From Candidatus Enterovibrio altilux (GTDB lineage Bacteria > Pseudomonadota > Gammaproteobacteria > Enterobacterales > Vibrionaceae): DNA of 64,000 bases. The first letter of the stretch is position 1. Every line of letters begins with the position of its first letter. A model generated the notes under the pieces. The model was not told where the DNA came from. It ran no database searches and saw only the letters and a program-made list of their open reading frames with translations. This document shows, piece after piece, positions 1 through 64,000 of this stretch. The DNA is taken from NCBI RefSeq assembly GCF_002381345.1, contig NZ_CP020663.1:186001-250000 (forward strand), read 5' to 3'. The position numbers and the translations under genes are program-made.

Positions 1-2
1 TG

Positions 3-596
3 AACATGAAGCCAATAATGGATATTCGTAAGCAGTACAAAGATATATTCAAGGAACGTCACAGTATTCGATTAGGTTTCATGTCTTTCTATGTAAAAGC
101 GGTTGTTGAAGCATTAAAACGTTATCCGGAAGTAAATGCTTCTATCGATGGGGATGAAATCGTTTACCATAATTTCTTTGATGTGAGCGTGGCTGTGTTA
201 ACCCCTCGTGGTTTGGTGACACCAGTGCTTCGAGACTGTGATCGTTTAAGTCTTGCGGACATCGAAAAAAGCATCAAAGAATTAGCAATTAAAGGCCGGG
301 ATGGTAAGTTGACTGTGGACGATTTGACAGGAGGTAACTTTACTATTACGAATGGGGGGGTTTTTGGATCGCTAATGTCGACACCAATCATTAACCCACC
401 TCAAGCGGCCATTCTTGGTATGCATAAAATCCAAGAACGTCCGATGGTAATCAATGCTCAGATTAACATCCTTCCAATGATGTACCTTGCCCTTTCTTAT
501 GATCATCGTTTGATCGATGGGCGTGAGTCTGTTGGGTTTTTGGTGGCGATTAAAACGCTTGTAGAAGACCCAATGCGTTTGCTACTTGACATATAA
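3..596 (+). CDS. sucB: 2-oxoglutarate dehydrogenase E2 (dihydrolipoyl succinyltransferase), C-terminal part
   Basis: The gene enters from the left edge; only about the last 197 codons are present, so the lipoyl and E1/E3-binding domains lie outside. What is seen is the C-terminal acyltransferase domain, with the catalytic block [13 protein letters not shown] (His and Asp at about residues 167-171 of the visible part) and the [14 protein letters not shown] segment. The enzyme transfers the succinyl group from lipoamide to CoA in the TCA cycle and forms the core of the 2-oxoglutarate dehydrogenase complex. It lies 96 bp upstream of sucC on the same strand, the usual sucAB-sucCD order. No frameshift or stop is seen. 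Identification rests on close similarity to SucB of enteric bacteria and vibrios. Confidence 0.96.
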
Positions 597-692
597 GTAG
601 TTCAGATTTTGTCGGTATACTGGGGGAGCATACCCACTGTATAAAAAGCAAAATTAAATCAATATAATGGATACTGACACGGATAGAATATC

Positions 693-1859
693 ATGAATCT
701 GCACGAATACCAATCAAAACAGTTATTTGCTGAATACGGGCTACCAGTATCTGAAGGGTACGCCTGCGATACTCCCCAAGAAGCCGTTGAAGCTGCTGAT
801 AAAATTGGTGGCAAAAAGTGGGCTGTAAAATGTCAGGTACACGCTGGTGGACGCGGGAAAGCAGGCGGTGTAAAGTTTGTTAGCATCAAAGAAGACATCA
901 AAAAATTTGCACAGAACTGGCTAGGTAAAAACCTAGTAACATACCAAACAAATGTACATGGTCAACTGGTTAGCAAAATTTTAGTTGAAAAATGCACAAG
1001 CATCGCGAAAGAGCTTTATTTAGGTGCGATTATTGACCGTGATACTTATCGTGTTATTTTTATGGCATCAACTGAAGGCGGTGTAGACATTGAAAAAATT
1101 GCGGAAAAAACACCGGAACTTATCCATAGAACTGCAATCGATCCATTCGTAGGTCCCCAACCATATCAAGGTCGTCAGCTAGCATTCAAACTTGGGTTGC
1201 AAGGCAAGCAAATTAAACAGTTCACCCAAATTTTTATGGGAATTGCCAAACTATTCATTGAATACGATGTAGCCTTGGTTGAAGTTAACCCATTGGTTAT
1301 TAATGATAAAGGTAATCTACATTGCCTAGATGTAAAGTTGACTATTGATAGTAATGCAATTTATCGTCAACCAAAAATTCGTGAAATGCATGATCCTAGT
1401 CAGGACGATGCACGTGAAGTGCATGCGGCTCAGTGGGAACTAAACTACGTTGCACTAGATGGAAGCATTGGTTGCATGGTTAATGGTGCAGGCCTAGCGA
1501 TGGGTACAATGGATATTGTTAACCTACACAATGGTAGTCCTGCAAACTTCTTGGATGTTGGTGGTGACACTACGAAAGAACGTGTTACAGAAGCATTCAA
1601 GATCATTCTTTCTGACAATAATGTGAAAGCAGTTTTAGTTAATGTCTTCGGCGGTATCGTTCGTTGTGATCTTATTGCAGACGGTATTATTGGTGCAATA
1701 GAAGAAGTGGGTGTTAAAGTACCAGTTGTTGTTCGATTAGAAGGTCACAATGCAAAACTTGGGCTTCAAAAACTTGCTGAAAGTGGTTTGAACATTATTA
1801 CTGCGACTTCACTGGCTGAAGCAGCGAATAAAGTTGTTGCTGCAGCGGAGAGCAAATAA
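693..1859 (+). CDS. sucC: Succinyl-CoA synthetase beta subunit
   Basis: 388 residues, the same length as E. coli SucC. An N-terminal ATP-grasp domain carries the glycine-rich loop [15 protein letters not shown]. The C-terminal CoA-ligase-like domain carries the GGIVRCD segment. Together with SucD it makes ATP or GTP from succinyl-CoA in the cytoplasm. The start is ATG at 693, where the family N-terminus [12 protein letters not shown] begins. The stop overlaps the sucD start by one base (TAATG), which indicates translational coupling. The gene looks intact. Confidence 0.97.
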
Positions 1860-2731
1860 TGTCTATTTTGATCAATAAAGATACCAAAGTTATTTGTCAG
1901 GGCTTTACCGGTGGCCAGGGTACGTTCCATTCGAAGCAAGCGCTTGAGTATGGCACGCAAATGGTTGGTGGAGTCTCTCCAGGTAAAGGCGGTTCAATCC
2001 ACCTTGGTCTTCCAGTATTTAATACTGTGGCTGACGCAGTGGAGGCAACGGGTGCAATAGCATCTGTTATCTATGTACCTGCATCATTCTGTAAAGATGC
2101 AATTCTTGAAGCTATAGATGCAGGCGTTAAACTTATAGTAACTATCACTGAAGGTATTCCAACGCTAGATATGCTCCAAGTCAAGGTTAAGCTTGATGTT
2201 GCCGGAATTCGTATGATTGGTCCTAACTGTCCAGGCGTTATTACTCCTGGTGAATGTAAGATGGGCATCATGCCTGGTTACATTCATAAGCCTGGTAATG
2301 TCGGTATTGTTTCCCGCTCAGGAACATTAACTTATGAAGCGGTCAAACAAACAACCGATGAAGGTTTTGGCCAATCTACTTGTGTTGGTATTGGTGGTGA
2401 CCCTATTCCTGGTTCAAATTTTATAGATATTTTGAAGATGTTCGAAAAAGATCCAGCAACTGAAGCGATTATTATGATAGGAGAGATTGGTGGTACAGCT
2501 GAGGAAATAGCAGCAGCTTACATCAAAGTTAACGTAACTAAACCAGTTGTTTCTTACATTGCAGGTGTTACTGCTCCTCCTGGCAAACGCATGGGCCACG
2601 CTGGTGCAATCATCTCTGGTGGTAAAGGTACAGCAGAAGGTAAATGTGAAGTGCTAGAAGCTGCGGGAGTTAAGATCGTTAACAGCCTTGCTAATATTGG
2701 TAAAGCATTACGTGAAATTACCGGATGGTAA
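1859..2731 (+). CDS. sucD: Succinyl-CoA synthetase alpha subunit
   Basis: 290 residues, family length. The N-terminal CoA-binding Rossmann domain has [19 protein letters not shown]. The phosphohistidine region is [11 protein letters not shown] near the C-terminus; this His carries phosphate between the two half reactions. It overlaps sucC by one base and ends the suc operon in this window. No clear rho-independent terminator follows. The reading frame is intact, as expected for a core TCA gene. Confidence 0.97.
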
Positions 2732-3333
2732 TTGCTACTTTATTTGTTTATTATACTAAAATAAGCTTTTATTGAAGTGAAATCACTCAATTAGATATTT
2801 TAATGAAGAAGCTTGTAATAGTTAATCTTAATATTTTTTAAAATTATGTTCCATCTTTAATAAATTGACTGTGATTTACACAGTAATGTAATACTTATGT
2901 TTCATGAATTTATTAATGATGCTATCATGCTTTTTTGTTAATATTTCATATTTTATTTTTTTATTAAATCCTTTTAAACGAGTATGCAAAGTTAAATTCT
3001 TCCTCTTAACATTTATTTTTTATAGCAACCAAATACGTTCGTAATAATTTTCTTCAATTTAAATTTTCACGCATACTAGTATAATAAGCTTTGTAGGTAT
3101 ATGTAACCTGGAAGGTCTAATGGCTGCATTACTGGCAACAAACAGTAGCATATATGTTGGCCATAGCTTCTACCGTGCCTTTAGAGCTACACTAGTTTAC
3201 TGATAAAATAGCACTTAACATCAACGTTAGCCACAATAATTTCTATGTGAAAAAAGTACATTATACTATGCTCAATTTATTGCATACATGTCCTATAAAG
3301 TTAGTAAGTTAAAAGAGCTCACAATTATAACCA
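2732..3333. other. AT-rich spacer with no intact gene
   Basis: About 600 bp between sucD and the convergent ppaC. It is strongly AT-rich. The longest sensible reading is a 27-codon frame at 3120-3203 that I cannot assign. No IS903-like relic, tRNA or clear terminator was recognised. It may be the residue of a lost gene. Confidence 0.5.
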
Positions 3334-4272
3334 CTACATGAGACCTTCGCGTATGCGAAAGGTATTTTGTAGTGGTGGAACAACTTGTTTTTTTCTGCTC
3401 AATACGCCATCAAGCCACACTCGACCATTTTTTATTGCTTTGCCATACGCACGCTCGATAATAGTTATATCATCTGATACAACTAGTAATTCAGAGCCTT
3501 CTTTAATTATGTCAGTTAGAAGTAATATCACAGAGTGGCGATAACCTTCATTTTTTAACGTCATAATACCAACTTCAAGTTCAATTTTAATTTCATCGAA
3601 AACCGAAAGATCAACTACCTCAAGTTGACCGATACCTATAAAATAACCATTTATGTTAAAATCCTTGAAGTCACGCATAACAAGATCACGTGCTGATGTG
3701 TCTGCAATTGAGGACTTCACCATAAACATTTCCATACCCAGTGCTTTAAAATCTTTGATGCCAGCAATTTTAGCAAGCTCTTCAACACAACGGATATCTG
3801 CAGTAGTACATGTCGGTGATTTAAATATAATGGTGTCACTAAGGATCGCTCCCAGCATAATGCCTGCTATATCTTTTGGAATTACAACATTAAAAAAATC
3901 GAACATCATTTTGATAACTGTATTTGAGCAACCAACGGGACGGATCCAGCACTCAAGCGGTGTAGCTGTCGTTAAGTCACCCAATTTATGATGATCAACA
4001 ATACCAACAATAATTGCTTGAGCAATATCATCTGGTGCTTGAGTTAATTCTGAATGGTCAACAATATAAACTTCTTCACCTGCGTAACTAAGTTTTAGCT
4101 CAGGTGCATCGACACCAAAATGTTCAAGAATAAATGCAGTTTCTGGAGGAATATTACCTAAGCGACTAGCTACAGCTGGCTCATTAATTTGGTTTTTAAG
4201 GTACGCAAGCGCAATTGCGCCACAAATTGAATCGGAATCTGGGATTTTATGTCCCACTACATACATTGGCAT
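3334..4272 (-). CDS. ppaC: Manganese-dependent inorganic pyrophosphatase (family II)
   Basis: 312 residues of the DHH/DHHA2 superfamily. The N-terminal domain starts MYVVGHKIPDSDSICGA, where His and the two Asp residues bind metal. It also has VDHSELTQ and the name-giving motif GIVDHHKLGDL. The C-terminal DHHA2 domain ends with the substrate-binding SRKKQVVPPL. The enzyme hydrolyses cytoplasmic pyrophosphate to drive biosynthesis. Start is ATG at 4272 with a GAGAG ribosome-binding site a few bases before it. It converges with the suc operon. An IS relic starts about 120 bp upstream of the start codon, so the promoter region may have been altered. Residues and length look normal for vibrios. 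Confidence 0.95.
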   Translation of the reverse strand: MPMYVVGHKIPDSDSICGAIALAYLKNQINEPAVASRLGNIPPETAFILEHFGVDAPELKLSYAGEEVYIVDHSELTQAPDDIAQAIIVGIVDHHKLGDLTTATPLECWIRPVGCSNTVIKMMFDFFNVVIPKDIAGIMLGAILSDTIIFKSPTCTTADIRCVEELAKIAGIKDFKALGMEMFMVKSSIADTSARDLVMRDFKDFNINGYFIGIGQLEVVDLSVFDEIKIELEVGIMTLKNEGYRHSVILLLTDIIKEGSELLVVSDDITIIERAYGKAIKNGRVWLDGVLSRKKQVVPPLQNTFRIREGLM

Positions 4273-4392
4273 AATTGGCTCTCGTCATGCTCACATTTAA
4301 ATTTTAGTGTGTTTTATCAAAAATAACTTTAAATGTACATTGATCGTGAACTGCAAACAAGCCTATGAGCAGGTACATATTATATTGTAAGT

Positions 4393-5262
4393 AATTTTAT
4401 TTTTAAATCATTAATTTACGCTCTAAACAGCTAGGCTAACTTAAATATTCACATCTATGCACAAGCTTCACGACAAAAAAACTAACTAGAAGCAGTATAA
4501 TCAAGCTTTAATCCGCCATGGCTCACTCACATGCTGGATTAATGAAAAATTCATTTATTCTGTTTTCAAACTAACTTAACCACCGTTGCCATACCCTCAC
4601 TATTCATGCATTAGCAAGAGCGCCAAAACGGTTCATACTGCATTAAAAATGAAAACTAGAGGAACCATTCAGCGCTTAATCATTAATTTTACGAGGTTCA
4701 AAGTCTACGGTGAAGTCGAATGGTAAGTAAAAAAGCATGGCACTAATGGAAAACGGCAAGTTTGACGCAAGTTACATTTAGCGGCAGATATAAATATGCA
4801 TAAAATAATTACTGCTGAGTTAAGTGCACCACATCTGACCAAGGTGAATTTTTCCCTAATTTACTCAAACAGATCCGTCATAGAATCAATGAAATATCAG
4901 GAGATAGAACTTATGACACCAGACAATATTACGAAACCGCTCGTATTAAGCGAGCGGATTCAATCATTCCACCAAAAAAATGAGCCATTCCTGGGGAATA
5001 AGATCATTCGTACCATTTAGCAGTCAATTACTGAAAACTATGCGGTTTACATAAGCATTAGGAAACGCAATGTGATTGCCATCAATACTCCCTATCAGAA
5101 ACAGCAATAGTTCGAGCCAAAAAACTACTGGGAGGAACATACACCCTAAAAAATCACAATGTTCAAGTTAAAAAAATTTACACCACGATAAAAGTGTTCC
5201 ATAAGCTGACAAAGCTAAGTATGCTGAGATTGATTATTTGAACTAAAATTGAGAAACTAATC
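4393..5262 (+). mobile_element. IS903-like relic 1 (plus orientation, internal deletion)
   Basis: Degenerate copy of the repeated element with transposase sense on the plus strand. It runs from a decayed left end (poly-T/TTTAAATC at ~4395) to the right end near 5262. About 150 bp are missing near 4550, where the early body joins the segment encoding the middle of the transposase. Many stops and frameshifts. No extra inverted right end is seen in front of it. Confidence 0.85.
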
Positions 5263-5282
5263 CTGCTCATAAAAACAGTCAC

Positions 5283-6179
5283 CTAAGGCGTATCAGAAAT
5301 CTTTGATGACATATAATGCTGAGGTCCAAGTTTCGTTAATTCAGGAATAATGGTGGCGACTGTCATAGTGGACCAGGTACCTGTAATAATACCAATAAAC
5401 ATCGTGATTGAAAACCCACACAGTGGCTCTCCACCCAATAACCATAAGGAACCAACAGAAATCAATGTTGTGCCCGAGGTAATCAATGTTCGAGATAATG
5501 TAAACAAAATCGAGCGATTATTGAGTTCAGCGATTGGTAATGTAACGTTAGCTTTTAAGAGCTCACGTATCCTATCAGAAACAATAATGGAGTCATTAAG
5601 AGAATATCCTAGGACGGCTAATAATGCGGCAAATACAGTGAGGTTGAACTCCATGCCTGTGAAAGAGAAGAAGCCTAAAAGTAGCATCACATCATGAACA
5701 AGTGCAAGAAGAGCTCCAGAAGCGAGTCGCCATTCAAAGCGAAAACTCATGTACACAAGAATTACTAGCAAGGTGATAAGAACCGCTAATGCTCCTTGCT
5801 CAACGAGCTCTTGTCCAACTTGTGGGCCAACCAAACTCACGTTAAGTATTTCAACTTGATCGGAAAAACTGGTTAGCATAGCTTTTATTTCAGGTTGAGA
5901 ATTCAGTTTTTCAGGCGCAGCATACCGAAGTATCCACTGATGTGGCTCACCTGCAGCCACCACAGATACTGGCTGATTGAGTGCCATTTCAAGTTTTTCT
6001 TGGATCTCTTTTGCTATGAGAATTTGATCTAGTTTTACTTCACTAAGTATGCCACCAGTAAAATCTAACCCGAAATGAAGTCCTTTTGTGGCGAGTGAGC
6101 ATATAGAAATCAATATAAAGACACAAGAAAGCAAACTGCAGGTATGACGCCATTTTGTTATATTATGCATTTTAATCAT
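5283..6179 (-). CDS. secF: Preprotein translocase subunit SecF (likely SecF2 paralogue)
   Basis: 298 residues, somewhat shorter than E. coli SecF (323). There is one N-terminal transmembrane helix, then the periplasmic DFTGG block and the SLVGPQVGQEL motif, then a five-helix bundle containing the conserved SLNDSIIVSDRIRE. With SecD it uses the ion gradient to help pull exported proteins out of the SecYEG channel. It starts 2 bp after the secD stop, so the two are one operon. Divergence from E. coli SecF and the absence of yajC nearby suggest the second SecDF set known in vibrios; this is inference. The frame is intact, with an IS relic just beyond its 3' end. Confidence 0.9.
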   Translation of the reverse strand: MIKMHNITKWRHTCSLLSCVFILISICSLATKGLHFGLDFTGGILSEVKLDQILIAKEIQEKLEMALNQPVSVVAAGEPHQWILRYAAPEKLNSQPEIKAMLTSFSDQVEILNVSLVGPQVGQELVEQGALAVLITLLVILVYMSFRFEWRLASGALLALVHDVMLLLGFFSFTGMEFNLTVFAALLAVLGYSLNDSIIVSDRIRELLKANVTLPIAELNNRSILFTLSRTLITSGTTLISVGSLWLLGGEPLCGFSITMFIGIITGTWSTMTVATIIPELTKLGPQHYMSSKISDTP

Positions 6180-6181
6180 CT

Positions 6182-7996
6182 TTATATCCTCACACCATGA
6201 CGAGTATCTTTACCCCAAAATAAATTAATCACCGCGCGAGAAACAAAGATACCGGTGAACATACTAGTTAGTAAGCCTAATCCTAGCGTGAGAGCGAAAC
6301 CTTGAATTGGTCCATGACCGATCGTGTATAAGGTTAATGCTGAGATTAATGTTGTAATATTTGAATCTAAAATCGTCGCAAATGCGCTACTAAAACCAAG
6401 GTCTATAGATTGTGCGAAGCTGCGGCCTTCCCGCATTTTTTCTTTTATTCGTTCAAAAATAAGGACATTGGTATCAACAGCCATACCAATGGTGAGCACC
6501 AAGCCTGCTATACCTGGTAGCGTAAGAACAGCACCCGGCAATAAAGCAATTAAACCCAGTAGCATCACCATATTAATAACGAGTGCAATGTTTGCGACCC
6601 AACCTAGTTTGCGGTACCAAACAGCCATAAAGAGTAATGTCAAACCCAGGCCCAGTATAAGTGCAGCAAACCCGTTTTGAATGTTTTCAATACCCAATGA
6701 TGGACCAATGGTACGTTCTTCAACAATAGTTACAGGAGCGGTAAGAGAACCAGCTCGTAGCAACAAAGCTAAATTTTGGGCTTTATCGAATTGTCCAACA
6801 CCTGTAATGCGAAAACGATTACCTAGCTGAGACTGAATAGTTGCAATACTAATGATGGTATTGGTTTGCTTAACATTACCAGTAGCATCACGGCTGTATT
6901 CGCTATACGCAGTCCCCATTTGATCGCCGATATGCTTCGCTGAAAAATAGGACATGATTTGGCCACCATATGCGTCTAAAGAAATATTTACCTCAGGCAT
7001 TCCCATTTCACCCATTCCCGCACGTGCATCAACAATATGCTCACCTAAAAGAATCGGTTTGCGATTAACGTAAACTGGGGCACCTAGCTGATCGGGGATC
7101 AGTATAGTACCAGGTGCTTGGTTGGGCTTAACCTCGTAGAAAGCGAGACTTGCTGTTGCACCAATGACATTTTTTGCCGTAGCAGGATCTTGCACACCTG
7201 GCAATTCAATGCGAATTCGGTATGCACCTTGACGTTGAACGACGGCTTCAGTAATACCTAACGCTTCAATACGTCTACGCATAGTTTGCAGATTTTGTTG
7301 AATGGTCAGGGTTATTAATGTTTCTTTTTCTGATTCTCGAAGAGTAACAGTTAGTGTAAAAGCATGATCTACCTTTACTTCTAATTGTGGGAATTGCTCG
7401 CGAAGGTATTTGCGGAGGTTATGCGTAGCAGACTCTGTAGGTGCTTTGATAATGAACCCATCTAGACCGTACGGCTGCACACGCAAGCCACGAATACGGT
7501 TTTCACGCGCGTAAGATTTGATGGCATCAATTGCTTGAACAGAATGGGAGCGAAAAACTTCTTGCATATTCACGTCAAGTAAAAATTGGACACCACCGCT
7601 AAGGTCGAGCCCTAACTTGATAGGCTTAAACCCCATTGCTAATAACCAATTAGGAGCAGCTGAAACCATACCAAGTGTAACAGTATCTTCCTTATCCACG
7701 AATTCCGTTAATAACTTTTTAGTTTTAGTTTGGTTGCCTTCATTTTGTAGGATGACTACTGTGTCTTTGTGTTTTTGATCAATACGTTTAATGTGAATGT
7801 TATTGGTATTAAGTTTATGCAATAGTGATGTCGGAGAAATTGGCTCATTTTGGTGTTTAATGAAAACAGCTGCCTCTTCACCAAACCATGAGGGTAAGGC
7901 GCTGAGAGACATAATAAAAATGGCCGCCATCAGTACGACGTATGTCCATGCAGGATAATGATTTAGCACGATATTTCGTTTGGATTGCAGCTGCAT
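6182..7996 (-). CDS. secD: Preprotein translocase subunit SecD (likely SecD2 paralogue)
   Basis: 604 residues. There is an N-terminal membrane anchor, then a large periplasmic region starting KLGLDLSGGVQFL, with P1 and P4-type folds (QRRQGAYRIRIELPG-like segment, DAYGGQIMSYFS). Six C-terminal helices hold GMAVDTNVLIFERIKE. The N-terminus (NHYPAWTYVVLM) and many core positions differ from the yajC-linked SecD of enteric bacteria, so I favour the Vibrio SecD2 group at moderate confidence. A GAGAGAA ribosome-binding site precedes the ATG at 7996. secF follows 2 bp later. No frameshift. Confidence 0.92.
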   Translation of the reverse strand: MQLQSKRNIVLNHYPAWTYVVLMAAIFIMSLSALPSWFGEEAAVFIKHQNEPISPTSLLHKLNTNNIHIKRIDQKHKDTVVILQNEGNQTKTKKLLTEFVDKEDTVTLGMVSAAPNWLLAMGFKPIKLGLDLSGGVQFLLDVNMQEVFRSHSVQAIDAIKSYARENRIRGLRVQPYGLDGFIIKAPTESATHNLRKYLREQFPQLEVKVDHAFTLTVTLRESEKETLITLTIQQNLQTMRRRIEALGITEAVVQRQGAYRIRIELPGVQDPATAKNVIGATASLAFYEVKPNQAPGTILIPDQLGAPVYVNRKPILLGEHIVDARAGMGEMGMPEVNISLDAYGGQIMSYFSAKHIGDQMGTAYSEYSRDATGNVKQTNTIISIATIQSQLGNRFRITGVGQFDKAQNLALLLRAGSLTAPVTIVEERTIGPSLGIENIQNGFAALILGLGLTLLFMAVWYRKLGWVANIALVINMVMLLGLIALLPGAVLTLPGIAGLVLTIGMAVDTNVLIFERIKEKMREGRSFAQSIDLGFSSAFATILDSNITTLISALTLYTIGHGPIQGFALTLGLGLLTSMFTGIFVSRAVINLFWGKDTRHGVRI

Positions 7997-8189
7997 ATCA
8001 ATTCTCTCGATGGTTAAATTTTAGTATTTTTAATCTTAGTTTGGGCCTAAAATAACATGACTAACTACGCACATAATTCGTAACAGTACGTTTATGTAGG
8101 CGTACAGAAGAGTTGAGACAATGACTCAAGGGGAGCGTATTAGATTAAGCATGAGATTGACTGATAAAGCAATAAAGTAAATTGGATTT

Positions 8190-8621
8190 TTACCAGCCCG
8201 AGATACGGTGGAAAAAAGTGAAGTTTCTTAATATCCAGTCGTGCCAATGTTCAAATGTATTATATATTCTACTCAATCGCATGCGTGCATCAGAAAACTC
8301 GAAATCAAAAACGAGCTCGTAATTCGGTGTTGCATTGTGAAAACATTCAAGTGAAAAAAACCAGTTGCGTAGTAAAGAGACTAAACTAAGCGAAATTGCT
8401 TTCGGAGGGATCCTGTATGCAACCCACAAATGATTCTGTTTTTTTGATGTATTTTCATGGTGATGAACATCGTCTGATAACATAGTTGATATAGCAACAC
8501 GAGACAGTAAATTCAAGTTTTCAGTTGAAACAGATGCCAAAAAATAGACACCCAATAGAGTGAGCAAAATACTCATGATACTACTTTGTCTTATCCATGA
8601 AGTGCACATATGAGGATTCAT
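8190..8621 (-). CDS. Hypothetical protein with one N-terminal membrane segment
   Basis: 143 residues; I do not recognise the family. A hydrophobic stretch (SILLTLLGVYFLASVST) at about residues 16-33 could anchor or export it. The rest is rich in aromatic residues and His and has no motif I know. It lies upstream of secD on the same strand with a ~190-bp gap. An IS relic ends one base before its ATG, and the only ribosome-binding site (AAGGAA, nine bases upstream) is IS sequence. The native 5' region is therefore gone and the first residues may not be original. It could be a real gene under an IS-derived translation signal or an open fragment of a dead gene. Confidence 0.4.
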   Translation of the reverse strand: MNPHMCTSWIRQSSIMSILLTLLGVYFLASVSTENLNLLSRVAISTMLSDDVHHHENTSKKQNHLWVAYRIPPKAISLSLVSLLRNWFFSLECFHNATPNYELVFDFEFSDARMRLSRIYNTFEHWHDWILRNFTFFHRISGW

Positions 8622-8622
8622 C

Positions 8623-9744
8623 GATTTTATTTCCTTATTTGAGTTTAGACAGCAAATTTCAGCATAATTAACTATTAGATGATTACTTTCATTCTAGGCA
8701 TACCTAATTCTGTCAGCTTATTTAGCACTTTTATCATGGTGTCAGTTCCGCCAACCTGAGCATTGTAATCCATTAGGCTCAATATCCCCTTCCGAGCAGT
8801 TTTTTGATTTAAAAAAACAGCCTTCTCTGATAGAGAACGTTTATAGTCACCATACTTAGTTTTCCAGTGCTGAACGAATAATTTTATTTTCCAGAAGTTG
8901 ATTTTTTCTGGATAGCATGATTGGAACCGCTCGTTTAATATAAACGGTTTAGTAACATTATCTGGTGTCGTACAAACACCATCGCCTGATATTTCGTTGA
9001 TTCTTCAGTGGGCCTGTTTGAGCACATTATGCAACACTTAACCGTCAGTTATATTTAATACATTTAGCTCAACAGCAATGATTTCATACGTATTTATATC
9101 TACCTCTACATATAATTTACGCCAAACTTGCCGTTCCCCAGCAGTGCCATGCTTTGTTTACTTCCCATTTACAATCACCGTAAATGTTGAACTCCATAGA
9201 ATCAATGGCTAAGTGCTGAATGATTCCTTTCGTCTCGTCTCGAATGCAGCGTTAACCGTTTTGGCTTGTTCGCTAATGCATAAATAGTGATGGCATCATA
9301 AAGGGAGTTGAGCAAGTTTAAAAACAGAATTAATGAATCTTTGCAGACCTTTCCATGACATTGGATATATGCGTTTAACCATGAGACCGTCGTAACGGCT
9401 AAGTCACTAAATAAATAAAATCTCCCATGATTACCCTACTTAGTTTAATTTTACAGAGAAATGGCTTCTTCATCAATCCAGAATGTGGGTTAATCACGAT
9501 TGATTAAAGCTTGATTATACTGTTTCAAGTTAGTTGTTTTGTAGCGGGGATTATTCATAAACCTAGATTTTTAAGCACACCTAACTGTTGAGAGTGTTGC
9601 TTAAAAATTTAGTTCCTTTATTTGGGGAATAAAGTCGGTTACCATACACGTTCCACAGCAGAGACAGCAATAGTTTGAGTCAAAAAACGGCTGGGAGGGA
9701 TATTGAATCTAAGGAATCACACAACTCAGATTAGGTAACAAAGC
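8623..9744 (-). mobile_element. IS903-like composite relic 2 (minus orientation)
   Basis: Transposase sense is on the minus strand. The right end starts at ~8623 (GATTTTATTTCC for GGCTTTGTTTCC), the body follows, and the left end is at ~9632. It is joined directly to an inverted extra right-end segment at 9636-9744 that begins GGTTACCATACACG. That segment has lost about 120 bp by a deletion between the similar strings CTCAGATTAG and CTCGAATTAG. Dead: many stops. Confidence 0.87.
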
Positions 9745-10152
9745 CACAGTGAAGGCGAGTGGAAAGCAAAAAAACATGGTGCTAATGGGAAACAGCGAGT
9801 TTGGTGCAAATTATATTTAGCGGTAGATATAAACACGCATAGAATGATTGCTTCTAAATTACGAGCGTTAAATGTGACTGACCATGAAGTGCTGCTTAAC
9901 TTACTTAAACAAACCCGGCGAAAAATCAATTAAATATTAGCTGATAGTTCTCACGACACCAAACAATGTTACGAAACCGTTTGTATTAAACGAGCGGTTC
10001 GACTCATCCCATCAAGAAAAAAACAACTGTTGAGGAACGAGAGCATCCACGTAATTTAACGGTCAGTTACCAGGAGCTACACGATTCTAATCAGCATTGT
10101 AAAACGAGGTATAGTTGCCGTAAATATTCCCTATCAAAAATAGCAATATTTT
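9745..10152 (+). mobile_element. IS903-like relic 3 (plus, middle segment only)
   Basis: Starts abruptly inside the transposase region, at the ACAGTGAAGGCGAGTGG segment, directly after relic 2. It runs through the GDGAYDTR-equivalent region and stops at the start of the fur remnant. The abrupt join suggests relic 2 inserted into this older copy, whose left half was later lost. It probably removed the 5' end of fur. Confidence 0.8.
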
Positions 10153-10543
10153 AAAAATTTTACACAGGTCAGACTGCCAGCACCGAAGATCTCTATAAAA
10201 AATTCATTAAGATTGGTGAAGTAATCGAATGAACTGCTATATATTACGTATTCAATTAATTCGATTACGCAGAGATTATGATTTGTCACCACTCTGAAGG
10301 CATAAAATCAGTTTTTAAACTCTCCAGACAACACCACCACGATCATATTGTTTGCTTAAATTATGATAAAATCATTCATTTTATATATGAAATCATTAAG
10401 CAATGTCAACTAAAAATTGCAATAAATACAATGTCCGTTTGGCAAACCACAGCCTCTATCTTTACGGTCAATGCGTCGAAAATAATTGTAAAATTGACTA
10501 TAGCATTTATAATGATAACTACGTATTAAATAGGAGTGAATAA
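10153..10543 (+). pseudogene. fur: fur, ferric uptake regulator, decayed remnant
   Basis: The plus-strand reading gives EDLYKKFIKIGEVIE, then FDYAEIMICHHSEGIKSVFK, then QHHHDHIVCLN. After a frameshift it gives NVRLANHSLYLYGQC and a tail ending at TAA 10541. These match Fur in order: the winged-helix part, the HHHDH metal site and the NHSLYLYG C-terminal strand. The first ~25 codons are missing, replaced by an IS relic. There is a short deletion before EDLY, in-frame TGA and TAA codons near 10230 and 10257, and a frameshift near 10425. The CxxC after HHHDH is damaged (CLNY instead of CLDC). Fur is normally the iron-responsive repressor, so this copy cannot make a normal repressor. IS relics lie on both sides. 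Confidence 0.88.
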
Positions 10544-10565
10544 ATTAGAGACTTGAGCTTAAAAT

Positions 10566-11325
10566 GGCTCTTTTTCCTCACTCAAACTCAGATAGCAAAT
10601 CCCAACATAATTCACTACTAGACAATCGCTTTTATTGTAGGCATACGTAGTTCTATCAGCTTCTTTAAGACTTTTATTATAACATAAATTTCGCTGAACT
10701 ATGTGATCCCTTAAGCTCAATGTCCCTACCAGTAATTTTTTATTCGAACCATTTCTAACTCTATTAGGCAACGTTTATGGTAACCGGTTTTATCCCCTAA
10801 ATCAGGAGACTAAATTTTTAATCAACACTCAAAATAATTAGTCTAACTTAAATATTCAAGTCTACAAATAAGCTTAGCTACAAAACGATTAACTGTAAGC
10901 ACTATAATTAAATTTGAATCAATTATGGCTCACTAACAGTCTACATTGATGAAGAAACCATTCAGCCATGAAATCAAACTAAGTAGGCAATCATAGAAAA
11001 CTTCGTTTATTTAACAACTTAGTCATTACGACAGTTTTCATAGTTAAAGGAGTATTTTCAATGCTGTCAAGAGCTTAAAAAAATTTATTAATTTTTTTAA
11101 GCTTACTTAACTGCTTTTGGTGTGCCATACATTATTCATGTGTTAGCAGTGAACCCAAGCGGTTTCGAGACGAGTACTAAAAGACCCGTCCATCACTTAA
11201 CTATTAACGCTATAGCATTAAACTTTACGGTGAAGAAAAATGGAAAGTAATAAAGCCTCCCACTCATGAAAAACATCAAGTCAAATGCAAGTTACATTTA
11301 ACAATCAGTTGCCAGATATTATGCG
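10566..11325 (+). mobile_element. IS903-like composite relic 4 (plus, truncated)
   Basis: Inverted extra right end at 10566-~10781, junction at TAACCGG|TTTTATCCCC (~10782), then the left end and plus-sense body. After GTTACATTTA near 11300 it jumps to the later segment CAGTTGCCAG, skipping about 250 bp. Both sides of the gap carry ATTTAGCGGT-like sequence in other copies, so this looks like a deletion at a short direct repeat. It stops near 11325, about 50 bp past the end of rnt. Confidence 0.85.
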
Positions 11326-11377
11326 AAACTTTGTTTTTCATTTAAACTCACAATTCATTTTACGCGTTATAAACGTA

Positions 11378-12049
11378 TTATTTCGTAGGAGTTTGTACGA
11401 AATGGTCATCGGCAGAAACGACTGGCCATCCTCCCAATTTTTTCCACTTATTAACAATACCACAAAAGAGCTCTGCTGTACGCCTTGTATCATATAGTGC
11501 TGAATGAGCTTCGTTAGTATCAAAGACAATGCCTGCTATCTTACAGGCCTTAGCAAGTACTGTTTGGCCGAATGCTAAACCGCTAAGAGCAGCTGTGTCG
11601 AATGTAGCGAATGGATGAAAAGGATTGCGCTTCAGTTGACTTCTCTTTGCCGCGGCCATTACAAAACTATGATCAAAATTAGCGTTGTGAGCCACCATAA
11701 TAGAACGTTGACAATCTTGTGCTTTTTGTTCTTTTTGAATAAATTTAAAAATTTTCTTGAGTGCATCTCTTTCATCAATAGCTCCTCGAAGAGGACTAAA
11801 AGGATCACGGATACCATTAAATTTCAGCGCTTCTGTAACGAGATTAGCCCCTTGAAAAGGTGCCACATGGAAATGAATTATTTTATCTGGCTGTAGCCAA
11901 CCTTCTTCATCCATTTTTAGGGTAATAGCACAAATTTCTAAAAGTGCATCAGCTTTAGCGTTAAAACCTGCCGTTTCAACGTCGATCACAACAGGAAAAT
12001 ATCCACGAAATCGTGCTTTAAGTGCATTTAGGTTAGTTTCTTGATTCAT
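11378..12049 (-). CDS. rnt: Ribonuclease T (3'-5' exoribonuclease)
   Basis: DEDD-family exonuclease that trims the 3' ends of tRNA and 5S/23S rRNA. Motifs in order: VIDVETAGF (catalytic Asp and Glu), [10 protein letters not shown] (Asp) and [12 protein letters not shown] (His and Asp). It also has the RNase T signature [15 protein letters not shown] and the aromatic-rich [11 protein letters not shown] chose the ATG at 12049 ([18 protein letters not shown]), which fits family N-termini. The frame is open upstream to an ATG at 12082, which would add a hydrophobic 11-residue stretch. No clear ribosome-binding site supports either. IS relics lie on both sides. Confidence 0.93.
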
Positions 12050-12140
12050 GTCGACAATGATAAATATAAAATAGACGAGCATTATGGCAGAAGTGTCACT
12101 AGTTCTAAAGGTATATACTCAATCCATTTGAAGATACATG

Positions 12141-12240
12141 TTTGAATACCTTAGATTTGTCATCTAGTAGGACATCTTAGATCCTGCAATTTTAAAAGAA
12201 TTACAGTGAAAAATTAATCAATAGCCTCTTTTAAGTAACG
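12141..12240. repeat. Dispersed ~100-bp repeat, copy A
   Basis: A segment starting TTGAATACCTTAGATTTGTC is clearly similar along about 100 bp to 58866-58968, including ACAGTGAAAAATTAATCAA against ACAGTAAAAAATTATTCAA. It is not part of the IS903-like element, although relic 5 starts immediately after it here. It also contains two CTTAGAT words. Function unknown. Confidence 0.6.
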
Positions 12241-12244
12241 TATA

Positions 12245-13201
12245 CTTAGATTTATTTCCTAAATCAGGGAACTAAACGCTCTAAACAGCTAGGCTCACTT
12301 AAATATTTAGGTTTATAAATAAACTGAGCGACAAAATAATCAACTGGAAGCACTATAATCAAACTAATCAGAATAATCTGGGGGACCCACGTTTATTTAG
12401 CTACTTAACCATTACGATGACTCTCATAGTGAAACGTATATTTTTAATGTCATTTAGAGGTCTGCAAGAATTCATTAGTTTTGTTTTCAAACTTGCTCAA
12501 CTACCATTATTATCCATGCATTAGCAAGCGAGCTTAAACGATTCACTTAGCATTCAAGATGAAAAGTCAAGGAATAACTCAGTACTCAAAAATGAATTTT
12601 ACAGAGCTGCCAATCTACAGAAACAACAAGTGGCAAGCAAAAAAAGCATAGCACTAATGAGAAATGGAGAGTCTGGTGCAAGTTACATTTAGAAGTATAT
12701 GTAAATACGTATGGAATCATTACTGTAGAGTTAAATTTATTGAATATGACTAACGGTGAAGTGTTATTTAACGTGCTCAAACCAACCTGCCACAGAATTA
12801 ATGAAATATCAAATATTGGTGCTTACAACACTAGGTTAATGTTACAAAACCGTTCGTATTAAACGAACCATTCCAATCATCCTACCAATAAAAATCAACT
12901 TTTAAGGAACGACGTCATCCGAGTCATTTAACGGTCAGTTATCAGAACTTATGCGGTTCAGATAAAAATTGGAAAATGCAGTATGGTTACCATAAACGTC
13001 CTCTATGAGAGGACACCAATGTTGCGAATCACAAAATATTCGAAGGGACATTGATTTTAAAAATTATCATACGCAAATTGGCACCATTATAAAAGCATTA
13101 CATAAACTAATAAAACTTGGAATGCCTAAAACGAAAACAGTTATCTAATCGTTAATTATTTTGGTATTTGCTGTCTGAACTCGAATCAAAAAATAAAATT
13201 T
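12245..13201 (+). mobile_element. IS903-like relic 5 (plus)
   Basis: Nearly full-span copy from the left end (TTTATTTCCTAAATCAGGG at ~12250) to a decayed right end (GAACTCGAATC, then AAAAAATAAAATTT, ~13201). A poor match to the extra inverted right end may precede it (~12215-12245). Many stops and indels. Confidence 0.83.
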
Positions 13202-13246
13202 CATGGTATATTTATATTTTATGATAATAGTTTAGTTAACAGGTGA

Positions 13247-13381
13247 TATGATAAAAAATTCTTACGAGAGTTTGCTCCTAATGCATCGTACTATGGATTA
13301 AAAAAAGTAAGCGAGTCTCTCACTGTAATCGAAATAGTTAATAATAATGATGCTGCATTGCCGGCCCCAGCAGAGGTATGA
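13247..13381 (+). pseudogene. 3' tail of an unidentified gene upstream of tsaB
   Basis: A 45-codon open frame ends in TGA at 13379-13381, directly touching the tsaB ATG at 13382. The peptide includes EFAPNASYYGLKKVSESLTV and ends LPAPAEV. The exact stop/start contact suggests it was the upstream gene of a tsaB operon, cut off by relic 5. I could not identify the family. Confidence 0.4.
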
Positions 13382-14098
13382 ATGGCATACACAATTCTTG
13401 CTATCGACACCGCAGTTGAAAACTGTTCCGTTGCGTTAACGGTTGGTAATGACGTAATTACACGTTGTAAAATGGCGCCACGAGAGCACACGCTAAAAAT
13501 ATTGCCAATGATCGACAACGTACTTGCAGAAGCAAATTTGACATTGGGGCAGCTTGATGCAGTAGCGTATGGACGTGGACCTGGTAGCTTTACTGGCGTT
13601 CGCATTGGTATAGGCATCGCTCAGGGGTTAGCATTTGGTGCGGATCTTCCAATGGTTGGTGTATCAACTATGGCGGCAATGGCACAGCAAACGTATCGTC
13701 GCAAGCAAGTAACCCGAGTGTTGATCGCGATTGATGCGCACATGAATGAAATATATTTTGGCGGATACCAGCGTAAAGAGAATGGCGATTGGGATGTAGC
13801 CTTTGAGGAAACAGTGCTGCCACCGAAAGATCTTAACAAAAAACTACTAACAAGCAACGTGGTAACCGTTAATGGTGAATGGACTATCGCTGGGACAGGT
13901 TGGCTTGCTTACCCAGCACTTGCAAGTCAGCTACACTTAGCAATAAACAATAGTAGTGTGCTTTACCCTGAATCTGAAGATATGCTTATTCTCGCTCATC
14001 ATGCTTTGTTACGCGGTGAAGCGGTTGATGCAGAAAACGCCAGTCCTGTATACCTTCGAGATAATGTGGCGTGGAAAAAACTGTCTGGACGTGCATAA
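13382..14098 (+). CDS. tsaB: tRNA threonylcarbamoyladenosine biosynthesis protein TsaB
   Basis: 238 residues, ASKHA-fold partner of TsaD, TsaE and TsaC in making t6A37 of ANN-decoding tRNAs. It starts ILAIDTAVENCSVAL (phosphate-1 motif). It has the LDAVAYGRGPGSFTGVRIG block typical of TsaB/YeaZ, and AIDAHMNEIYFG. The start ATG directly follows the TGA of an older upstream frame, so translation was probably coupled. IS relics lie on both sides within 180 bp and 340 bp. The coding frame is intact, as expected for an essential gene. Confidence 0.94.
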   Translation: MAYTILAIDTAVENCSVALTVGNDVITRCKMAPREHTLKILPMIDNVLAEANLTLGQLDAVAYGRGPGSFTGVRIGIGIAQGLAFGADLPMVGVSTMAAMAQQTYRRKQVTRVLIAIDAHMNEIYFGGYQRKENGDWDVAFEETVLPPKDLNKKLLTSNVVTVNGEWTIAGTGWLAYPALASQLHLAINNSSVLYPESEDMLILAHHALLRGEAVDAENASPVYLRDNVAWKKLSGRA

Positions 14099-14434
14099 AT
14101 TCAATTAGTTCATCCTTAAGGTAAGCATGGTTTCGATTCAAGGATTATCGCAACCTATTCAGCACCCCCCACAAATGAACGATGTAAAAAAGTGACAAAG
14201 TCTTTCAAAGTGAGAGAGTGACACAACCATCATTTATTACTAATACTAATATCTCTTCGTATTAAAAACCATAAAATAGCTCACGAATTACATAAAAAAA
14301 TTTATTGTAATTTACCCAATAGTAACAGTCGTCATGTACTTGCATCATGCAGGCATACAAAAAATCAACCGAAACATGAAGAGTTGACGAATTTTTCGCA
14401 TGTATTATATCTTTCTTTGATAGAGTACAGAAGT
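14099..14434. other. Spacer after tsaB, no intact gene
   Basis: A 22-codon frame from ATG 14127 has a weak AAGG ribosome-binding site and ends in TGA; it may be the start of a lost gene. Vibrios usually have an Slp-type lipoprotein here, but I could not confirm similarity. The rest is AT-rich and runs into an IS relic. Confidence 0.45.
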
Positions 14435-15668
14435 GACTTTGTTTCCTAATTTGAATGCAAATAGCCAATCTCAGCATGATTTACTATTAAACAATTGCTT
14501 TCATTTTAAACATGCCTAACCCAGTCGACTTGTTCAACTTTTTTATCATGACGTCGATTTTGCTGATTTAAGTTGTGTGACCCCATAGACTCTATGTCCC
14601 CTCACAGTAATTTTTTAATTCGAACCATTGTTGCCTCTGCTAGGGAACAGCTATGATACTAGCTGTATTTCCTAAATAAGAAAGCTAACTTTTCAATTAA
14701 TACTTTAAACAACAGGTTAACTTAAATATTAAGATCTATAATCAAGCTTTAATCAATCGTGACTCATTAATATCCTGGATTGATGAAGAAACTATTCAGC
14801 TATGGAATCAAACTAAGCAGGGTAATCATGGAAGACTTCGTTGATTTATCAACTTAACCATTACGACGGTTTTCATGGTTAAATGCGTATTTTCAATATT
14901 ATTGAGAGGTTAGCCAGGATTTATTAATTCTAATTTAAACTTACTCAACTGCTGTTGTCATGCCCTTACTATTCATGCATTAGCAAACGAGTCAAAATAA
15001 TTAATGTCACGTTCAAAACGAGGAATGACGCAACTATCCTGCACTTAAACATTTATTCTACGAGGCTCCAAGTCTACGATGAAGGCGAATGGCAAGTAAA
15101 AAATCATGGCACTGGTGGGAAACGGAGAGTCTGGCATAAATTACATTCAGCGGTAGAGATAAATACGCATGAAATCGTGGTTGCTAAATTAAGCGCATTA
15201 AATATGACTGACAGTGCAGTGCTATCTAACTTGCTCCAACAGATTCGCTTAAAAATAACTGAAATGTCCGGTGGTGGTCCTTGCGACACCAAATAATATT
15301 ACGAATCGTTCGGATTGAACAAATGGTTCCACTCATCCTACCAAGAAAAAGGAAAAATTTTTAAAGCGAGATTATCCGAGTAATTTAACAGTTAGTTACC
15401 AAACGTTATACAGTTCAAATAAGCATTGAAAAAGAAAGTACAATAACTACAAATATTCTCTACCAGATATGGCAATGTTTTTAATTAAAAAAACTACTGA
15501 GAGTAACATTGAGCTTAAGACATCGCCATGATCAGATTAGTGGAACCGTCTCCATGATAAAATATTAAATAAGCTGACAGAGTTAAATATGTTTAACACG
15601 AAAGCTATTGTCTAATCGTAAATCATGTTGAAATTTACTCTCTGAACTCAAATTAATGAATAAAATCT
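14435..15668 (+). mobile_element. IS903-like composite relic 6 (plus)
   Basis: Near-complete composite. It has an inverted extra right end at 14435-~14662, a junction ACTAGCTGTATTTCC (~14664), then the left end, body and right end to ~15668. It holds the longest surviving transposase piece (14955-15296), which covers the first catalytic Asp region, VWHKLHSAVEINTH, and the damaged second block SGGGPCDTK, where family copies read GDGAYDTR. The rest is broken. Confidence 0.87.
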
Positions 15669-15957
15669 TTCCATTCGTCTTCACCGTAAAATTTTAGCCC
15701 AGTAGCATCACTAGTTAAGTACTAGATAGGTTCTGTAGTCTTCGTTTTGTGCAACGTTAACTGTTTTAGATTGCTTACTGATGCATCAATAATAGCATAA
15801 CAACAACATCTAAGTAAGCTAGAAAATAGGACTAAGAAATTTTTTCAAACTTATTCATGGCATTTCAAATACACATTTCACCATGAGAGCCATCATAATC
15901 GCTAAATCGCTAAGCAGGCGAAATACCCCACAATTATCCTTCCTAATTTAATCCAAT
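15669..15957 (-). mobile_element. IS903-like relic 7 (minus, partial)
   Basis: Minus-sense fragment beginning in mid-transposase (TCCATTCGTCTTCACCGTAAA) right at the end of relic 6 and running toward its N-terminal coding part. The sharp junction suggests relic 6 inserted into this older copy. Confidence 0.8.
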
Positions 15958-16090
15958 AATTACATGGTTCCTTTATGAATCATGAGCATTAGTGAATCAC
16001 CATTAATTAGAACTAAGTTATCCTGTTCCCAGTCGTTTATTGTATGATTTAACTTACCTATAAACTTGTAGTATTTTAAGTACTTGAATT

Positions 16091-16175
16091 TGGTGCCCGA
16101 GGACGGACTTGAACCGTCATTTCCAAAGAAAACGGATTTTGAGTCCGTCGTGTATACCAATTTCACCACTCGGGC
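16091..16175 (-). tRNA. tRNA-Leu (anticodon CAA)
   Basis: 85-nt class II tRNA on the minus strand with encoded CCA. The acceptor stem GCCCGAG pairs with CTCGGGC. The anticodon stem ACGGA/TCCGT encloses loop CTCAAAA, giving CAA, which decodes UUG. The long variable arm is typical of tRNA-Leu. The T-arm carries GGTTCAAGTCC. Confidence 0.96.
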
Positions 16176-16186
16176 AAGTACATTAA

Positions 16187-16214
16187 ATTATACGCAGACC
16201 GCACAACGGCGCAA
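16187..16214 (-). promoter_or_regulatory. Sigma-70 promoter of tRNA-Leu
   Basis: Reading on the minus strand, TTGCGC (16214-16209) and TATAAT (16192-16187) are separated by 16 bp. The -10 ends 11 bp before the mature tRNA 5' end. Confidence 0.7.
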
Positions 16215-16326
16215 GCCTTTAATTTGTTATTCTCCTTAGTAGTTTATTTTTTAGCCACTCAGCTGGACATACCGTCAATTTTCGGCATCTTCACGCATTC
16301 ACCTGAACCTAAAACACTGGTAAACT

Positions 16327-16815
16327 ATGTTCATACTTACTTATTGGATAAACACGTGCCGCAATCTTCTACTTCATAATAGCGTACCAAAGGGAGCCAA
16401 TTTCGCCCGACGAATGGGCGCGTGGCTTTATGACCTATTGGTAATTGCTGCGATTGAAAGGCTAGCAATTATTATTGTGATTAGTGGCATCGAGATCGCT
16501 ATACAGATTGGCTTCTCTATTGAAGGCTATACTGACATAAGTGATTACTTAACACGTGATCCTATCATTAGCCCGCTATTCATTGCTTATGTCTTTATTG
16601 TTGCCGCTTTTTTCTATACTTACTTCTGGGCGCGAGCAGGACAAACCGTCGGCATGAAAGCATGGAAATTACAAGTGATTAGTGAATTTGATGGAAACCT
16701 TACCTTTGCTCAAACGTTAATCCGAATGGCAACTGCATGCTTAGGGCTTGGCAACATACTTACCGTGTTTAACAGCAACAATCGATTTTTCCTAAATTAT
16801 TTTTCACATAGCTAA
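16327..16815 (+). CDS. RDD family membrane protein, C-terminus altered
   Basis: 162 residues with the RDD domain. The name-giving residues appear in FARRMGAWLYDLLV (Arg and the Asp after Tyr). Then come three membrane segments and the conserved WARAGQTVGMKAWKLQV and GLGNILTVF. Related vibrio proteins continue with a charged segment after the last helix. Here the frame ends NRFFLNYFSHS, about 15-20 residues short, so the 3' end may be frameshifted or cut. Function in vibrios is unknown; some RDD proteins act in sodium/proton exchange. The start at 16327 lacks a convincing ribosome-binding site. It lies next to tRNA-Leu in divergent orientation. Confidence 0.75.
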   Translation: MFILTYWINTCRNLLLHNSVPKGANFARRMGAWLYDLLVIAAIERLAIIIVISGIEIAIQIGFSIEGYTDISDYLTRDPIISPLFIAYVFIVAAFFYTYFWARAGQTVGMKAWKLQVISEFDGNLTFAQTLIRMATACLGLGNILTVFNSNNRFFLNYFSHS

Positions 16816-16885
16816 ATTATCACAATTAATTGATAACGAAACATCAAAGAGGGAAGTCTAAAATTCCTTTTTTTATAGTACAATA

Positions 16886-18010
16886 GGCTTTGTGTCTTCA
16901 TTCAAGTTCAGATAGCAAATCTAAACATGAATAACTATTAAACAATTGCTTTCGTATTAGGCATACCTAGTCCTATCGGCGAATGTAACGCTTTTATTAT
17001 GCCTTAGGTTTCTCTAATATAAGCGTGGTTATTCCTTAGGTTGACTGTCCTTCCTAAAAATTTCTAACTCGAAACATTGTCGCCTCTAACAAGGAACGCT
17101 TATGGTAATTACACCTCGTTTTCCCAATGCTAATTGGAACCGTATAACTTCTGGCAACTGACAACTAAATTACACGAATAACCTCGTCCCCAAAAGTTAC
17201 TTTTTTTCTTGATGGGATGAATGAAACCGCTCGTTTAATACGAACGGTTTCGTAATATTTGCTGACGTCGCAAGTACCATCGTCTGTCACATTTGATGCA
17301 CTTCACTCGGTAGCAATAATTTTATACGTATTTATGTTTACTACTAAATGTAACTGGTACCAGACTAACCGTTTACCATCAGGGCAATACTTTTTACTTG
17401 CCATTAGCCTTCACCTTAGACTTTGGCCCCGTAGAACCAACGGCTAAGTGCAGGATGATGCCAGGAGTCTTCGTCTTGAATGTGACGTTAACCATTTTAG
17501 CTCGCTTGCTAATGCATGAATAGTGAGGGCATGACAACGGCAATTGAGTAAGCTTAAAAACAGAATTAATGAATCCTTGCAGACCTCTCAATGATACTTA
17601 AAGTACGCATTTAACCATGAGGGCCGTAGTAATGGCTAAGTTGCGCAATAAACGAGATCTCCCATGATTATTCTGCTTAGCTTAATTCCATGACTACGTA
17701 GCCACTGCATCAACCCAGAATATTCGTGAACCTAATTGTTTAGATTGTTAATTGAAAATTTAGTGTCTTATTTAGGAATCAAGCTGGTTACCATAAACAT
17801 TCCATAGCAGAGACAGCAATGGCTCTAGTCAAAAACTACTGAGAGGGACATTGAGCTTAAAAAATCACAATGCTCAGATTAGTGAAATTTACGCCAGGGT
17901 AAAAGCGTTAAAGAAGCTGATAAAATTAAGTATACTTAAAATACAAGCAATCATCTAATAGTTAATAATGTTAGGATTTACTATCTAAACTCGAATTAGG
18001 TAATAAAACT
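16886..18010 (-). mobile_element. IS903-like composite relic 8 (minus)
   Basis: Right end GGCTTTGTGTC at 16886, minus-sense body, left end at ~17785 fused to GGTTACCATAAACATTCC (inverted extra right end) running to 18010. About 80 bp are deleted near 17270. The flanking 9-mers AGTACAATA (16877-16885) and GCTACAATG (18011-18019) share 6 of 9 bases and look like a decayed target duplication. Confidence 0.88.
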
Positions 18011-18050
18011 GCTACAATGCTGTAAATAATGATTACTAAGAATTCTGTTT

Positions 18051-19022
18051 ATGACCTTACAGTGGCGTCCAACTGCTGACATTGAGTCTCTCAAAGCCAG
18101 AGCTAACTTGATCCAATTGATTCGTCAGTTTTTTGCTGATCGTGATATATTAGAAGTTGAAACGCCTGCGATGAGTCAGGCTACCGTGACTGATATTCAT
18201 ATTCATTCTTTTAAAACTAAATTTATGGGATCAGGCTTCGCACATGACGTTCCGTTATTCATGATGACGAGCCCGGAGTTTCACATGAAACGTTTGCTGG
18301 CAGCAGGAAGTGGAGCCATCTATCAAATAGGAAAATCGTTTCGGAATGAAGAAACTGGACGTTATCATAATCCTGAATTTACCATGTTAGAATGGTATCG
18401 ACCGGATTTTAATCACTATAAATTAATGGATGAAATAGATATCTTATTACGTACTGTACTTAATGTTGCTTCTGTAGACAAAGTGACCTATCAAAACGCT
18501 TTTTTATCTGTGCTTGGAGTATGTCCACTTGAAGCCCCGATGCGTGAGCTCAGCGTTACGGCGGCTAGACTTGGTTGCTCCAATGTTATGAAACATGAGA
18601 CAGACAGAGACACTCTTCTGCAATTACTTTTCAACATGGGCGTTGGAAGTAAACTAGGTGAGACAGTGCCAGTGTTTGTTTACAATTTCCCGGTATCCCA
18701 AGCTGCATTAGCTCGTGTTTGCAGTGATGATTCACGCGTTGCCGCTCGCTTTGAAGTCTATTATCACGGTGTTGAACTTGCGAACGGATTCTATGAGTTG
18801 GATAATGCAGATGAACAACTTAACCGTTTTGCAGAAGATAATCACAAACGCAAAATGATGGGATTGAAAGCTCAACCAATCGATCATCATCTTATTGAGT
18901 CTCTTCGTGCGGGTTTGCCTGATTGTGCTGGCGTTGCGCTGGGCATAGATAGATTGGTCATGGTAGCATTAGGAAAATCACACATCAATGAAGTAATTGC
19001 ATTCCCTGTGGGGTGCGCTTAA
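18051..19022 (+). CDS. epmA: Elongation factor P--(R)-beta-lysine ligase EpmA
   Basis: 323 residues (E. coli EpmA has 325). It resembles the catalytic domain of class II lysyl-tRNA synthetase without the anticodon domain. It activates (R)-beta-lysine and attaches it to the conserved Lys of EF-P, which helps ribosomes through polyproline. Motif 2 is [21 protein letters not shown] in part, and motif 3 is [26 protein letters not shown] lies between. The ATG is 32 bp after the target-repeat of composite relic 8, so the upstream region is largely IS-derived. A TACAAT in the target repeat could serve as -10. The coding frame is intact. Confidence 0.93.
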
Positions 19023-19102
19023 TAAAAGCTTTTCTTTTAAATTACAATGTAGTTTGATGTAATATTTTAGTTGGTGTTGAAATATTATTGTGGTTCCGGT
19101 AT

Positions 19103-20104
19103 GGCTTTATTTCCTAAATTAGGGAACTTAAATATTTAGGTCTATGAGTAAATATTTTTATAAAACAATAAATTAAAGCTACTTTAATTAAATTTTAATA
19201 AATTGTGATTCACGAATATTTTGGATTGATGAAAAAGAGATTCAGCTATGGAATCAAACTAAACGAAATAGTCATGGTAGACCTCGTTTATTTGGTGACT
19301 GAGCCCTTACGATGGCTCTCATAGTAGAGCACGTATTTTCAATGCCGTGGAGAGGCTTGCAAGGATTCATCAATTTTATTTTCAAACTTGCCCAACTGCC
19401 ATCATTATGCATGAAGTAGCGAGCGAGTTAAAATGGTTAACCTCACATTCATGACAAAGAAGAAAGGACTCATTCAACACTAATCCATTGATTTTATGGA
19501 GCTAAAAGTCTACGATGAAAGCTAATAGAAGTGAAACAAGATGGCGCTGACGATAAACGACGAGTCTGGCACAAATTACATTTAGCAGTAGATATAAATA
19601 TACATAAAAGCATTACTGCTAAATTAAGTTTATCAAATGTTATTGATGGTAAAGTTCTACCTAATTTACTTAAACAAACCCGCTTAACAATCAATGCAAT
19701 ATCAGGCGACAGGGCTTACGACACCAGGCAATGTGACAAAGCCATTCGTATTAAACGAGCGTCTCCACTCATTCCCCAAGAAGAGGTACAAATTTTTGAA
19801 AACGCAGTCATTCACGTAATTCGGCGGTGAGTTACCAACAATGATACGGTTCAAATCAGCATTGGAAAACGAGGTATGATTACCATAAACGTTCCCTATC
19901 AGAGACGTCAATGTTTCGAATCAAAAAGTTACTCGAAGAAACATTAAATCTAAAAAATGATACATGCTCAGATTAACGAAACCACCGCAATGATCAAAAG
20001 ATTAAATAATTTGCTCGAATTAAGCATGCCTAAGACGAAAGAAATTGTCACATAGTGAATCATATTAGGATTTTCTATCTGAACTAAAATGAGGAAATAA
20101 AGCT
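19103..20104 (+). mobile_element. IS903-like relic 9 (plus)
   Basis: Left end GGCTTTATTTCC at 19103, plus-sense body, right end GGAAATAAAGCT at 20104. Just upstream, 19060-19102 may hold a decayed extra right end (TGTGGTTCCGGT against TATGGTAACCGG). Two frames remain: 19531-19830 encodes the stretch around the second catalytic Asp (SGDRAYDTRQCDK), but the N-terminal and C-terminal parts are broken. Confidence 0.85.
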
Positions 20105-20148
20105 AAAAAACGCCAATCTATATTGACGTTTTTTAGCTTTATTTCCTC
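20091..20148. terminator. Long hairpin, probable terminator of folE, partly built from an IS end
   Basis: Arms 20091-20112 and 20127-20148 are perfect inverted repeats of 22 bp. Inside them, after one C-A mismatch, four more pairs (CAAT/ATTG) close a CTAT loop. The inner arm is AAAAAACG/CGTTTTTT, so a T-run follows the stem in both directions. The outer 14 bp of each arm match the IS right end. It lies 37 bp past the folE stop. Confidence 0.65.
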
Positions 20149-20185
20149 GGTATTGAGCGTTAATAGCAATATTCACAACCCATAT

Positions 20186-20845
20186 TCACATGTCAATGCC
20201 ATGTAAAAATTCTGCTCGTGTAGCCACATTTTTTTTGAACATACCACCCAATGCTGTCGTCGTCGTTTTACTGGTTGCATCCATTACTCCACGAGCTTTC
20301 ACACAGTAGTGGACAGCATTCACATGAACAGCCACATTCTCGGTTTCAAGTAAAATTTGTAATGCAACTAAAATTTGACGTGTTAAACGCTCCTGTATTT
20401 GAGGACGCTGACCAAAGAATTGAACGATACGATTAATCTTCGATAAACCAATAATCTTGTCTTTAGGAAGATAAGCAACAGTACATGAACCATCAATTGT
20501 TACCAAATGATGTTCACAGGTACTAGTCAATGTAATGTCTTTTACCCTTACCATTTCATCACAGCCCATCTTATTTTCGATAACTGTAATTTTAGGGAAG
20601 TTCGTATAATCTAAACCGGAAAATACTTCATCCACATACATTTTAGCAATGCGAGCTGGTGTTTCGGCTAAACTATCATCATCTAGATCAAGCTCGATGA
20701 CAGACAATATGCTTCGCATATAATATTCAATTTTTTCTTTTTTTTCTGCTTTTGTCAACGGTGAATACGATTGCATTGGTGTCTCAATGCCTCGCGCTAA
20801 AAGCTCATCGCGAACTCTAATAGCAAAATTACTTAATGCCGTCAT
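20186..20845 (-). CDS. folE: GTP cyclohydrolase I
   Basis: 219 residues (E. coli 222). Converts GTP to 7,8-dihydroneopterin triphosphate, the first step of folate synthesis. Zinc ligands are in STCEHH and HYCVKARG. The active-site helix reads [20 protein letters not shown] and the C-terminal [16 protein letters not shown] is present. A GAGG ribosome-binding site lies seven bases before the ATG at 20845. The moeA or moeB gene often next to folE in vibrios is not seen; an IS relic begins ~210 bp upstream. The frame is intact. Confidence 0.95.
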
Positions 20846-21059
20846 AAAAAATCCTCGAATCGGTTCAAGGTGTTTATAGATGCTGAAACCACCCCAAGTC
20901 TCAGGTATTAACGATATAATTTACTGTTTTGTATAAGCATCTCATGACTGCCCCCTGAAGAGGATATCCATCTACCAATTTTACATATAAAACTATAAAT
21001 AGTTATTATTTCATAGGCTTTGTTCCTGTTTTAGTGAGTCTACCTTTAATGATTAATGG

Positions 21060-21799
21060 GGCTTTGTTTCTTCATTCAAGTTCAAACAGCGAATCTCAAC
21101 AAAGTTGACTATTAAATAACTTCTTTCCTTTTAGGTGCACTTATCTCTGTCAGTTTCTTTAATCTTTGTATCATGTCGTTAGTTTTGCTCTGAGCATTAT
21201 ACTCTCTTAGACTAAATGTCTCTCCAAAAAATTTTTTTAATTCAAAATATTGCCGTCTCTTATAGGGAACATTTATGGTAACCATGCCTTGTTCTTCTAT
21301 ACTGTCTTGCACCGTATAACTGCTGGTGACTAACCACTAAATTACAGGGACGATCTCGTTTTTCAAAAAGTTGCTTCTTTATCTTGGTGGGATGATGGAA
21401 CCCTTCGTTTAATACGAACGCTTTCATAACATTGTTTAGTATCGTAAGCATCTTTGCCTAATATTGCATTAGTTCTTCAGCCGGTCTGTTTGAGTAAACT
21501 AAGAAACACTTAACCATCAGACACATTTGGTGAACTTAACTCAACGGCAATACTTTTAGACGTATTTATATCTACTACTAAATGTAACTTGCATCAGACT
21601 CACCGTTTACCATCAGGGCCATGTTTTTTGCTGGCCATTCACCTTCACCGTAGACTATGAACCCCGTAGAACCAACGGCTAAGTACTGAATGATACCTGG
21701 AATTTTGTCTTTGAATGTGACGTTAATCATTTTAACTCGCTTGCTAACACATGAACAGTGAGGGCATGACAACGCCCATTGAGTAAATTTAAAAACAGA
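21060..21799 (-). mobile_element. IS903-like relic 10 (minus, interrupted)
   Basis: Right end at ~21060 (GCTTTGTTTCTTC), minus-sense body to 21799, where a second copy begins in the middle of the coding region. The rest of this copy is not found after relic 11, so its other half was lost. Confidence 0.84.
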
Positions 21800-22562
21800 G
21801 GCTTTGTTTCCTAATCTTAGTTAAGATAGCACAGCTCAACATTGTTCACTATTAGATGAGCGCTTGCGTTTTAGGCGTACCTTATTCTGTTAGCTTATTT
21901 AACGCTTTGATCATTGTGGAGGTTTCACTAATCTGAGCATTATGATTCCTTAAGCTCAATATCTTTCCTAGGAGTTTTTTGACTCGAAACATTTCCATTT
22001 CTGATAACGAGCGTTTATAACAACCAGATCTTGTTTTTTATACTCGTTGGAACCGTATCACTGCTGATAATTGACCTCCGAATTGCGCGGATGATTTCGT
22101 TCCTAATAAGCTGCTTTTTTAGTAAAATCAATGACTAAGTGCTGGATAATCCCTAAAGTATTCGTCTTAAATATGACGTTACCATTTTGATTTGCTTACT
22201 AAGACATTAATAATAAAGGCATGACAACGGCAATTAAGTAAGTTTAAAAACAGAATAACTAAATCCTAGGAGATTTCTCAATGACATTGAAAATACGCAT
22301 TTAACCATGAAAGCCATCGTAATAGCTGCGTTACTAACTAAATTAAGTTACCCATCATGATCCTGCTGAGCTTGATTCAATAACTGAATGATTTCTTCTT
22401 CAATCCAAAATGTTAGTGAGCCACGATTAATTAAAGCCTGATTATACTGCTTCCAGTTGGTTGTTTTGTAGCAAAGTTTATCCATAGACCTGAACATTGA
22501 CGTGAACCTAATTATTTAGTCCGTAGATTGATAATTGAATTCCCTGATTTAGGAAACAAAAC
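21800..22562 (-). mobile_element. IS903-like relic 11 (minus, inserted in relic 10)
   Basis: Right end GGCTTTGTTTCC at 21800, left end TTTAGGAAACAAAACC at ~22562. About 400 bp of the middle are deleted near 22123. No inverted extra right end follows the left end. Confidence 0.85.
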
Positions 22563-22721
22563 CCTTGAATCCATACCAATTAGTCACATACATAACTCAC
22601 AGTGAAACTATAGCAATAGTATTTGTTAGCTAGTATCTTAGATAGTTATGTATTCTTTATCGTGTAAATTCAGTAAAAATACTGATCGCACGTTTTCGTT
22701 ATGTAACAAAAGGAATCTAAC

Positions 22722-25331
22722 ATGACGCAACAACTTCAGGTGAAATACCGAAAAGATTACAATGCTCCTGATTTTACGATAACTCACATTAATTTGGATT
22801 TTAATTTGCAGCCCACACACACGCGTGTAACAGCAAGAAGTCGTGTTAAACAGATGGTTGACGGCGCTGATTCTATGCTTTTAAATGGTGAAGGTCTAAC
22901 GCTTAAAAAACTCAATATAAATGGTAAAAGTTGGCCACATTACTTTAAAACAGCGGAAGGTCTTATTTTATTCCAATTACCTCAAAAATTTGAGCTTTTA
23001 ATTGAGACTGAGATAAATCCAGACGAAAACACTTCGTTAGAAGGCTTATACAAATCAGATGGTGCATATTGTACCCAGTGTGAAGCCGAAGGGTTCCGTC
23101 GGATTACATACTCTTTAGATCGTCCTGACGTGCTAACACAATTCACTACAACCATCACTGCAAATAAAGCTGCTTACCCTTATCTACTAAGTAACGGCAA
23201 TAAAGTGAGTGAAGGCGATGCAGGAAATGGCCGCCACTGGGTCAAATGGAAAGATCCTCATGCGAAGCCGAGTTACTTATTTGCTTTAGTAGGTGGAGAC
23301 TTTGACCTGCTAGAGGATACCTTTACAACTCGAAGTGGTCGGGAGATTACGCTCGAGATATTTGTTGATAAAGGCAATTTATATCGTGCAAAACATGCGA
23401 TGGAATCATTGAAACACTCAATGAAATGGGATGAAAGTCGTTTTGGACTCGAATATGATCTTGATATTTATATGATCGTAGCAGTTGATTTTTTTAACAT
23501 GGGTGCAATGGAAAACAAAGGGTTAAATGTGTTTAACTCTAAGTTTGTGCTTGCTAACCCTGACACTGCAACTGACTCTGATTATTTAAGTATCTTAGCT
23601 GTCATAGGACATGAATATTTTCATAACTGGACGGGAAATCGCGTTACATGCCGTGATTGGTTTCAACTTAGTTTGAAAGAAGGTTTGACTGTTTTTCGTG
23701 AGCAAGAGTTCTCATCAGATCTTGGGTCTCGTGTTGTTACCCGCATTGGTAATGTTCGTATTATGCGTAGCCTTCAATTTGCAGAAGATTGCAGTCCAAT
23801 GTCGCATCCTATTCGGCCTGATAAAATCATAGAAATGAATAATTTTTATACGCTAACTGTGTATGCAAAGGGAAGTGAAGTCATCAGAATAATGCATACT
23901 ATATTGGGAGAGAAGCGCTTTCAAAAAGGCATGAAATTATATTTTGAACGCCATGATAGCACAGCAGTCACGTGTGAAGATTTTATCAAGGCAATGGAAG
24001 ATGCGTCTGGTGTAAATCTCTCCCAATTTCGTTTGTGGTATAGTCAATCAGGGACGCCAACGTTAACTATTGAGACTGAGTACGATGCGCATGAAAAAAC
24101 GTTAATACTTAACATCGCGCAAATGACTCCAGAGACAAGAGATCAAAAAGATAAGCAACCACTACTGATTCCGTTCGATATAGAACTTTATGCATCTGAT
24201 GGCTGTGTGATTGAATTACAACTTCATGGAAAGGCTATTGACAATGTGCTTCATGTCACTGGCACTAAGCAGCAATTTGTATTTGACAACGTGAATGAAA
24301 AACCCATGATTTCTATGCTTCGTGAATTTTCCGCACCAGTTAAACTTAATTATAATTATAGTGACCAAGAACTTACGTTCTTAATGGTGCATGCACGTAA
24401 TGAATTTGCGCGCTGGGATGCGGCACAAATGTTGCTTGCGAAGCATATTAAAATAAATATTTTTCATATTCAGCAAGGCGAGGATATAGTCTTGAAGAAC
24501 GATGTACTTAATGCATTCAGAAGCATTTTGTTGAATCGTGATTTGGATGTGGCACTCAAAGCAGAAATAATGACGTTACCAAGCGAAAATGAAATAAGTG
24601 GTTGGTTTGATGTTGTGGATGTAAATGCTATACATCAAGTTAGCGAAGCAATTAAGTGCTGTTTCGCTAAATCGTTTGCAGATGAATTTAGTGCTATTTA
24701 TCATACATTAAATGAATCCGAGTATCGAATTGATTACAAGGCTATCGGAAATCGCAATCTTAGAAATATTTGCCTTAGTTATTTAGCGTTAAATAATCAT
24801 GGTAATGAATTAGTGTCAGTTCACTATAATAATTCAGATAATATGACGGATTCAATAGCCGCACTTGCAGTTGCTAACCACGCCCAATTACCTTGCCGTG
24901 AGTCATTAATGCAGGCATTCAGTAATAAATGGACACATGATGGCCTCGTGATGGACAAATGGTTTATATTGCAAGGCTGTAATCCAGCAAATAACGCATT
25001 AGAAAACGTCAAGCTCCAAGTGCAACACGTTGCATTTAATTTGAAAAATCCAAATCGCACACAATCGCTGGTAGCTTCATTCTCGACTAATAACCTAATT
25101 CATTTCCATGCAACAAACGGTTCTGGATATAAATTTTTGTCTGACATTATTATTCAATTGAACGAATTAAACCCCCAAGTTGCATCTCGTTTGATTGATC
25201 CTTTACTCCAATGGAAACGATTTGATCACAAAAGACAGCACTTAATGCGTGTAGAACTCGAACGATTATCAGCATTAAATAATTTAGCAAAAGATCTTTA
25301 CGAGAAGATCAATAAGGCATTAGAAGCTTAA
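22722..25331 (+). CDS. pepN: Aminopeptidase N
   Basis: 869 residues (E. coli 870), M1 zinc metallopeptidase that removes N-terminal residues from peptides in the cytoplasm. Exopeptidase motif GAMEN is at ~261-265. The zinc site HEYFHNWTGNR is at ~297, with the third ligand Glu in LKEGLTVFREQEF. The all-helical C-terminal domain is present to the end. The ribosome-binding site AAGGA sits seven bases before the ATG. IS relics lie on both sides, but the frame is complete. No terminator-like hairpin with a T-run follows. Confidence 0.96.
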   Translation: MTQQLQVKYRKDYNAPDFTITHINLDFNLQPTHTRVTARSRVKQMVDGADSMLLNGEGLTLKKLNINGKSWPHYFKTAEGLILFQLPQKFELLIETEINPDENTSLEGLYKSDGAYCTQCEAEGFRRITYSLDRPDVLTQFTTTITANKAAYPYLLSNGNKVSEGDAGNGRHWVKWKDPHAKPSYLFALVGGDFDLLEDTFTTRSGREITLEIFVDKGNLYRAKHAMESLKHSMKWDESRFGLEYDLDIYMIVAVDFFNMGAMENKGLNVFNSKFVLANPDTATDSDYLSILAVIGHEYFHNWTGNRVTCRDWFQLSLKEGLTVFREQEFSSDLGSRVVTRIGNVRIMRSLQFAEDCSPMSHPIRPDKIIEMNNFYTLTVYAKGSEVIRIMHTILGEKRFQKGMKLYFERHDSTAVTCEDFIKAMEDASGVNLSQFRLWYSQSGTPTLTIETEYDAHEKTLILNIAQMTPETRDQKDKQPLLIPFDIELYASDGCVIELQLHGKAIDNVLHVTGTKQQFVFDNVNEKPMISMLREFSAPVKLNYNYSDQELTFLMVHARNEFARWDAAQMLLAKHIKINIFHIQQGEDIVLKNDVLNAFRSILLNRDLDVALKAEIMTLPSENEISGWFDVVDVNAIHQVSEAIKCCFAKSFADEFSAIYHTLNESEYRIDYKAIGNRNLRNICLSYLALNNHGNELVSVHYNNSDNMTDSIAALAVANHAQLPCRESLMQAFSNKWTHDGLVMDKWFILQGCNPANNALENVKLQVQHVAFNLKNPNRTQSLVASFSTNNLIHFHATNGSGYKFLSDIIIQLNELNPQVASRLIDPLLQWKRFDHKRQHLMRVELERLSALNNLAKDLYEKINKALEA

Positions 25332-25642
25332 TGTAAGACTTGCTTGAAATTCTACAACCAGTAATCTAAAGAGAATACTTACATTCTAATGAATATTCCC
25401 ATGGCTTATCATATATTGTCGTTGATTTTGAGTATCCAATTATTTTTTTATTGAGTTAGGTGTTTCAAGCAAGTGCAGAAGGTCAAATTTTTTCATCAAT
25501 ACGCTGCGTATAAAGCTTGCCAATAATATATTGATCTTCAGAAAAATAGCGTATCTATTAACATTACCTGTACACTAAAATACAATTATAAACATGAATA
25601 AATAAACATATATTGAATGTTTTTACACGAGAATAAAAATTG
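25332..25642. other. AT-rich spacer after pepN with a 12-bp inverted repeat
   Basis: No gene recognised. ACTTGCTTGAAA at 25338-25349 and its exact complement TTTCAAGCAAGT at about 25463-25474 are ~113 bp apart. The intervening DNA is AT-rich. It may be the residue of a deleted region or part of a structured RNA; neither is supported further. Confidence 0.45.
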
Positions 25643-26278
25643 TTTCTTAAGTCTACTAAAGATATCAAATTTTAACATGATGAATGATTAGACGCTCGCT
25701 TTTATTTTAGAAGTACCTAGTCCTATCAACTTATCTAACACTTGTGTCACTATATAGATTCCACTAATTTGAACATTGTGATCCCTTAGTCTCAATGTCC
25801 CTCCGAGCAGTTTTTTAGCTCGCAACCGTACCATTTTTGATCAGTAACACTGTTTGATATCGTAAGCATCATTGCCTGATATTGCATTGATTTTACAGCG
25901 GGTCTGTTTGAGTAAGTTAGGTAGGACTTCACCGTCAGTCATATTTAATGTACTTAACTTAGCAGCAATAATATCATATGTATTTATACCTACCGCTCAA
26001 TATAATTTGTGCCAGGTTCGACGTTGGCTATCAGTGCGATACTTTTTTATTTTTCATTCGTCCTCACAGTAAACTGTTAGTCCCGTAGCATACATGATTA
26101 AGCGTTTGATGGTTCCTTTAGTCTGCGTTTTGAACGCGACGTTAACCGTTTTGGCTCGCTTGCTAATGCATGAATAGTGAGGGTATGACAATGACAGTTG
26201 AGTAAATTTGAAAACAGAATTGCTGAATCCTTGCAGATCTCTCAATGACATTGAAAACACGCGTTTAACCATGAGCGT
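25643..26278 (-). mobile_element. IS903-like relic 12 (minus, partial)
   Basis: Decayed right end at ~25646 (TTGTTTCTTAAG), minus-sense body with a ~380-bp internal deletion near 25845. It runs to ACCATGAGCGT at 26278, where composite relic 13 is inserted. The missing remainder is not found on the other side of relic 13. Confidence 0.83.
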
Positions 26279-27550
26279 GGCTTTATCTTCTGATTCGAGT
26301 TCAGATAGCACATCCTAATATAATTAACTACTAGACGCTCACTTTCGTTTTTAGCATATCTAACTCTGTCAGCTTATTTAATACTTTTATTATGGCATCA
26401 GTTTCGCTAATCTAGGCATTATGATTTCTTAGGCTCGATGTTCCTCCAAGAGATTTTTTGACTCACAACATCACTGTCTTTGCTATAGAACGTTTACGGT
26501 AATCGACTGTATTTTCTAAATAAGGGAACTAAATTTTTTATCAACACTCTAAACAGTTAGGCTCACTTAAATATTCAGACCTATGAATAATCTTCGCTAC
26601 AAAAAACTAACTGGCAGCAGTATAATTAAGCTTTAATTAATCGTCGTTCACTAATATTTAAATTGATGAAGAAGCTATTTAACCATGGAATTAAACTAAG
26701 CAGGGTAATTATAAAAAACCTCGTTTATTTAGCGACTTAGACGTTACGATGGTCCTCATGGTTAAATGCGTATTTTCAATATCATTGAGGGGTCTGCAAG
26801 GATTCATTAATACTGTTTCCAAACTTGCTCAACTATCATTGTCATGCTCTCACTATTCATGCATTAGCAAACGAATCAAAACGGTTAACGTCAAGTTCAA
26901 GGCGAAGACTAAAGGAAGCATACAGCACTTAGCCATTGATTCTACGGGGCTCAACGTTTACAGTGAAGGAGAATAGAAAGCAAAAAAGCATGGTACTGAT
27001 GGGAAACGGCAAGTCTGGCGCAAGTTGCATTTAGTGATAGATATAAATACGCATAAAATCATTGCTGCTAAGTTAAGTGCATCAAATGTGACTGACGGCG
27101 AAGTACTCCCTAACTTACTCAAATAAATTCACGGAAAAATCAATGAAATATCAGCCGATGGTGCTTACGAGACCAGACAATATTACAAAACCTTTCGTAT
27201 TAAACGAGCGGTTCCACTCATATTACCAAAAAAAGCAATTTTTTTAGAAGCGAAATCGTTTGCATAATTTAGCGATTAGTGACCAGAAGTTATATGGCTC
27301 CAATCAGCATTGAAAAACGAGATATGGCTACCATAAACGTTCCCTATCAGAAACGGCAATATTTTGAATCAAAAATTACTGTGAGGGACATTGAGCCTAA
27401 GAGATTATAATGCTCAAATTAACGAGACTTACGGCATGATAAAAGCATCAAAGAAGCTAACCGAGCTAGGTATGCCTAAAACAAAAACGATTGTTTAATC
27501 ATTAATCATGTTGAGATTTACTATTTAAGTTTAAATTAAGAAACAGAACC
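26279..27550 (+). mobile_element. IS903-like composite relic 13 (plus, full span)
   Basis: One of the most complete composites, 1272 bp. Inverted extra right end at 26279-~26503, junction CGACTGTATTTTCTAAATAAG, plus-sense body, right end AAACAGAACC at 27550. The transposase frame is interrupted by stops and indels. It removed most of ybeZ or marks the point where ybeZ was cut. Confidence 0.88.
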
Positions 27551-27638
27551 TACTGTTGGTGTAACATACATTAATTACCTTCATAATAAGTATTCAAATT
27601 TTAACCATACCATTGAAATATTAATATGCACGAAAAAA

Positions 27639-27782
27639 ATTAGCTTCAATTTTACCCAAGCAGATGATGTAGTTAGCCATCCCGTTATGATACGTATTAT
27701 TTGAGATATGGAAAAAATGAAAACGCACGCGCACATAAGCACGCAGAAGAACATCACTAAAAAAAGCGTTAAGCTGCGTTAA
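27639..27782 (+). pseudogene. ybeZ: C-terminal stump of ybeZ (PhoH-like ATPase)
   Basis: The frame reads ISFNFTQADDVVSHPVMIRII, then TGA (27702-27704), then 25 codons to TAA at 27780-27782. E. coli YbeZ ends with a closely matching ISFNF..(E)DVVRHPVVARIV. The position directly upstream of ybeY is the normal one for ybeZ. Everything upstream, including the P-loop ATPase domain, is missing and IS sequence stands in its place. Only the last ~47 codons survive, with one nonsense codon. Confidence 0.82.
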
Positions 27783-27815
27783 ATATAATCGCACAATCAG
27801 AAAAAATAATCATAC

Positions 27816-28280
27816 ATGCAACCATATGTAGACCTACAAATAGCTACACAAAACGATGATAACCTACCATCAGAGATACAACTTCAGGGCTGGTTTGAGC
27901 ATGTGGTGAAATCTTTTCACGAATACGCGGAAGTGACCATACGTATCGTGGATGAATTGGAAAGCCAATCTTTAAACTTCGATTACCGTGGCAACAACAA
28001 ACCAACCAATATTTTGTCATTTCCTTTTGAGGCACCTTCTGGTGTAAAGTTAAATTTATTAGGTGATTTAGTAATTTGCCGTCAAATCGTAGAAAAAGAA
28101 GCAGAAGAACAGAATAAAGACCTGTTTACCCACTGGGCTCACTTAGTTGTACATGGCAGTCTTCATCTGCTAGGTTATGACCATATGGATGATGAAGAAG
28201 CAAAAAAAATGGAATCTCTCGAGATTTCAATCATGACTTCATTAGGGTTTTCGAATCCTTACGCCGCCGATTTCATCTAA
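27816..28280 (+). CDS. ybeY: Endoribonuclease YbeY
   Basis: 154 residues, single-strand endoribonuclease needed for 16S rRNA 3'-end maturation and ribosome quality control. The zinc motif H-x3-H-x5-H appears as [11 protein letters not shown], followed by the usual acidic run. N-terminal conserved residues include [15 protein letters not shown] and LLGDLVIC. It stands first in an intact ybeY-corC-lnt group whose upstream partner ybeZ is gone. The ATG at 27816 has no strong ribosome-binding site, perhaps because translation was once coupled to ybeZ. Confidence 0.94.
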
Positions 28281-28301
28281 ATAACTATAAATATTGAGAC
28301 A

Positions 28302-29168
28302 ATGAACGAAGACAACCCACAAAGTACTGAAAGTCCGAGTAGGAAAACTTTCTTCGAACGCCTTGGCCAAATCTTTCAGGGTGACCCGAGAGATCGTCAG
28401 GAGTTAGTAGATGTATTCCGTGATTCGGAACAGAATGATCTAATTGATCACGAAACACGGGACATGTTAGAAGGTGTAATGCAAATCTCCGTGATGCGGA
28501 TTCGCGATATTATGATTCCACGTTCACAGATGGTAACCATCGAACGCACACAACTGCTGGAAGAGATAATTAATGTTATAAATGATGCCCAGCATTCTCG
28601 CTACCCGGTTATAAACGATGATAAAGATCATGTAGAAGGTATCCTCTTAGCGAAAGATTTACTTCGTTACTTAATCCGTGACAGCGAATCATTCGATATC
28701 GATAAGGTAATTCGTCCTGCTGTTGTCGTGCCAGAGAGCAAACGAGTTGACCGACTTCTTAAAGAGTTTCAGGAAGAACATTATCACATGGCGATTGTTG
28801 TCGATGAATTTGGTGGCGTTTCTGGCATTGTGACAATCGAAGACATTTTGGAGGAAATCGTTGGCGATATTGAAGACGAATACGATGATAATGAAAAACA
28901 GGAAATCCACCAATTGAGTAAGCACACTTTTACAGTGGAAGCGCTCACGACACTAGAGGACTTCAATGAGAGATTTTGCTCACAATTTAATGATGATGAC
29001 ATAGACACCATAGGCGGGTTAGTGATGACTAGCTTTGGTCACCTGCCAATACGTGGTGAAAAAGTCAACATCGAAAATTTTCATTTCAAAGTGACAACAG
29101 CTGACAGTCGACGTATTGTCCAATTGCAGGTTACTATTCCTGATATTACTATAGAGGAAACAGCATAA
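28302..29168 (+). CDS. corC: CorC/HlyC family protein with paired CBS domains
   Basis: 288 residues. An N-terminal acidic region is followed by two CBS domains (RIRDIMIPRSQMVTI to about residue 190, including AIVVDEFGGVSGIVTIEDI) and a C-terminal transporter-associated domain ending in the IVQLQVTIPD strand. There are no membrane helices, so this is the CorC type rather than a CNNM transporter. CorC is linked to magnesium/cobalt export and the gene normally sits between ybeY and lnt, as here. 21 bp separate it from ybeY and 7 bp from lnt. No defects seen. Confidence 0.92.
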   Translation: MNEDNPQSTESPSRKTFFERLGQIFQGDPRDRQELVDVFRDSEQNDLIDHETRDMLEGVMQISVMRIRDIMIPRSQMVTIERTQLLEEIINVINDAQHSRYPVINDDKDHVEGILLAKDLLRYLIRDSESFDIDKVIRPAVVVPESKRVDRLLKEFQEEHYHMAIVVDEFGGVSGIVTIEDILEEIVGDIEDEYDDNEKQEIHQLSKHTFTVEALTTLEDFNERFCSQFNDDDIDTIGGLVMTSFGHLPIRGEKVNIENFHFKVTTADSRRIVQLQVTIPDITIEETA

Positions 29169-29175
29169 TCTTCAT

Positions 29176-30693
29176 ATGTTAAACAGTAAAATTTTTAAAC
29201 AGCGCCAAGTATTCATGAGGATCATTGGAGCCATTTTTTTTGGTGCAATCGCAACACTGGCTTTCGCCCCTTATTCTTTTTGGCCAGCAATGCTAGTTTC
29301 GCTAATTTTTTTACTCTTGCTTGTCCACCAGCAAACGCCCAAACAGGCAATGCTGATCGGTTATAGTTGGGGCATAGGCCAATTTTCTACTGGTGTGGGC
29401 TGGATTTACGTTGTTATTAAGCAATTTGGGGGTCTACCTACAGCAGTAGGTTTAATACTCATAGGATTATTAGTTGCGTATCTTGCACTTTTTCCCGCCC
29501 TCTTCACCTATCTCCTAAGACGCATTCAGTTGCCTCTTTCCATATCCTACTTACTGCTAGCACCTTCGCTTTGGCTGGTTATCGATTGGTTCCGGGGTTG
29601 GTTCCTAACAGGCTTTCCGTGGCTCTGGCCTGGCTATAGCCAGATAGATGGTCCACTAGCAAGCATTGCTCCTGTCTTTGGCGTACAAGGCATTACGTTT
29701 GCTCTCATGATTATCTCCGCGTCTATTACTACAGCATTGCTTAACCAAAAGGTATCAACTTTACTATTTACCTGTGCTGTTATCGTAATTACCATCGTAT
29801 TCACCCAGATATCCTGGGTGCAAGAAACGGGAGAAACTGTTGATATCGCGATGGTACAAGGAAATATTCCTCAGAAATTAAAATGGCTGCCGAGCCAACG
29901 TTGGACTACACTATTAAGCTACCAAGACATGACACGCCAAAATTGGGATGCTGACATTATCATTTGGCCCGAAGCAGCCATACCTGCATTAGAGCGTGAT
30001 CTTTCCGATTTTTTAACAAGGCTAGACAATTCAGCTAAAAAGAACAACTCAGCCATCATTGTAGGCGTGATCGATCAAAATAGACAAGGACAATTTTACA
30101 ATAACGTGATTACGCTGGGTAATAATAGCACCGAGGGTTATAGCTATCCTGCACCAGAGAGTTACAGTAAACATCACTTATTGGTATTTGGAGAGTTCGT
30201 GCCATTTGCAGATATTATACGTCCACTCACACCACTCTTTAATTTGCCCATGTCGTCATTTAGCCGCGGTAATTACACCCAACCAAATATTAATGCTAAA
30301 GGCCATAAACTAGCCCCTGCAATTTGTTATGAAATAGCCTTTAGCGATCAAGTAAGACATAGCCTAACTATAGATTCTACATTTATTTTGACATTGTCGA
30401 ATGATACATGGTTTGGCAACTCAATAGGCCCACATCAGCACCTTGAAATAGCACGCATGCGCGGATTGGAACACGGTAAGCCCGTATTGCGTTCCACTAA
30501 CACTGGCTTGACAGCGGCTATTAACTATAAAGGTAAATTGATAGAGCAGGTACCACAGTTTAAAACTGTGATTTTGCGTGCTAATGTTGCTACAACGCAA
30601 GGGCAAACGCCTTACACTCTTTATGGTGATTGGCCGCTTTATCTTTGGATAGTAGTTTCTGGCATTACAATTTATGTTCTCCGTCGCTTGTAA
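29176..30693 (+). CDS. lnt: Apolipoprotein N-acyltransferase
   Basis: 505 residues. Six to eight membrane helices occupy the first ~200 residues. The periplasmic nitrilase-like domain has its catalytic triad in WPEAAIPALE (Glu ~265), SKHHLLVFGEF (Lys ~331) and PAICYEIAF (Cys ~383), and a last helix anchors the end. It adds the third acyl chain to outer-membrane lipoproteins such as Pal, encoded in this window. The start chosen is ATG at 29176; an internal ATG at 29215 (MRIIGAIFFG) is also possible since neither has a clear ribosome-binding site. Complete frame. Confidence 0.93.
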   Translation: MLNSKIFKQRQVFMRIIGAIFFGAIATLAFAPYSFWPAMLVSLIFLLLLVHQQTPKQAMLIGYSWGIGQFSTGVGWIYVVIKQFGGLPTAVGLILIGLLVAYLALFPALFTYLLRRIQLPLSISYLLLAPSLWLVIDWFRGWFLTGFPWLWPGYSQIDGPLASIAPVFGVQGITFALMIISASITTALLNQKVSTLLFTCAVIVITIVFTQISWVQETGETVDIAMVQGNIPQKLKWLPSQRWTTLLSYQDMTRQNWDADIIIWPEAAIPALERDLSDFLTRLDNSAKKNNSAIIVGVIDQNRQGQFYNNVITLGNNSTEGYSYPAPESYSKHHLLVFGEFVPFADIIRPLTPLFNLPMSSFSRGNYTQPNINAKGHKLAPAICYEIAFSDQVRHSLTIDSTFILTLSNDTWFGNSIGPHQHLEIARMRGLEHGKPVLRSTNTGLTAAINYKGKLIEQVPQFKTVILRANVATTQGQTPYTLYGDWPLYLWIVVSGITIYVLRRL

Positions 30694-30753
30694 AAATTAG
30701 CAACTGTTAGAAAGTCGTAAAAATAAGAGCAAACATCACTGAATTTACCGTAA

Positions 30754-31608
30754 GTTATGTTCCCTATCTTAGTTCAGATAGCAAATTTCAACATGACAAA
30801 TTATTATACGGTTATTTTTGTTTTAAGCATACTTAGCCCTATCAGCTTATCTAGCACTTTTATTATTGCGTAAATTTCGCCAATCTGGACATTGTGATCT
30901 CTTAGACTTCATGTTCCTCCGAATAGTTTTTGATTCGAAACATTGATGTATCTAATAGTGAATGCTGATAGTAACCATGCCTTTGTTTCCTAAATCAAGA
31001 AACTACATTATCAATCTACGCTTTAAACAGCTAGGTTCACTTAAATATTCAAGTCTATGGATAAGCTTAGCTACAAAATAATCAACTGAAAAAGTATAAT
31101 CAAGCTTTAATTAATCGGGAACTCACTAACATTCTAGGTTGATGAAGAAGTCATTTAGCTATGAAATGAAACTAAGCCGTTTTAATGTATAAATACCCTT
31201 CACGAAAATAAACACATTATTGTAAACTCTATACGTAACGTATTGAGAGAAAGAATTGCACCCTTCGTATTCGCTTGAAACAATTTACTAGGCAAATGAT
31301 CAGATCTTAAAATGAAAGAAAATGTACGATAAAATAATTAGTACATTCATTGAATGAAGTATTATCTTTGAATTACAATTAATCTATTGAATACAGAGCA
31401 GACAAACAAGCTATAGTTACTATAAATATTTCCTATCAAAAACGGTAAACTTTTGAGTAAAAAAGCTGCTCGGAGGAACACTTAACTAAATAATTATCAT
31501 AATCAAATTAAAAATTTTTAGGCAGGTTTGTCTAAAACGAAGCTAGCATCTGTAGTTGCTCATGTTTACACTTGATATCTGAATTTGAGTTAGAAACAAA
31601 GCCTCCCT
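30754..31608 (+). mobile_element. IS903-like composite relic 14 with a foreign middle
   Basis: Inverted extra right end at 30754-~30977, left end CCTTTGTTTCCTAAATC at ~30980, early body to ~31185, then about 220 bp (31186-31405) with no resemblance to other copies, then the right-end segment at ~31406-31608 (GAGTTAGAAACAAAGCC). Either the transposase middle was replaced, or two relics enclose a strip of old chromosome. Confidence 0.8.
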
Positions 31609-31747
31609 TGGAGGAAAATTTTTTAACTTCAGATTGTTGTATTTTGCGGCAATCGTGATGTACTCCAATGCAATATGCTTTGAATACTTTAAATAAATTA
31701 ATCATTGTGTTTCATGAAATTTTTGATGGATTACAGGTCATTATAAA

Positions 31748-32134
31748 ATGAATCGTTTTGATCCATTTTATTGGCTTACGCATGTGTATTATGAGGATAC
31801 AGATGTGAGTAGCCTAGTATATTATATCAAGTATTTGCAAAACAAAAGAACTGAACTTCTACGTGCTATTGGTATAACTAACAAAGTACTATTTGAATAT
31901 TACCCTACGTTTATTGTGCATGATATGGACACTAACTTCATTAAATATGAAATTTTGGACGAGCAACTAACCGTTCAAATTATTGTGTCTGAATTACATC
32001 GGTTCAGCTTAACTTTCTGTCAAAATGTAGCGGATTCAGAGAGTAAGATGTTGTGTCGAGCTGTCGTTAAAGTAGCCTATATCTATTTTAATCAAATAAA
32101 ATTCAACCCAACTCAATTCAATCGGAGATTTTAA
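31748..32134 (+). CDS. ybgC: Tol-Pal-associated acyl-CoA thioesterase YbgC, apparently decaying
   Basis: 128 residues in the hot-dog thioesterase position at the head of tol-pal. The start RVYYEDTD is conserved here as HVYYEDTD, with the catalytic Asp present. The following family segment AGGVVYHSNYLKYFERARTE has become VSSLVYYIKYLQNKRTE, losing the two glycines, the active-site His and three residues. The C-terminal half is also poorly conserved. The frame is still open and its stop touches the GTG of tolQ. Its value may now lie in translational coupling to tolQ rather than catalysis; that is inference. Confidence 0.72.
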   Translation: MNRFDPFYWLTHVYYEDTDVSSLVYYIKYLQNKRTELLRAIGITNKVLFEYYPTFIVHDMDTNFIKYEILDEQLTVQIIVSELHRFSLTFCQNVADSESKMLCRAVVKVAYIYFNQIKFNPTQFNRRF

Positions 32135-32821
32135 GTGAATGCTGAACTGTCAATTTTTGATCTGTTTTTGCAAGCAAGCATACTAGTAAAAGTAGTTATG
32201 CTAGTTCTGCTTGGTATGTCAATCGTGTCTTGGGCGATGATCATCAAACGTTCTCAAATTTTATCTAAGGCAGCTGCAAAAGCAGAGCATTTTGAAGACC
32301 ATTTTTGGTCTGGAATGGAGCTTTCTCAGTTGTTCCAAGAGGTACAGGCACGTAAAGAGCAGCTGACAGGTAGCGAGCAAATTTTTTATTCTGGATTTAA
32401 AGAATTTGCGCGCCTGCACCTCAGTAACGGCAAAGTACCAGAGGCAGTTATGGATGGTGCCTCTCGTTCAATGCGTGTATCCCTGTCAAAAGAAGTAGAG
32501 TTGTTGGAAATCAACCTCCCATTTCTTGCTACAGTTGGTTCAATCAGTCCATATATCGGTTTGTTTGGCACTGTATGGGGCATCATGCATGCGTTTATTG
32601 CACTTGGTACTGTAAAGCAGGCAACGCTGTCTATGGTAGCACCTGGCATCGCAGAAGCATTGGTAGCGACTGCAATGGGCTTATTTGCTGCAATTCCTGC
32701 GGTAATGGCATACAACAGGCTGACATCTAGAGTCAGCAAGTTAGAAAATAACTACGTTAACTTCATGGAAGAGTTTTCAAGCATTCTACATCGTCAAGCG
32801 TTTGCTGCACCAAAGGAGTAA
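32135..32821 (+). CDS. tolQ: Tol-Pal system protein TolQ
   Basis: 228 residues, inner-membrane MotA/ExbB-type channel subunit. There are three membrane helices: ~residues 16-35, then the pair around 135-190, which includes [19 protein letters not shown] and [23 protein letters not shown]. It works with TolR to energise TolA for outer-membrane constriction at division. The start is GTG at 32135, immediately after the ybgC stop, with CGGAG seven bases upstream. Very similar to enteric TolQ. Intact. Confidence 0.96.
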
Positions 32822-32824
32822 TTC

Positions 32825-33259
32825 ATGGTCTATCAAAGTAAACGGCGTAAACTTACCGCTGAAATAAATGTGGTCCCATACATCGATGTTATGTTGGTGT
32901 TACTGATTATTTTTATGGTAACAGCACCCTTTATCACTCAAGGTGTAGATGTGGATCTTCCACATACTCAAACGGCAAAAATGGCATCAGATAAGGATAG
33001 TAGTGCATTCATTATCGTCGAAATTGACCAAAATGGTGCTTTGGGATTAAGTGTTAACAATGGTGACATGGAGCGTGGGTTATCATTGCCGGATATATTG
33101 GTGCGAGTTAGAGCTGAACTTGTACTCAACCCTACATCGCTTGTTCTTGTGGGTGGCGATGGTAGGGTACCTTATTCAAAAATCATCGTCACATTGGATG
33201 CGTTGAACCAAGAGGGCGTATCCTCTGTAGGACTCATGACTGAACCGTTTGATTCGTGA
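32825..33259 (+). CDS. tolR: Tol-Pal system protein TolR
   Basis: 144 residues, ExbD-type. The single membrane helix holds the essential Asp in INVVPYIDVMLVLLIIFM. The periplasmic domain ends in YSKIIVTLDALNQEGVSSVGLMTEP. It starts 3 bp after tolQ, whose stop is followed by ATTC then ATG. It ends with TGA, showing TGA is used as a normal stop here. Intact. Confidence 0.95.
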   Translation: MVYQSKRRKLTAEINVVPYIDVMLVLLIIFMVTAPFITQGVDVDLPHTQTAKMASDKDSSAFIIVEIDQNGALGLSVNNGDMERGLSLPDILVRVRAELVLNPTSLVLVGGDGRVPYSKIIVTLDALNQEGVSSVGLMTEPFDS

Positions 33260-33271
33260 TATAATAACTAA

Positions 33272-34225
33272 ATGAACAAAAAAGAAAACACAGGATACTC
33301 TGGCGTAACAATTATTTCTGTGTTGCTACATGCAGGACTTTTAGGCGGCTTGCTTTTAGGGGATTATTTTACAAATGTAGCAAGCCACCTCACAGTGAAT
33401 AATATTGAAGCTGTAGTTATTGACTCCAGTCTTGTGAACGAACAAGTGCGAAAAATTCGTGAGCAGCGTAGCGAAACTAAACGACAAGAAGATAATCATC
33501 TTCATCAGTTAAAACAACAAACTAATCAACTTAAGAAACAGCACGAACAAGAAAAAAAACGTCTTCATGAGTTAAGGACTGAGAGATTAGCTGCTGAAAA
33601 AGACATACGTAAGATTGAGACTGAACGTAAACGTATATCTGCAGCCCGTCAGAAGGAAGCAGAAGAACAACATCAGAGAGAAGAAGCGACTCGCATAGCT
33701 AAAGAAAAATTAGCGGCTGCAGAAACTGAGAGGAAATGGCAAGAAGCAGAACAGTATAAAGCTGAAGAAGCTGCTGCACAAGTCAAGGCGAACCGTCAAC
33801 GTGCTGAGCAAAAGCGAAAGAAAGCTGAAGCGCTAAAAATTGAAGAAATCCGCAAACGTAAACTTATAGAGCAAGAAGCTACTCGTAATGAGCTTTTTAA
33901 TGATCTCGAATTTGAATCTGTCAATAGAAATTCGGCTCGAGGAAGATTTATTTTTAATGAAGTTTCCCGTTATGGCGCAATCTATACACAAATGATTCAG
34001 CAAAATTTGCTAGTAGACAGCAGTTTTTTTGGTCAACAGTGTATTGTAAGAATACGGTTATCAAGCACTGGATTTTTATTTGATGTCAATGAAGTGAGCG
34101 GGAATCGCACTTTATGCCGTGCAACACAAACGGCTGTATTAAAAATATCATCTTTCCCAGTTCCTGAAGACAAAGAAATCATAACCAAGCTTCAAAACAT
34201 TGAACTGACGGTGAAACCAAAGTAA
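33272..34225 (+). CDS. tolA: Tol-Pal system protein TolA
   Basis: 317 residues. N-terminal membrane anchor (SGVTIISVLLHAGLLGGLLLG) at about residues 9-30. A long Lys/Glu/Arg-rich coiled-coil domain spans ~55-210. The globular C-terminal domain has the conserved Cys pair (QQCIVRIRLSSTGF and NRTLCRATQTAVLK) and contacts TolB and Pal. The helical spacer is shorter than in E. coli TolA (421 residues total), as in other vibrios. It lies 12 bp after tolR. Intact. Confidence 0.93.
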   Translation: MNKKENTGYSGVTIISVLLHAGLLGGLLLGDYFTNVASHLTVNNIEAVVIDSSLVNEQVRKIREQRSETKRQEDNHLHQLKQQTNQLKKQHEQEKKRLHELRTERLAAEKDIRKIETERKRISAARQKEAEEQHQREEATRIAKEKLAAAETERKWQEAEQYKAEEAAAQVKANRQRAEQKRKKAEALKIEEIRKRKLIEQEATRNELFNDLEFESVNRNSARGRFIFNEVSRYGAIYTQMIQQNLLVDSSFFGQQCIVRIRLSSTGFLFDVNEVSGNRTLCRATQTAVLKISSFPVPEDKEIITKLQNIELTVKPK

Positions 34226-34237
34226 AAGGAATGCTGT

Positions 34238-35584
34238 ATGTTGAAACATGTTTTATTTGGTATGTCTACACTCATGATTACTATCATCCAGCTTGCACAT
34301 GCTGAACTCAAGCTCGTCATAACTGAAGGGGTAAACTCTGCACGCCCTATCGGCATTGTTTCTTTTAAGTGGGAAGGAGAAGGCAAATTACCAACCAATG
34401 TGTCTGATGTGATAGCATCAGATCTTCAACGCAGCGGAAAATTTAGTCCAGTCCTTACTGACACAATGTCACAAACTTTTTACAGCGATAAAAACAAGGA
34501 TTTCAATGATTGGACCGCAATGGGTGTGGATGCATTGGTAACGGGTAAAATAAGTCTTATGCCAGATGGTAAGTACCTAATTGAGTATCAACTTATTGAC
34601 GTTATTAGTGGTCAGTTGACAGGTGGTAAAAGTAAATGGCTATCAACTAACGTTGAATTAGTGCAAGGTCATCTTTTGCTTAACAACCGTAAGACGGTTG
34701 CCGGCAAACAATTACGCCAATATGCTCACCGTATTTCCGATTTAGTTTATGAAAAATTAACGGGTGAGAAAGGAGCATTTTTAACGCGTATTGCATATGT
34801 GGTTATCGATGATGAGTTAGATTATCCGTACCAACTACGCATCTCTGATTATGACGGTTATAATGAATTATTGGTACTACGTTCTAAGCAGCCTTTAATG
34901 TCTCCAGCCTGGTCACCAGACGGAAAAAATCTTGCTTACGTAAGTTTTGAAAACGATCAAGCAGAAATATTTTGCATAAATATTTATACAGGTGAACGCG
35001 AAAAAATTTCAGCATTTCCTCGTCACAATGGGTCACCAATATTTTCCCCAGATGGCAGTAAACTAGCCTTAGTCTTGTCAAAAACAGGAAGTTTACAAAT
35101 TTATATACTGGATCTTAAAACGCGTAAAATGGACCAAATTACCAGAGGGCGCGCGAATAACACTGAACCATTCTGGGATCCAAATGGACAGTCTTTGATT
35201 TTTACCTCGGATAGGGGTGGTAAACCACAGATTTATCAAGTAAATTTAACCAATGGTTCTATTGAGCGGATAACTTGGCAGGGTAGCCAAAACCTTGGAG
35301 GTCAATTAACTCCAGACGGTAAATATCTGGTGATGGTTCACTATTCAGATTCAGGCTACAACATTGCAAGGCAAAATTTACAAACTGGTACCCTTGAAAT
35401 TCTGACCAAAACAATACTTGATGAATCACCAAGCCTTGCACCTAATGGCAGTATGGTAATTTACAGCACAGTACACGAACGTAATAACGTGCTTTCACTG
35501 GTTTCCATTGATGGGAGATTTAAAGCGCAATTACCTGCGACAAACGGTCGAGCCAAGGCACCATCATGGTCCTCATTCCAATAA
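34238..35584 (+). CDS. tolB: Tol-Pal system periplasmic protein TolB
   Basis: 448 residues. Signal peptide [17 protein letters not shown] is cut before Glu at ~24. The N-terminal D1 domain ([12 protein letters not shown]) is followed by a six-bladed beta-propeller with repeats such as [32 protein letters not shown] and [15 protein letters not shown]. TolB binds Pal and the TolA C-terminal domain. It follows tolA by 12 bp and precedes pal by ~33 bp. Intact. Confidence 0.95.
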
Positions 35585-35617
35585 TATTTGCGCGTATTTG
35601 AAATTAAGGAAAATAAA

Positions 35618-36142
35618 ATGAAATTAAATAAAGTACTTAAGAATTTGGCTGTTACACTACCTATGTTTACTATAGTGGCATGTAGCTCAATTGATAGCTT
35701 AATTGATAGCAGTGGTTCTCAACCAATAAACGATGCAAAAACCACAGTCATAACCCCAGTAATAGATGATGGTCACAGTAGCTTAATGGAACATGAGCTC
35801 CATAATAATAAATTACGTCAATCTCAAACTGTTTATTTTAATTACAATGACTATTCTGTAAGTCTAACGTTTGAAGACATGCTAAATGCACACGCTGCAT
35901 TCCTGCGTACAAATAATAGTATTAATGTTATTGTAGAAGGTCATGCTGATGAACGTGGCACACCTGAATACAATATTGTGCTGGGTGAGCGTCGTGCAAA
36001 TGCAGTGGCTAAATACCTGCAAACACTAGGTGTTCCAGCATCTCAAATTGTTATTGTGAGCTACGGCGAAGAAAAGCCATTGATGCTAGGACAAGGTGAA
36101 GATGTATATGCTAAGAACCGTCGTGCGGTTCTGGTTTACTAA
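35618..36142 (+). CDS. pal: Peptidoglycan-associated lipoprotein Pal
   Basis: 174 residues. I use ATG at 35618 because AAGGA sits nine bases upstream and a lipoprotein signal follows. An in-frame TTG at 35588 would add ten charged residues ahead of the signal peptide and is unlikely. The lipobox is TIVAC with the modified Cys at ~22. The C-terminal OmpA-like domain carries the peptidoglycan-binding motif [20 protein letters not shown] and YGEEKP. It anchors the outer membrane to the wall and is a substrate for Lnt, also encoded here. Intact. Confidence 0.95.
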
Positions 36143-36160
36143 GTTAGCAGGTAAATCATT

Positions 36161-36898
36161 ATGAACAGTAACACATTACGTTTTTTTTCGTTGGCGTTAC
36201 TGGTGAATGTGACAGCCTCTGTGGTTGCCACACCTGCTACGGTGACTGAGTTAGGGGGTGGAAGCAGTAGCTCCGCTGAGCGATTGGAGCGAATGCTAGA
36301 AATACGCAACCAAATGCAAATGAATATGCAACGTCAGCTTGCACAAATAGCAGACGAATTAGATGAAATGCGCGGCACTGTTGAAGAAAATAGTCACACG
36401 TTAAATCAGATACTAGAACGACAACGCAATTTGTACAAAGAAATTGATATTCTACATAATGCCAAGCGAGAATCTGTGGTTGAAAATAAGCTTAAAAAAC
36501 CTTCTACATCGGAAGTCTATTCAAGCAATCAGTTTGAAAATGAAGAATACGATGCTGCGGTTAACCTAATTCTTAAAGAAAAAAACTACACAGGTGCGAC
36601 ACAGGCCTTTAATATATTTTTGATTGAATACCCTCAGTCTATTTATAAACCAAACGCACATTACTGGCTGGGACAACTTTACTTTTCTAAGAGTGAACTA
36701 GACTTAGCCAAGCAGCATTTCGATGCAGTAAGCCACCATGCTAAATCAAGTAAACGCGCTGATGCATTACTTAAACTAGGCATGATTGCAGATCGTCAAG
36801 GTGATAAAGTGAATGCGCAGATATTGTTCCAAAATGTCATAAAAGAATACCCTAGAACGACCACCGCAAGCCAAGCTGAAAAGCAAATGAAAAAATAA
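36161..36898 (+). CDS. cpoB: Cell division coordinator CpoB (YbgF)
   Basis: 245 residues. Signal peptide ending VVATPATV, then a coiled coil at ~35-100 that trimerises the protein. TPR repeats lie in the C-terminal half: AVNLILKEKNYTGATQAFN, HYWLGQLYFSKSELDLAKQHF and RADALLKLGMIADRQGD. It links Tol-Pal action to PBP1B during division. It is the last gene of the operon, and a rho-independent terminator follows 21 bp after its stop. Intact. Confidence 0.92.
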   Translation: MNSNTLRFFSLALLVNVTASVVATPATVTELGGGSSSSAERLERMLEIRNQMQMNMQRQLAQIADELDEMRGTVEENSHTLNQILERQRNLYKEIDILHNAKRESVVENKLKKPSTSEVYSSNQFENEEYDAAVNLILKEKNYTGATQAFNIFLIEYPQSIYKPNAHYWLGQLYFSKSELDLAKQHFDAVSHHAKSSKRADALLKLGMIADRQGDKVNAQILFQNVIKEYPRTTTASQAEKQMKK

Positions 36899-36918
36899 AA
36901 AAATTTTCTTACTTAGAT

Positions 36919-36950
36919 AAAAGCCGACATTATATCGGCTTTTATCTTTG
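36919..36950 (+). terminator. Rho-independent terminator of the tol-pal operon
   Basis: Stem AAAAGCCGA / TCGGCTTTT (9 bp) with loop CATTATA, followed by a T-rich tail. It begins 21 bp after the cpoB stop. Confidence 0.9.
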
Positions 36951-37066
36951 TTACTCTTCAACTAGATATACACAAGTAATTTAAAAATCAAGGATTATAT
37001 GAGTATAGAACTCATATCTTTCTTTCAAATCTCTGCCACCCTAGGCTTAAATACAACAATATGCGG

Positions 37067-37075
37067 TGTATAATA
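37067..37075. repeat. Left 9-bp target-site duplication of composite relic 15
   Basis: TGTATAATA immediately left of the IS right end. It matches TGTATAATG at 38330-38338 in eight of nine positions. Nine base pairs is the expected length for the IS903 group. Confidence 0.8.
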
Positions 37076-38329
37076 AGCTTTATTTCTTAATTCATGCTTA
37101 GATAGCAAATCTTTTCATGATTCACTATTAAATAATCGCTTCGTTGTGAACACACCTAATCCTGTCAGCTTATTTAACGCTTTTACCATAACGTTAGTTT
37201 CACAAATCTAAGATAGTGTAATCCCTGCAACTCAATATCCCTACAGAAAATTTTTTAATTCAAAATATTGCCGTTTTTGATAAGGAATACTTATGGTAAT
37301 CAAATCTCGTTTTCCAATGCTGATTGGAATGTATAATTTCTGGTAACTGATCACTAAATTTCGCGAATAACCTCGTTTTCAAAAAATTGCTCCCTTTCTT
37401 AGTGGTATGAATGGAACCGCTCGTTTAATATGAACGATATCATAAGCACCATCGGCTGACATTTCATTAATTTTTAAACGGGCTTCTTTCAATAAGTTAA
37501 GTAGCACTGCACCGTCAGTCACATTTGATGCACTTAATTAAGCACCAATGATTTAATGCATATTTATATCTACCGTTAAATCTAACTTACGTCAGACTCC
37601 CCGTTTTCCATCAGTTCCATGCTTCTTTACTTTCCATTATTCTTCACCGTAAACTGTGATCCCCGTAGAATCAATAGCTAAGTGCTATATTCTTCCTTTA
37701 TTCTGCATCTTAAACGTAATGTTAACCGTTTTGGCTTGCTTGCTAATGCATAAATAGTGAGGGTATGACAATGGCGGTTGAACAAGTTTGAAAACAAAGT
37801 TAATTAATTCTTGCAGACCTCTAAATTGCATTGAAAATACGCATTTAACCATGAAGGCCGCAGTAATGACTAAGTCGTTAAATAAACGTGTTATTCCACA
37901 ATTACCCTGCTGAGTTTAATTCCATAGCTAAATAATTCCTGTATCCATAAAAAATAATAGTTAGCAACGATGGATTAAAGCTTACTAATACTGCTTCCAG
38001 TTAGTTGTTTTGTAGCAAAGATTGTTCATACACTCGCATATTTAAGTGAACCTAACTGTTTAAAGTATTTAAAAATTTAGTTCTCTTATTTAAAAAATAA
38101 AGTCGGTTATCATAAACGTTACCTAAAAGGGATAGCAATGATTCGAATCAAAAAACTACTGGGAGAGACATTGCGCCTAAGGGCTTACGATGCCCAGGCT
38201 AGTGAAAGCTAGCAATGATAAAAGCGTTAAATAAGCTGGCTGGATTAGGCACACCTAACACGAAAGTGATTTCCTAATAATGAATCATGTGAAGATTTGC
38301 TATCTGAACTCGAATTAGGAAACAAAGAC
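37076..38329 (-). mobile_element. IS903-like composite relic 15 with target duplication
   Basis: Right end AGCTTTATTTCTTAATTC at 37076, minus-sense body, left end near 38103 fused to GGTTATCATAAACG, and inverted extra right end to GGAAACAAAGAC at 38329. The whole 1254-bp composite, not just the inner IS, lies between the two 9-bp repeats. The transposase frame is broken in many places. Confidence 0.9.
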
Positions 38330-38338
38330 TGTATAATG
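38330..38338. repeat. Right 9-bp target-site duplication, containing a -10-like TATAAT
   Basis: TGTATAATG directly after the composite. The TATAAT at 38332-38337 is a consensus -10 hexamer 31 bp before the nadA ATG. I see no good -35 within the adjoining IS end. Confidence 0.75.
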
Positions 38339-38368
38339 ACCGGATTATAAGCATGTCTGAGTAAACCG

Positions 38369-39430
38369 ATGAGCCAAGTTATAAATACCGTCGAAACGGT
38401 ATACTCGTTTCCTCCAAAACCGGAGGTATTATCCACCTTTCAAAAGGCCAGCTACATCGAGAGTATTAAACAGCTGCTAAGAGAAAAAGATGCTGTGATA
38501 ATTGCTCACTATTACACTAACCCAGAAATTCAAGCGCTCGCAGAAGAAACGGGAGGATTCGTAGGTGACTCACTGGAAATGGCAAAATTTGGCAATAAAT
38601 TTTCTGCAAAAATTCTTCTGATTGCTGGAGTTCGTTTTATGGGTGAAAGCGCGAAAATTTTGACACCTGAAAAAACTGTTCTTATGCCAACACTAGATGC
38701 TGAATGCTCACTTGATATCGGTTGTCCAGAAGACAAGTTTACTGCGTTTTGCGATGCGCACCCTGATTATACTGTTGTGGTGTACACCAACACTTCTGCT
38801 GCGGTAAAAGCACGTGCTGATTGGGTCGTTACCTCATCTATTGCGTTGGAAATCATTGAATATCTTGATGAACAAGGTAAAAAAATTATTTGGGGGCCTG
38901 ATCGTCACCTAGGTGCTTACATTGCTCATAATACTGGAGCCAATATGCTGTTGTGGCAAGGAGAGTGTATTGTGCATAATGAATTTTCTGCAAACGCGCT
39001 GAAAAACATGAAAGAAGTGTACCCTGATGCAGCAATTCTTGTGCATCCTGAGTCTCCAGCAAGCGTAGTATTATTAGCTGATGCTGTAGGTTCTACCAGC
39101 CAACTTATTAAAGCAGCAAAAGAGTTACCACACCAAAAAATGATTGTTGCGACAGACAAAAGTATTTTCTTCAAAATGCAGCAAATTGTACCAAAAAAAG
39201 AACTAATTGAAGCTCCCACAGCAGGAGCAGGCGCAACATGTCGTAGTTGCGCACATTGTCCTTGGATGGCAATGAATGGCCTTCAGGCGATTAAACGTGC
39301 GTTAACAGAAGGCGGTGATCAGCATGAAATTCAAATTAATGAAGCAATTCGCTTGAAATCACTGGTCCCATTGAACCGTATGCTGAACTTTGCAGCAAAG
39401 TTTCGACTGCCAGTGAAAGGCAATGCATAA
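38369..39430 (+). CDS. nadA: Quinolinate synthase
   Basis: 353 residues (E. coli 347). It condenses iminoaspartate with dihydroxyacetone phosphate to quinolinate in NAD synthesis. The [4Fe-4S] Cys ligands are recognisable in [22 protein letters not shown] and the C-terminal [10 protein letters not shown]. Substrate-binding [23 protein letters not shown] is cut here to the conserved [10 protein letters not shown] and GDSLEMAKF. The ATG at 38369 fits family N-termini. A composite IS inserted 30 bp upstream and duplicated a -10-like sequence. Intact frame. Confidence 0.95.
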
Positions 39431-39531
39431 GATTTAATCTTCTTGCACGTTTAAAAAAAATCATGGATTCATTAAATCAAACATAGTAGACACCCGTGAT
39501 AAACTATAAAATTTTATTTTAATTGTGAATA

Positions 39532-40809
39532 GGATTTGTTTCCCAATTTAAGTTCAAATAGCAAGCCCAAACATAATAGGTTATTGGATAATTACTTTCA
39601 TTTCAGGCATACTTAACCCTGTTAGCTTATTTAACGCTTTTACCATAGCGTAGCTTTCACCCATCTGAGCTTTGTCAGCCCTTAGGCTCAATGTTCATCC
39701 AATTAACTTTTTGATTCAAAACATTGCCGCCTCTGGTAGGAAATGTTCATGCATGGGAATCATACCTTGCTTTTCAATGCTTATTTAAACCGTATAACTT
39801 CTGGTAACTGATCGCTAAATTACGCGAATAACTTCGTTCCCACAAAGTTGTTCCTTTTCTTGGGGGATAAGTGGAACCACTCGTTTAATACGAACAGTTT
39901 CATAACATCGTCTGGATTATAAGCACCATTGACTTATATTTTATTGATTTTTTGATTAACCTGTTTGAACAAGTTAGGTAGCACTTGGCCACCAGTCATA
40001 TTTAACGCACTGAACGCAGCAGCAATGATTTCATGCGTCTTTATATTTACCTTGAAATGTAACTTTGGCTAAACTAACCATTTCCATCAGTGTCATGCTA
40101 TATTACTTACTATTCGCTCTCACCGTAGATTTTTAACTCCGTAGCATAGATGGCTAGGGGCAAGATTATTCTTTTAGCCTTCATCTTGAATGTGACGTTA
40201 ACCATTGTAGCTCGTTTGCTAATGTCTGACTAGTGAGGGCATGGCACAATGGCAGTTGAGCAAGTTTGAAACAAAACTAATTAATCCTTGCAGGTCTCTC
40301 AATGGCATTGAAAACACGCATTTAACCATGAGCGCCATCGTAATAGCTAAGTTACTAAATAAAGGAGGTCTCCCATGATCACACGACTTAGTTTGATTCC
40401 ATAGCTAAATATTTTTTTCACCAATCCAGAATGTTAGCGAGCCACTATTGATTAAAGCTTGATTATACTGCTTCCTGTTAGTTATTTTGCAGCGAAGCGT
40501 GTTCATAGGCCTGAATATTTAAGTGAGCCTAGCTATTTATCGTGTTGATTGACAATTCAGTTCCCTAATTGAGTAACTCAAGACGGTTACCACCAACGTT
40601 TCTTAGCAAAAACAGCAATGGTGCGAGTTAAAAAACACTTGAAGGAGCATGGAACTTAAGAGCTTATAATGCTCAGATTAGCGAAAGCTGAGCCATAATA
40701 AAAGCATTAAATAAGCGAACTGGGTTAGATATACCTAAAATGAAAATAATTGTTTCATGGTGAATCATCTTGAAATTTACTATCTGAACGTATATTAGGA
40801 AATAAAATT
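39532..40809 (-). mobile_element. IS903-like composite relic 16 (minus, full span)
   Basis: Right end GGATTTGTTTCCC at 39532, minus-sense body, left end at ~40583 (GAGTAACTCAAGAC) joined to GGTTACCACC, and inverted extra right end to GGAAATAAAATT at 40809. The flanking 9-mers (TTGTGAATA and CTTGACATA) match only partly and are not a convincing target duplication. Confidence 0.87.
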
Positions 40810-41170
40810 CTTGACATAACTCAATAAAAAAATGAATTAATATCCAAAATTAACGGAAATGCATTATAAAGTCATGGATATATTTATTAAGGTAAGCACT
40901 ATTTTTAAAATACAACTATTTATTGAATAGATAACCAGCGTAAAAATGATAATAATATCATCATTATGATAACCGAATAACCTCATTTAACATAGTCCAT
41001 GCGCATAAACAGCTTGCAAATTAACGCCAAATTTAGACTCACCCCCCATCATTTTACTGGTTACTAAGAATACAAAGAGGTAAAATTGCAGTTCTGAACT
41101 TTACAGGCTTAAACAATCAAGGCATCATTTGCCAGTCAAAAATGAATGAGAGCTAGCCTAAGAGGATTAA
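40810..41170. other. Upstream region of infA
   Basis: AT-rich, no gene recognised. It must contain the infA promoter(s) but no single best hexamer pair stands out. Vibrios usually have clpA or aat near infA; no trace of either was identified. AGAGGA precedes the infA ATG as the ribosome-binding site. Confidence 0.4.
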
Positions 41171-41389
<219 letters not shown>

Positions 41390-41407
41390 TCCTCTCGTCT
41401 CACAAAT

Positions 41408-41440
41408 ATAAAAAACCCGACCCATGCGGCGGGTTTTTTT
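41408..41440 (+). terminator. Rho-independent terminator of infA
   Basis: AAAACCCG ... CGGGTTTT stem with a GC core around ACCCATGCGG, ending in seven T residues, 20 bp after the infA stop. Confidence 0.9.
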
Positions 41441-41598
41441 ACCAATACTTATGTTTCAATTAACTACGAGTATCAAACAGATTCATAAGCAGCTTATAAA
41501 CCTCATCTACTAATAACGAGCAGGCTTTGTCATAGTACCTTTCACACCGGAAGCGCTATGAACCAACAATAAAAACGTGTCTATTAAGCATCAGTTAT

Positions 41599-42190
41599 AA
41601 CTTTGTTTCTTAAATAATGAAACTAAATTTTCAATCAACACTCTAGACAGCTAGACTAACTTAAATATTCAGGTCTATGAGCAAGCCATGCAGCTACTGA
41701 ATCAAACTAAGCAGGGCAATAGCGAGAGACTTCGTTTATTTAGCAACTTAGCTATTCCAATGATTTTTATGGTTAAATGCGCATTTATATTTAATGCTCA
41801 ATGTAACTTGCGCCAAACTGCTGTTTCCCATCAGAACCATGCTTTTTTACTCGCCGTTAGTTTCCACCATAGACTTTTAATCCGTAGAACCAATAACTAA
41901 GCACTGGATGATTCCTTTAGTCTTCGTCTTGAATGCAACATTAACCATTTTAGCTCGCTTGCTGATACATAAAATTTTTCATAATTACCACGCTTAGTTT
42001 GATTCCATAGCTAAATAGCTTCGTCATTAATCCAGAGTATTAGTGAGTTATGATTGATGAAAGCTTTATTACACTGTTTTCGGTTAATTGTTTGACAGCG
42101 AAGCTTATTCATAAACCTGAAGATTTACGGTAGCCTAACTGTTTAAAATGTAAATTGATAATTGAATTTCCTGACTTAGGAAACTAAACC
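41599..42190. mobile_element. IS903-like relic 17, palindromic with two left ends
   Basis: Plus-sense left half (41599-~41787) switches to minus sense within TGCGCATTTATA and continues to a second left end (CTTAGGAAACTAAACC) at 42190. In other copies GCGTATTT occurs at both joined positions (GTTAAACGCGTATTTTCAAT and the complement of AAATACGCA), so the inversion probably arose at this 8-bp word. The result is a ~590-bp element bounded by two left ends. Confidence 0.82.
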
Positions 42191-42696
42191 ATTTGTCGCT
42201 AAAAACTTAGGGTTTTTCCATGCAGGAAGGCAAAGATAACCGAAGCCGTTAATATCGATTAAACCAGCGTTTAAATTATTAGTATTTAAGCTTTTATATA
42301 GTCAATAATTTTATTTAAACAACATAGAATATGACGTTGGCGTTTAGTACGTTTTTTATGCACAGCCAGTTAATGATGGTATACATCCAGTAATGAAATG
42401 GTGGCGTAAATTCAATTAATGAGAAGAATAAAAAGCAACCTTATTTTCAGTAGCGTAAAAATTAGATAATTGCTACTACCTGTTACGGAATAAATCTTGT
42501 AGAATCACAGCAGTTAAGAAAACTAATACAATAATGTTTGCGTCTGCATGAGTGCTGGTGGTTTCGGTTTGATAAAAATCAACTCATTCTGAAATTGAAG
42601 TCAAATTAATCAAATTCCTTAACTTTTAGAGCTATTTAGTCAGCTTGGTAAGTTAAAAAGGTTAGCCCATAGAAGAATCTGAGTCAGGAGATACAG
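42191..42696. other. Region upstream of glyA, no gene recognised
   Basis: About 500 bp without a recognisable frame; AT-rich. It should contain the glyA promoter and leader. CAGGAG lies seven bases before the glyA ATG. No riboswitch fold was recognised by eye. Confidence 0.45.
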
Positions 42697-43947
42697 ATGC
42701 TAAAGCGTACTATGAATATCGCTGATTACGACCCAGAACTTTTTGCGGCGATCCAAAAAGAAACTGTACGCCAAGAAGAGCACATTGAGCTTATTGCGTC
42801 AGAAAATTATACTAGCCCACGTGTTATGGAAGCGCAAGGCTCCCAGTTAACCAATAAATATGCAGAAGGCTACCCAGGCAAACGCTACTATAGTGGTTGT
42901 GAATTTGTAGATAGAACAGAAACACTTGCTATTGAACGTGCGTGTAAATTGTTTGGTGCTGAATACGCTAACGTTCAGCCTCACTCCGGTTCACAAGCCA
43001 ATAGTGCTGTCTACATGGCGCTTCTAAATCCAGGTGACACTGTTCTAGGTATGAGTTTGGCGCATGGTGGTCATCTAACACACGGTTCTCCAGTTAACTT
43101 TTCTGGCAAGCACTACAACGTTATCCATTACGGTATCGATAGAGCGGGCCAGATAAACTACGATGAAATGGAAGCACTGGCGATTGAGCACAATCCAAAG
43201 GTTATTATTGGTGGTTTCTCTGCTTACTCACAAATCGTAGATTGGGCTCGCATGCGTGAAATTGCGGACAAAGTAATTGCTTACCTATTTATTGATATGG
43301 CACACGTCGCGGGCCTTGTTGCCGCAGGAATTTACCCAACGCCTGTACCACACGCACACATTGTTACAACAACGACGCATAAAACCCTAGCAGGCCCTCG
43401 TGGTGGTCTTATCCTCTCAAATGCAGGCGCAGACTTCTATAAAAGGCTCAACTCAGCAGTTTTTCCTGGTACTCAAGGTGGTCCCTTAATGCATATTATC
43501 GCAGCAAAAGCGGTTGCATTCAAAGAAGCTATGGAGCCCGAATTCAAGGCATACCAGCAGCACGTAGTTGATAACGCAAAAGTAATGGTGGCTCAGTTCC
43601 AAAAGCGCGGTTATAAAATCGTTTCTGACAGCACAGAAAACCATTTGTTCCTTGTCGATTTAATTAACAAAAATATTACAGGTAAAGAAGCAGATGCAGC
43701 GCTAGGTGCAGCAAACATTACTGTCAACAAAAACAGTGTACCCAATGATCCACGTACACCATTCGTCACTTCTGGTATTCGTATCGGTTCACCTGCTATT
43801 ACACGTCGTGGTTTCACAAAAAACGATGTAAAAGAACTAGCTAACTGGATGAGCGACGTGTTAGACGACATTGAAAACCAAGATGTTATTAATGAAACTA
43901 AAGCCAAAGTGCTTGCAATTTGTAAGCGGCTGCCTGTTTACGCGTAA
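42697..43947 (+). CDS. glyA: Serine hydroxymethyltransferase
   Basis: 416 residues (E. coli 417), PLP enzyme that converts serine and tetrahydrofolate to glycine and methylene-THF. The PLP Lys lies in [14 protein letters not shown] (~229). Other family blocks are [28 protein letters not shown] and [15 protein letters not shown]. Starts at ATG 42697 with a good CAGGAG site. It supplies one-carbon units for the folate made through folE. Intact. Confidence 0.97.
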
Positions 43948-43983
43948 AAAGCAAGTATGCGGGAAACATCTTTGTGTAATTTT

Positions 43984-44427
43984 TTGCTTTACTTCTTAAT
44001 TTGAGTTCAGATAAGATATTCTAAAATAATGGACTATGAGCTTTGTTTTAAAATAGATAACTAACTGATTCATCTACGCTTTAAACAACTAACTGGAAAC
44101 AGTATAATCAAATTTTAATCAATAGTAGCTAACTAATATTCTAGATTAATAAAGAAACCATCCAGCTATGGGATCAAACTAAGCGGGGCAATAGCGAGAG
44201 GCTTCGTTTATTTAACCACTTAACAATTACGACAGCTCTCATAGTTAAACGCGTATTTTCAATGCTATTGAGCAGTCTGTAAAAATTCATTAGTTCTGTT
44301 TCAAAACTCATACATTTGCAAGCATGAACTAGCATGGTTAATTTAGCCATTGATACTATAGGACTCAAAGTCTGCAGTAACATCGAATGGCAAGTAAAAA
44401 AAGCATGACACTGATAGTAAACGGCTA
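43984..44427 (+). mobile_element. IS903-like relic 18 (plus, truncated composite)
   Basis: A short remnant of the extra inverted right end (GCTTTACTTCTTAATTTGAGTTCAG at 43987, 20 bp of it clear) joins the left end at ~44040 (GCTTTGTTTTAAAATAG). The plus-sense body continues to mid-transposase and stops at ~44427, against the 3' end of the RTX pseudogene. Confidence 0.8.
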
Positions 44428-44431
44428 TTAT

Positions 44432-45907
44432 TTAAAGAGCTTGACCATTTGACTGGACCGTTTCAGCATCAGTCCAAATAGTCATTTTACTATTGGTATA
44501 GGTAAAAACATAAGGACGAAGTTCAGTTACTTGAGCAAAATTCAATCCTATAAACTCAATCATTTCATTTGATATAGCCACCGCAACAGAAGCTGCGGTA
44601 TCATACTGCCAGATACCAGCTTCAACGTTCAGCGCATCGTTTCCAGTACCTAAATAAGCCACAAAACCATTCCAATCCTCAGGATGAATATTTGTGCCAA
44701 TCTTCATACCATCCGACTGAAAAAATAGCATTTGCATTGACAGTCACAGTTTGATTACCTGCATCAGCAACAATCGCTTCCACGTATGTTATCGGTCTTG
44801 CAATAGGAACTTGACTACTTTTAAAATAAGAGCTACCAGAGAAATCAATATTTGCATCACCACTAACAATCAGTTAGTCAAAACCTCCTCACCTGTATAG
44901 ATATTACCATTTCGAACCAAAAAGGCTTCATTAGAGAAGTCTTCCTGATCAAAGTGCATAGTGTCATTACCTTCACTACCTATATATACATCAAAACCAG
45001 TACCACCATTCATAATGACTTTGTTTTTATAGCTTGCTTGCAAAATATCGTTACCAGCATCACCATAGAGTGAATCATTACCGCCTGCACCAAATAATTT
45101 GTCATCCCCTAAATCACCGTGCAGGATATTATCGCCATTACTGCCATTAATGATGTCATTACCAGGACCACCAAAAATGGTGTCATTACCAGAGCAACCG
45201 TGAAGTACATCATCACTAGCAGTACCATTGATAACCTGATCCGATGACATAGTGTTTGCAATAACACGCATGGACTGTGGCGATGAAAAATCAAGATTCT
45301 GACCTTTGCTCGACTTTACATTCTCCAGTTGGCTATTTGGTGTCATACAATTAAATATACCTAAACGATTGTGGGAAAGGTTATCCCAGTCTGATAATAT
45401 AACTGCCGTACCTGCAGATGGTTCTACATATACCTCATGCGACTTTATCCAAGTGGGTAGTGAGTAGCCAGAACGTTGCCCAACGGATAGACAGTATCTT
45501 GCATTCGTTTTCAGACTCACAATACAGCCCAAAGGTTGGTTATTAGTGACGACTCGCATTGAACGGGGAGAAGAAAAATCAAGCTTCTTACCATTGTAAG
45601 CACTAACATTCGTCATTTTTTGATTTTCAACGGTGCCAGGAAATGTCGCGAGACGATTATATGGCAAGTTATCCCAATCAGAAAGCATTACAGCAGTTCC
45701 CTCCTCTGCTTGGACATAAACTTCATGTGATTTGATCCAACTCGGTAATGAATAACCTGATCGTTTACCAATAGGTAAACAGTATTTGGTACCAGTATTC
45801 AAACTTACAATGCACCCTTGTGGTATCTCCGCTGCCATGGCGTTGCCAAAAGAAAAGACCATGAAGATCCCAATCACTAATGAAAATAAATTCACTAATT
45901 TACGCAT
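44432..45907 (-). pseudogene. Secreted RTX-type calcium-binding protein with duplicated N-terminal domain, frameshifted
   Basis: From ATG 45907 (AAAAGG ribosome-binding site) there is a signal peptide ending GNAMAAEIPQG. Two copies of a ~90-residue domain follow (GCIVSLNTGTKYCLPIGKRS and GCIVSLKTNARYCLSVGQRS, each with a SDWDNLxxNRL stretch reminiscent of beta/gamma-crystallin repeats). RTX nonapeptides (GGPGNDIINGSNGDNILHGD and others) follow and end at a stop at 44870. Downstream, the next frame continues plausibly (VSGDANIDFSGSSYF) and then shifts again at a run of six T into IHPEDWNGFVAYLGTGNDAL, ending at 44432. So at least two frameshifts. The intact form was probably exported by a type I system and bound calcium. 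Role unknown. Confidence 0.75.
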
Positions 45908-46418
45908 AAACTAAAACCTTTTAGATACAAACCGAATTACGTCACTTCGTAATAGGTTGTATGAAGTTAAACACTGATAGTTCTTATTAGGGAGATCTCA
46001 GAATGGCCTCTAGAGCCCTGCCGATCGTCATCTTTAAAACCAACCTGCGCGTTAAAATTAATTATAAATCACGGGGGAAACGTAAAGACTAAAGAACACA
46101 GCCATATTTTAAGTAATAATATTAATATTTACGCTTCATACATTCTAATATTAGAGGATACTCACAGTAACTTATCGTCCCCTTGCGACAGCAGAATTAG
46201 TGATAAGACAGATTGAAGCAAGGCTGTAGCAGAAGATTAATAACATTATCAACCCAAGGACTGAGAAATTTTTAATAAAGTTTACTTACTACTTACTTAA
46301 GTCATGACGATAGAACTAAAAAAGTGCCATATAAACAACACGAATAATACGGTGTCGCATTTTTAAAGCAAATTTTTCATTCATACAATTGGTAGCAATT
46401 GTATGTACAATTAGCAGG
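45908..46418. other. Upstream region of the RTX pseudogene, no gene
   Basis: About 510 bp. It contains a small palindrome ATTACG-TCACTT-CGTAAT at 45935-45952, which could be an operator or leader hairpin. No other gene or IS sequence until relic 19 begins at 46419. Confidence 0.45.
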
Positions 46419-46764
46419 AGCTTTGTTTCTTAATTCCAGTTCATATAGCAAATTTCAACATGAATCACTATTAAACACTCGCTTTCTCTTTAAGCATCCC
46501 CCTAACCCGGTCAAGTTATTTAATTTTTTATCATGGCGCAGATTGCTAATCTGAATTGCGTGATGCCTTAGACTCAATATTCCTTTCAAAAATTTTTAAT
46601 TTAAGCCATTTCTATATCTGCTAGGTAACGTTTATGATGACCAGCTTTATTTTCTAAATAAGGGAACAACATCTTCAATCAGCACTCTAAACTGTTAGGC
46701 TCACTAACCTTCTGTATTAATGAAGAAACTATTCCACTATGGAATCAAATTAGGCAACAAAGCT
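46419..46764 (+). mobile_element. IS903-like relic 19, 346-bp internally deleted composite
   Basis: Inverted extra right end at 46419-~46640, left end GCTTTATTTTCTAAATAAGGG, ~100 bp of early body, then a fusion GGAATCAAATTAGG to the right end GGCAACAAAGCT at 46764. The fusion joins two similar words (GGAATCAAACTAAG and GAACTCGAATTAGG). Both termini are kept, so it has the form of a non-autonomous miniature element. Confidence 0.85.
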
Positions 46765-46827
46765 TTGATCTTGTGCTGTTTAGAAGTTTGACTATAAGTG
46801 AATTATCGTGATTTGCTGTTAATAGTA

Positions 46828-46856
46828 CTTTGAAACGCAGCTATACATCCCCATAA
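46828..46856 (+). promoter_or_regulatory. Sigma-32 (heat-shock) promoter of grpE
   Basis: CTTTGAAA (46828-46835), 13-bp spacer, CCCCATAA (46849-46856). Matches the RpoH consensus CTTGAAA-N13-CCCCATnT closely. It lies ~75 bp before the grpE ATG. Confidence 0.85.
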
Positions 46857-46931
46857 TAAACAAAATTATTTAAATTAAATCCTCATTATTATTTTTTTTG
46901 AGGTTCAACATAGTATTGTGTCGGAGCGAAA

Positions 46932-47534
46932 ATGAGCAAAGAAGAAAAAAAGATTCAGGAAGAAGAGTTGCAAAATGATATTATTGACGTAAAAGATGAA
47001 ACTACCCTTGATGTTGAAACGGATATAATGGTTAGCCGAATCACAAAACTTGAAGCGGCGCTAGAGGCAAGTAATGCTACCATAAAAGAACAACAAGATA
47101 ATGTGTTACGGGCTTATGCAGACATAGAAAATATGCGTCGGCGTACCGAACACGAGATTGATAAAGCACGTAAGTTTGCTTTAGAACGTTTTGCCAATGA
47201 GTTACTCCCTGTTATTGATAACATGGAGCGCGCCCTTGAAATTGCCGACAGAGAGAGTGAAATCATTAAACCAATGTTAGAAGGTGTAGAGCTAACGCTA
47301 AAAACCATGCGTGATTCAGTCGCTAAATTTGGCTTACTAGAACTAAATCCTACTGGTGAACAATTCAATCCTAAGTTTCATCAAGCAATAGCAATACAAG
47401 AAAGTGCAGCACACGCACCTAACACTGTGATGTTGGTAATGCAAAAAGGCTATGTATTGAACGGGCGAGTTGTTCGTCCTGCTATGGTAATGGTGGCAAA
47501 AGCTGTAACAGGAACTGTGAATGAGCAAGCGTAA
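46932..47534 (+). CDS. grpE: Nucleotide exchange factor GrpE
   Basis: 200 residues (E. coli 197). An acidic N-terminal tail precedes a long dimerising helix ([20 protein letters not shown]...). Next comes [18 protein letters not shown], then a C-terminal beta domain with [11 protein letters not shown] and [19 protein letters not shown]. It releases ADP from DnaK. GGAG ribosome-binding site before the ATG at 46932. Own sigma-32 promoter; dnaK follows with another. Confidence 0.96.
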
Positions 47535-47653
47535 ACAATATACTTTTAAAAAAATCCTCCTTGTCTGAAAATTTTTTTGAAGCTTTACAAGCATAAAAAC
47601 TACTCTTATTTACCTGTAGTCAGGAAAGAAAATAAAAAATTTTCTTTTTTAGG

Positions 47654-47681
47654 GTTGAACCCTGAATAGTGAACCCCATAT
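47654..47681 (+). promoter_or_regulatory. Sigma-32 promoter of dnaK
   Basis: GTTGAAC (47654-47660), 13-bp spacer, CCCCATAT (47674-47681), ~42 bp before the dnaK ATG. Same architecture as the grpE promoter. Confidence 0.85.
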
Positions 47682-47723
47682 AGGGTTTACGCAATATATA
47701 AGACGAATTTCGGAGAAAACCAA

Positions 47724-49637
47724 ATGGGTAAGATCATTGGTATTGACTTGGGTACTACTAACTCATGCGTAGCAGTATTAGACGGTAGAAAGCCGCGCGT
47801 AATTGAAAACGCTGAAGGCGATCGTACTACACCATCGATCATCGCATACACCCAGGATGGTGAGATTTTGGTAGGTCAGCCTGCAAAACGTCAAGCTGTA
47901 ACTAACCCCAAGAACACCTTATACGCGATCAAACGTTTAATTGGTCGTCGTTTTGAAGACGAAGAAGTACAGCGAGACTTAGAAATTATGCCATTCAAAA
48001 TAGTCAAAGCTGATAATGGTGACGCTTGGGTAGAAGCAAAAGGCGAGAAAATGGCTGCGCCTCAGATTTCTGCTGAAGTTTTAAAAAAAATGAAAAAAAC
48101 TGCAGAAGACTACCTTGGCGAGAAAGTTACCGGTGCAGTAATCACTGTTCCTGCGTACTTCAATGATGCTCAACGCCAAGCAACGAAAGATGCTGGACGT
48201 ATTGCAGGGTTAGAAGTTAAACGTATTATTAATGAACCAACTGCAGCGGCACTTGCTTATGGCTTGGATAAAGAAGGTGGTGATCGTACTATTGCAGTAT
48301 ATGACCTTGGTGGTGGGACTTTTGACATTTCTATCATCGAGATCGATGAAGTTGAAGGTGAGAAAACCTTTGAAGTTCTTGCAACCAATGGTAATACACA
48401 TTTAGGGGGTGAAGATTTTGATAACCGTATGATTAATTACTTGGTTGAAGAGTTTAAAAAAGACCAAGGTATGGACTTACGTAAAGATCCGCTGGCTATG
48501 CAACGTCTGAAAGAAGCAGCTGAAAAAGCAAAAATTGAATTATCTTCCGCACAACAAACGGATGTGAACTTGCCGTATATTACTGCAGACTCATCTGGTC
48601 CTAAACATATGAACATCAAAGTAACTCGTGCTAAGCTTGAGTCTCTCGTTGAAGATTTGGTTCAGTGTTCACTGGAACCTTTGAAAGTTGCTCTGACGGA
48701 TGCTGGTTTGTCTATCCGTGATATCAATGACATTATTCTTGTCGGTGGTCAAACACGTATGCCAATGGTTCAAGCGAAAGTTGCTGAGTTCTTTGGCAAG
48801 GAAGCACGTAAAGATGTAAATCCTGATGAAGCAGTCGCTGTTGGTGCTGCGGTGCAAGCAGGTGTTCTCGCGGGTGAAGTAAAAGATGTTCTTCTTCTTG
48901 ATGTAACACCGTTGTCCTTGGGTATTGAAACCATGGGTGGCGTAATGACCAAACTTATCGAAAAAAATACCACGATTCCTACTAAAGCAAATCAGGTATT
49001 TTCAACTGCGGACGACAATCAAAGTGCGGTAACTATTCATGTTTTGCAAGGTGAGCGTAAGCAATCCATGCATAATAAATCTCTAGGTCAGTTCAATTTA
49101 GAAGGAATTCAAGCTGCACCACGTGGTATGCCTCAAATTGAAGTGACATTTGATCTTGATGCTGATGGTATTTTGCATGTATCTGCGAAAGATAAGAGCA
49201 CAGGCAAGGAAACTAAAATAACTATTCAAGCATCTGGTGGTTTAAGTACTGAAGAAATTGATAAAATGGTTCAGGAAGCAGAAACAAACAAAGAAGCTGA
49301 TAAAAAATTTGAAGAGCTTGTTACAGCACGCAATCAAGCTGACCAAATTATTCACAGCACTAGAAAACAAATAGAAGAAATAGGCAATATTCTTCCCACT
49401 GATGAAAAAGAAAAAATTGAAGCGGCAATTTTTGCACTTGAAAATGCACGTAAAGGTGAAGACAAAGCATCAATTGATGAAAAAGTTCAAGCTGTTATAG
49501 CAGCCTCCCATAAGCTGATGGCAATGGCTCAGCAGCAAACACAAGCTACTCAACCTCAAGATGCTAGTGCAGAAACGAAACAAGATAATAATGTTGTTGA
49601 TGCTGAGTTTGAAGAAGTAAAAGCCGATAAAAAATAA
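47724..49637 (+). CDS. dnaK: Chaperone DnaK (Hsp70)
   Basis: 637 residues (E. coli 638). The actin-like ATPase domain has [28 protein letters not shown] and [13 protein letters not shown]. The linker [15 protein letters not shown] is followed by the beta-sandwich substrate domain and helical lid. The C-terminal tail [14 protein letters not shown] keeps the EEV-type end. CGGAG ribosome-binding site. In an operon with dnaJ, separated by a GC-rich hairpin. Intact and highly conserved. Confidence 0.98.
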
Positions 49638-49665
49638 AACTAGTTAATGAAGTATTTTATTTCGC

Positions 49666-49695
49666 ACGGGCGCAGGAGGATTCTCCTCCGCCCGT
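49666..49695 (+). promoter_or_regulatory. Intercistronic hairpin between dnaK and dnaJ
   Basis: ACGGGCG...GAGGA pairs with TCCTC...CGCCCGT around a three-base loop, with a small bulge on the left arm. No T-run follows, so it is more likely an mRNA stabiliser or partial attenuator that lowers dnaJ expression than a full terminator. Confidence 0.6.
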
Positions 49696-49756
49696 AATTG
49701 TATGATGTGAAGCGGGTTTATCTTCGCTTGATACAAAAACAGGTGACAGCTTAAAA

Positions 49757-50887
49757 ATGTCAAAACGTAATTTTTATGAAGTACTTGGCGTAAGCCGTGA
49801 CGCAAGCGAACGCGACATTAAAAAAGCATACAAGCGTCTGGCCATGAAGTATCATCCAGATAAAAATCCTGGTGATGAGTCAGCTACAGATAAATTTAAA
49901 GAAGTTAAACTTGCTTATGAGATCTTAACCGACGCTCAAAAACGTGCTGCATATGATCAATATGGACATGCTGCATTTGAGCAAGGCGGAATGGGCAATA
50001 ATGAAAGTGCAGATTTTAGTGATATTTTTGGTGATGTTTTTGGTGATATTTTTGGAGGCAGTCGTCGTGGTGGTGGCACCCAACGTGTTCAACGTGGTGC
50101 AGATCTGCGTTACAATATGGAATTGTCTCTTGAAGAGGCTGTACGCGGTATTACCAGAGAAATTGCTGTTCCAACTTATGTAAGCTGTAATCTTTGTGGT
50201 GGCAATGGTGCAAAATCTGGCTCATCTCCGCTAAATTGCGGAATGTGTCATGGTCATGGTCAGGTACAGATGCGTCAAGGTTTCTTTACTGTTCAGCAGG
50301 CGTGTCCTACTTGCAATGGCCGCGGAAAAATTATTAAAGATTCCTGTGACTCTTGCCATGGACAGGGACGGGTTCAGAAAACCAAAACCCTTAATGTTAA
50401 AATTCCAGCCGGAGTAGACACAGGCAACCGTATCCGTTTAACAGGTGAAGGCGAAGCAGGAGAGTTTAGCGCACCAGCTGGTGATTTGTATGTTCAGGTA
50501 CATGTTCGCGACCACCATATTTTTACGCGTGAAGCAAATAATCTATATTGCGAGGTTCCAGTTAGTTTTACGATGGCGGCCCTGGGTGGTGGAGTGGAAG
50601 TACCAACATTAGATGGTCGTGTAAGCTTGAAAGTACCTACTGAAACTCAAACTGGTCGTATGTTCCGCATGCGAGGTAAAGGTGTTCAGTCTGTGCGTAG
50701 CGGAGGGATAGGTGATTTAATTTGTAAGCTTGTGGTTGAAACGCCCGTTAATTTAAACATTAAACAAAAAGAATTACTGAAAGAATTTGAGGAATCTTTA
50801 GGTGGAAATACAGCGGAAAAACACAAACCTAAATCTGCTGGATTCTTTGATGGAGTGAAAAAATTTTTTGATGATCTAACAAGCTAA
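49757..50887 (+). CDS. dnaJ: Chaperone DnaJ (Hsp40, type I)
   Basis: 376 residues. J domain with HPD in [10 protein letters not shown] (~33-35). Gly/Phe-rich region [16 protein letters not shown]. Four zinc repeats: [24 protein letters not shown] and CDSCHGQG. C-terminal client-binding domains end near residue 340. It delivers unfolded proteins to DnaK and stimulates ATP hydrolysis. Last gene of the operon, followed 13 bp later by a strong terminator. Intact. Confidence 0.97.
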
Positions 50888-50900
50888 GAAGTATAAAAAA

Positions 50901-50939
50901 AACATAAAAAACTGGCCTGATGGGCTAGTTTTTTATGTT
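50901..50939 (+). terminator. Rho-independent terminator after dnaJ
   Basis: Near-perfect 17-18-bp stem AACATAAAAAACT... / ...AGTTTTTTATGTT with core GGCC-TGAT-GGGC. T-rich on the descending arm. Could act in both directions. Confidence 0.85.
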
Positions 50940-50969
50940 TAACCATTGTTACTCTTTAATGATTCTCCA

Positions 50970-51912
50970 CTTTTATTTTCTAAATTGGAGAATTCAATAC
51001 TTAATCTACGCTCTAAACAGCTAGGTAACTTAAATACTTAGAACTATAAATAAGTTACGCTATGAAACAACTGATTGGAAGCAGTATAATTAATCTTAAC
51101 TCAATCACATTTTAGATTGGTAAAGAAGCCCATTCAGTTATAAAATGAAACCAAACAGAGTAATAGTGCAAGACTCTCACTTATTTAACGACTTAGCCAT
51201 TACAATAGCTTCCATGGTTAAACGCGTGTTTTTAATGCCATTAAAAGCTTTGAGAAAATTTATTAATTCTGCTTTTAAATTTGCTCAACTGCCATTTTCA
51301 TACCCTCACTATTCATGCATTAGCAAGCAAACCAAAGTTGTTAACATCGCGTTCAAAACGAAGACTAAATAAACCATTCAGCACTTAGTCATTGATTCTA
51401 CGGGACTCAAAATCTACGATGAAAGCAAATAGAAAGTAAAAAAGACATAGCACTGACGGTAAAATATTACCTCACTTTCTTAAACAGACCAGTCAAAAAA
51501 ATTAATGAGATATCAGACAATAATGCTTACAGCACCCGATAATATTACGAAACCATTAGCATTAAACTAGCAACTCCACTCACCCTACCCAAAAAAGGAA
51601 TAACTTTGGGGAACGAGGGTTATCCGCGTAATTTAGCGGTTAATTACCAGTAGTTGTACGGTTCCAATCAGCATTGAAAAATGAGGTATAGTTACCATAA
51701 CCGTTGCCTATCAAAGACAGCAATGATTATAGTCAAAAAATCACTGGGTGCGATATTGAACCTAAGTGGTTGTAATGTCTAAAATAACGACAATCTACGC
51801 GATGATAAAAGCGTTAAATAAGCTAACAGGGCTAAGTATCCCTAAAACAACAGCAATCATCTAATAATTAATTATGCTATCTAAATTTGAATTTGAATTT
51901 GGAAACAAAGCA
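50970..51912 (+). mobile_element. IS903-like relic 20 (plus)
   Basis: Left end TTTTATTTTCTAAATTGG at ~50972, plus-sense body, right end GGAAACAAAGCA at 51912, next to a doubled TTGAATTTGAATTT. About 80-100 bp are missing near 51465. No extra inverted right end upstream. Confidence 0.84.
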
Positions 51913-51913
51913 C

Positions 51914-51941
51914 CATCACGGATCTTAGCGTGATGATTTTT
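51914..51941 (+). terminator. Orphan terminator-like hairpin
   Basis: CATCACG / CGTGATG stem with an 8-base loop, followed by ATTTTTGCATTTTT. Reads as a plus-strand terminator, yet the only DNA upstream is IS relic 20. It may be the terminator of a gene lost between dnaJ and here. Confidence 0.65.
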
Positions 51942-52020
51942 GCATTTTTATTATTGACTAGTGAATAAAAAAATTTCATAGTTTAGTCTAATTTATTAAA
52001 AGATTACGCACCATAAATGA

Positions 52021-53451
52021 TTAAGAGTACAAACTACTACATTCATTCTTTCGTTGATGTTCAATGTTTTTAACAAAGTTAGATATAGAGGCTGTTAATG
52101 CAATTAAAATATACAGTGGCCATGTAAAACTCTGCGTTAAGAACGTGCCAGCTACACAAAACGCAATAATTCCGAAATAGATCCCATTGCTGACGGCTCT
52201 CATAACAGGTGGGTAAGTCTCTGGATATTTAGTAATAATGTTGACAGTTTTATGTGCAGACCTATACGTGATCAATATCATGGTTAAGAAAGCTACTAAT
52301 CCCACAAATCCTGTTTCTCCAAGGACGCCAAACCAAGTACTGTGTACTGCGTGGTTTACCCCATCCCAGTGAGAAGAATAATAAAAGTAATTAAAGTAGA
52401 AGTTATTCAATCCAACACCAAAGATAGGATTATCAATAGCCATGTAGAAGGCTGCTTCCCACGCATATAAACGGCCTTTGGCTGATGCATCCAATCCTTC
52501 TTCCATAGCACCACCAGATTTTCTATCATTGATACCTGCTGTAACAAACAATATGGTACATAAAATTCCTCCCAAGGTCAGAAGCAGAGCCTTGGATTTT
52601 ATACAACGCCAGCCAACCGTAGTTAGCACAGATAAAATACCAAGAATACCTCCACGACTTTGTGTGCCAATGATGGCAATTAAAATTGCTACTGCGGTGC
52701 TTAACCCAAAGATCCGTTGCTTTTTGGAAAGTCCAGATGTCATCGCGACACTGATTGCAAAGGAAAAGGGAAAAAGCAACACCAGTGCAAGATCATTAGG
52801 ATCTCCCAACACAGAGCCCAACTCTCGACCAACAGTAACACGAGTTTCTTCGACCATACCAATGCCATTAACTTTATTATGAATAGTGATCAAAGCAATA
52901 ATAAGACCAGACAAGGATATCATATGTAAAGTTCTTCTGTAGCAGTCGACATGACACAAAAGCCACGCTAACACAGGCGTCATAATACCAATTTTTATAT
53001 AGACTTGTTCGTAGTAACTAACAGCTTCACCCACATTACTTGACAGTGGAAGACCCAGTGTAACGAATAAAAAAAATACATAAAAACTGAATAGTTCTTT
53101 GCAATTGAATATCCGCATTTTTCCGTTGAAACCAAGATGCCAGGCTAAGGTTATCGTGGTGCCAATTGATAACATTAACGGTATATTGAGTGAATAGAGA
53201 AAGGGTAATGCTTCATGGAGACGAAAAAAAGAGAAGGCAATAAAAAGAAGACCAAGTAAAATCGGTTGGCTGATGATGATCAAAATGATGAATGGAGTAA
53301 GTCCTATAGCAATGGGGATGATAGGATGCGGAATAAAAAACCATAAGCCACACGTCAACACCAGGAAAAGAACGGTAGCATGTATAAAGTGTGTGTGTAA
53401 GCGCATTAATAAACATTTTCGCTGTTCATTAATCCAGTGGCTCGCTAGCAT
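52021..53451 (-). CDS. O-antigen ligase/polymerase-like membrane protein (Wzy_C family)
   Basis: 476 residues with about 11-12 membrane helices. The large periplasmic loop typical of O-antigen ligases and polysaccharide polymerases holds RLYAWEAAFYMAIDNPIFGVG and HSTWFGVLGETGFVG. Upstream, GTQSRGGILGI carries the conserved Arg. It likely joins or polymerises surface glycans in the inner membrane; the substrate cannot be told. It stands alone, without other polysaccharide genes. The start at 53451 lacks a good ribosome-binding site; an ATG at 53406 (MRLHTHF) is an alternative. A hairpin lies ~85 bp past the stop. Confidence 0.85.
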   Translation of the reverse strand: MLASHWINEQRKCLLMRLHTHFIHATVLFLVLTCGLWFFIPHPIIPIAIGLTPFIILIIISQPILLGLLFIAFSFFRLHEALPFLYSLNIPLMLSIGTTITLAWHLGFNGKMRIFNCKELFSFYVFFLFVTLGLPLSSNVGEAVSYYEQVYIKIGIMTPVLAWLLCHVDCYRRTLHMISLSGLIIALITIHNKVNGIGMVEETRVTVGRELGSVLGDPNDLALVLLFPFSFAISVAMTSGLSKKQRIFGLSTAVAILIAIIGTQSRGGILGILSVLTTVGWRCIKSKALLLTLGGILCTILFVTAGINDRKSGGAMEEGLDASAKGRLYAWEAAFYMAIDNPIFGVGLNNFYFNYFYYSSHWDGVNHAVHSTWFGVLGETGFVGLVAFLTMILITYRSAHKTVNIITKYPETYPPVMRAVSNGIYFGIIAFCVAGTFLTQSFTWPLYILIALTASISNFVKNIEHQRKNECSSLYS

Positions 53452-53802
53452 CAGTCACTCATATAGGTTTATCACTCAAGATGATTAATGCCTCAGTGTA
53501 AGCAAGCTGAAACAATATATAATTTATACAGCAAATAGTATGCCAGATGAAAGATGATTAGACTATTAGCATCCGTGTTAAAAGATACAATCAGAACTCT
53601 CTAAATTACATCTTATTTTAAAATGCATGTCAAAATGAGAATATCTGAAGGCTGTTACTGCTTTGAAGATTGGATAATGAATTCGTCACCTTATAGTTAT
53701 AATAAAGTGACGATGATTGTGTCATTATTATTTTACATAATTTCATGGTAAAATTATTAATCTTCTTCCTATTTTTGTTCTTGTTCTTGAGTTTAGCTGG
53801 TC
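53452..53802. other. Spacer upstream of the ligase-like gene, with an imperfect palindrome
   Basis: No gene recognised. CGTCAC (53684) and GTGACG (to 53712), with TTAT/ATAA inside, form a 29-bp imperfect palindrome that could bind a dimeric regulator. It is ~230 bp upstream of the ligase-like gene's start. Confidence 0.4.
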
Positions 53803-54146
53803 AGCATGAATATCATTGATTCTACGGGGCTGTAAGTCTATGATGAAGATTCGTGGAAAGTGAAAAGAATGGCACTGGCGGATAAACGGCAAGTTTGGTG
53901 TCAGTGACATTTAGCGGTAGTTATAAATGCGCATAAAATTATTGCTGCGGAATGAAGCCCATCGAATGTGACTGATAGTGAAGTACTGCCTGATTAGTTC
54001 AAACGAATCCACCGAAGAACTAATGAGATATCAGACGATCATTCTTATGATACTGTTCATGTTAAACGGGAAGTTCCATTCATTCCGCTAAGAAATAGCT
54101 TAGCTTTTAATAAACAAGATCATCAGTGTAATTTAGCCGTCAGTGG
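53803..54146 (+). mobile_element. IS903-like relic 21 (plus, middle segment)
   Basis: Plus-sense fragment from ATTGATTCTACGGGGCTG (first catalytic Asp region) to AATTTAGCCGTCAGTG, where relic 22 begins. Neither end of the IS is present. Confidence 0.82.
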
Positions 54147-54147
54147 G

Positions 54148-54224
54148 GCTTGGTCTCCTAGTTTGAGTTCAGATAGCAAATCCCAACATGATTAACTATT
54201 AGAACTCAAATTAGGAAGTAAAAT
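54148..54224. mobile_element. IS903-like relic 22, 77-bp miniature derivative
   Basis: GGCTTGGTCTCCTAGTTTGA at the left and AACTCAAATTAGGAAGTAAA at the right are the two right-end termini of the composite. They are fused after only ~55 bp (CTATTAG|AACTC). The ends are among the better preserved in the window. Confidence 0.78.
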
Positions 54225-54476
54225 AAATGAATCTTTGCTGACCTCTCAATGGCATTACAATACACATTTGGTAATGCAAACTGCAAACTATTATAATGAT
54301 TAAGTTGCTAAATACATGATGTTTCCTACGATTATTCTGCTTGATTATACTATACTTGCTTCAAGCTAGTGATTTTGTAACAAGGACTATCCATAGACTT
54401 AAATATTTAAGTAAACCTAGCTATTTAAACCATAGATTTATGGTTAAATCATCTTATTTAGAGTACACACCCCATT
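54225..54476 (-). mobile_element. IS903-like relic 23 (minus, partial)
   Basis: Minus-sense fragment beginning AATGAATCTTTGCTGACCTC directly after relic 22 and running to a decayed left end (ATCTTATTTAGAGTAC) near 54476. Relics 21-23 form a nest in which the orientation changes at relic 22. Confidence 0.78.
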
Positions 54477-54535
54477 TAGTGTTACAAGGAAAATTCCCTA
54501 TCTAGGGGCTTTTTAGATAAGTTTAGGGAGGGAAT

Positions 54536-54706
54536 TTACTTCATGTTTAATACTTTGCTACCTCTTCCATCACGCCAACCACCTAGCCATTAACTACGAG
54601 TGCCCATGGTTTGATAAGGACAGGTCTCAGAAGATCGACCATTTATTCCTGCTTGGTAACCTTTAGACTGCGCTCGTTCTAAACGATCTCGCTTCTGTCT
54701 TTTCAT
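54536..54706 (-). pseudogene. rmf: rmf, ribosome modulation factor, with one in-frame stop
   Basis: From ATG 54706 (GGAGG-type ribosome-binding site) the frame reads MKRQKRDRLERAQSKGYQAG, then GRSSETCPYQTMGTRS, then TAA at codon 39 (54590-54592), then WLGGWRDGRG to TAA at 54536-54538. E. coli Rmf has RSQWLGGWRE, so the stop replaces Gln (CAA to TAA, one transition). There are no indels; the other 55 codons are open. Rmf dimerises 70S ribosomes in stationary phase. The position beside the DUF3466 gene and uup is the normal vibrio context. Either a very young pseudogene or a read-through case. Confidence 0.85.
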
Positions 54707-54871
54707 ATCTCCGTCCTCCTATTCTTCGACGTGTTCATCTTCTCAGTATGATCGCAATTAGCCTGCTTTTTTATGAACTGTACTCATTTTAGACTTATTC
54801 AAGCACCAATAATAATCAAGCATTGTACGGTTAATTTCGATAAAAATGTAAATATGAGCCAACAATGAAAA

Positions 54872-56734
54872 CTATTTTTTACGACAAAATGCGCAAGCAA
54901 AAGCAAACAATCCTAAACCAATAAAGCCAATACTACCACCAGAGCGAGATACATTGCTAACTTTATATACACGTGGAATAATGTCACCAGTAACTCGTGT
55001 TAACTTCACTGCTACCAACTCTTCAGTACCATTACACAAAGCATTTTGCACCGTTGAATTGTAGCCTCCTACACAATAAAATGCAGATGCTGCAATGTTA
55101 CCATTATCCGCAATATCAAATGCTTCAGCAATACGGAATTGGTTGTTATTACCCATCGAATTTCCGTCATTGGTTAAATCATCTAGCAACCAGCCACGCT
55201 TATTGTTTAAATCAGTCAAATTTGGCGCGGAACCATGAAGATAAATATACCCGCGTTGACGGCGAGAGCGATTACGTGCTGTTTCCACGTCAACCTTACC
55301 CACCAACTCGTTATTATTGTTGATGGCGGCTACGGTTGCATTGTAGCCAGGAAAAAATAAGGCACTTTGCGACATTCCAAGTAATGTAGTGGAGTTCCCC
55401 TCATTAATAAATACTGTTTCAGCATATGCTCCGTTAGATCGACGAGAGTTCTTTACGATACCCACTACAATACCATTCGTATTTATATCATTAGCCACAG
55501 TATACGAGTAGATAATGTTACCGTTTTGTCTAAGGTCAATACCAGGAATGAGTGACATTGTCCAACAACGCAAAGACGCATTTGTATTGAGATTAGTCAG
55601 ACACGTAGCAAAATCTAATATTGGTGTATACTTAACTGCACGCACATAGAAGTCATTGTCATTGTAAGTATTAAAACCCACCATCATTGGTGCAGTTTCG
55701 CCCGTTAGTATAGAAGCAGATTTAACCGAAGCTTGTGGAGTATTGGTTGTACTTTTAATAGAGCTGTTGCCTGTCCCAGTTTGAAAGTCGGCAATAATAC
55801 GAGCATTTTCAGGATTAGTATAGGAATCAACCCAAATAGCAGCCTGATTGGCAAACTGAAAGTACTGGCAAGCACGATCAGTATAACTTACATTCATTAT
55901 ACAACTAGATAAATTCTCGAGCATTGAGCCTTCAGGAGCCTTTTTTCCGTTATTTGGGTCCGCCATATTGTTAATAGAAGCAGAGCCAAATGTGATTTTT
56001 ATTCCACTGAAAATAATAGCACCATGTGCAATGCTTTGACCAATCAAAGGAATTAACTGATTTGAGGAGAATGGTGGGAGCAACTCCATGGTGTCGTTGA
56101 ATCCACGAACTTTAAATGCTCTTGCGTAAACAGATTCATTTTGAAAGTACGGGCTGCTTGAAACACCAACAGTGCTTCCAGAATTTAAAATTTGATTTAT
56201 CACAACATTGGTAGAATCAGGATTAGCTGAACCCAACGGTGGTGTTCCACTGACACCAGCTCCAAAAGGATTCGTTTTCGTACCATTAACCGCCGCAGTA
56301 ATGTTCGATATATAACCGTCATTCCACGCATTAATCTCTTTTTTTAAGCCTCCATAACAGACTTGGTTGCTGTCTTCAGCATCACAAATTGTCCCCTCTG
56401 CTTTCAAGCCATACCATTGCCCAGCAGCCCATGAATTACATGTATTATAGCCTAGGTGGTTGTCACAATAAGTCTTTAATGTCTTGTAACTATTAATTAT
56501 ATGCTCTTCATCTACCATGTAAGGCATTTCTTCTGAGTAATGCAACCCTACAGGGCCAATCAATACTTCAGTAGCAACTTGTGAACCATCTGGAGAAATA
56601 GCAGTTGCTGCAGACGATTGTCCGGTCACCGCAACGGTTTCTAACGTGACATTATAAACAGCAGCATTCACGCAAAAAGGTATTCCAATAACCATTATAG
56701 CGGTTGCTGATAATTTAATTGTATTGAATTGCAT
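54872..56734 (-). CDS. DUF3466 family exported protein with GlyGly-CTERM anchor
   Basis: 620 residues. Signal peptide ends near FCVNAAVYNV. The long extracytoplasmic region has repeated short beta motifs (for example YTVANDINTNGIVVGIVKNS and ATVAAINNNNELVGKVDVE), as in HAF-type repeat proteins. The end is SRSGGSIGFIGLGLFAFACAFCRKK in pattern: a GG-x-S motif, a hydrophobic helix and a basic tail (~600-620). That is the GlyGly-CTERM sorting signal processed by rhombosortase. Vibrionaceae carry this gene between rmf and uup, as here. Function unknown. The start at 56734 abuts the end of uup with almost no gap. Intact. Confidence 0.88.
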   Translation of the reverse strand: MQFNTIKLSATAIMVIGIPFCVNAAVYNVTLETVAVTGQSSAATAISPDGSQVATEVLIGPVGLHYSEEMPYMVDEEHIINSYKTLKTYCDNHLGYNTCNSWAAGQWYGLKAEGTICDAEDSNQVCYGGLKKEINAWNDGYISNITAAVNGTKTNPFGAGVSGTPPLGSANPDSTNVVINQILNSGSTVGVSSSPYFQNESVYARAFKVRGFNDTMELLPPFSSNQLIPLIGQSIAHGAIIFSGIKITFGSASINNMADPNNGKKAPEGSMLENLSSCIMNVSYTDRACQYFQFANQAAIWVDSYTNPENARIIADFQTGTGNSSIKSTTNTPQASVKSASILTGETAPMMVGFNTYNDNDFYVRAVKYTPILDFATCLTNLNTNASLRCWTMSLIPGIDLRQNGNIIYSYTVANDINTNGIVVGIVKNSRRSNGAYAETVFINEGNSTTLLGMSQSALFFPGYNATVAAINNNNELVGKVDVETARNRSRRQRGYIYLHGSAPNLTDLNNKRGWLLDDLTNDGNSMGNNNQFRIAEAFDIADNGNIAASAFYCVGGYNSTVQNALCNGTEELVAVKLTRVTGDIIPRVYKVSNVSRSGGSIGFIGLGLFAFACAFCRKK

Positions 56735-56737
56735 TAC

Positions 56738-58655
56738 CTATTCCTTTTGCATCTCTCCAAGTTCTTCCCAACGTTTAAAAACAACTTTTAATTCAGTTTC
56801 TGTTTCACTCAATTTTTGCAGCATAAGCTGTGTTCCATCATTACTTCGCTGGAAGAATGCAGGATTATTAATTAACTCCTGCACACGCAAAATTTCATTT
56901 TCTAAGTTTTCAAAAATTTGTTGAAGTACTACAAGCTCTCTTTGTAACTTATAAGACCGTTTTTTACATACATTTTTGGTTTCCGTTTTTTTTAGGCAAC
57001 ACAGATGCAACTGGTGCTTTCACTGTCTTCAGTTCATTTGTTTCAGTAGCCTTTAAATAATTCTCTCGTTGTTGAAGTGCGTCATGATAGCCACCAATAC
57101 ATTTGAAAATAATTCCATCACCTTCAAAAACCCAGCTATGTGTTACAGTGTTATCAACGAATTGACGATCGTGACTCGCTAATAGTAAGGTGCCCTGATA
57201 GTTGGCAAGTAATTCTTCTAACAGTTCCAGAGTTTCGATATCCAAATCATTGGTTGGCTCATCTAGCACCAATAAGTTAGTAGGTCTGAGGAATAAACGA
57301 GCCAATAGAAGACGGTTTTTTTCACCACCAGATAAAGCTTTCACTGGAGTACGAGCGCGACTAGGATGAAATAAAAAATCTTGTAGATATCCAAGTACAT
57401 GGCGCTGGCGTCCACCAATATTAACTTCCAATTTACCTTCTGCGAGGTTATCGATCACTGTTTTATTTGGATCTAACGTTTCACGATACTGATCAAAGTA
57501 ACCAATATTTAACTTTGTACCTACGTGTAACTTACCGGTATCAGTTTTCAGCTGCTTTAGCATCACTTTAAGCAAAGTACTCTTGCCACAACCGTTCGGG
57601 CCAATTAGAGCAATGCGATCACCACGCATTACATTGAAGCTAAAATCATCAATAAGACGCATTTTACCCAATCGATAACTAATGTGCTTCGCTTCAAAAA
57701 TAATTTTTCCAGAACGAAAACCATCGTCAAGTTGAATATTTACATTCCCAAGCATGTCAATGCGCTCAGAACGTTCGCGACGCAGCTTTTTCAGTGCTCG
57801 AACTCGTCCTTCATTACGGGTACGACGAGCTTTAATGCCTTGACGAATCCACGTTTCTCCTTGTGCCAACTTTTTATCAAATAAAATATTTTGTTCTGCT
57901 TCTACACGTAGCGCTTCTTCTTTACCTTCGAGATACATGTCATAATTACCCGGCCAAGAAGAAAGTATGCCGCGATCAAGATCCACGATGCGTGTTGCCA
58001 TTGAGCGGATAAATGCACGATCGTGTGAGATAAAAATGATTGAACCTTTAAAAATTTTGAGAAAATTTTCTAACCACATAATGGTTGCCACATCCAAATG
58101 GTTCGTTGGCTCATCAAGCAGAAGAATATCAGGATCGCACACTAACGCACGCGCTAGTGCGGCTTTACGCTGCCAACCTCCCGACAACTCAGCAAGCTTT
58201 TTATTACCCTCTAATTTCAGGTCATGCAATACTTGCGTAATTTGGTTTTCAAAATGCCATCCTCCGCTATGATCAAGTTGATCTTGCACACGTGCTAAAC
58301 GATTAATCTCCTTTTCACTCGAATCCGTTTCCATATAACCAAGAAGTTCATGGTATTCTTTAAGAATTTTCCCCACTTCAGCCAGTCCCTCAGCAACGTA
58401 ATCAATAACCGTGCCTACTACATTACGCGGAGGATCTTGTTCAAGACAAGATACTTTCAAATTTTGCTTACGGTTAATGCTACCATCATCTAGCTGAACC
58501 GTGCCGTATATAACTTTCATCAGTGTTGATTTACCGGTCCCATTACGGCCCACCAAACACACACGCTCACCGGGTTGAAGAATAAATGCCGTTTTATTAA
58601 GTAGCGGATTATCGCCGTACGCAAGTTGGGCGTTAGTTATATTAATCAATGACAT
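56738..58655 (-). pseudogene. uup: Uup, ABC-F ATPase, with a +1 frameshift in an A8 run before the C-terminal domain
   Basis: 58655-56964 encodes 563 residues with two ABC modules: Walker A GRNGTGKST and GPNGCGKST; signatures LSGGWQRKAALARA and LSGGEKNRLLLARL; Walker B LLLDEPTNHLD and LVLDEPTNDLD. It then ends KKNGNQKCM-stop. The normal DNA-binding coiled-coil C-terminal domain continues in the next frame (KKTETKNVCKKRSYKLQREL to 56738). The two frames meet at a run of eight A (eight T on the plus strand at ~56985-56992). Removing one A restores the family-length protein of ~635 residues. Polymerase slippage could make some full-length product, and the 563-residue form retains both ATPase modules. 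Uup has roles in precise transposon excision and ribosome biogenesis. Confidence 0.82.
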
Positions 58656-59363
58656 GTATATCTAGCCATGTTTTAAACTTAAAGAAACCAAAGAGCAAAC
58701 CTCGTAAATTGGGAACTAAATTGCCTTCATGTTGAAGATATAGTACTGAAATAGTGATGTCATAACGTAAAAATATCATATCAACAAATGTTACTTTTTT
58801 AATATAGTTGGATATTATAATATTTTTCATGGCTTAGTATACTCTATCAATGTTAAAATTCAGGCTTGAATACTTAAAATTTGTCATTTGTTCTAGAGAT
58901 CAAATAATCTATAAGCTCTGAAAAAAGCACAGTAAAAAATTATTCAAAAGTTACTTTAAAAGAACATTCACTTTGAAAGTAAACGTTGTTTTTTAAATGT
59001 GCACTCATCATCTTTCATAGTCACTCTATTGGGCTAAAACGTAGACTATAAGGAAAATAGTAGTGAAGCTCAATATTGCAAACAAATGCCGTACCTTTGA
59101 CTAAGTTATGCTGATAATGTCCTGCGACATTGAAAGCAATATAAAACTGATGAATTAATAGGTAATTTTCTCAGTTTACTAAAAATTTTCATAATATTTT
59201 TATTACTTATTTTTTCATACTTGCAGACCACGGAACCACCAATATCGCAAAATTTCTGGCCCCAGTAAAATTAATATGACTACAATTATCCATTATTTTA
59301 CAACTTTATTTTGCCCTTTACATATCCATTCACGCGTCATTTTGTTGCTTGAGCTGGGTAGGC
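58656..59363. other. Spacer between uup and rlmKL, with a second copy of a dispersed repeat
   Basis: About 700 bp AT-rich, no gene found. Vibrios often have a small glutaredoxin-like gene here; no trace was recognised. It contains the repeat at 58866-58968. Confidence 0.5.
58866..58968. repeat. Dispersed ~100-bp repeat, copy B
   Basis: Starts TTGAATACTTAAAATTTGTC and aligns with 12141-12240 nearly end to end, ending TTTAAAAGAAC against TTTTAAGTAAC. Not related to the IS903-like element. Confidence 0.6.
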
Positions 59364-60647
59364 TGCTTTGTTTCCTAATGCGAGTTCAGATAGCAAATCA
59401 CAGCATGATGAACTATTAGACCATCGCTTTCGTTTTAAGCATACCTAGTCTTATCAACTTATTTAAGACTTTTATCATGGCGTAAATCTCGCTAATATGA
59501 GCATTATGATCTTTTAAGTTCAATGTCCCTCCAAGTAACGTTTTGACACGAAACCTTGCCGTCTTTAATAGAGAATATTTATGGTAATCATACTTTATTT
59601 TTCAATGCTCATTGGAACCGTATAATTTCTGGCAACTGACCGTTAAATGACGCGGATAACCTCGTCCCCAAAAAGTGGCTCCTTTTATTGGTGGTATTAG
59701 TGGAACCACTCGTTTAATACGAACGGTTCCGTCACATTGTCTGGTTTCGTAAGCACCGTCGGCTGATATTTTATTAATTTTTCGGCAGGTCTGTTTAAGC
59801 AAGCTAAGTAGCACTTCACCATCAGTCACATTTAGATGCACTTAACTCAGTAGCAATAATTTCATGCGTATTCATATCTACCACTAAATGTAATTTGTGG
59901 TAGATTCGCCATTTTCCATCAATACTATATTTTTTCACTTTCCATTCTTCTTCACCGTAAACGTTGAGCCCCGTAAAATGAATGGCTAAGTGCTGTATGC
60001 TTCCTTTATTCTTCTAATCTTCGTCTTGAACGTGACGTTAATCATTTTGGCTCGCTTGCTAATACATGAATAGTGAGGACATAATAATGGCAGTGGAACA
60101 AGTTTAAAAACAGGATTAATTAATCCTTGCAGACCTCTAAATCACATTGAAAATGCATATTTAACTATGAGCACAGTTGTAATCGTTAAGTCACGAAATA
60201 ATCGAAATTTTTCATGATTATCCTGCTTAATTTGATTCCATAACTGAATAGCTTTTCATCAATCCAAAATGTAAGTAAGCCACGATTGATTAAAGCTTGA
60301 TTATACTACTTCCAATTAGTTGTTTTGTAACGAAGATTGTTCATAAACCCGAATATTTAAGTGAGCCTAACTGCTTGGTGTATTGATTAAAAATTTAGTT
60401 TCCTTATTTAGGAAATAAAGCCGGTTACCATAAACATTCCATAGCAGAGACAGCAATGGTTCGAATCAAAAAACCACTGATAGGAACATTGAGTCTAAAG
60501 AAGCACACAACTCAGATTAGCAAAACCGACGCCATGATAAAAGTGTTACCTAAGCTGACAGGGCTAGGTATGCCTAACATGAAAGCGATTATTCAATTAT
60601 TAGTCATGTTGAAATTGGTTACCTGAACTCGATTAAGAAATAAGGCC
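59364..60647 (-). mobile_element. IS903-like composite relic 24 (minus, full span)
   Basis: The clearest composite, 1284 bp. Right end TGCTTTGTTTCCTAATG at 59364 and minus-sense body. The left end TTTAGGAAATAAAGCC at 60422 is fused without a gap to GGTTACCATAAACATTCC, and the inverted extra right end runs to AGAAATAAGGCC at 60647. The two ~226-bp ends (59364-59592 and 60422-60647) are inverted copies of each other. Flanking 9-mers do not match. Confidence 0.9.
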
Positions 60648-60915
60648 TTTTTAACGTGACATAGAACCATTATTTCATGGATACGTAACACCTGAAAAAT
60701 CATTGCTATATTCCAACTTTAGAAAGTAAGAAGTACCTCTTATTATACGATAATACGCTCTACCATCATAAATTTTATCGTACTGAATGGTGAGTTTCTA
60801 TTTTGGTTAGCGGTTAGCGGTTAGAAACACTCCTATAGTTCATAGTATGGCCTGAAATCATCAATACATAAAACATTTACAATGCGTCTTAGTATGCAAT
60901 AAATAAGTTCTCATA

Positions 60916-63054
60916 CTATAAAACACTAAGGTCATGAACCTTCATGTGAGTCATGAGCCAGCAGTTATTAATATATTTATTACGTTCAAAATCCAAAGGT
61001 ATTAAGCCTTTAGTAATGTTTTTAGCAAACAAGCCTATTTCGTTTAACTTTTCAAGATCTATTTTGAAGTTGCGCTTATTATTTGAAAACACAATTTCAC
61101 CATTTACACGAAGAAGACGTTTTAAGGCAACCATTACCTTCAAATAGTCACGCTGAACATCAAACGTATCTTCCATACGTTTAGAATTAGAAAAAGTCGG
61201 TGGATTGATAAAAATAAGATCATACTGGCCAGAAGCCATAGACAACCATTTCAAACAATCTGTTTGAATATACTGATGTTGGTGCCCTACTTTGTGATTT
61301 AACTGCATGTTACGCTCAGCCCAAGCAAGGTACGTCTTAGACATATCCACTGTTGTTGTCGATTTAGCGCCACCAGTAGCCGCATGCACCGTAGCTGCTC
61401 CTGTATACGCAAACAAGTTCAAAAATTTTTTACCAGCTGCTTTTTCACCTAACATCTTACGAATATTGCGGTGATCCAAGAACAAACCCGTATCAATATA
61501 GTCTTGAAGGTTTACTTCTAACTTAACACCGTATTCCATAACATTCATGAAGCGCTTTGCTTCACTCAGCTTCTGATACTGGTTTGCGCCTTTTTGCTTT
61601 TCACGTTTTTTCAAAATTATATTGTTAGCATTAACGCCAGTCACGGCGATAGATGCACGAACAATATCCAACAGCCGACAACGTGCCGTTTTCTTCGAAA
61701 TTGTTCTAGGTGCTGCGTATTCTTGAATAATTATGTAATTTTTATAGCGATCAATAGCAACATTATAATCAGGCAAATCTGCATAGTATAAGCGGTAGCA
61801 TTCAATATCTTGCTTTTTAGCCCACTTTTCAAATTTTTTAATGTTTTTACGAAGTCTATTCAAAAATTCAGGCGCAACCATTTTATGACTTTCAGTGATA
61901 ACAGCTTTCCTGTGGGCAGTAATCTGGCAGGTTTTCAGCATACAATTTAGTGTGCCATTATGTAACTTACATTTACTTTTTGTCTGCATTTTAATACAGC
62001 TAAGCAATTCATATGAACCTGAATAGATAGAGATGACTGATCCTTTGCATTCCGTTTGTAGTTGCACACTCAACCGAGTATACAGTGTAATTAAGTCAGA
62101 TATTGTACCATGGCGGTCGCCATATGACGGGTTAAAAATGACATGACCCGTTTTAAAACCGTCTAGTTTCATCAGCTCGGCAACATCACGTAGTGCAAAT
62201 AAGATCAAGTCATAGACACCAGTATAGTATACATTTGATTTAGCAATTTCAAGTATACGGACATCATTGTCATAATCAAAGAGATGCATTTTACATGTAG
62301 CTGGTCCATTTTTCGATTTGAACGTTACTCCAGCATACACTTCCATCCACAGCTCACAGTTAAATGAACGCAATGATTCAAAACTTCAATGTTTACGTTT
62401 TAGACCTAGTGCAACTTGAGCTGCCATCATTGCGGCTTCTGTCAATACAGTAGCTAAACCATACATTGGATTAAACAATGACAGCTCCAATGTCCAACCG
62501 CTTTCTATTACAAGTGCAGCGGCATTGGTTACGCGTAATGATACTAGACCAATTTCAGCACAATAGACACGTTGGTGCAAGCTACTACCAACCATATCAA
62601 TACCTCACATACCCGTCTTTCTCGATAAACGCACATGCATACGAAGATCAAGCAGTTCACAATCGATGCTTGGGCGATCTCAATCCGTTTTCACGAAACA
62701 GCTAACAATAGCACCTGTAACTTTTAGTATGCCGTTCTGGCTGTTTCGGATTTCGTTATTTCTACCATTAAAATTGACAAAAATACGCTTATTTTCACTA
62801 AAATATGTAGGCCAGTTAATAGCAGTTACGCCCAGATACAGATCCATGTCATCACATACATCAGATTCACTAAGAACAAGAATGAAGCGTAATGCAGTGC
62901 GGTTCCAAAGATAGCAAGTCTACAGTCTCTTTTCATCAGTACGAAAATGAACACCAGCATTAATCACTTTACTGTTGCTTGCACCACATTGCTCAAGTTC
63001 TATTTCAAATAAATTTTCAATGCCACGAGGGGTCATTGCTAAATATTGATTCAT
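60916..63054 (-). pseudogene. rlmKL: rlmKL: RlmK half open, RlmL half with four stop codons
   Basis: From ATG 63054 (MNQYLAMTPRGIENLF) one uninterrupted frame of 712 codons matches the bifunctional 23S rRNA methyltransferase throughout, with no indels. It has four in-frame stops: TAG 62920-62922, TGA 62680-62682, TGA 62605-62607 and TGA 62386-62388. All lie in the N-terminal THUMP/RlmL part (m2G2445). The RlmL motif NPPYG has become NPSYG. From 62373 to 60916 the frame is open for 485 residues and includes the whole RlmK domain (m7G2069): NPPTFSNSKRMEDTFDVQRD, FLNLFAYTGAATVHAA and DTGLFLDHRN are well kept. If an internal start is used (for example the ATG of MVAPEFLNRLRKN) a stand-alone RlmK could be made; no strong ribosome-binding site marks one. 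Confidence 0.88.
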
Positions 63055-63124
63055 GGGAAGGGATTCGGAGGGATATTATGCGCGATTATAACCAAATTAA
63101 TTGAGCTTTGCTCAACTCTACATA

Positions 63125-63354
63125 AGACATAATCCGATTTTTTAGCTAATAAAAATAACAATAGTTCGGGTTAAAAACTACTAAAAAGGACGCTGAACCT
63201 AAGGGATTACAATGCTCAGATTAAAAAATTTATAGCATGCTACAAGCGTTAAATTAGCTAACAGGGCTAAGTATACTTAAAACGAAAACGATTGTTTAAT
63301 CATTAATTATGTTGAAACATGCCATCTGAACTCAAATTAAGAAACAAAGCCAAC
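63125..63354 (+). mobile_element. IS903-like relic 25 (right-end segment only)
   Basis: Plus-sense last ~230 bp of the element, from the equivalent of GGTTACCATAAACG to AAGAAACAAAGCC at 63354. It corresponds exactly to the long terminal repeat of the composite. A possible decayed terminus (AGCTTTGCTC) lies at 63108. Confidence 0.78.
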
Positions 63355-63531
63355 CAAATATTGTATATTTAACACATTGAGACAGTGAATCTAATCCTTT
63401 GTACTCCCTTAGGGAGGTTCAATTAAAAAACAACCAAATCCTAAAAATTAGCAGGAATATATAATAAAATGCCCGACACACTCCTTGCATACAAAGCTAG
63501 AGAATTAAAATTTCTTGATTTTTGAATTTGA

Positions 63532-63608
63532 TGGCACGCCCTACAGGATTCGAACCTGTGACCTACGACTTAGAAGATCGTTGCTCTATCCATCTGAGCT
63601 AAGAGCGC
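63532..63608 (-). tRNA. tRNA-Arg (anticodon TCT)
   Basis: 77-nt tRNA with encoded CCA. The acceptor GCGCTCT pairs with AGGGCGT (one G-T). D-arm AGCTCAGATGGATAGAGC. Anticodon stem ACGAT/GTCGT with loop CTTCTAA gives anticodon TCT, decoding AGA. T-arm CACAGGTTCGAATCCTGT. Confidence 0.96.
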
Positions 63609-63642
63609 ATTTAGTTCAAGTTTAATACAGATATAATACTAA

Positions 63643-63670
63643 ATTATAAAGTGAGAAGATGCCACGTCAA
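63643..63670 (-). promoter_or_regulatory. Sigma-70 promoter of tRNA-Arg
   Basis: On the minus strand TTGACG (63670-63665), 16-bp spacer, TATAAT (63648-63643). Leaves a ~27-nt leader before the mature tRNA. A GTCAAT...ATTGAC palindrome (63666-63684) overlaps the -35. Confidence 0.7.
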
Positions 63671-63780
63671 TGATTTTTATTGACCTCCCCAATTAAAGGG
63701 GGTAATAAACATTCGCATATTCAATAATCCGTCGGCTATTATTCATATTTCAACAACTAAGAATCTTTAACTAATAAGGA

Positions 63781-63811
63781 CTTTAGTTCCCTAATTTAGG
63801 AAGTAAAGCTT
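63781..63811 (-). mobile_element. IS903-like relic 26 (left end only)
   Basis: TTTAGTTCCCTAATTTAGG then AAGTAAAGC matches the left end seen in full copies, in minus orientation. Nothing else of the element adjoins it. Confidence 0.65.
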
Positions 63812-64000
63812 TTCCCGTCTTACGCAGATAATGCGCATATATTGGTGTTGTATGTCGGCTATCACTTGCAAAGATCATGTATGCGATTGATTAAACCGAG
63901 TGTAGTATACTGCTTTTCTTTTGAATAATTATCACAGTGGCCACCGTTAACTTTCAGAGGAAAATATAAACTATAATGAAGTTTATATAATTTATCGTAA

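Follow-up and report, generated by a model that had tools for sequence, protein, structure and literature searches.

Structure of the composite element and its copies

The window analyzed in the present study, a stretch of 64,000 nucleotides at positions 186001-250000 of contig C2, contains 49 matching fragments of a single insertion sequence (IS) profile, and the copy at 59364-60647 was described in the first-pass annotation as an IS903-like element with a reversed right-end segment placed directly at its left end. This description was confirmed; the relic lies on the minus strand. The reversed segment (RE') begins GGTTACC directly against the left end (LE) of this copy, and the two right-end segments of the copy match at 71.6% over 236 bp. 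LE and right ends (RE) were located with a profile that represented only the simple IS and thus presupposed no composite structure; it detected 16 LE ends in the window, 10 of which carried the junction (Table 1). Among the 11 junctions listed previously, 10 were recovered, each within 4 bp, whereas that at 44040 was not and corresponds by BLAST to a 56-bp right-end tip.

Table 1. Composite elements and associated segments in the window.
Feature	Position	Strand	Details
Composite of the first-pass annotation	59364..60647	-	RE' 60423-60647, LE at 60422, IS body, RE at 59364
RE' segment	60423..60647	+	IS profile 825-1049; inverted relative to the adjoining IS
Composite between near-identical 9-bp repeats	37076..38329	-	Repeats 37067-37075 and 38330-38338; upstream of nadA; LE 38104
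Composite, near full length	26279..27550	+	LE 26505
Composite, near full length	39532..40809	-	LE 40584
Composite, near full length	14435..15667	+	LE 14661
Composite with internal deletions	16886..18010	-	LE 17785
Composite, RE' partly visible	8623..9735	-	RE' visible for 99 profile positions only (826-924); LE 9636
Composite ending at IS position 533	10566..11302	+	LE 10786
Junction copy	30759..31179	+	LE of ordinary haplotype; fragment mostly RE-type; LE 30979
Separate RE piece	31401-31602		Beside the 30979 junction copy
Composite remnant	46420..46756	+	IS ends at position 200; LE 46643

An alignment of 20 full copies gave a composite consensus of 1,277 bp, in which, in the sense of the transposase, the 226-bp RE' segment is followed by a complete 1,051-bp IS running from LE to RE. 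RE' corresponds to IS positions 826-1051 in inverted orientation and adjoins LE base 1, without a gap, at its inner edge; the proposal of two bounding right ends is supported. The consensus transposase contains the Pfam domains DDE_Tnp_1_5 and DDE_Tnp_1, and its full-length Vibrio relatives, with up to 86% identity (Vibrio ouci), place it in the IS903 group of the IS5 family, which is represented in Vibrio and Shewanella. Short terminal inverted repeats starting with GGCTTTGTT, the motif of IS903, are present in the LE and RE consensus of simple copies and in the relatives, and the 9-bp target duplications of the group were found in simple copies (p 0.001) and, with 8 or 9 of 9 matching bases, in 12 of 46 relatives; in composites, they occur as single cases only. 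The composite differs from members of this group in that it is bounded by RE' and RE, with LE buried, rather than by one left and one right end, and it differs from MITEs and other derivatives that have no transposase gene in that its IS body is whole in the full form. Regarding the junction itself, its predicted fold revealed no structure (z 0.85). A junction-made promoter was rejected because, by simple hexamer scoring, the best site of the composite did not exceed that of the simple consensus, as was an upstream reading frame, which is closed at most four codons before the ATG in both.

Host genome and abundance of the composite

The genome that contains the composite is divided into four contigs with a total of 2,143,356 bp, of which the longest accounts for 1,604,691 bp. 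The luminous symbiont of the deep-sea anglerfish Cryptopsaras couesii has been described as Candidatus Enterovibrio luxaltus CC26 (PMC6020299), and the available text of that report assigns it 672 IS5-family transposase genes that resulted from one expansion, all of which were termed pseudogenes that lack inverted repeats or are truncated. The present study concerns that very genome and its IS copies, for which the text mentions no composite structure; the composite offers a structural reading of the published lack of typical inverted repeats in CC26 transposons (PMC6020299).

Two samples were used: a first of 436,400 bp (C2, 1-336400, and C3, 1-100000) and a larger one of 836,400 bp (39% of the genome), for which 20 stretches of C1 were added. 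The duplication and flank analyses were based on ends with a tip match of at least 8 that did not touch unread sequence, the right-end comparison on segments long enough for alignment, and identity medians on copies with more than 400 aligned positions. The larger sample contained 569 profile matches spanning 228,353 bp, with 194 LE and 301 RE ends, and IS sequences accounted for ~27% of its 836,400 bp. The LE ends were assigned to 83 composites and 94 simple copies, with 17 placed against other IS pieces; in the first sample, 100 LE ends were divided into 42 with the junction, 8 against another IS piece, and 50 with neither, and a slight alteration in the neighbor rule between the samples shifted these C2 and C3 counts to 42, 7, and 51, respectively. 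The first-pass annotation had named a predominance of simple copies with matching flanking duplications as a refuting observation; simple copies slightly outnumber composites, and clear flanking duplications are rare in both forms.

The position of the junction did not vary between copies: in the first sample, the offset was 0 in 26, +1 in 13, -1 in 2, and +2 in 1, such that all 42 were within 2 bp. A 24-bp junction pattern, with up to three mismatches allowed, matched 100 times genome-wide versus no match with the reversed control. Within the sample, 40 of 40 matches fell on composites that had been called separately, and 40 of the 83 composites matched, from which we estimate ~207 composites in the whole genome.

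Movement of the composite as a unit

An outward flank pattern with T at positions 3-4, A at 7, and A at 13-14, symmetric about the center of the 9-bp duplication, was common to simple LEs (93), right ends (226), and the outer ends of RE' (71), and it resembles the target pattern of IS903. A target matrix derived from the other right ends scored 0.28 on the 71 RE' flanks, whereas the scores at five more distant positions ranged from -0.19 to -0.60 (p 1.5e-6 to 0.016) and those on the same flanks at offsets of 2, 3, 5, and 8 bases from -0.46 to -0.65.

The target duplications were examined in the larger sample with a score that tolerates transitions. The 43 composites available showed no significant group excess of 9-bp duplications (p 0.20); at the level of single pairs, two of the 43 scored at least 7 versus none of 1,806 decoy pairs, and four scored at least 6 versus 0.43 expected. 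An excess was present in the 49 simple copies (p 0.001), six of which scored at least 5 versus 1.08 expected. When exact matches of 2-14 bp were used in the first sample, nothing clear was found for composites and a weak 2-bp signal only for simple copies. Adjacent deletions and recombination have been discussed for the IS903-type group in the available text of PMC11708052, and the loss of most duplications fits these processes.

The clearest case is the copy at 37076-38329, located 39 bp upstream of the nadA reading frame, which is flanked by TGTATAATA and TGTATAATG, a near-perfect 9-bp duplication. In four of four relatives, including E. escacola, TATAAT is present once in the 160 bp upstream of nadA and is followed by a sequence similar to the right flank in the window; the left flank was too diverged from the relatives for alignment beyond a few bases. 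Taken together with the target signature of RE', this insertion of the whole unit with a near-perfect duplication indicates that the unit moved on its two right ends. As a separate observation, the near-identical TGTATAAT(A/G) on both sides of the composite (37067-38338) means that TATAAT, possibly a -10 box, now flanks it on either side upstream of nadA.

Compound transposons of the Tn903, Tn10, and Tn5 type contain inverted IS pairs, the outer ends of which move everything between them. The composite resembles them in having two inverted IS-derived pieces and in that the outer ends of the pair move as one unit, as suggested by the signature and the insertion described above; it differs in that one partner is only 226 bp, the transposase gene resides in the single complete IS, and LE and RE' adjoin without a gap, leaving no passenger DNA. 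The composite behaves as a compound transposon pared down to a single IS plus one extra end.

Lineage of the composites

The identical breakpoint had been regarded in the first-pass annotation as evidence that the composite arose once and was then amplified. The breakpoint alone does not prove a single origin because joins between LE and an inverted IS also occur at other breakpoints, and because three composites have ordinary LE and RE states; the haplotypes of the copies support a founder for most of them. The composite and simple consensuses differ at 26 of 1,051 positions. At LE position 7, A is present in 73 of 83 composites versus 38 of 93 simple copies (p 5e-11), and 67 relatives have G in 58 cases, A in 1, and a gap in 8. 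Positions 32 and 39 read TA in 58 of 83 composites versus 8 of 94 simple copies, and AT in 4 composites and 70 simple copies. When six LE sites were combined, 69 of the 83 composites were of the composite type, 8 mixed, 3 of the simple type, and 3 not scored, while the 94 simple copies comprised 60 of the simple type, 25 mixed, 8 of the composite type, and 1 not scored.

RE' also has a consensus of its own. The earlier view that the outer segment is the last ~230 bp of the same IS is correct in that it is an inverted right-end segment, but 16-17 of 226 columns differ from the composite's own RE, which indicates that RE' was either derived from another copy or had already drifted when the burst began. 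Compared with 54 outgroup rows, 8 of 16 differing columns were derived in RE', 3 were ancestral in RE', and 5 had no clear polarity. At ten RE'-specific columns, the median share of RE' states was 0.7 in 73 RE' segments versus 0.2 in the REs of 50 composites and 48 simple copies, scores that are partly circular because the columns were picked on the same sequences. Eight of the 73 RE' segments scored below 0.25, five of which were accompanied by the composite LE base. Most composites belong to a single lineage; they have a founder haplotype with derived LE and RE' states in common and were amplified.

Three composites at the usual breakpoint have a simple-type LE and mostly RE-type fragments (C1:1416567, C1:1494653, and C2:216979, the last being window position 30979). 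These copies either arose by separate insertion at this site or descend from a stage that preceded the founder's changes, and a second origin or gene conversion is possible for these exceptions and for the low-scoring RE' segments. Together with the 8 of 94 simple copies that carry the composite LE haplotype, they run counter to an account based on a single mobile unit. The three exceptions are what would be expected if the IS had inserted repeatedly and independently at a preferred GGTTACC target and the composite had never been mobile, and other sites inside the IS have also been struck repeatedly (three RE ends at 241; LE ends at 225 and 229). However, independent events do not explain the derived LE haplotype of 69 of the 83 composites, the common consensus of the RE' segments, the target signature at their outer flanks, or the insertion of a whole unit with its duplication, and no composite in the sample was accompanied by the left part of the host IS. 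Repeated insertion is, therefore, largely refuted as the main source, and we regard it as highly improbable as a general explanation, while it is possible for the three exceptions.

Proposed origin and mechanism

The insertion of one IS into another in inverted orientation, as was originally suggested, is retained as the best account of the origin. In this account, a second copy of the same IS was entered, in inverted orientation, by an IS903-group element at a GGTTACC site located 226 bp from the right end of the recipient copy, which would have left RE and RE' facing outward around one complete IS. The transposase may then have used RE and RE' as the ends of the 1,277-bp unit through a putative RE-RE' synapsis that skips the buried left end, and the unit would have multiplied beside ordinary simple copies until all copies decayed. 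We hold this sequence of founding by inverted insertion, mobilization on RE and RE', amplification, and decay to be very probable. The progenitor nest, an RE lying against an IS (IS-a) that ends near position 834, was not found in the 836,400-bp sample.

An identical final structure may be obtained from one element only, if template switching or snap-back replication copied the right end of an IS onto its own left flank without transposition and the product then became mobile. However, the join lies exactly at LE base 1, as is expected for a join made by a transposase, and IS-into-IS insertions do occur in this genome, with LE ends placed against inverted pieces at 225, 229, 461, 531, and 663. 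Moreover, among the 16 differing columns there are 3 in which RE', but not the RE of the composite, retains the outgroup state, and this suggests that the two had different parent copies. An origin by template switching is unlikely in our assessment.

The composite is real and has been amplified, and the best reading of it is a naturally formed derivative of an IS903-group element with two right ends. According to the available text of PMC3299598, IS2 elements constructed in the laboratory with two right ends are active; they are similar to the composite in that two right ends are used together, but belong to the IS3 family and are artificial, whereas the composite is natural and amplified. 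No natural IS with this structure was found in a literature search that covered the listed titles and the beginnings of abstracts. A nested IS insertion is usually taken as a dead end; here, it apparently gave rise to a transposing unit in its own right, which reached about the same abundance as the parent IS, and it illustrates how a new arrangement of ends may be derived from an IS in nature by a simple route.

Evolution of the left end and the transposase gene

On the composite branch, the leader that contains the buried LE accumulated more changes per position (6 of 78) than did the coding region (7 of 918; p 2e-4). This is as expected if the left end went out of use, and the drift of the buried LE may accordingly be read as a record of an end falling into disuse. 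The more ambitious reading is of an autonomous transposon born in nature by end replacement, in which the left end was abandoned and mutated, including position 7, before the burst, and which, with two right ends and 226-bp repeats, came to make up about two fifths of the genome's IS left ends. We propose this reading tentatively only.

A close alternative, compatible with the RE-RE' mechanism and different only in the source of the transposase, is that the composite was mobile but non-autonomous and was served in trans by the transposase of simple copies. Simple copies are as numerous as composites (94 versus 83 LE ends), and the composite consensus has two Trp-to-stop codons versus one in the simple consensus, although such stops are the product of strong G-to-A decay on Trp codons. 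The coding differences between the classes were initially suggestive of constraint on the composite, with 11 of 17 at third positions (p 0.008); however, the excess stems from six sites of unclear polarity and three derived in simple copies, and the seven composite-branch changes of clear polarity comprise two at third, four at second, and one at first positions. The excess was therefore rejected as codon-level proof of autonomy once polarity was added. On the other hand, the coding region on the composite branch changed less per site than the leader. Supply in trans has a probability slightly below even.

Since the burst, the copies have decayed without constraint because the substitution rates in composites at the three codon positions are nearly equal (0.161, 0.144, and 0.154). 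Decay across all sampled IS copies was strongly AT-ward, with C-to-T changes at 21% and G-to-A changes at 22% of sites versus ~5% for the reverse changes. The median identity to their own consensus was slightly higher in composites (0.844, n=71) than in simple copies (0.813, n=62), and the genome offers two distinguishable lineages for the study of an IS burst. Internal deletions were considered as MITE-like subfamilies, which was rejected because the seven commonest (7-11 copies each; about 65/142, 239/427, 112/184, 754/810, 712/795, 503/589, and 285/332) are present in composite and simple copies alike. These deletions look recurrent because the printed breakpoints lie at short direct repeats in most cases, and their position at or near direct repeats suggests repeated slippage deletion.

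Related elements in other genomes

The 46 complete relatives, obtained from the best 80 of 393 loci and including six identical in sequence to another, were all simple elements of ~1,054 bp, and an inverted IS piece at LE was found in none of them. The junction pattern matched in 2 of 296 family genomes, namely this genome and one with a single three-mismatch match. With the reversed control, two further family genomes gave one match each. In 400,000 bp of a genome that fits E. escacola MJ02 (G014), none of 43 LE ends had an inverted neighbor and one had a direct neighbor. Among the 5,000 plasmid records listed for a 500-base composite query, none reached a coverage of at least 80%, and the best coverage among the matches listed was 55%, starting at or just before LE.

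Several minor observations were made. G014 has an IS903-type burst of its own (L203-L222), consisting of elements of ~1,050 bp in the simple form with GGCGTTGTTTCC ends, of which 5 of 15 full copies retain at least 7 of 9 duplication bases. Another genome of the same genus (G046, ~5.0 Mb) yielded 53 transposase matches, many of those listed having 75-81% identity and being located at contig ends, which suggests a many-copy relative of the composite's IS in a full-size genome. IS position ~225-241 was met repeatedly: pieces that end at 241 adjoin three RE ends, and pieces that start at 225 and 229 adjoin two LE ends. This region may be another hot spot for insertions into the IS. IS-free flanks, such as those to the left of C2:226809 and C3:91972, were mutually alike in 61 pairs (60-84% over 30-250 bp), hinting at another, older intergenic repeat.
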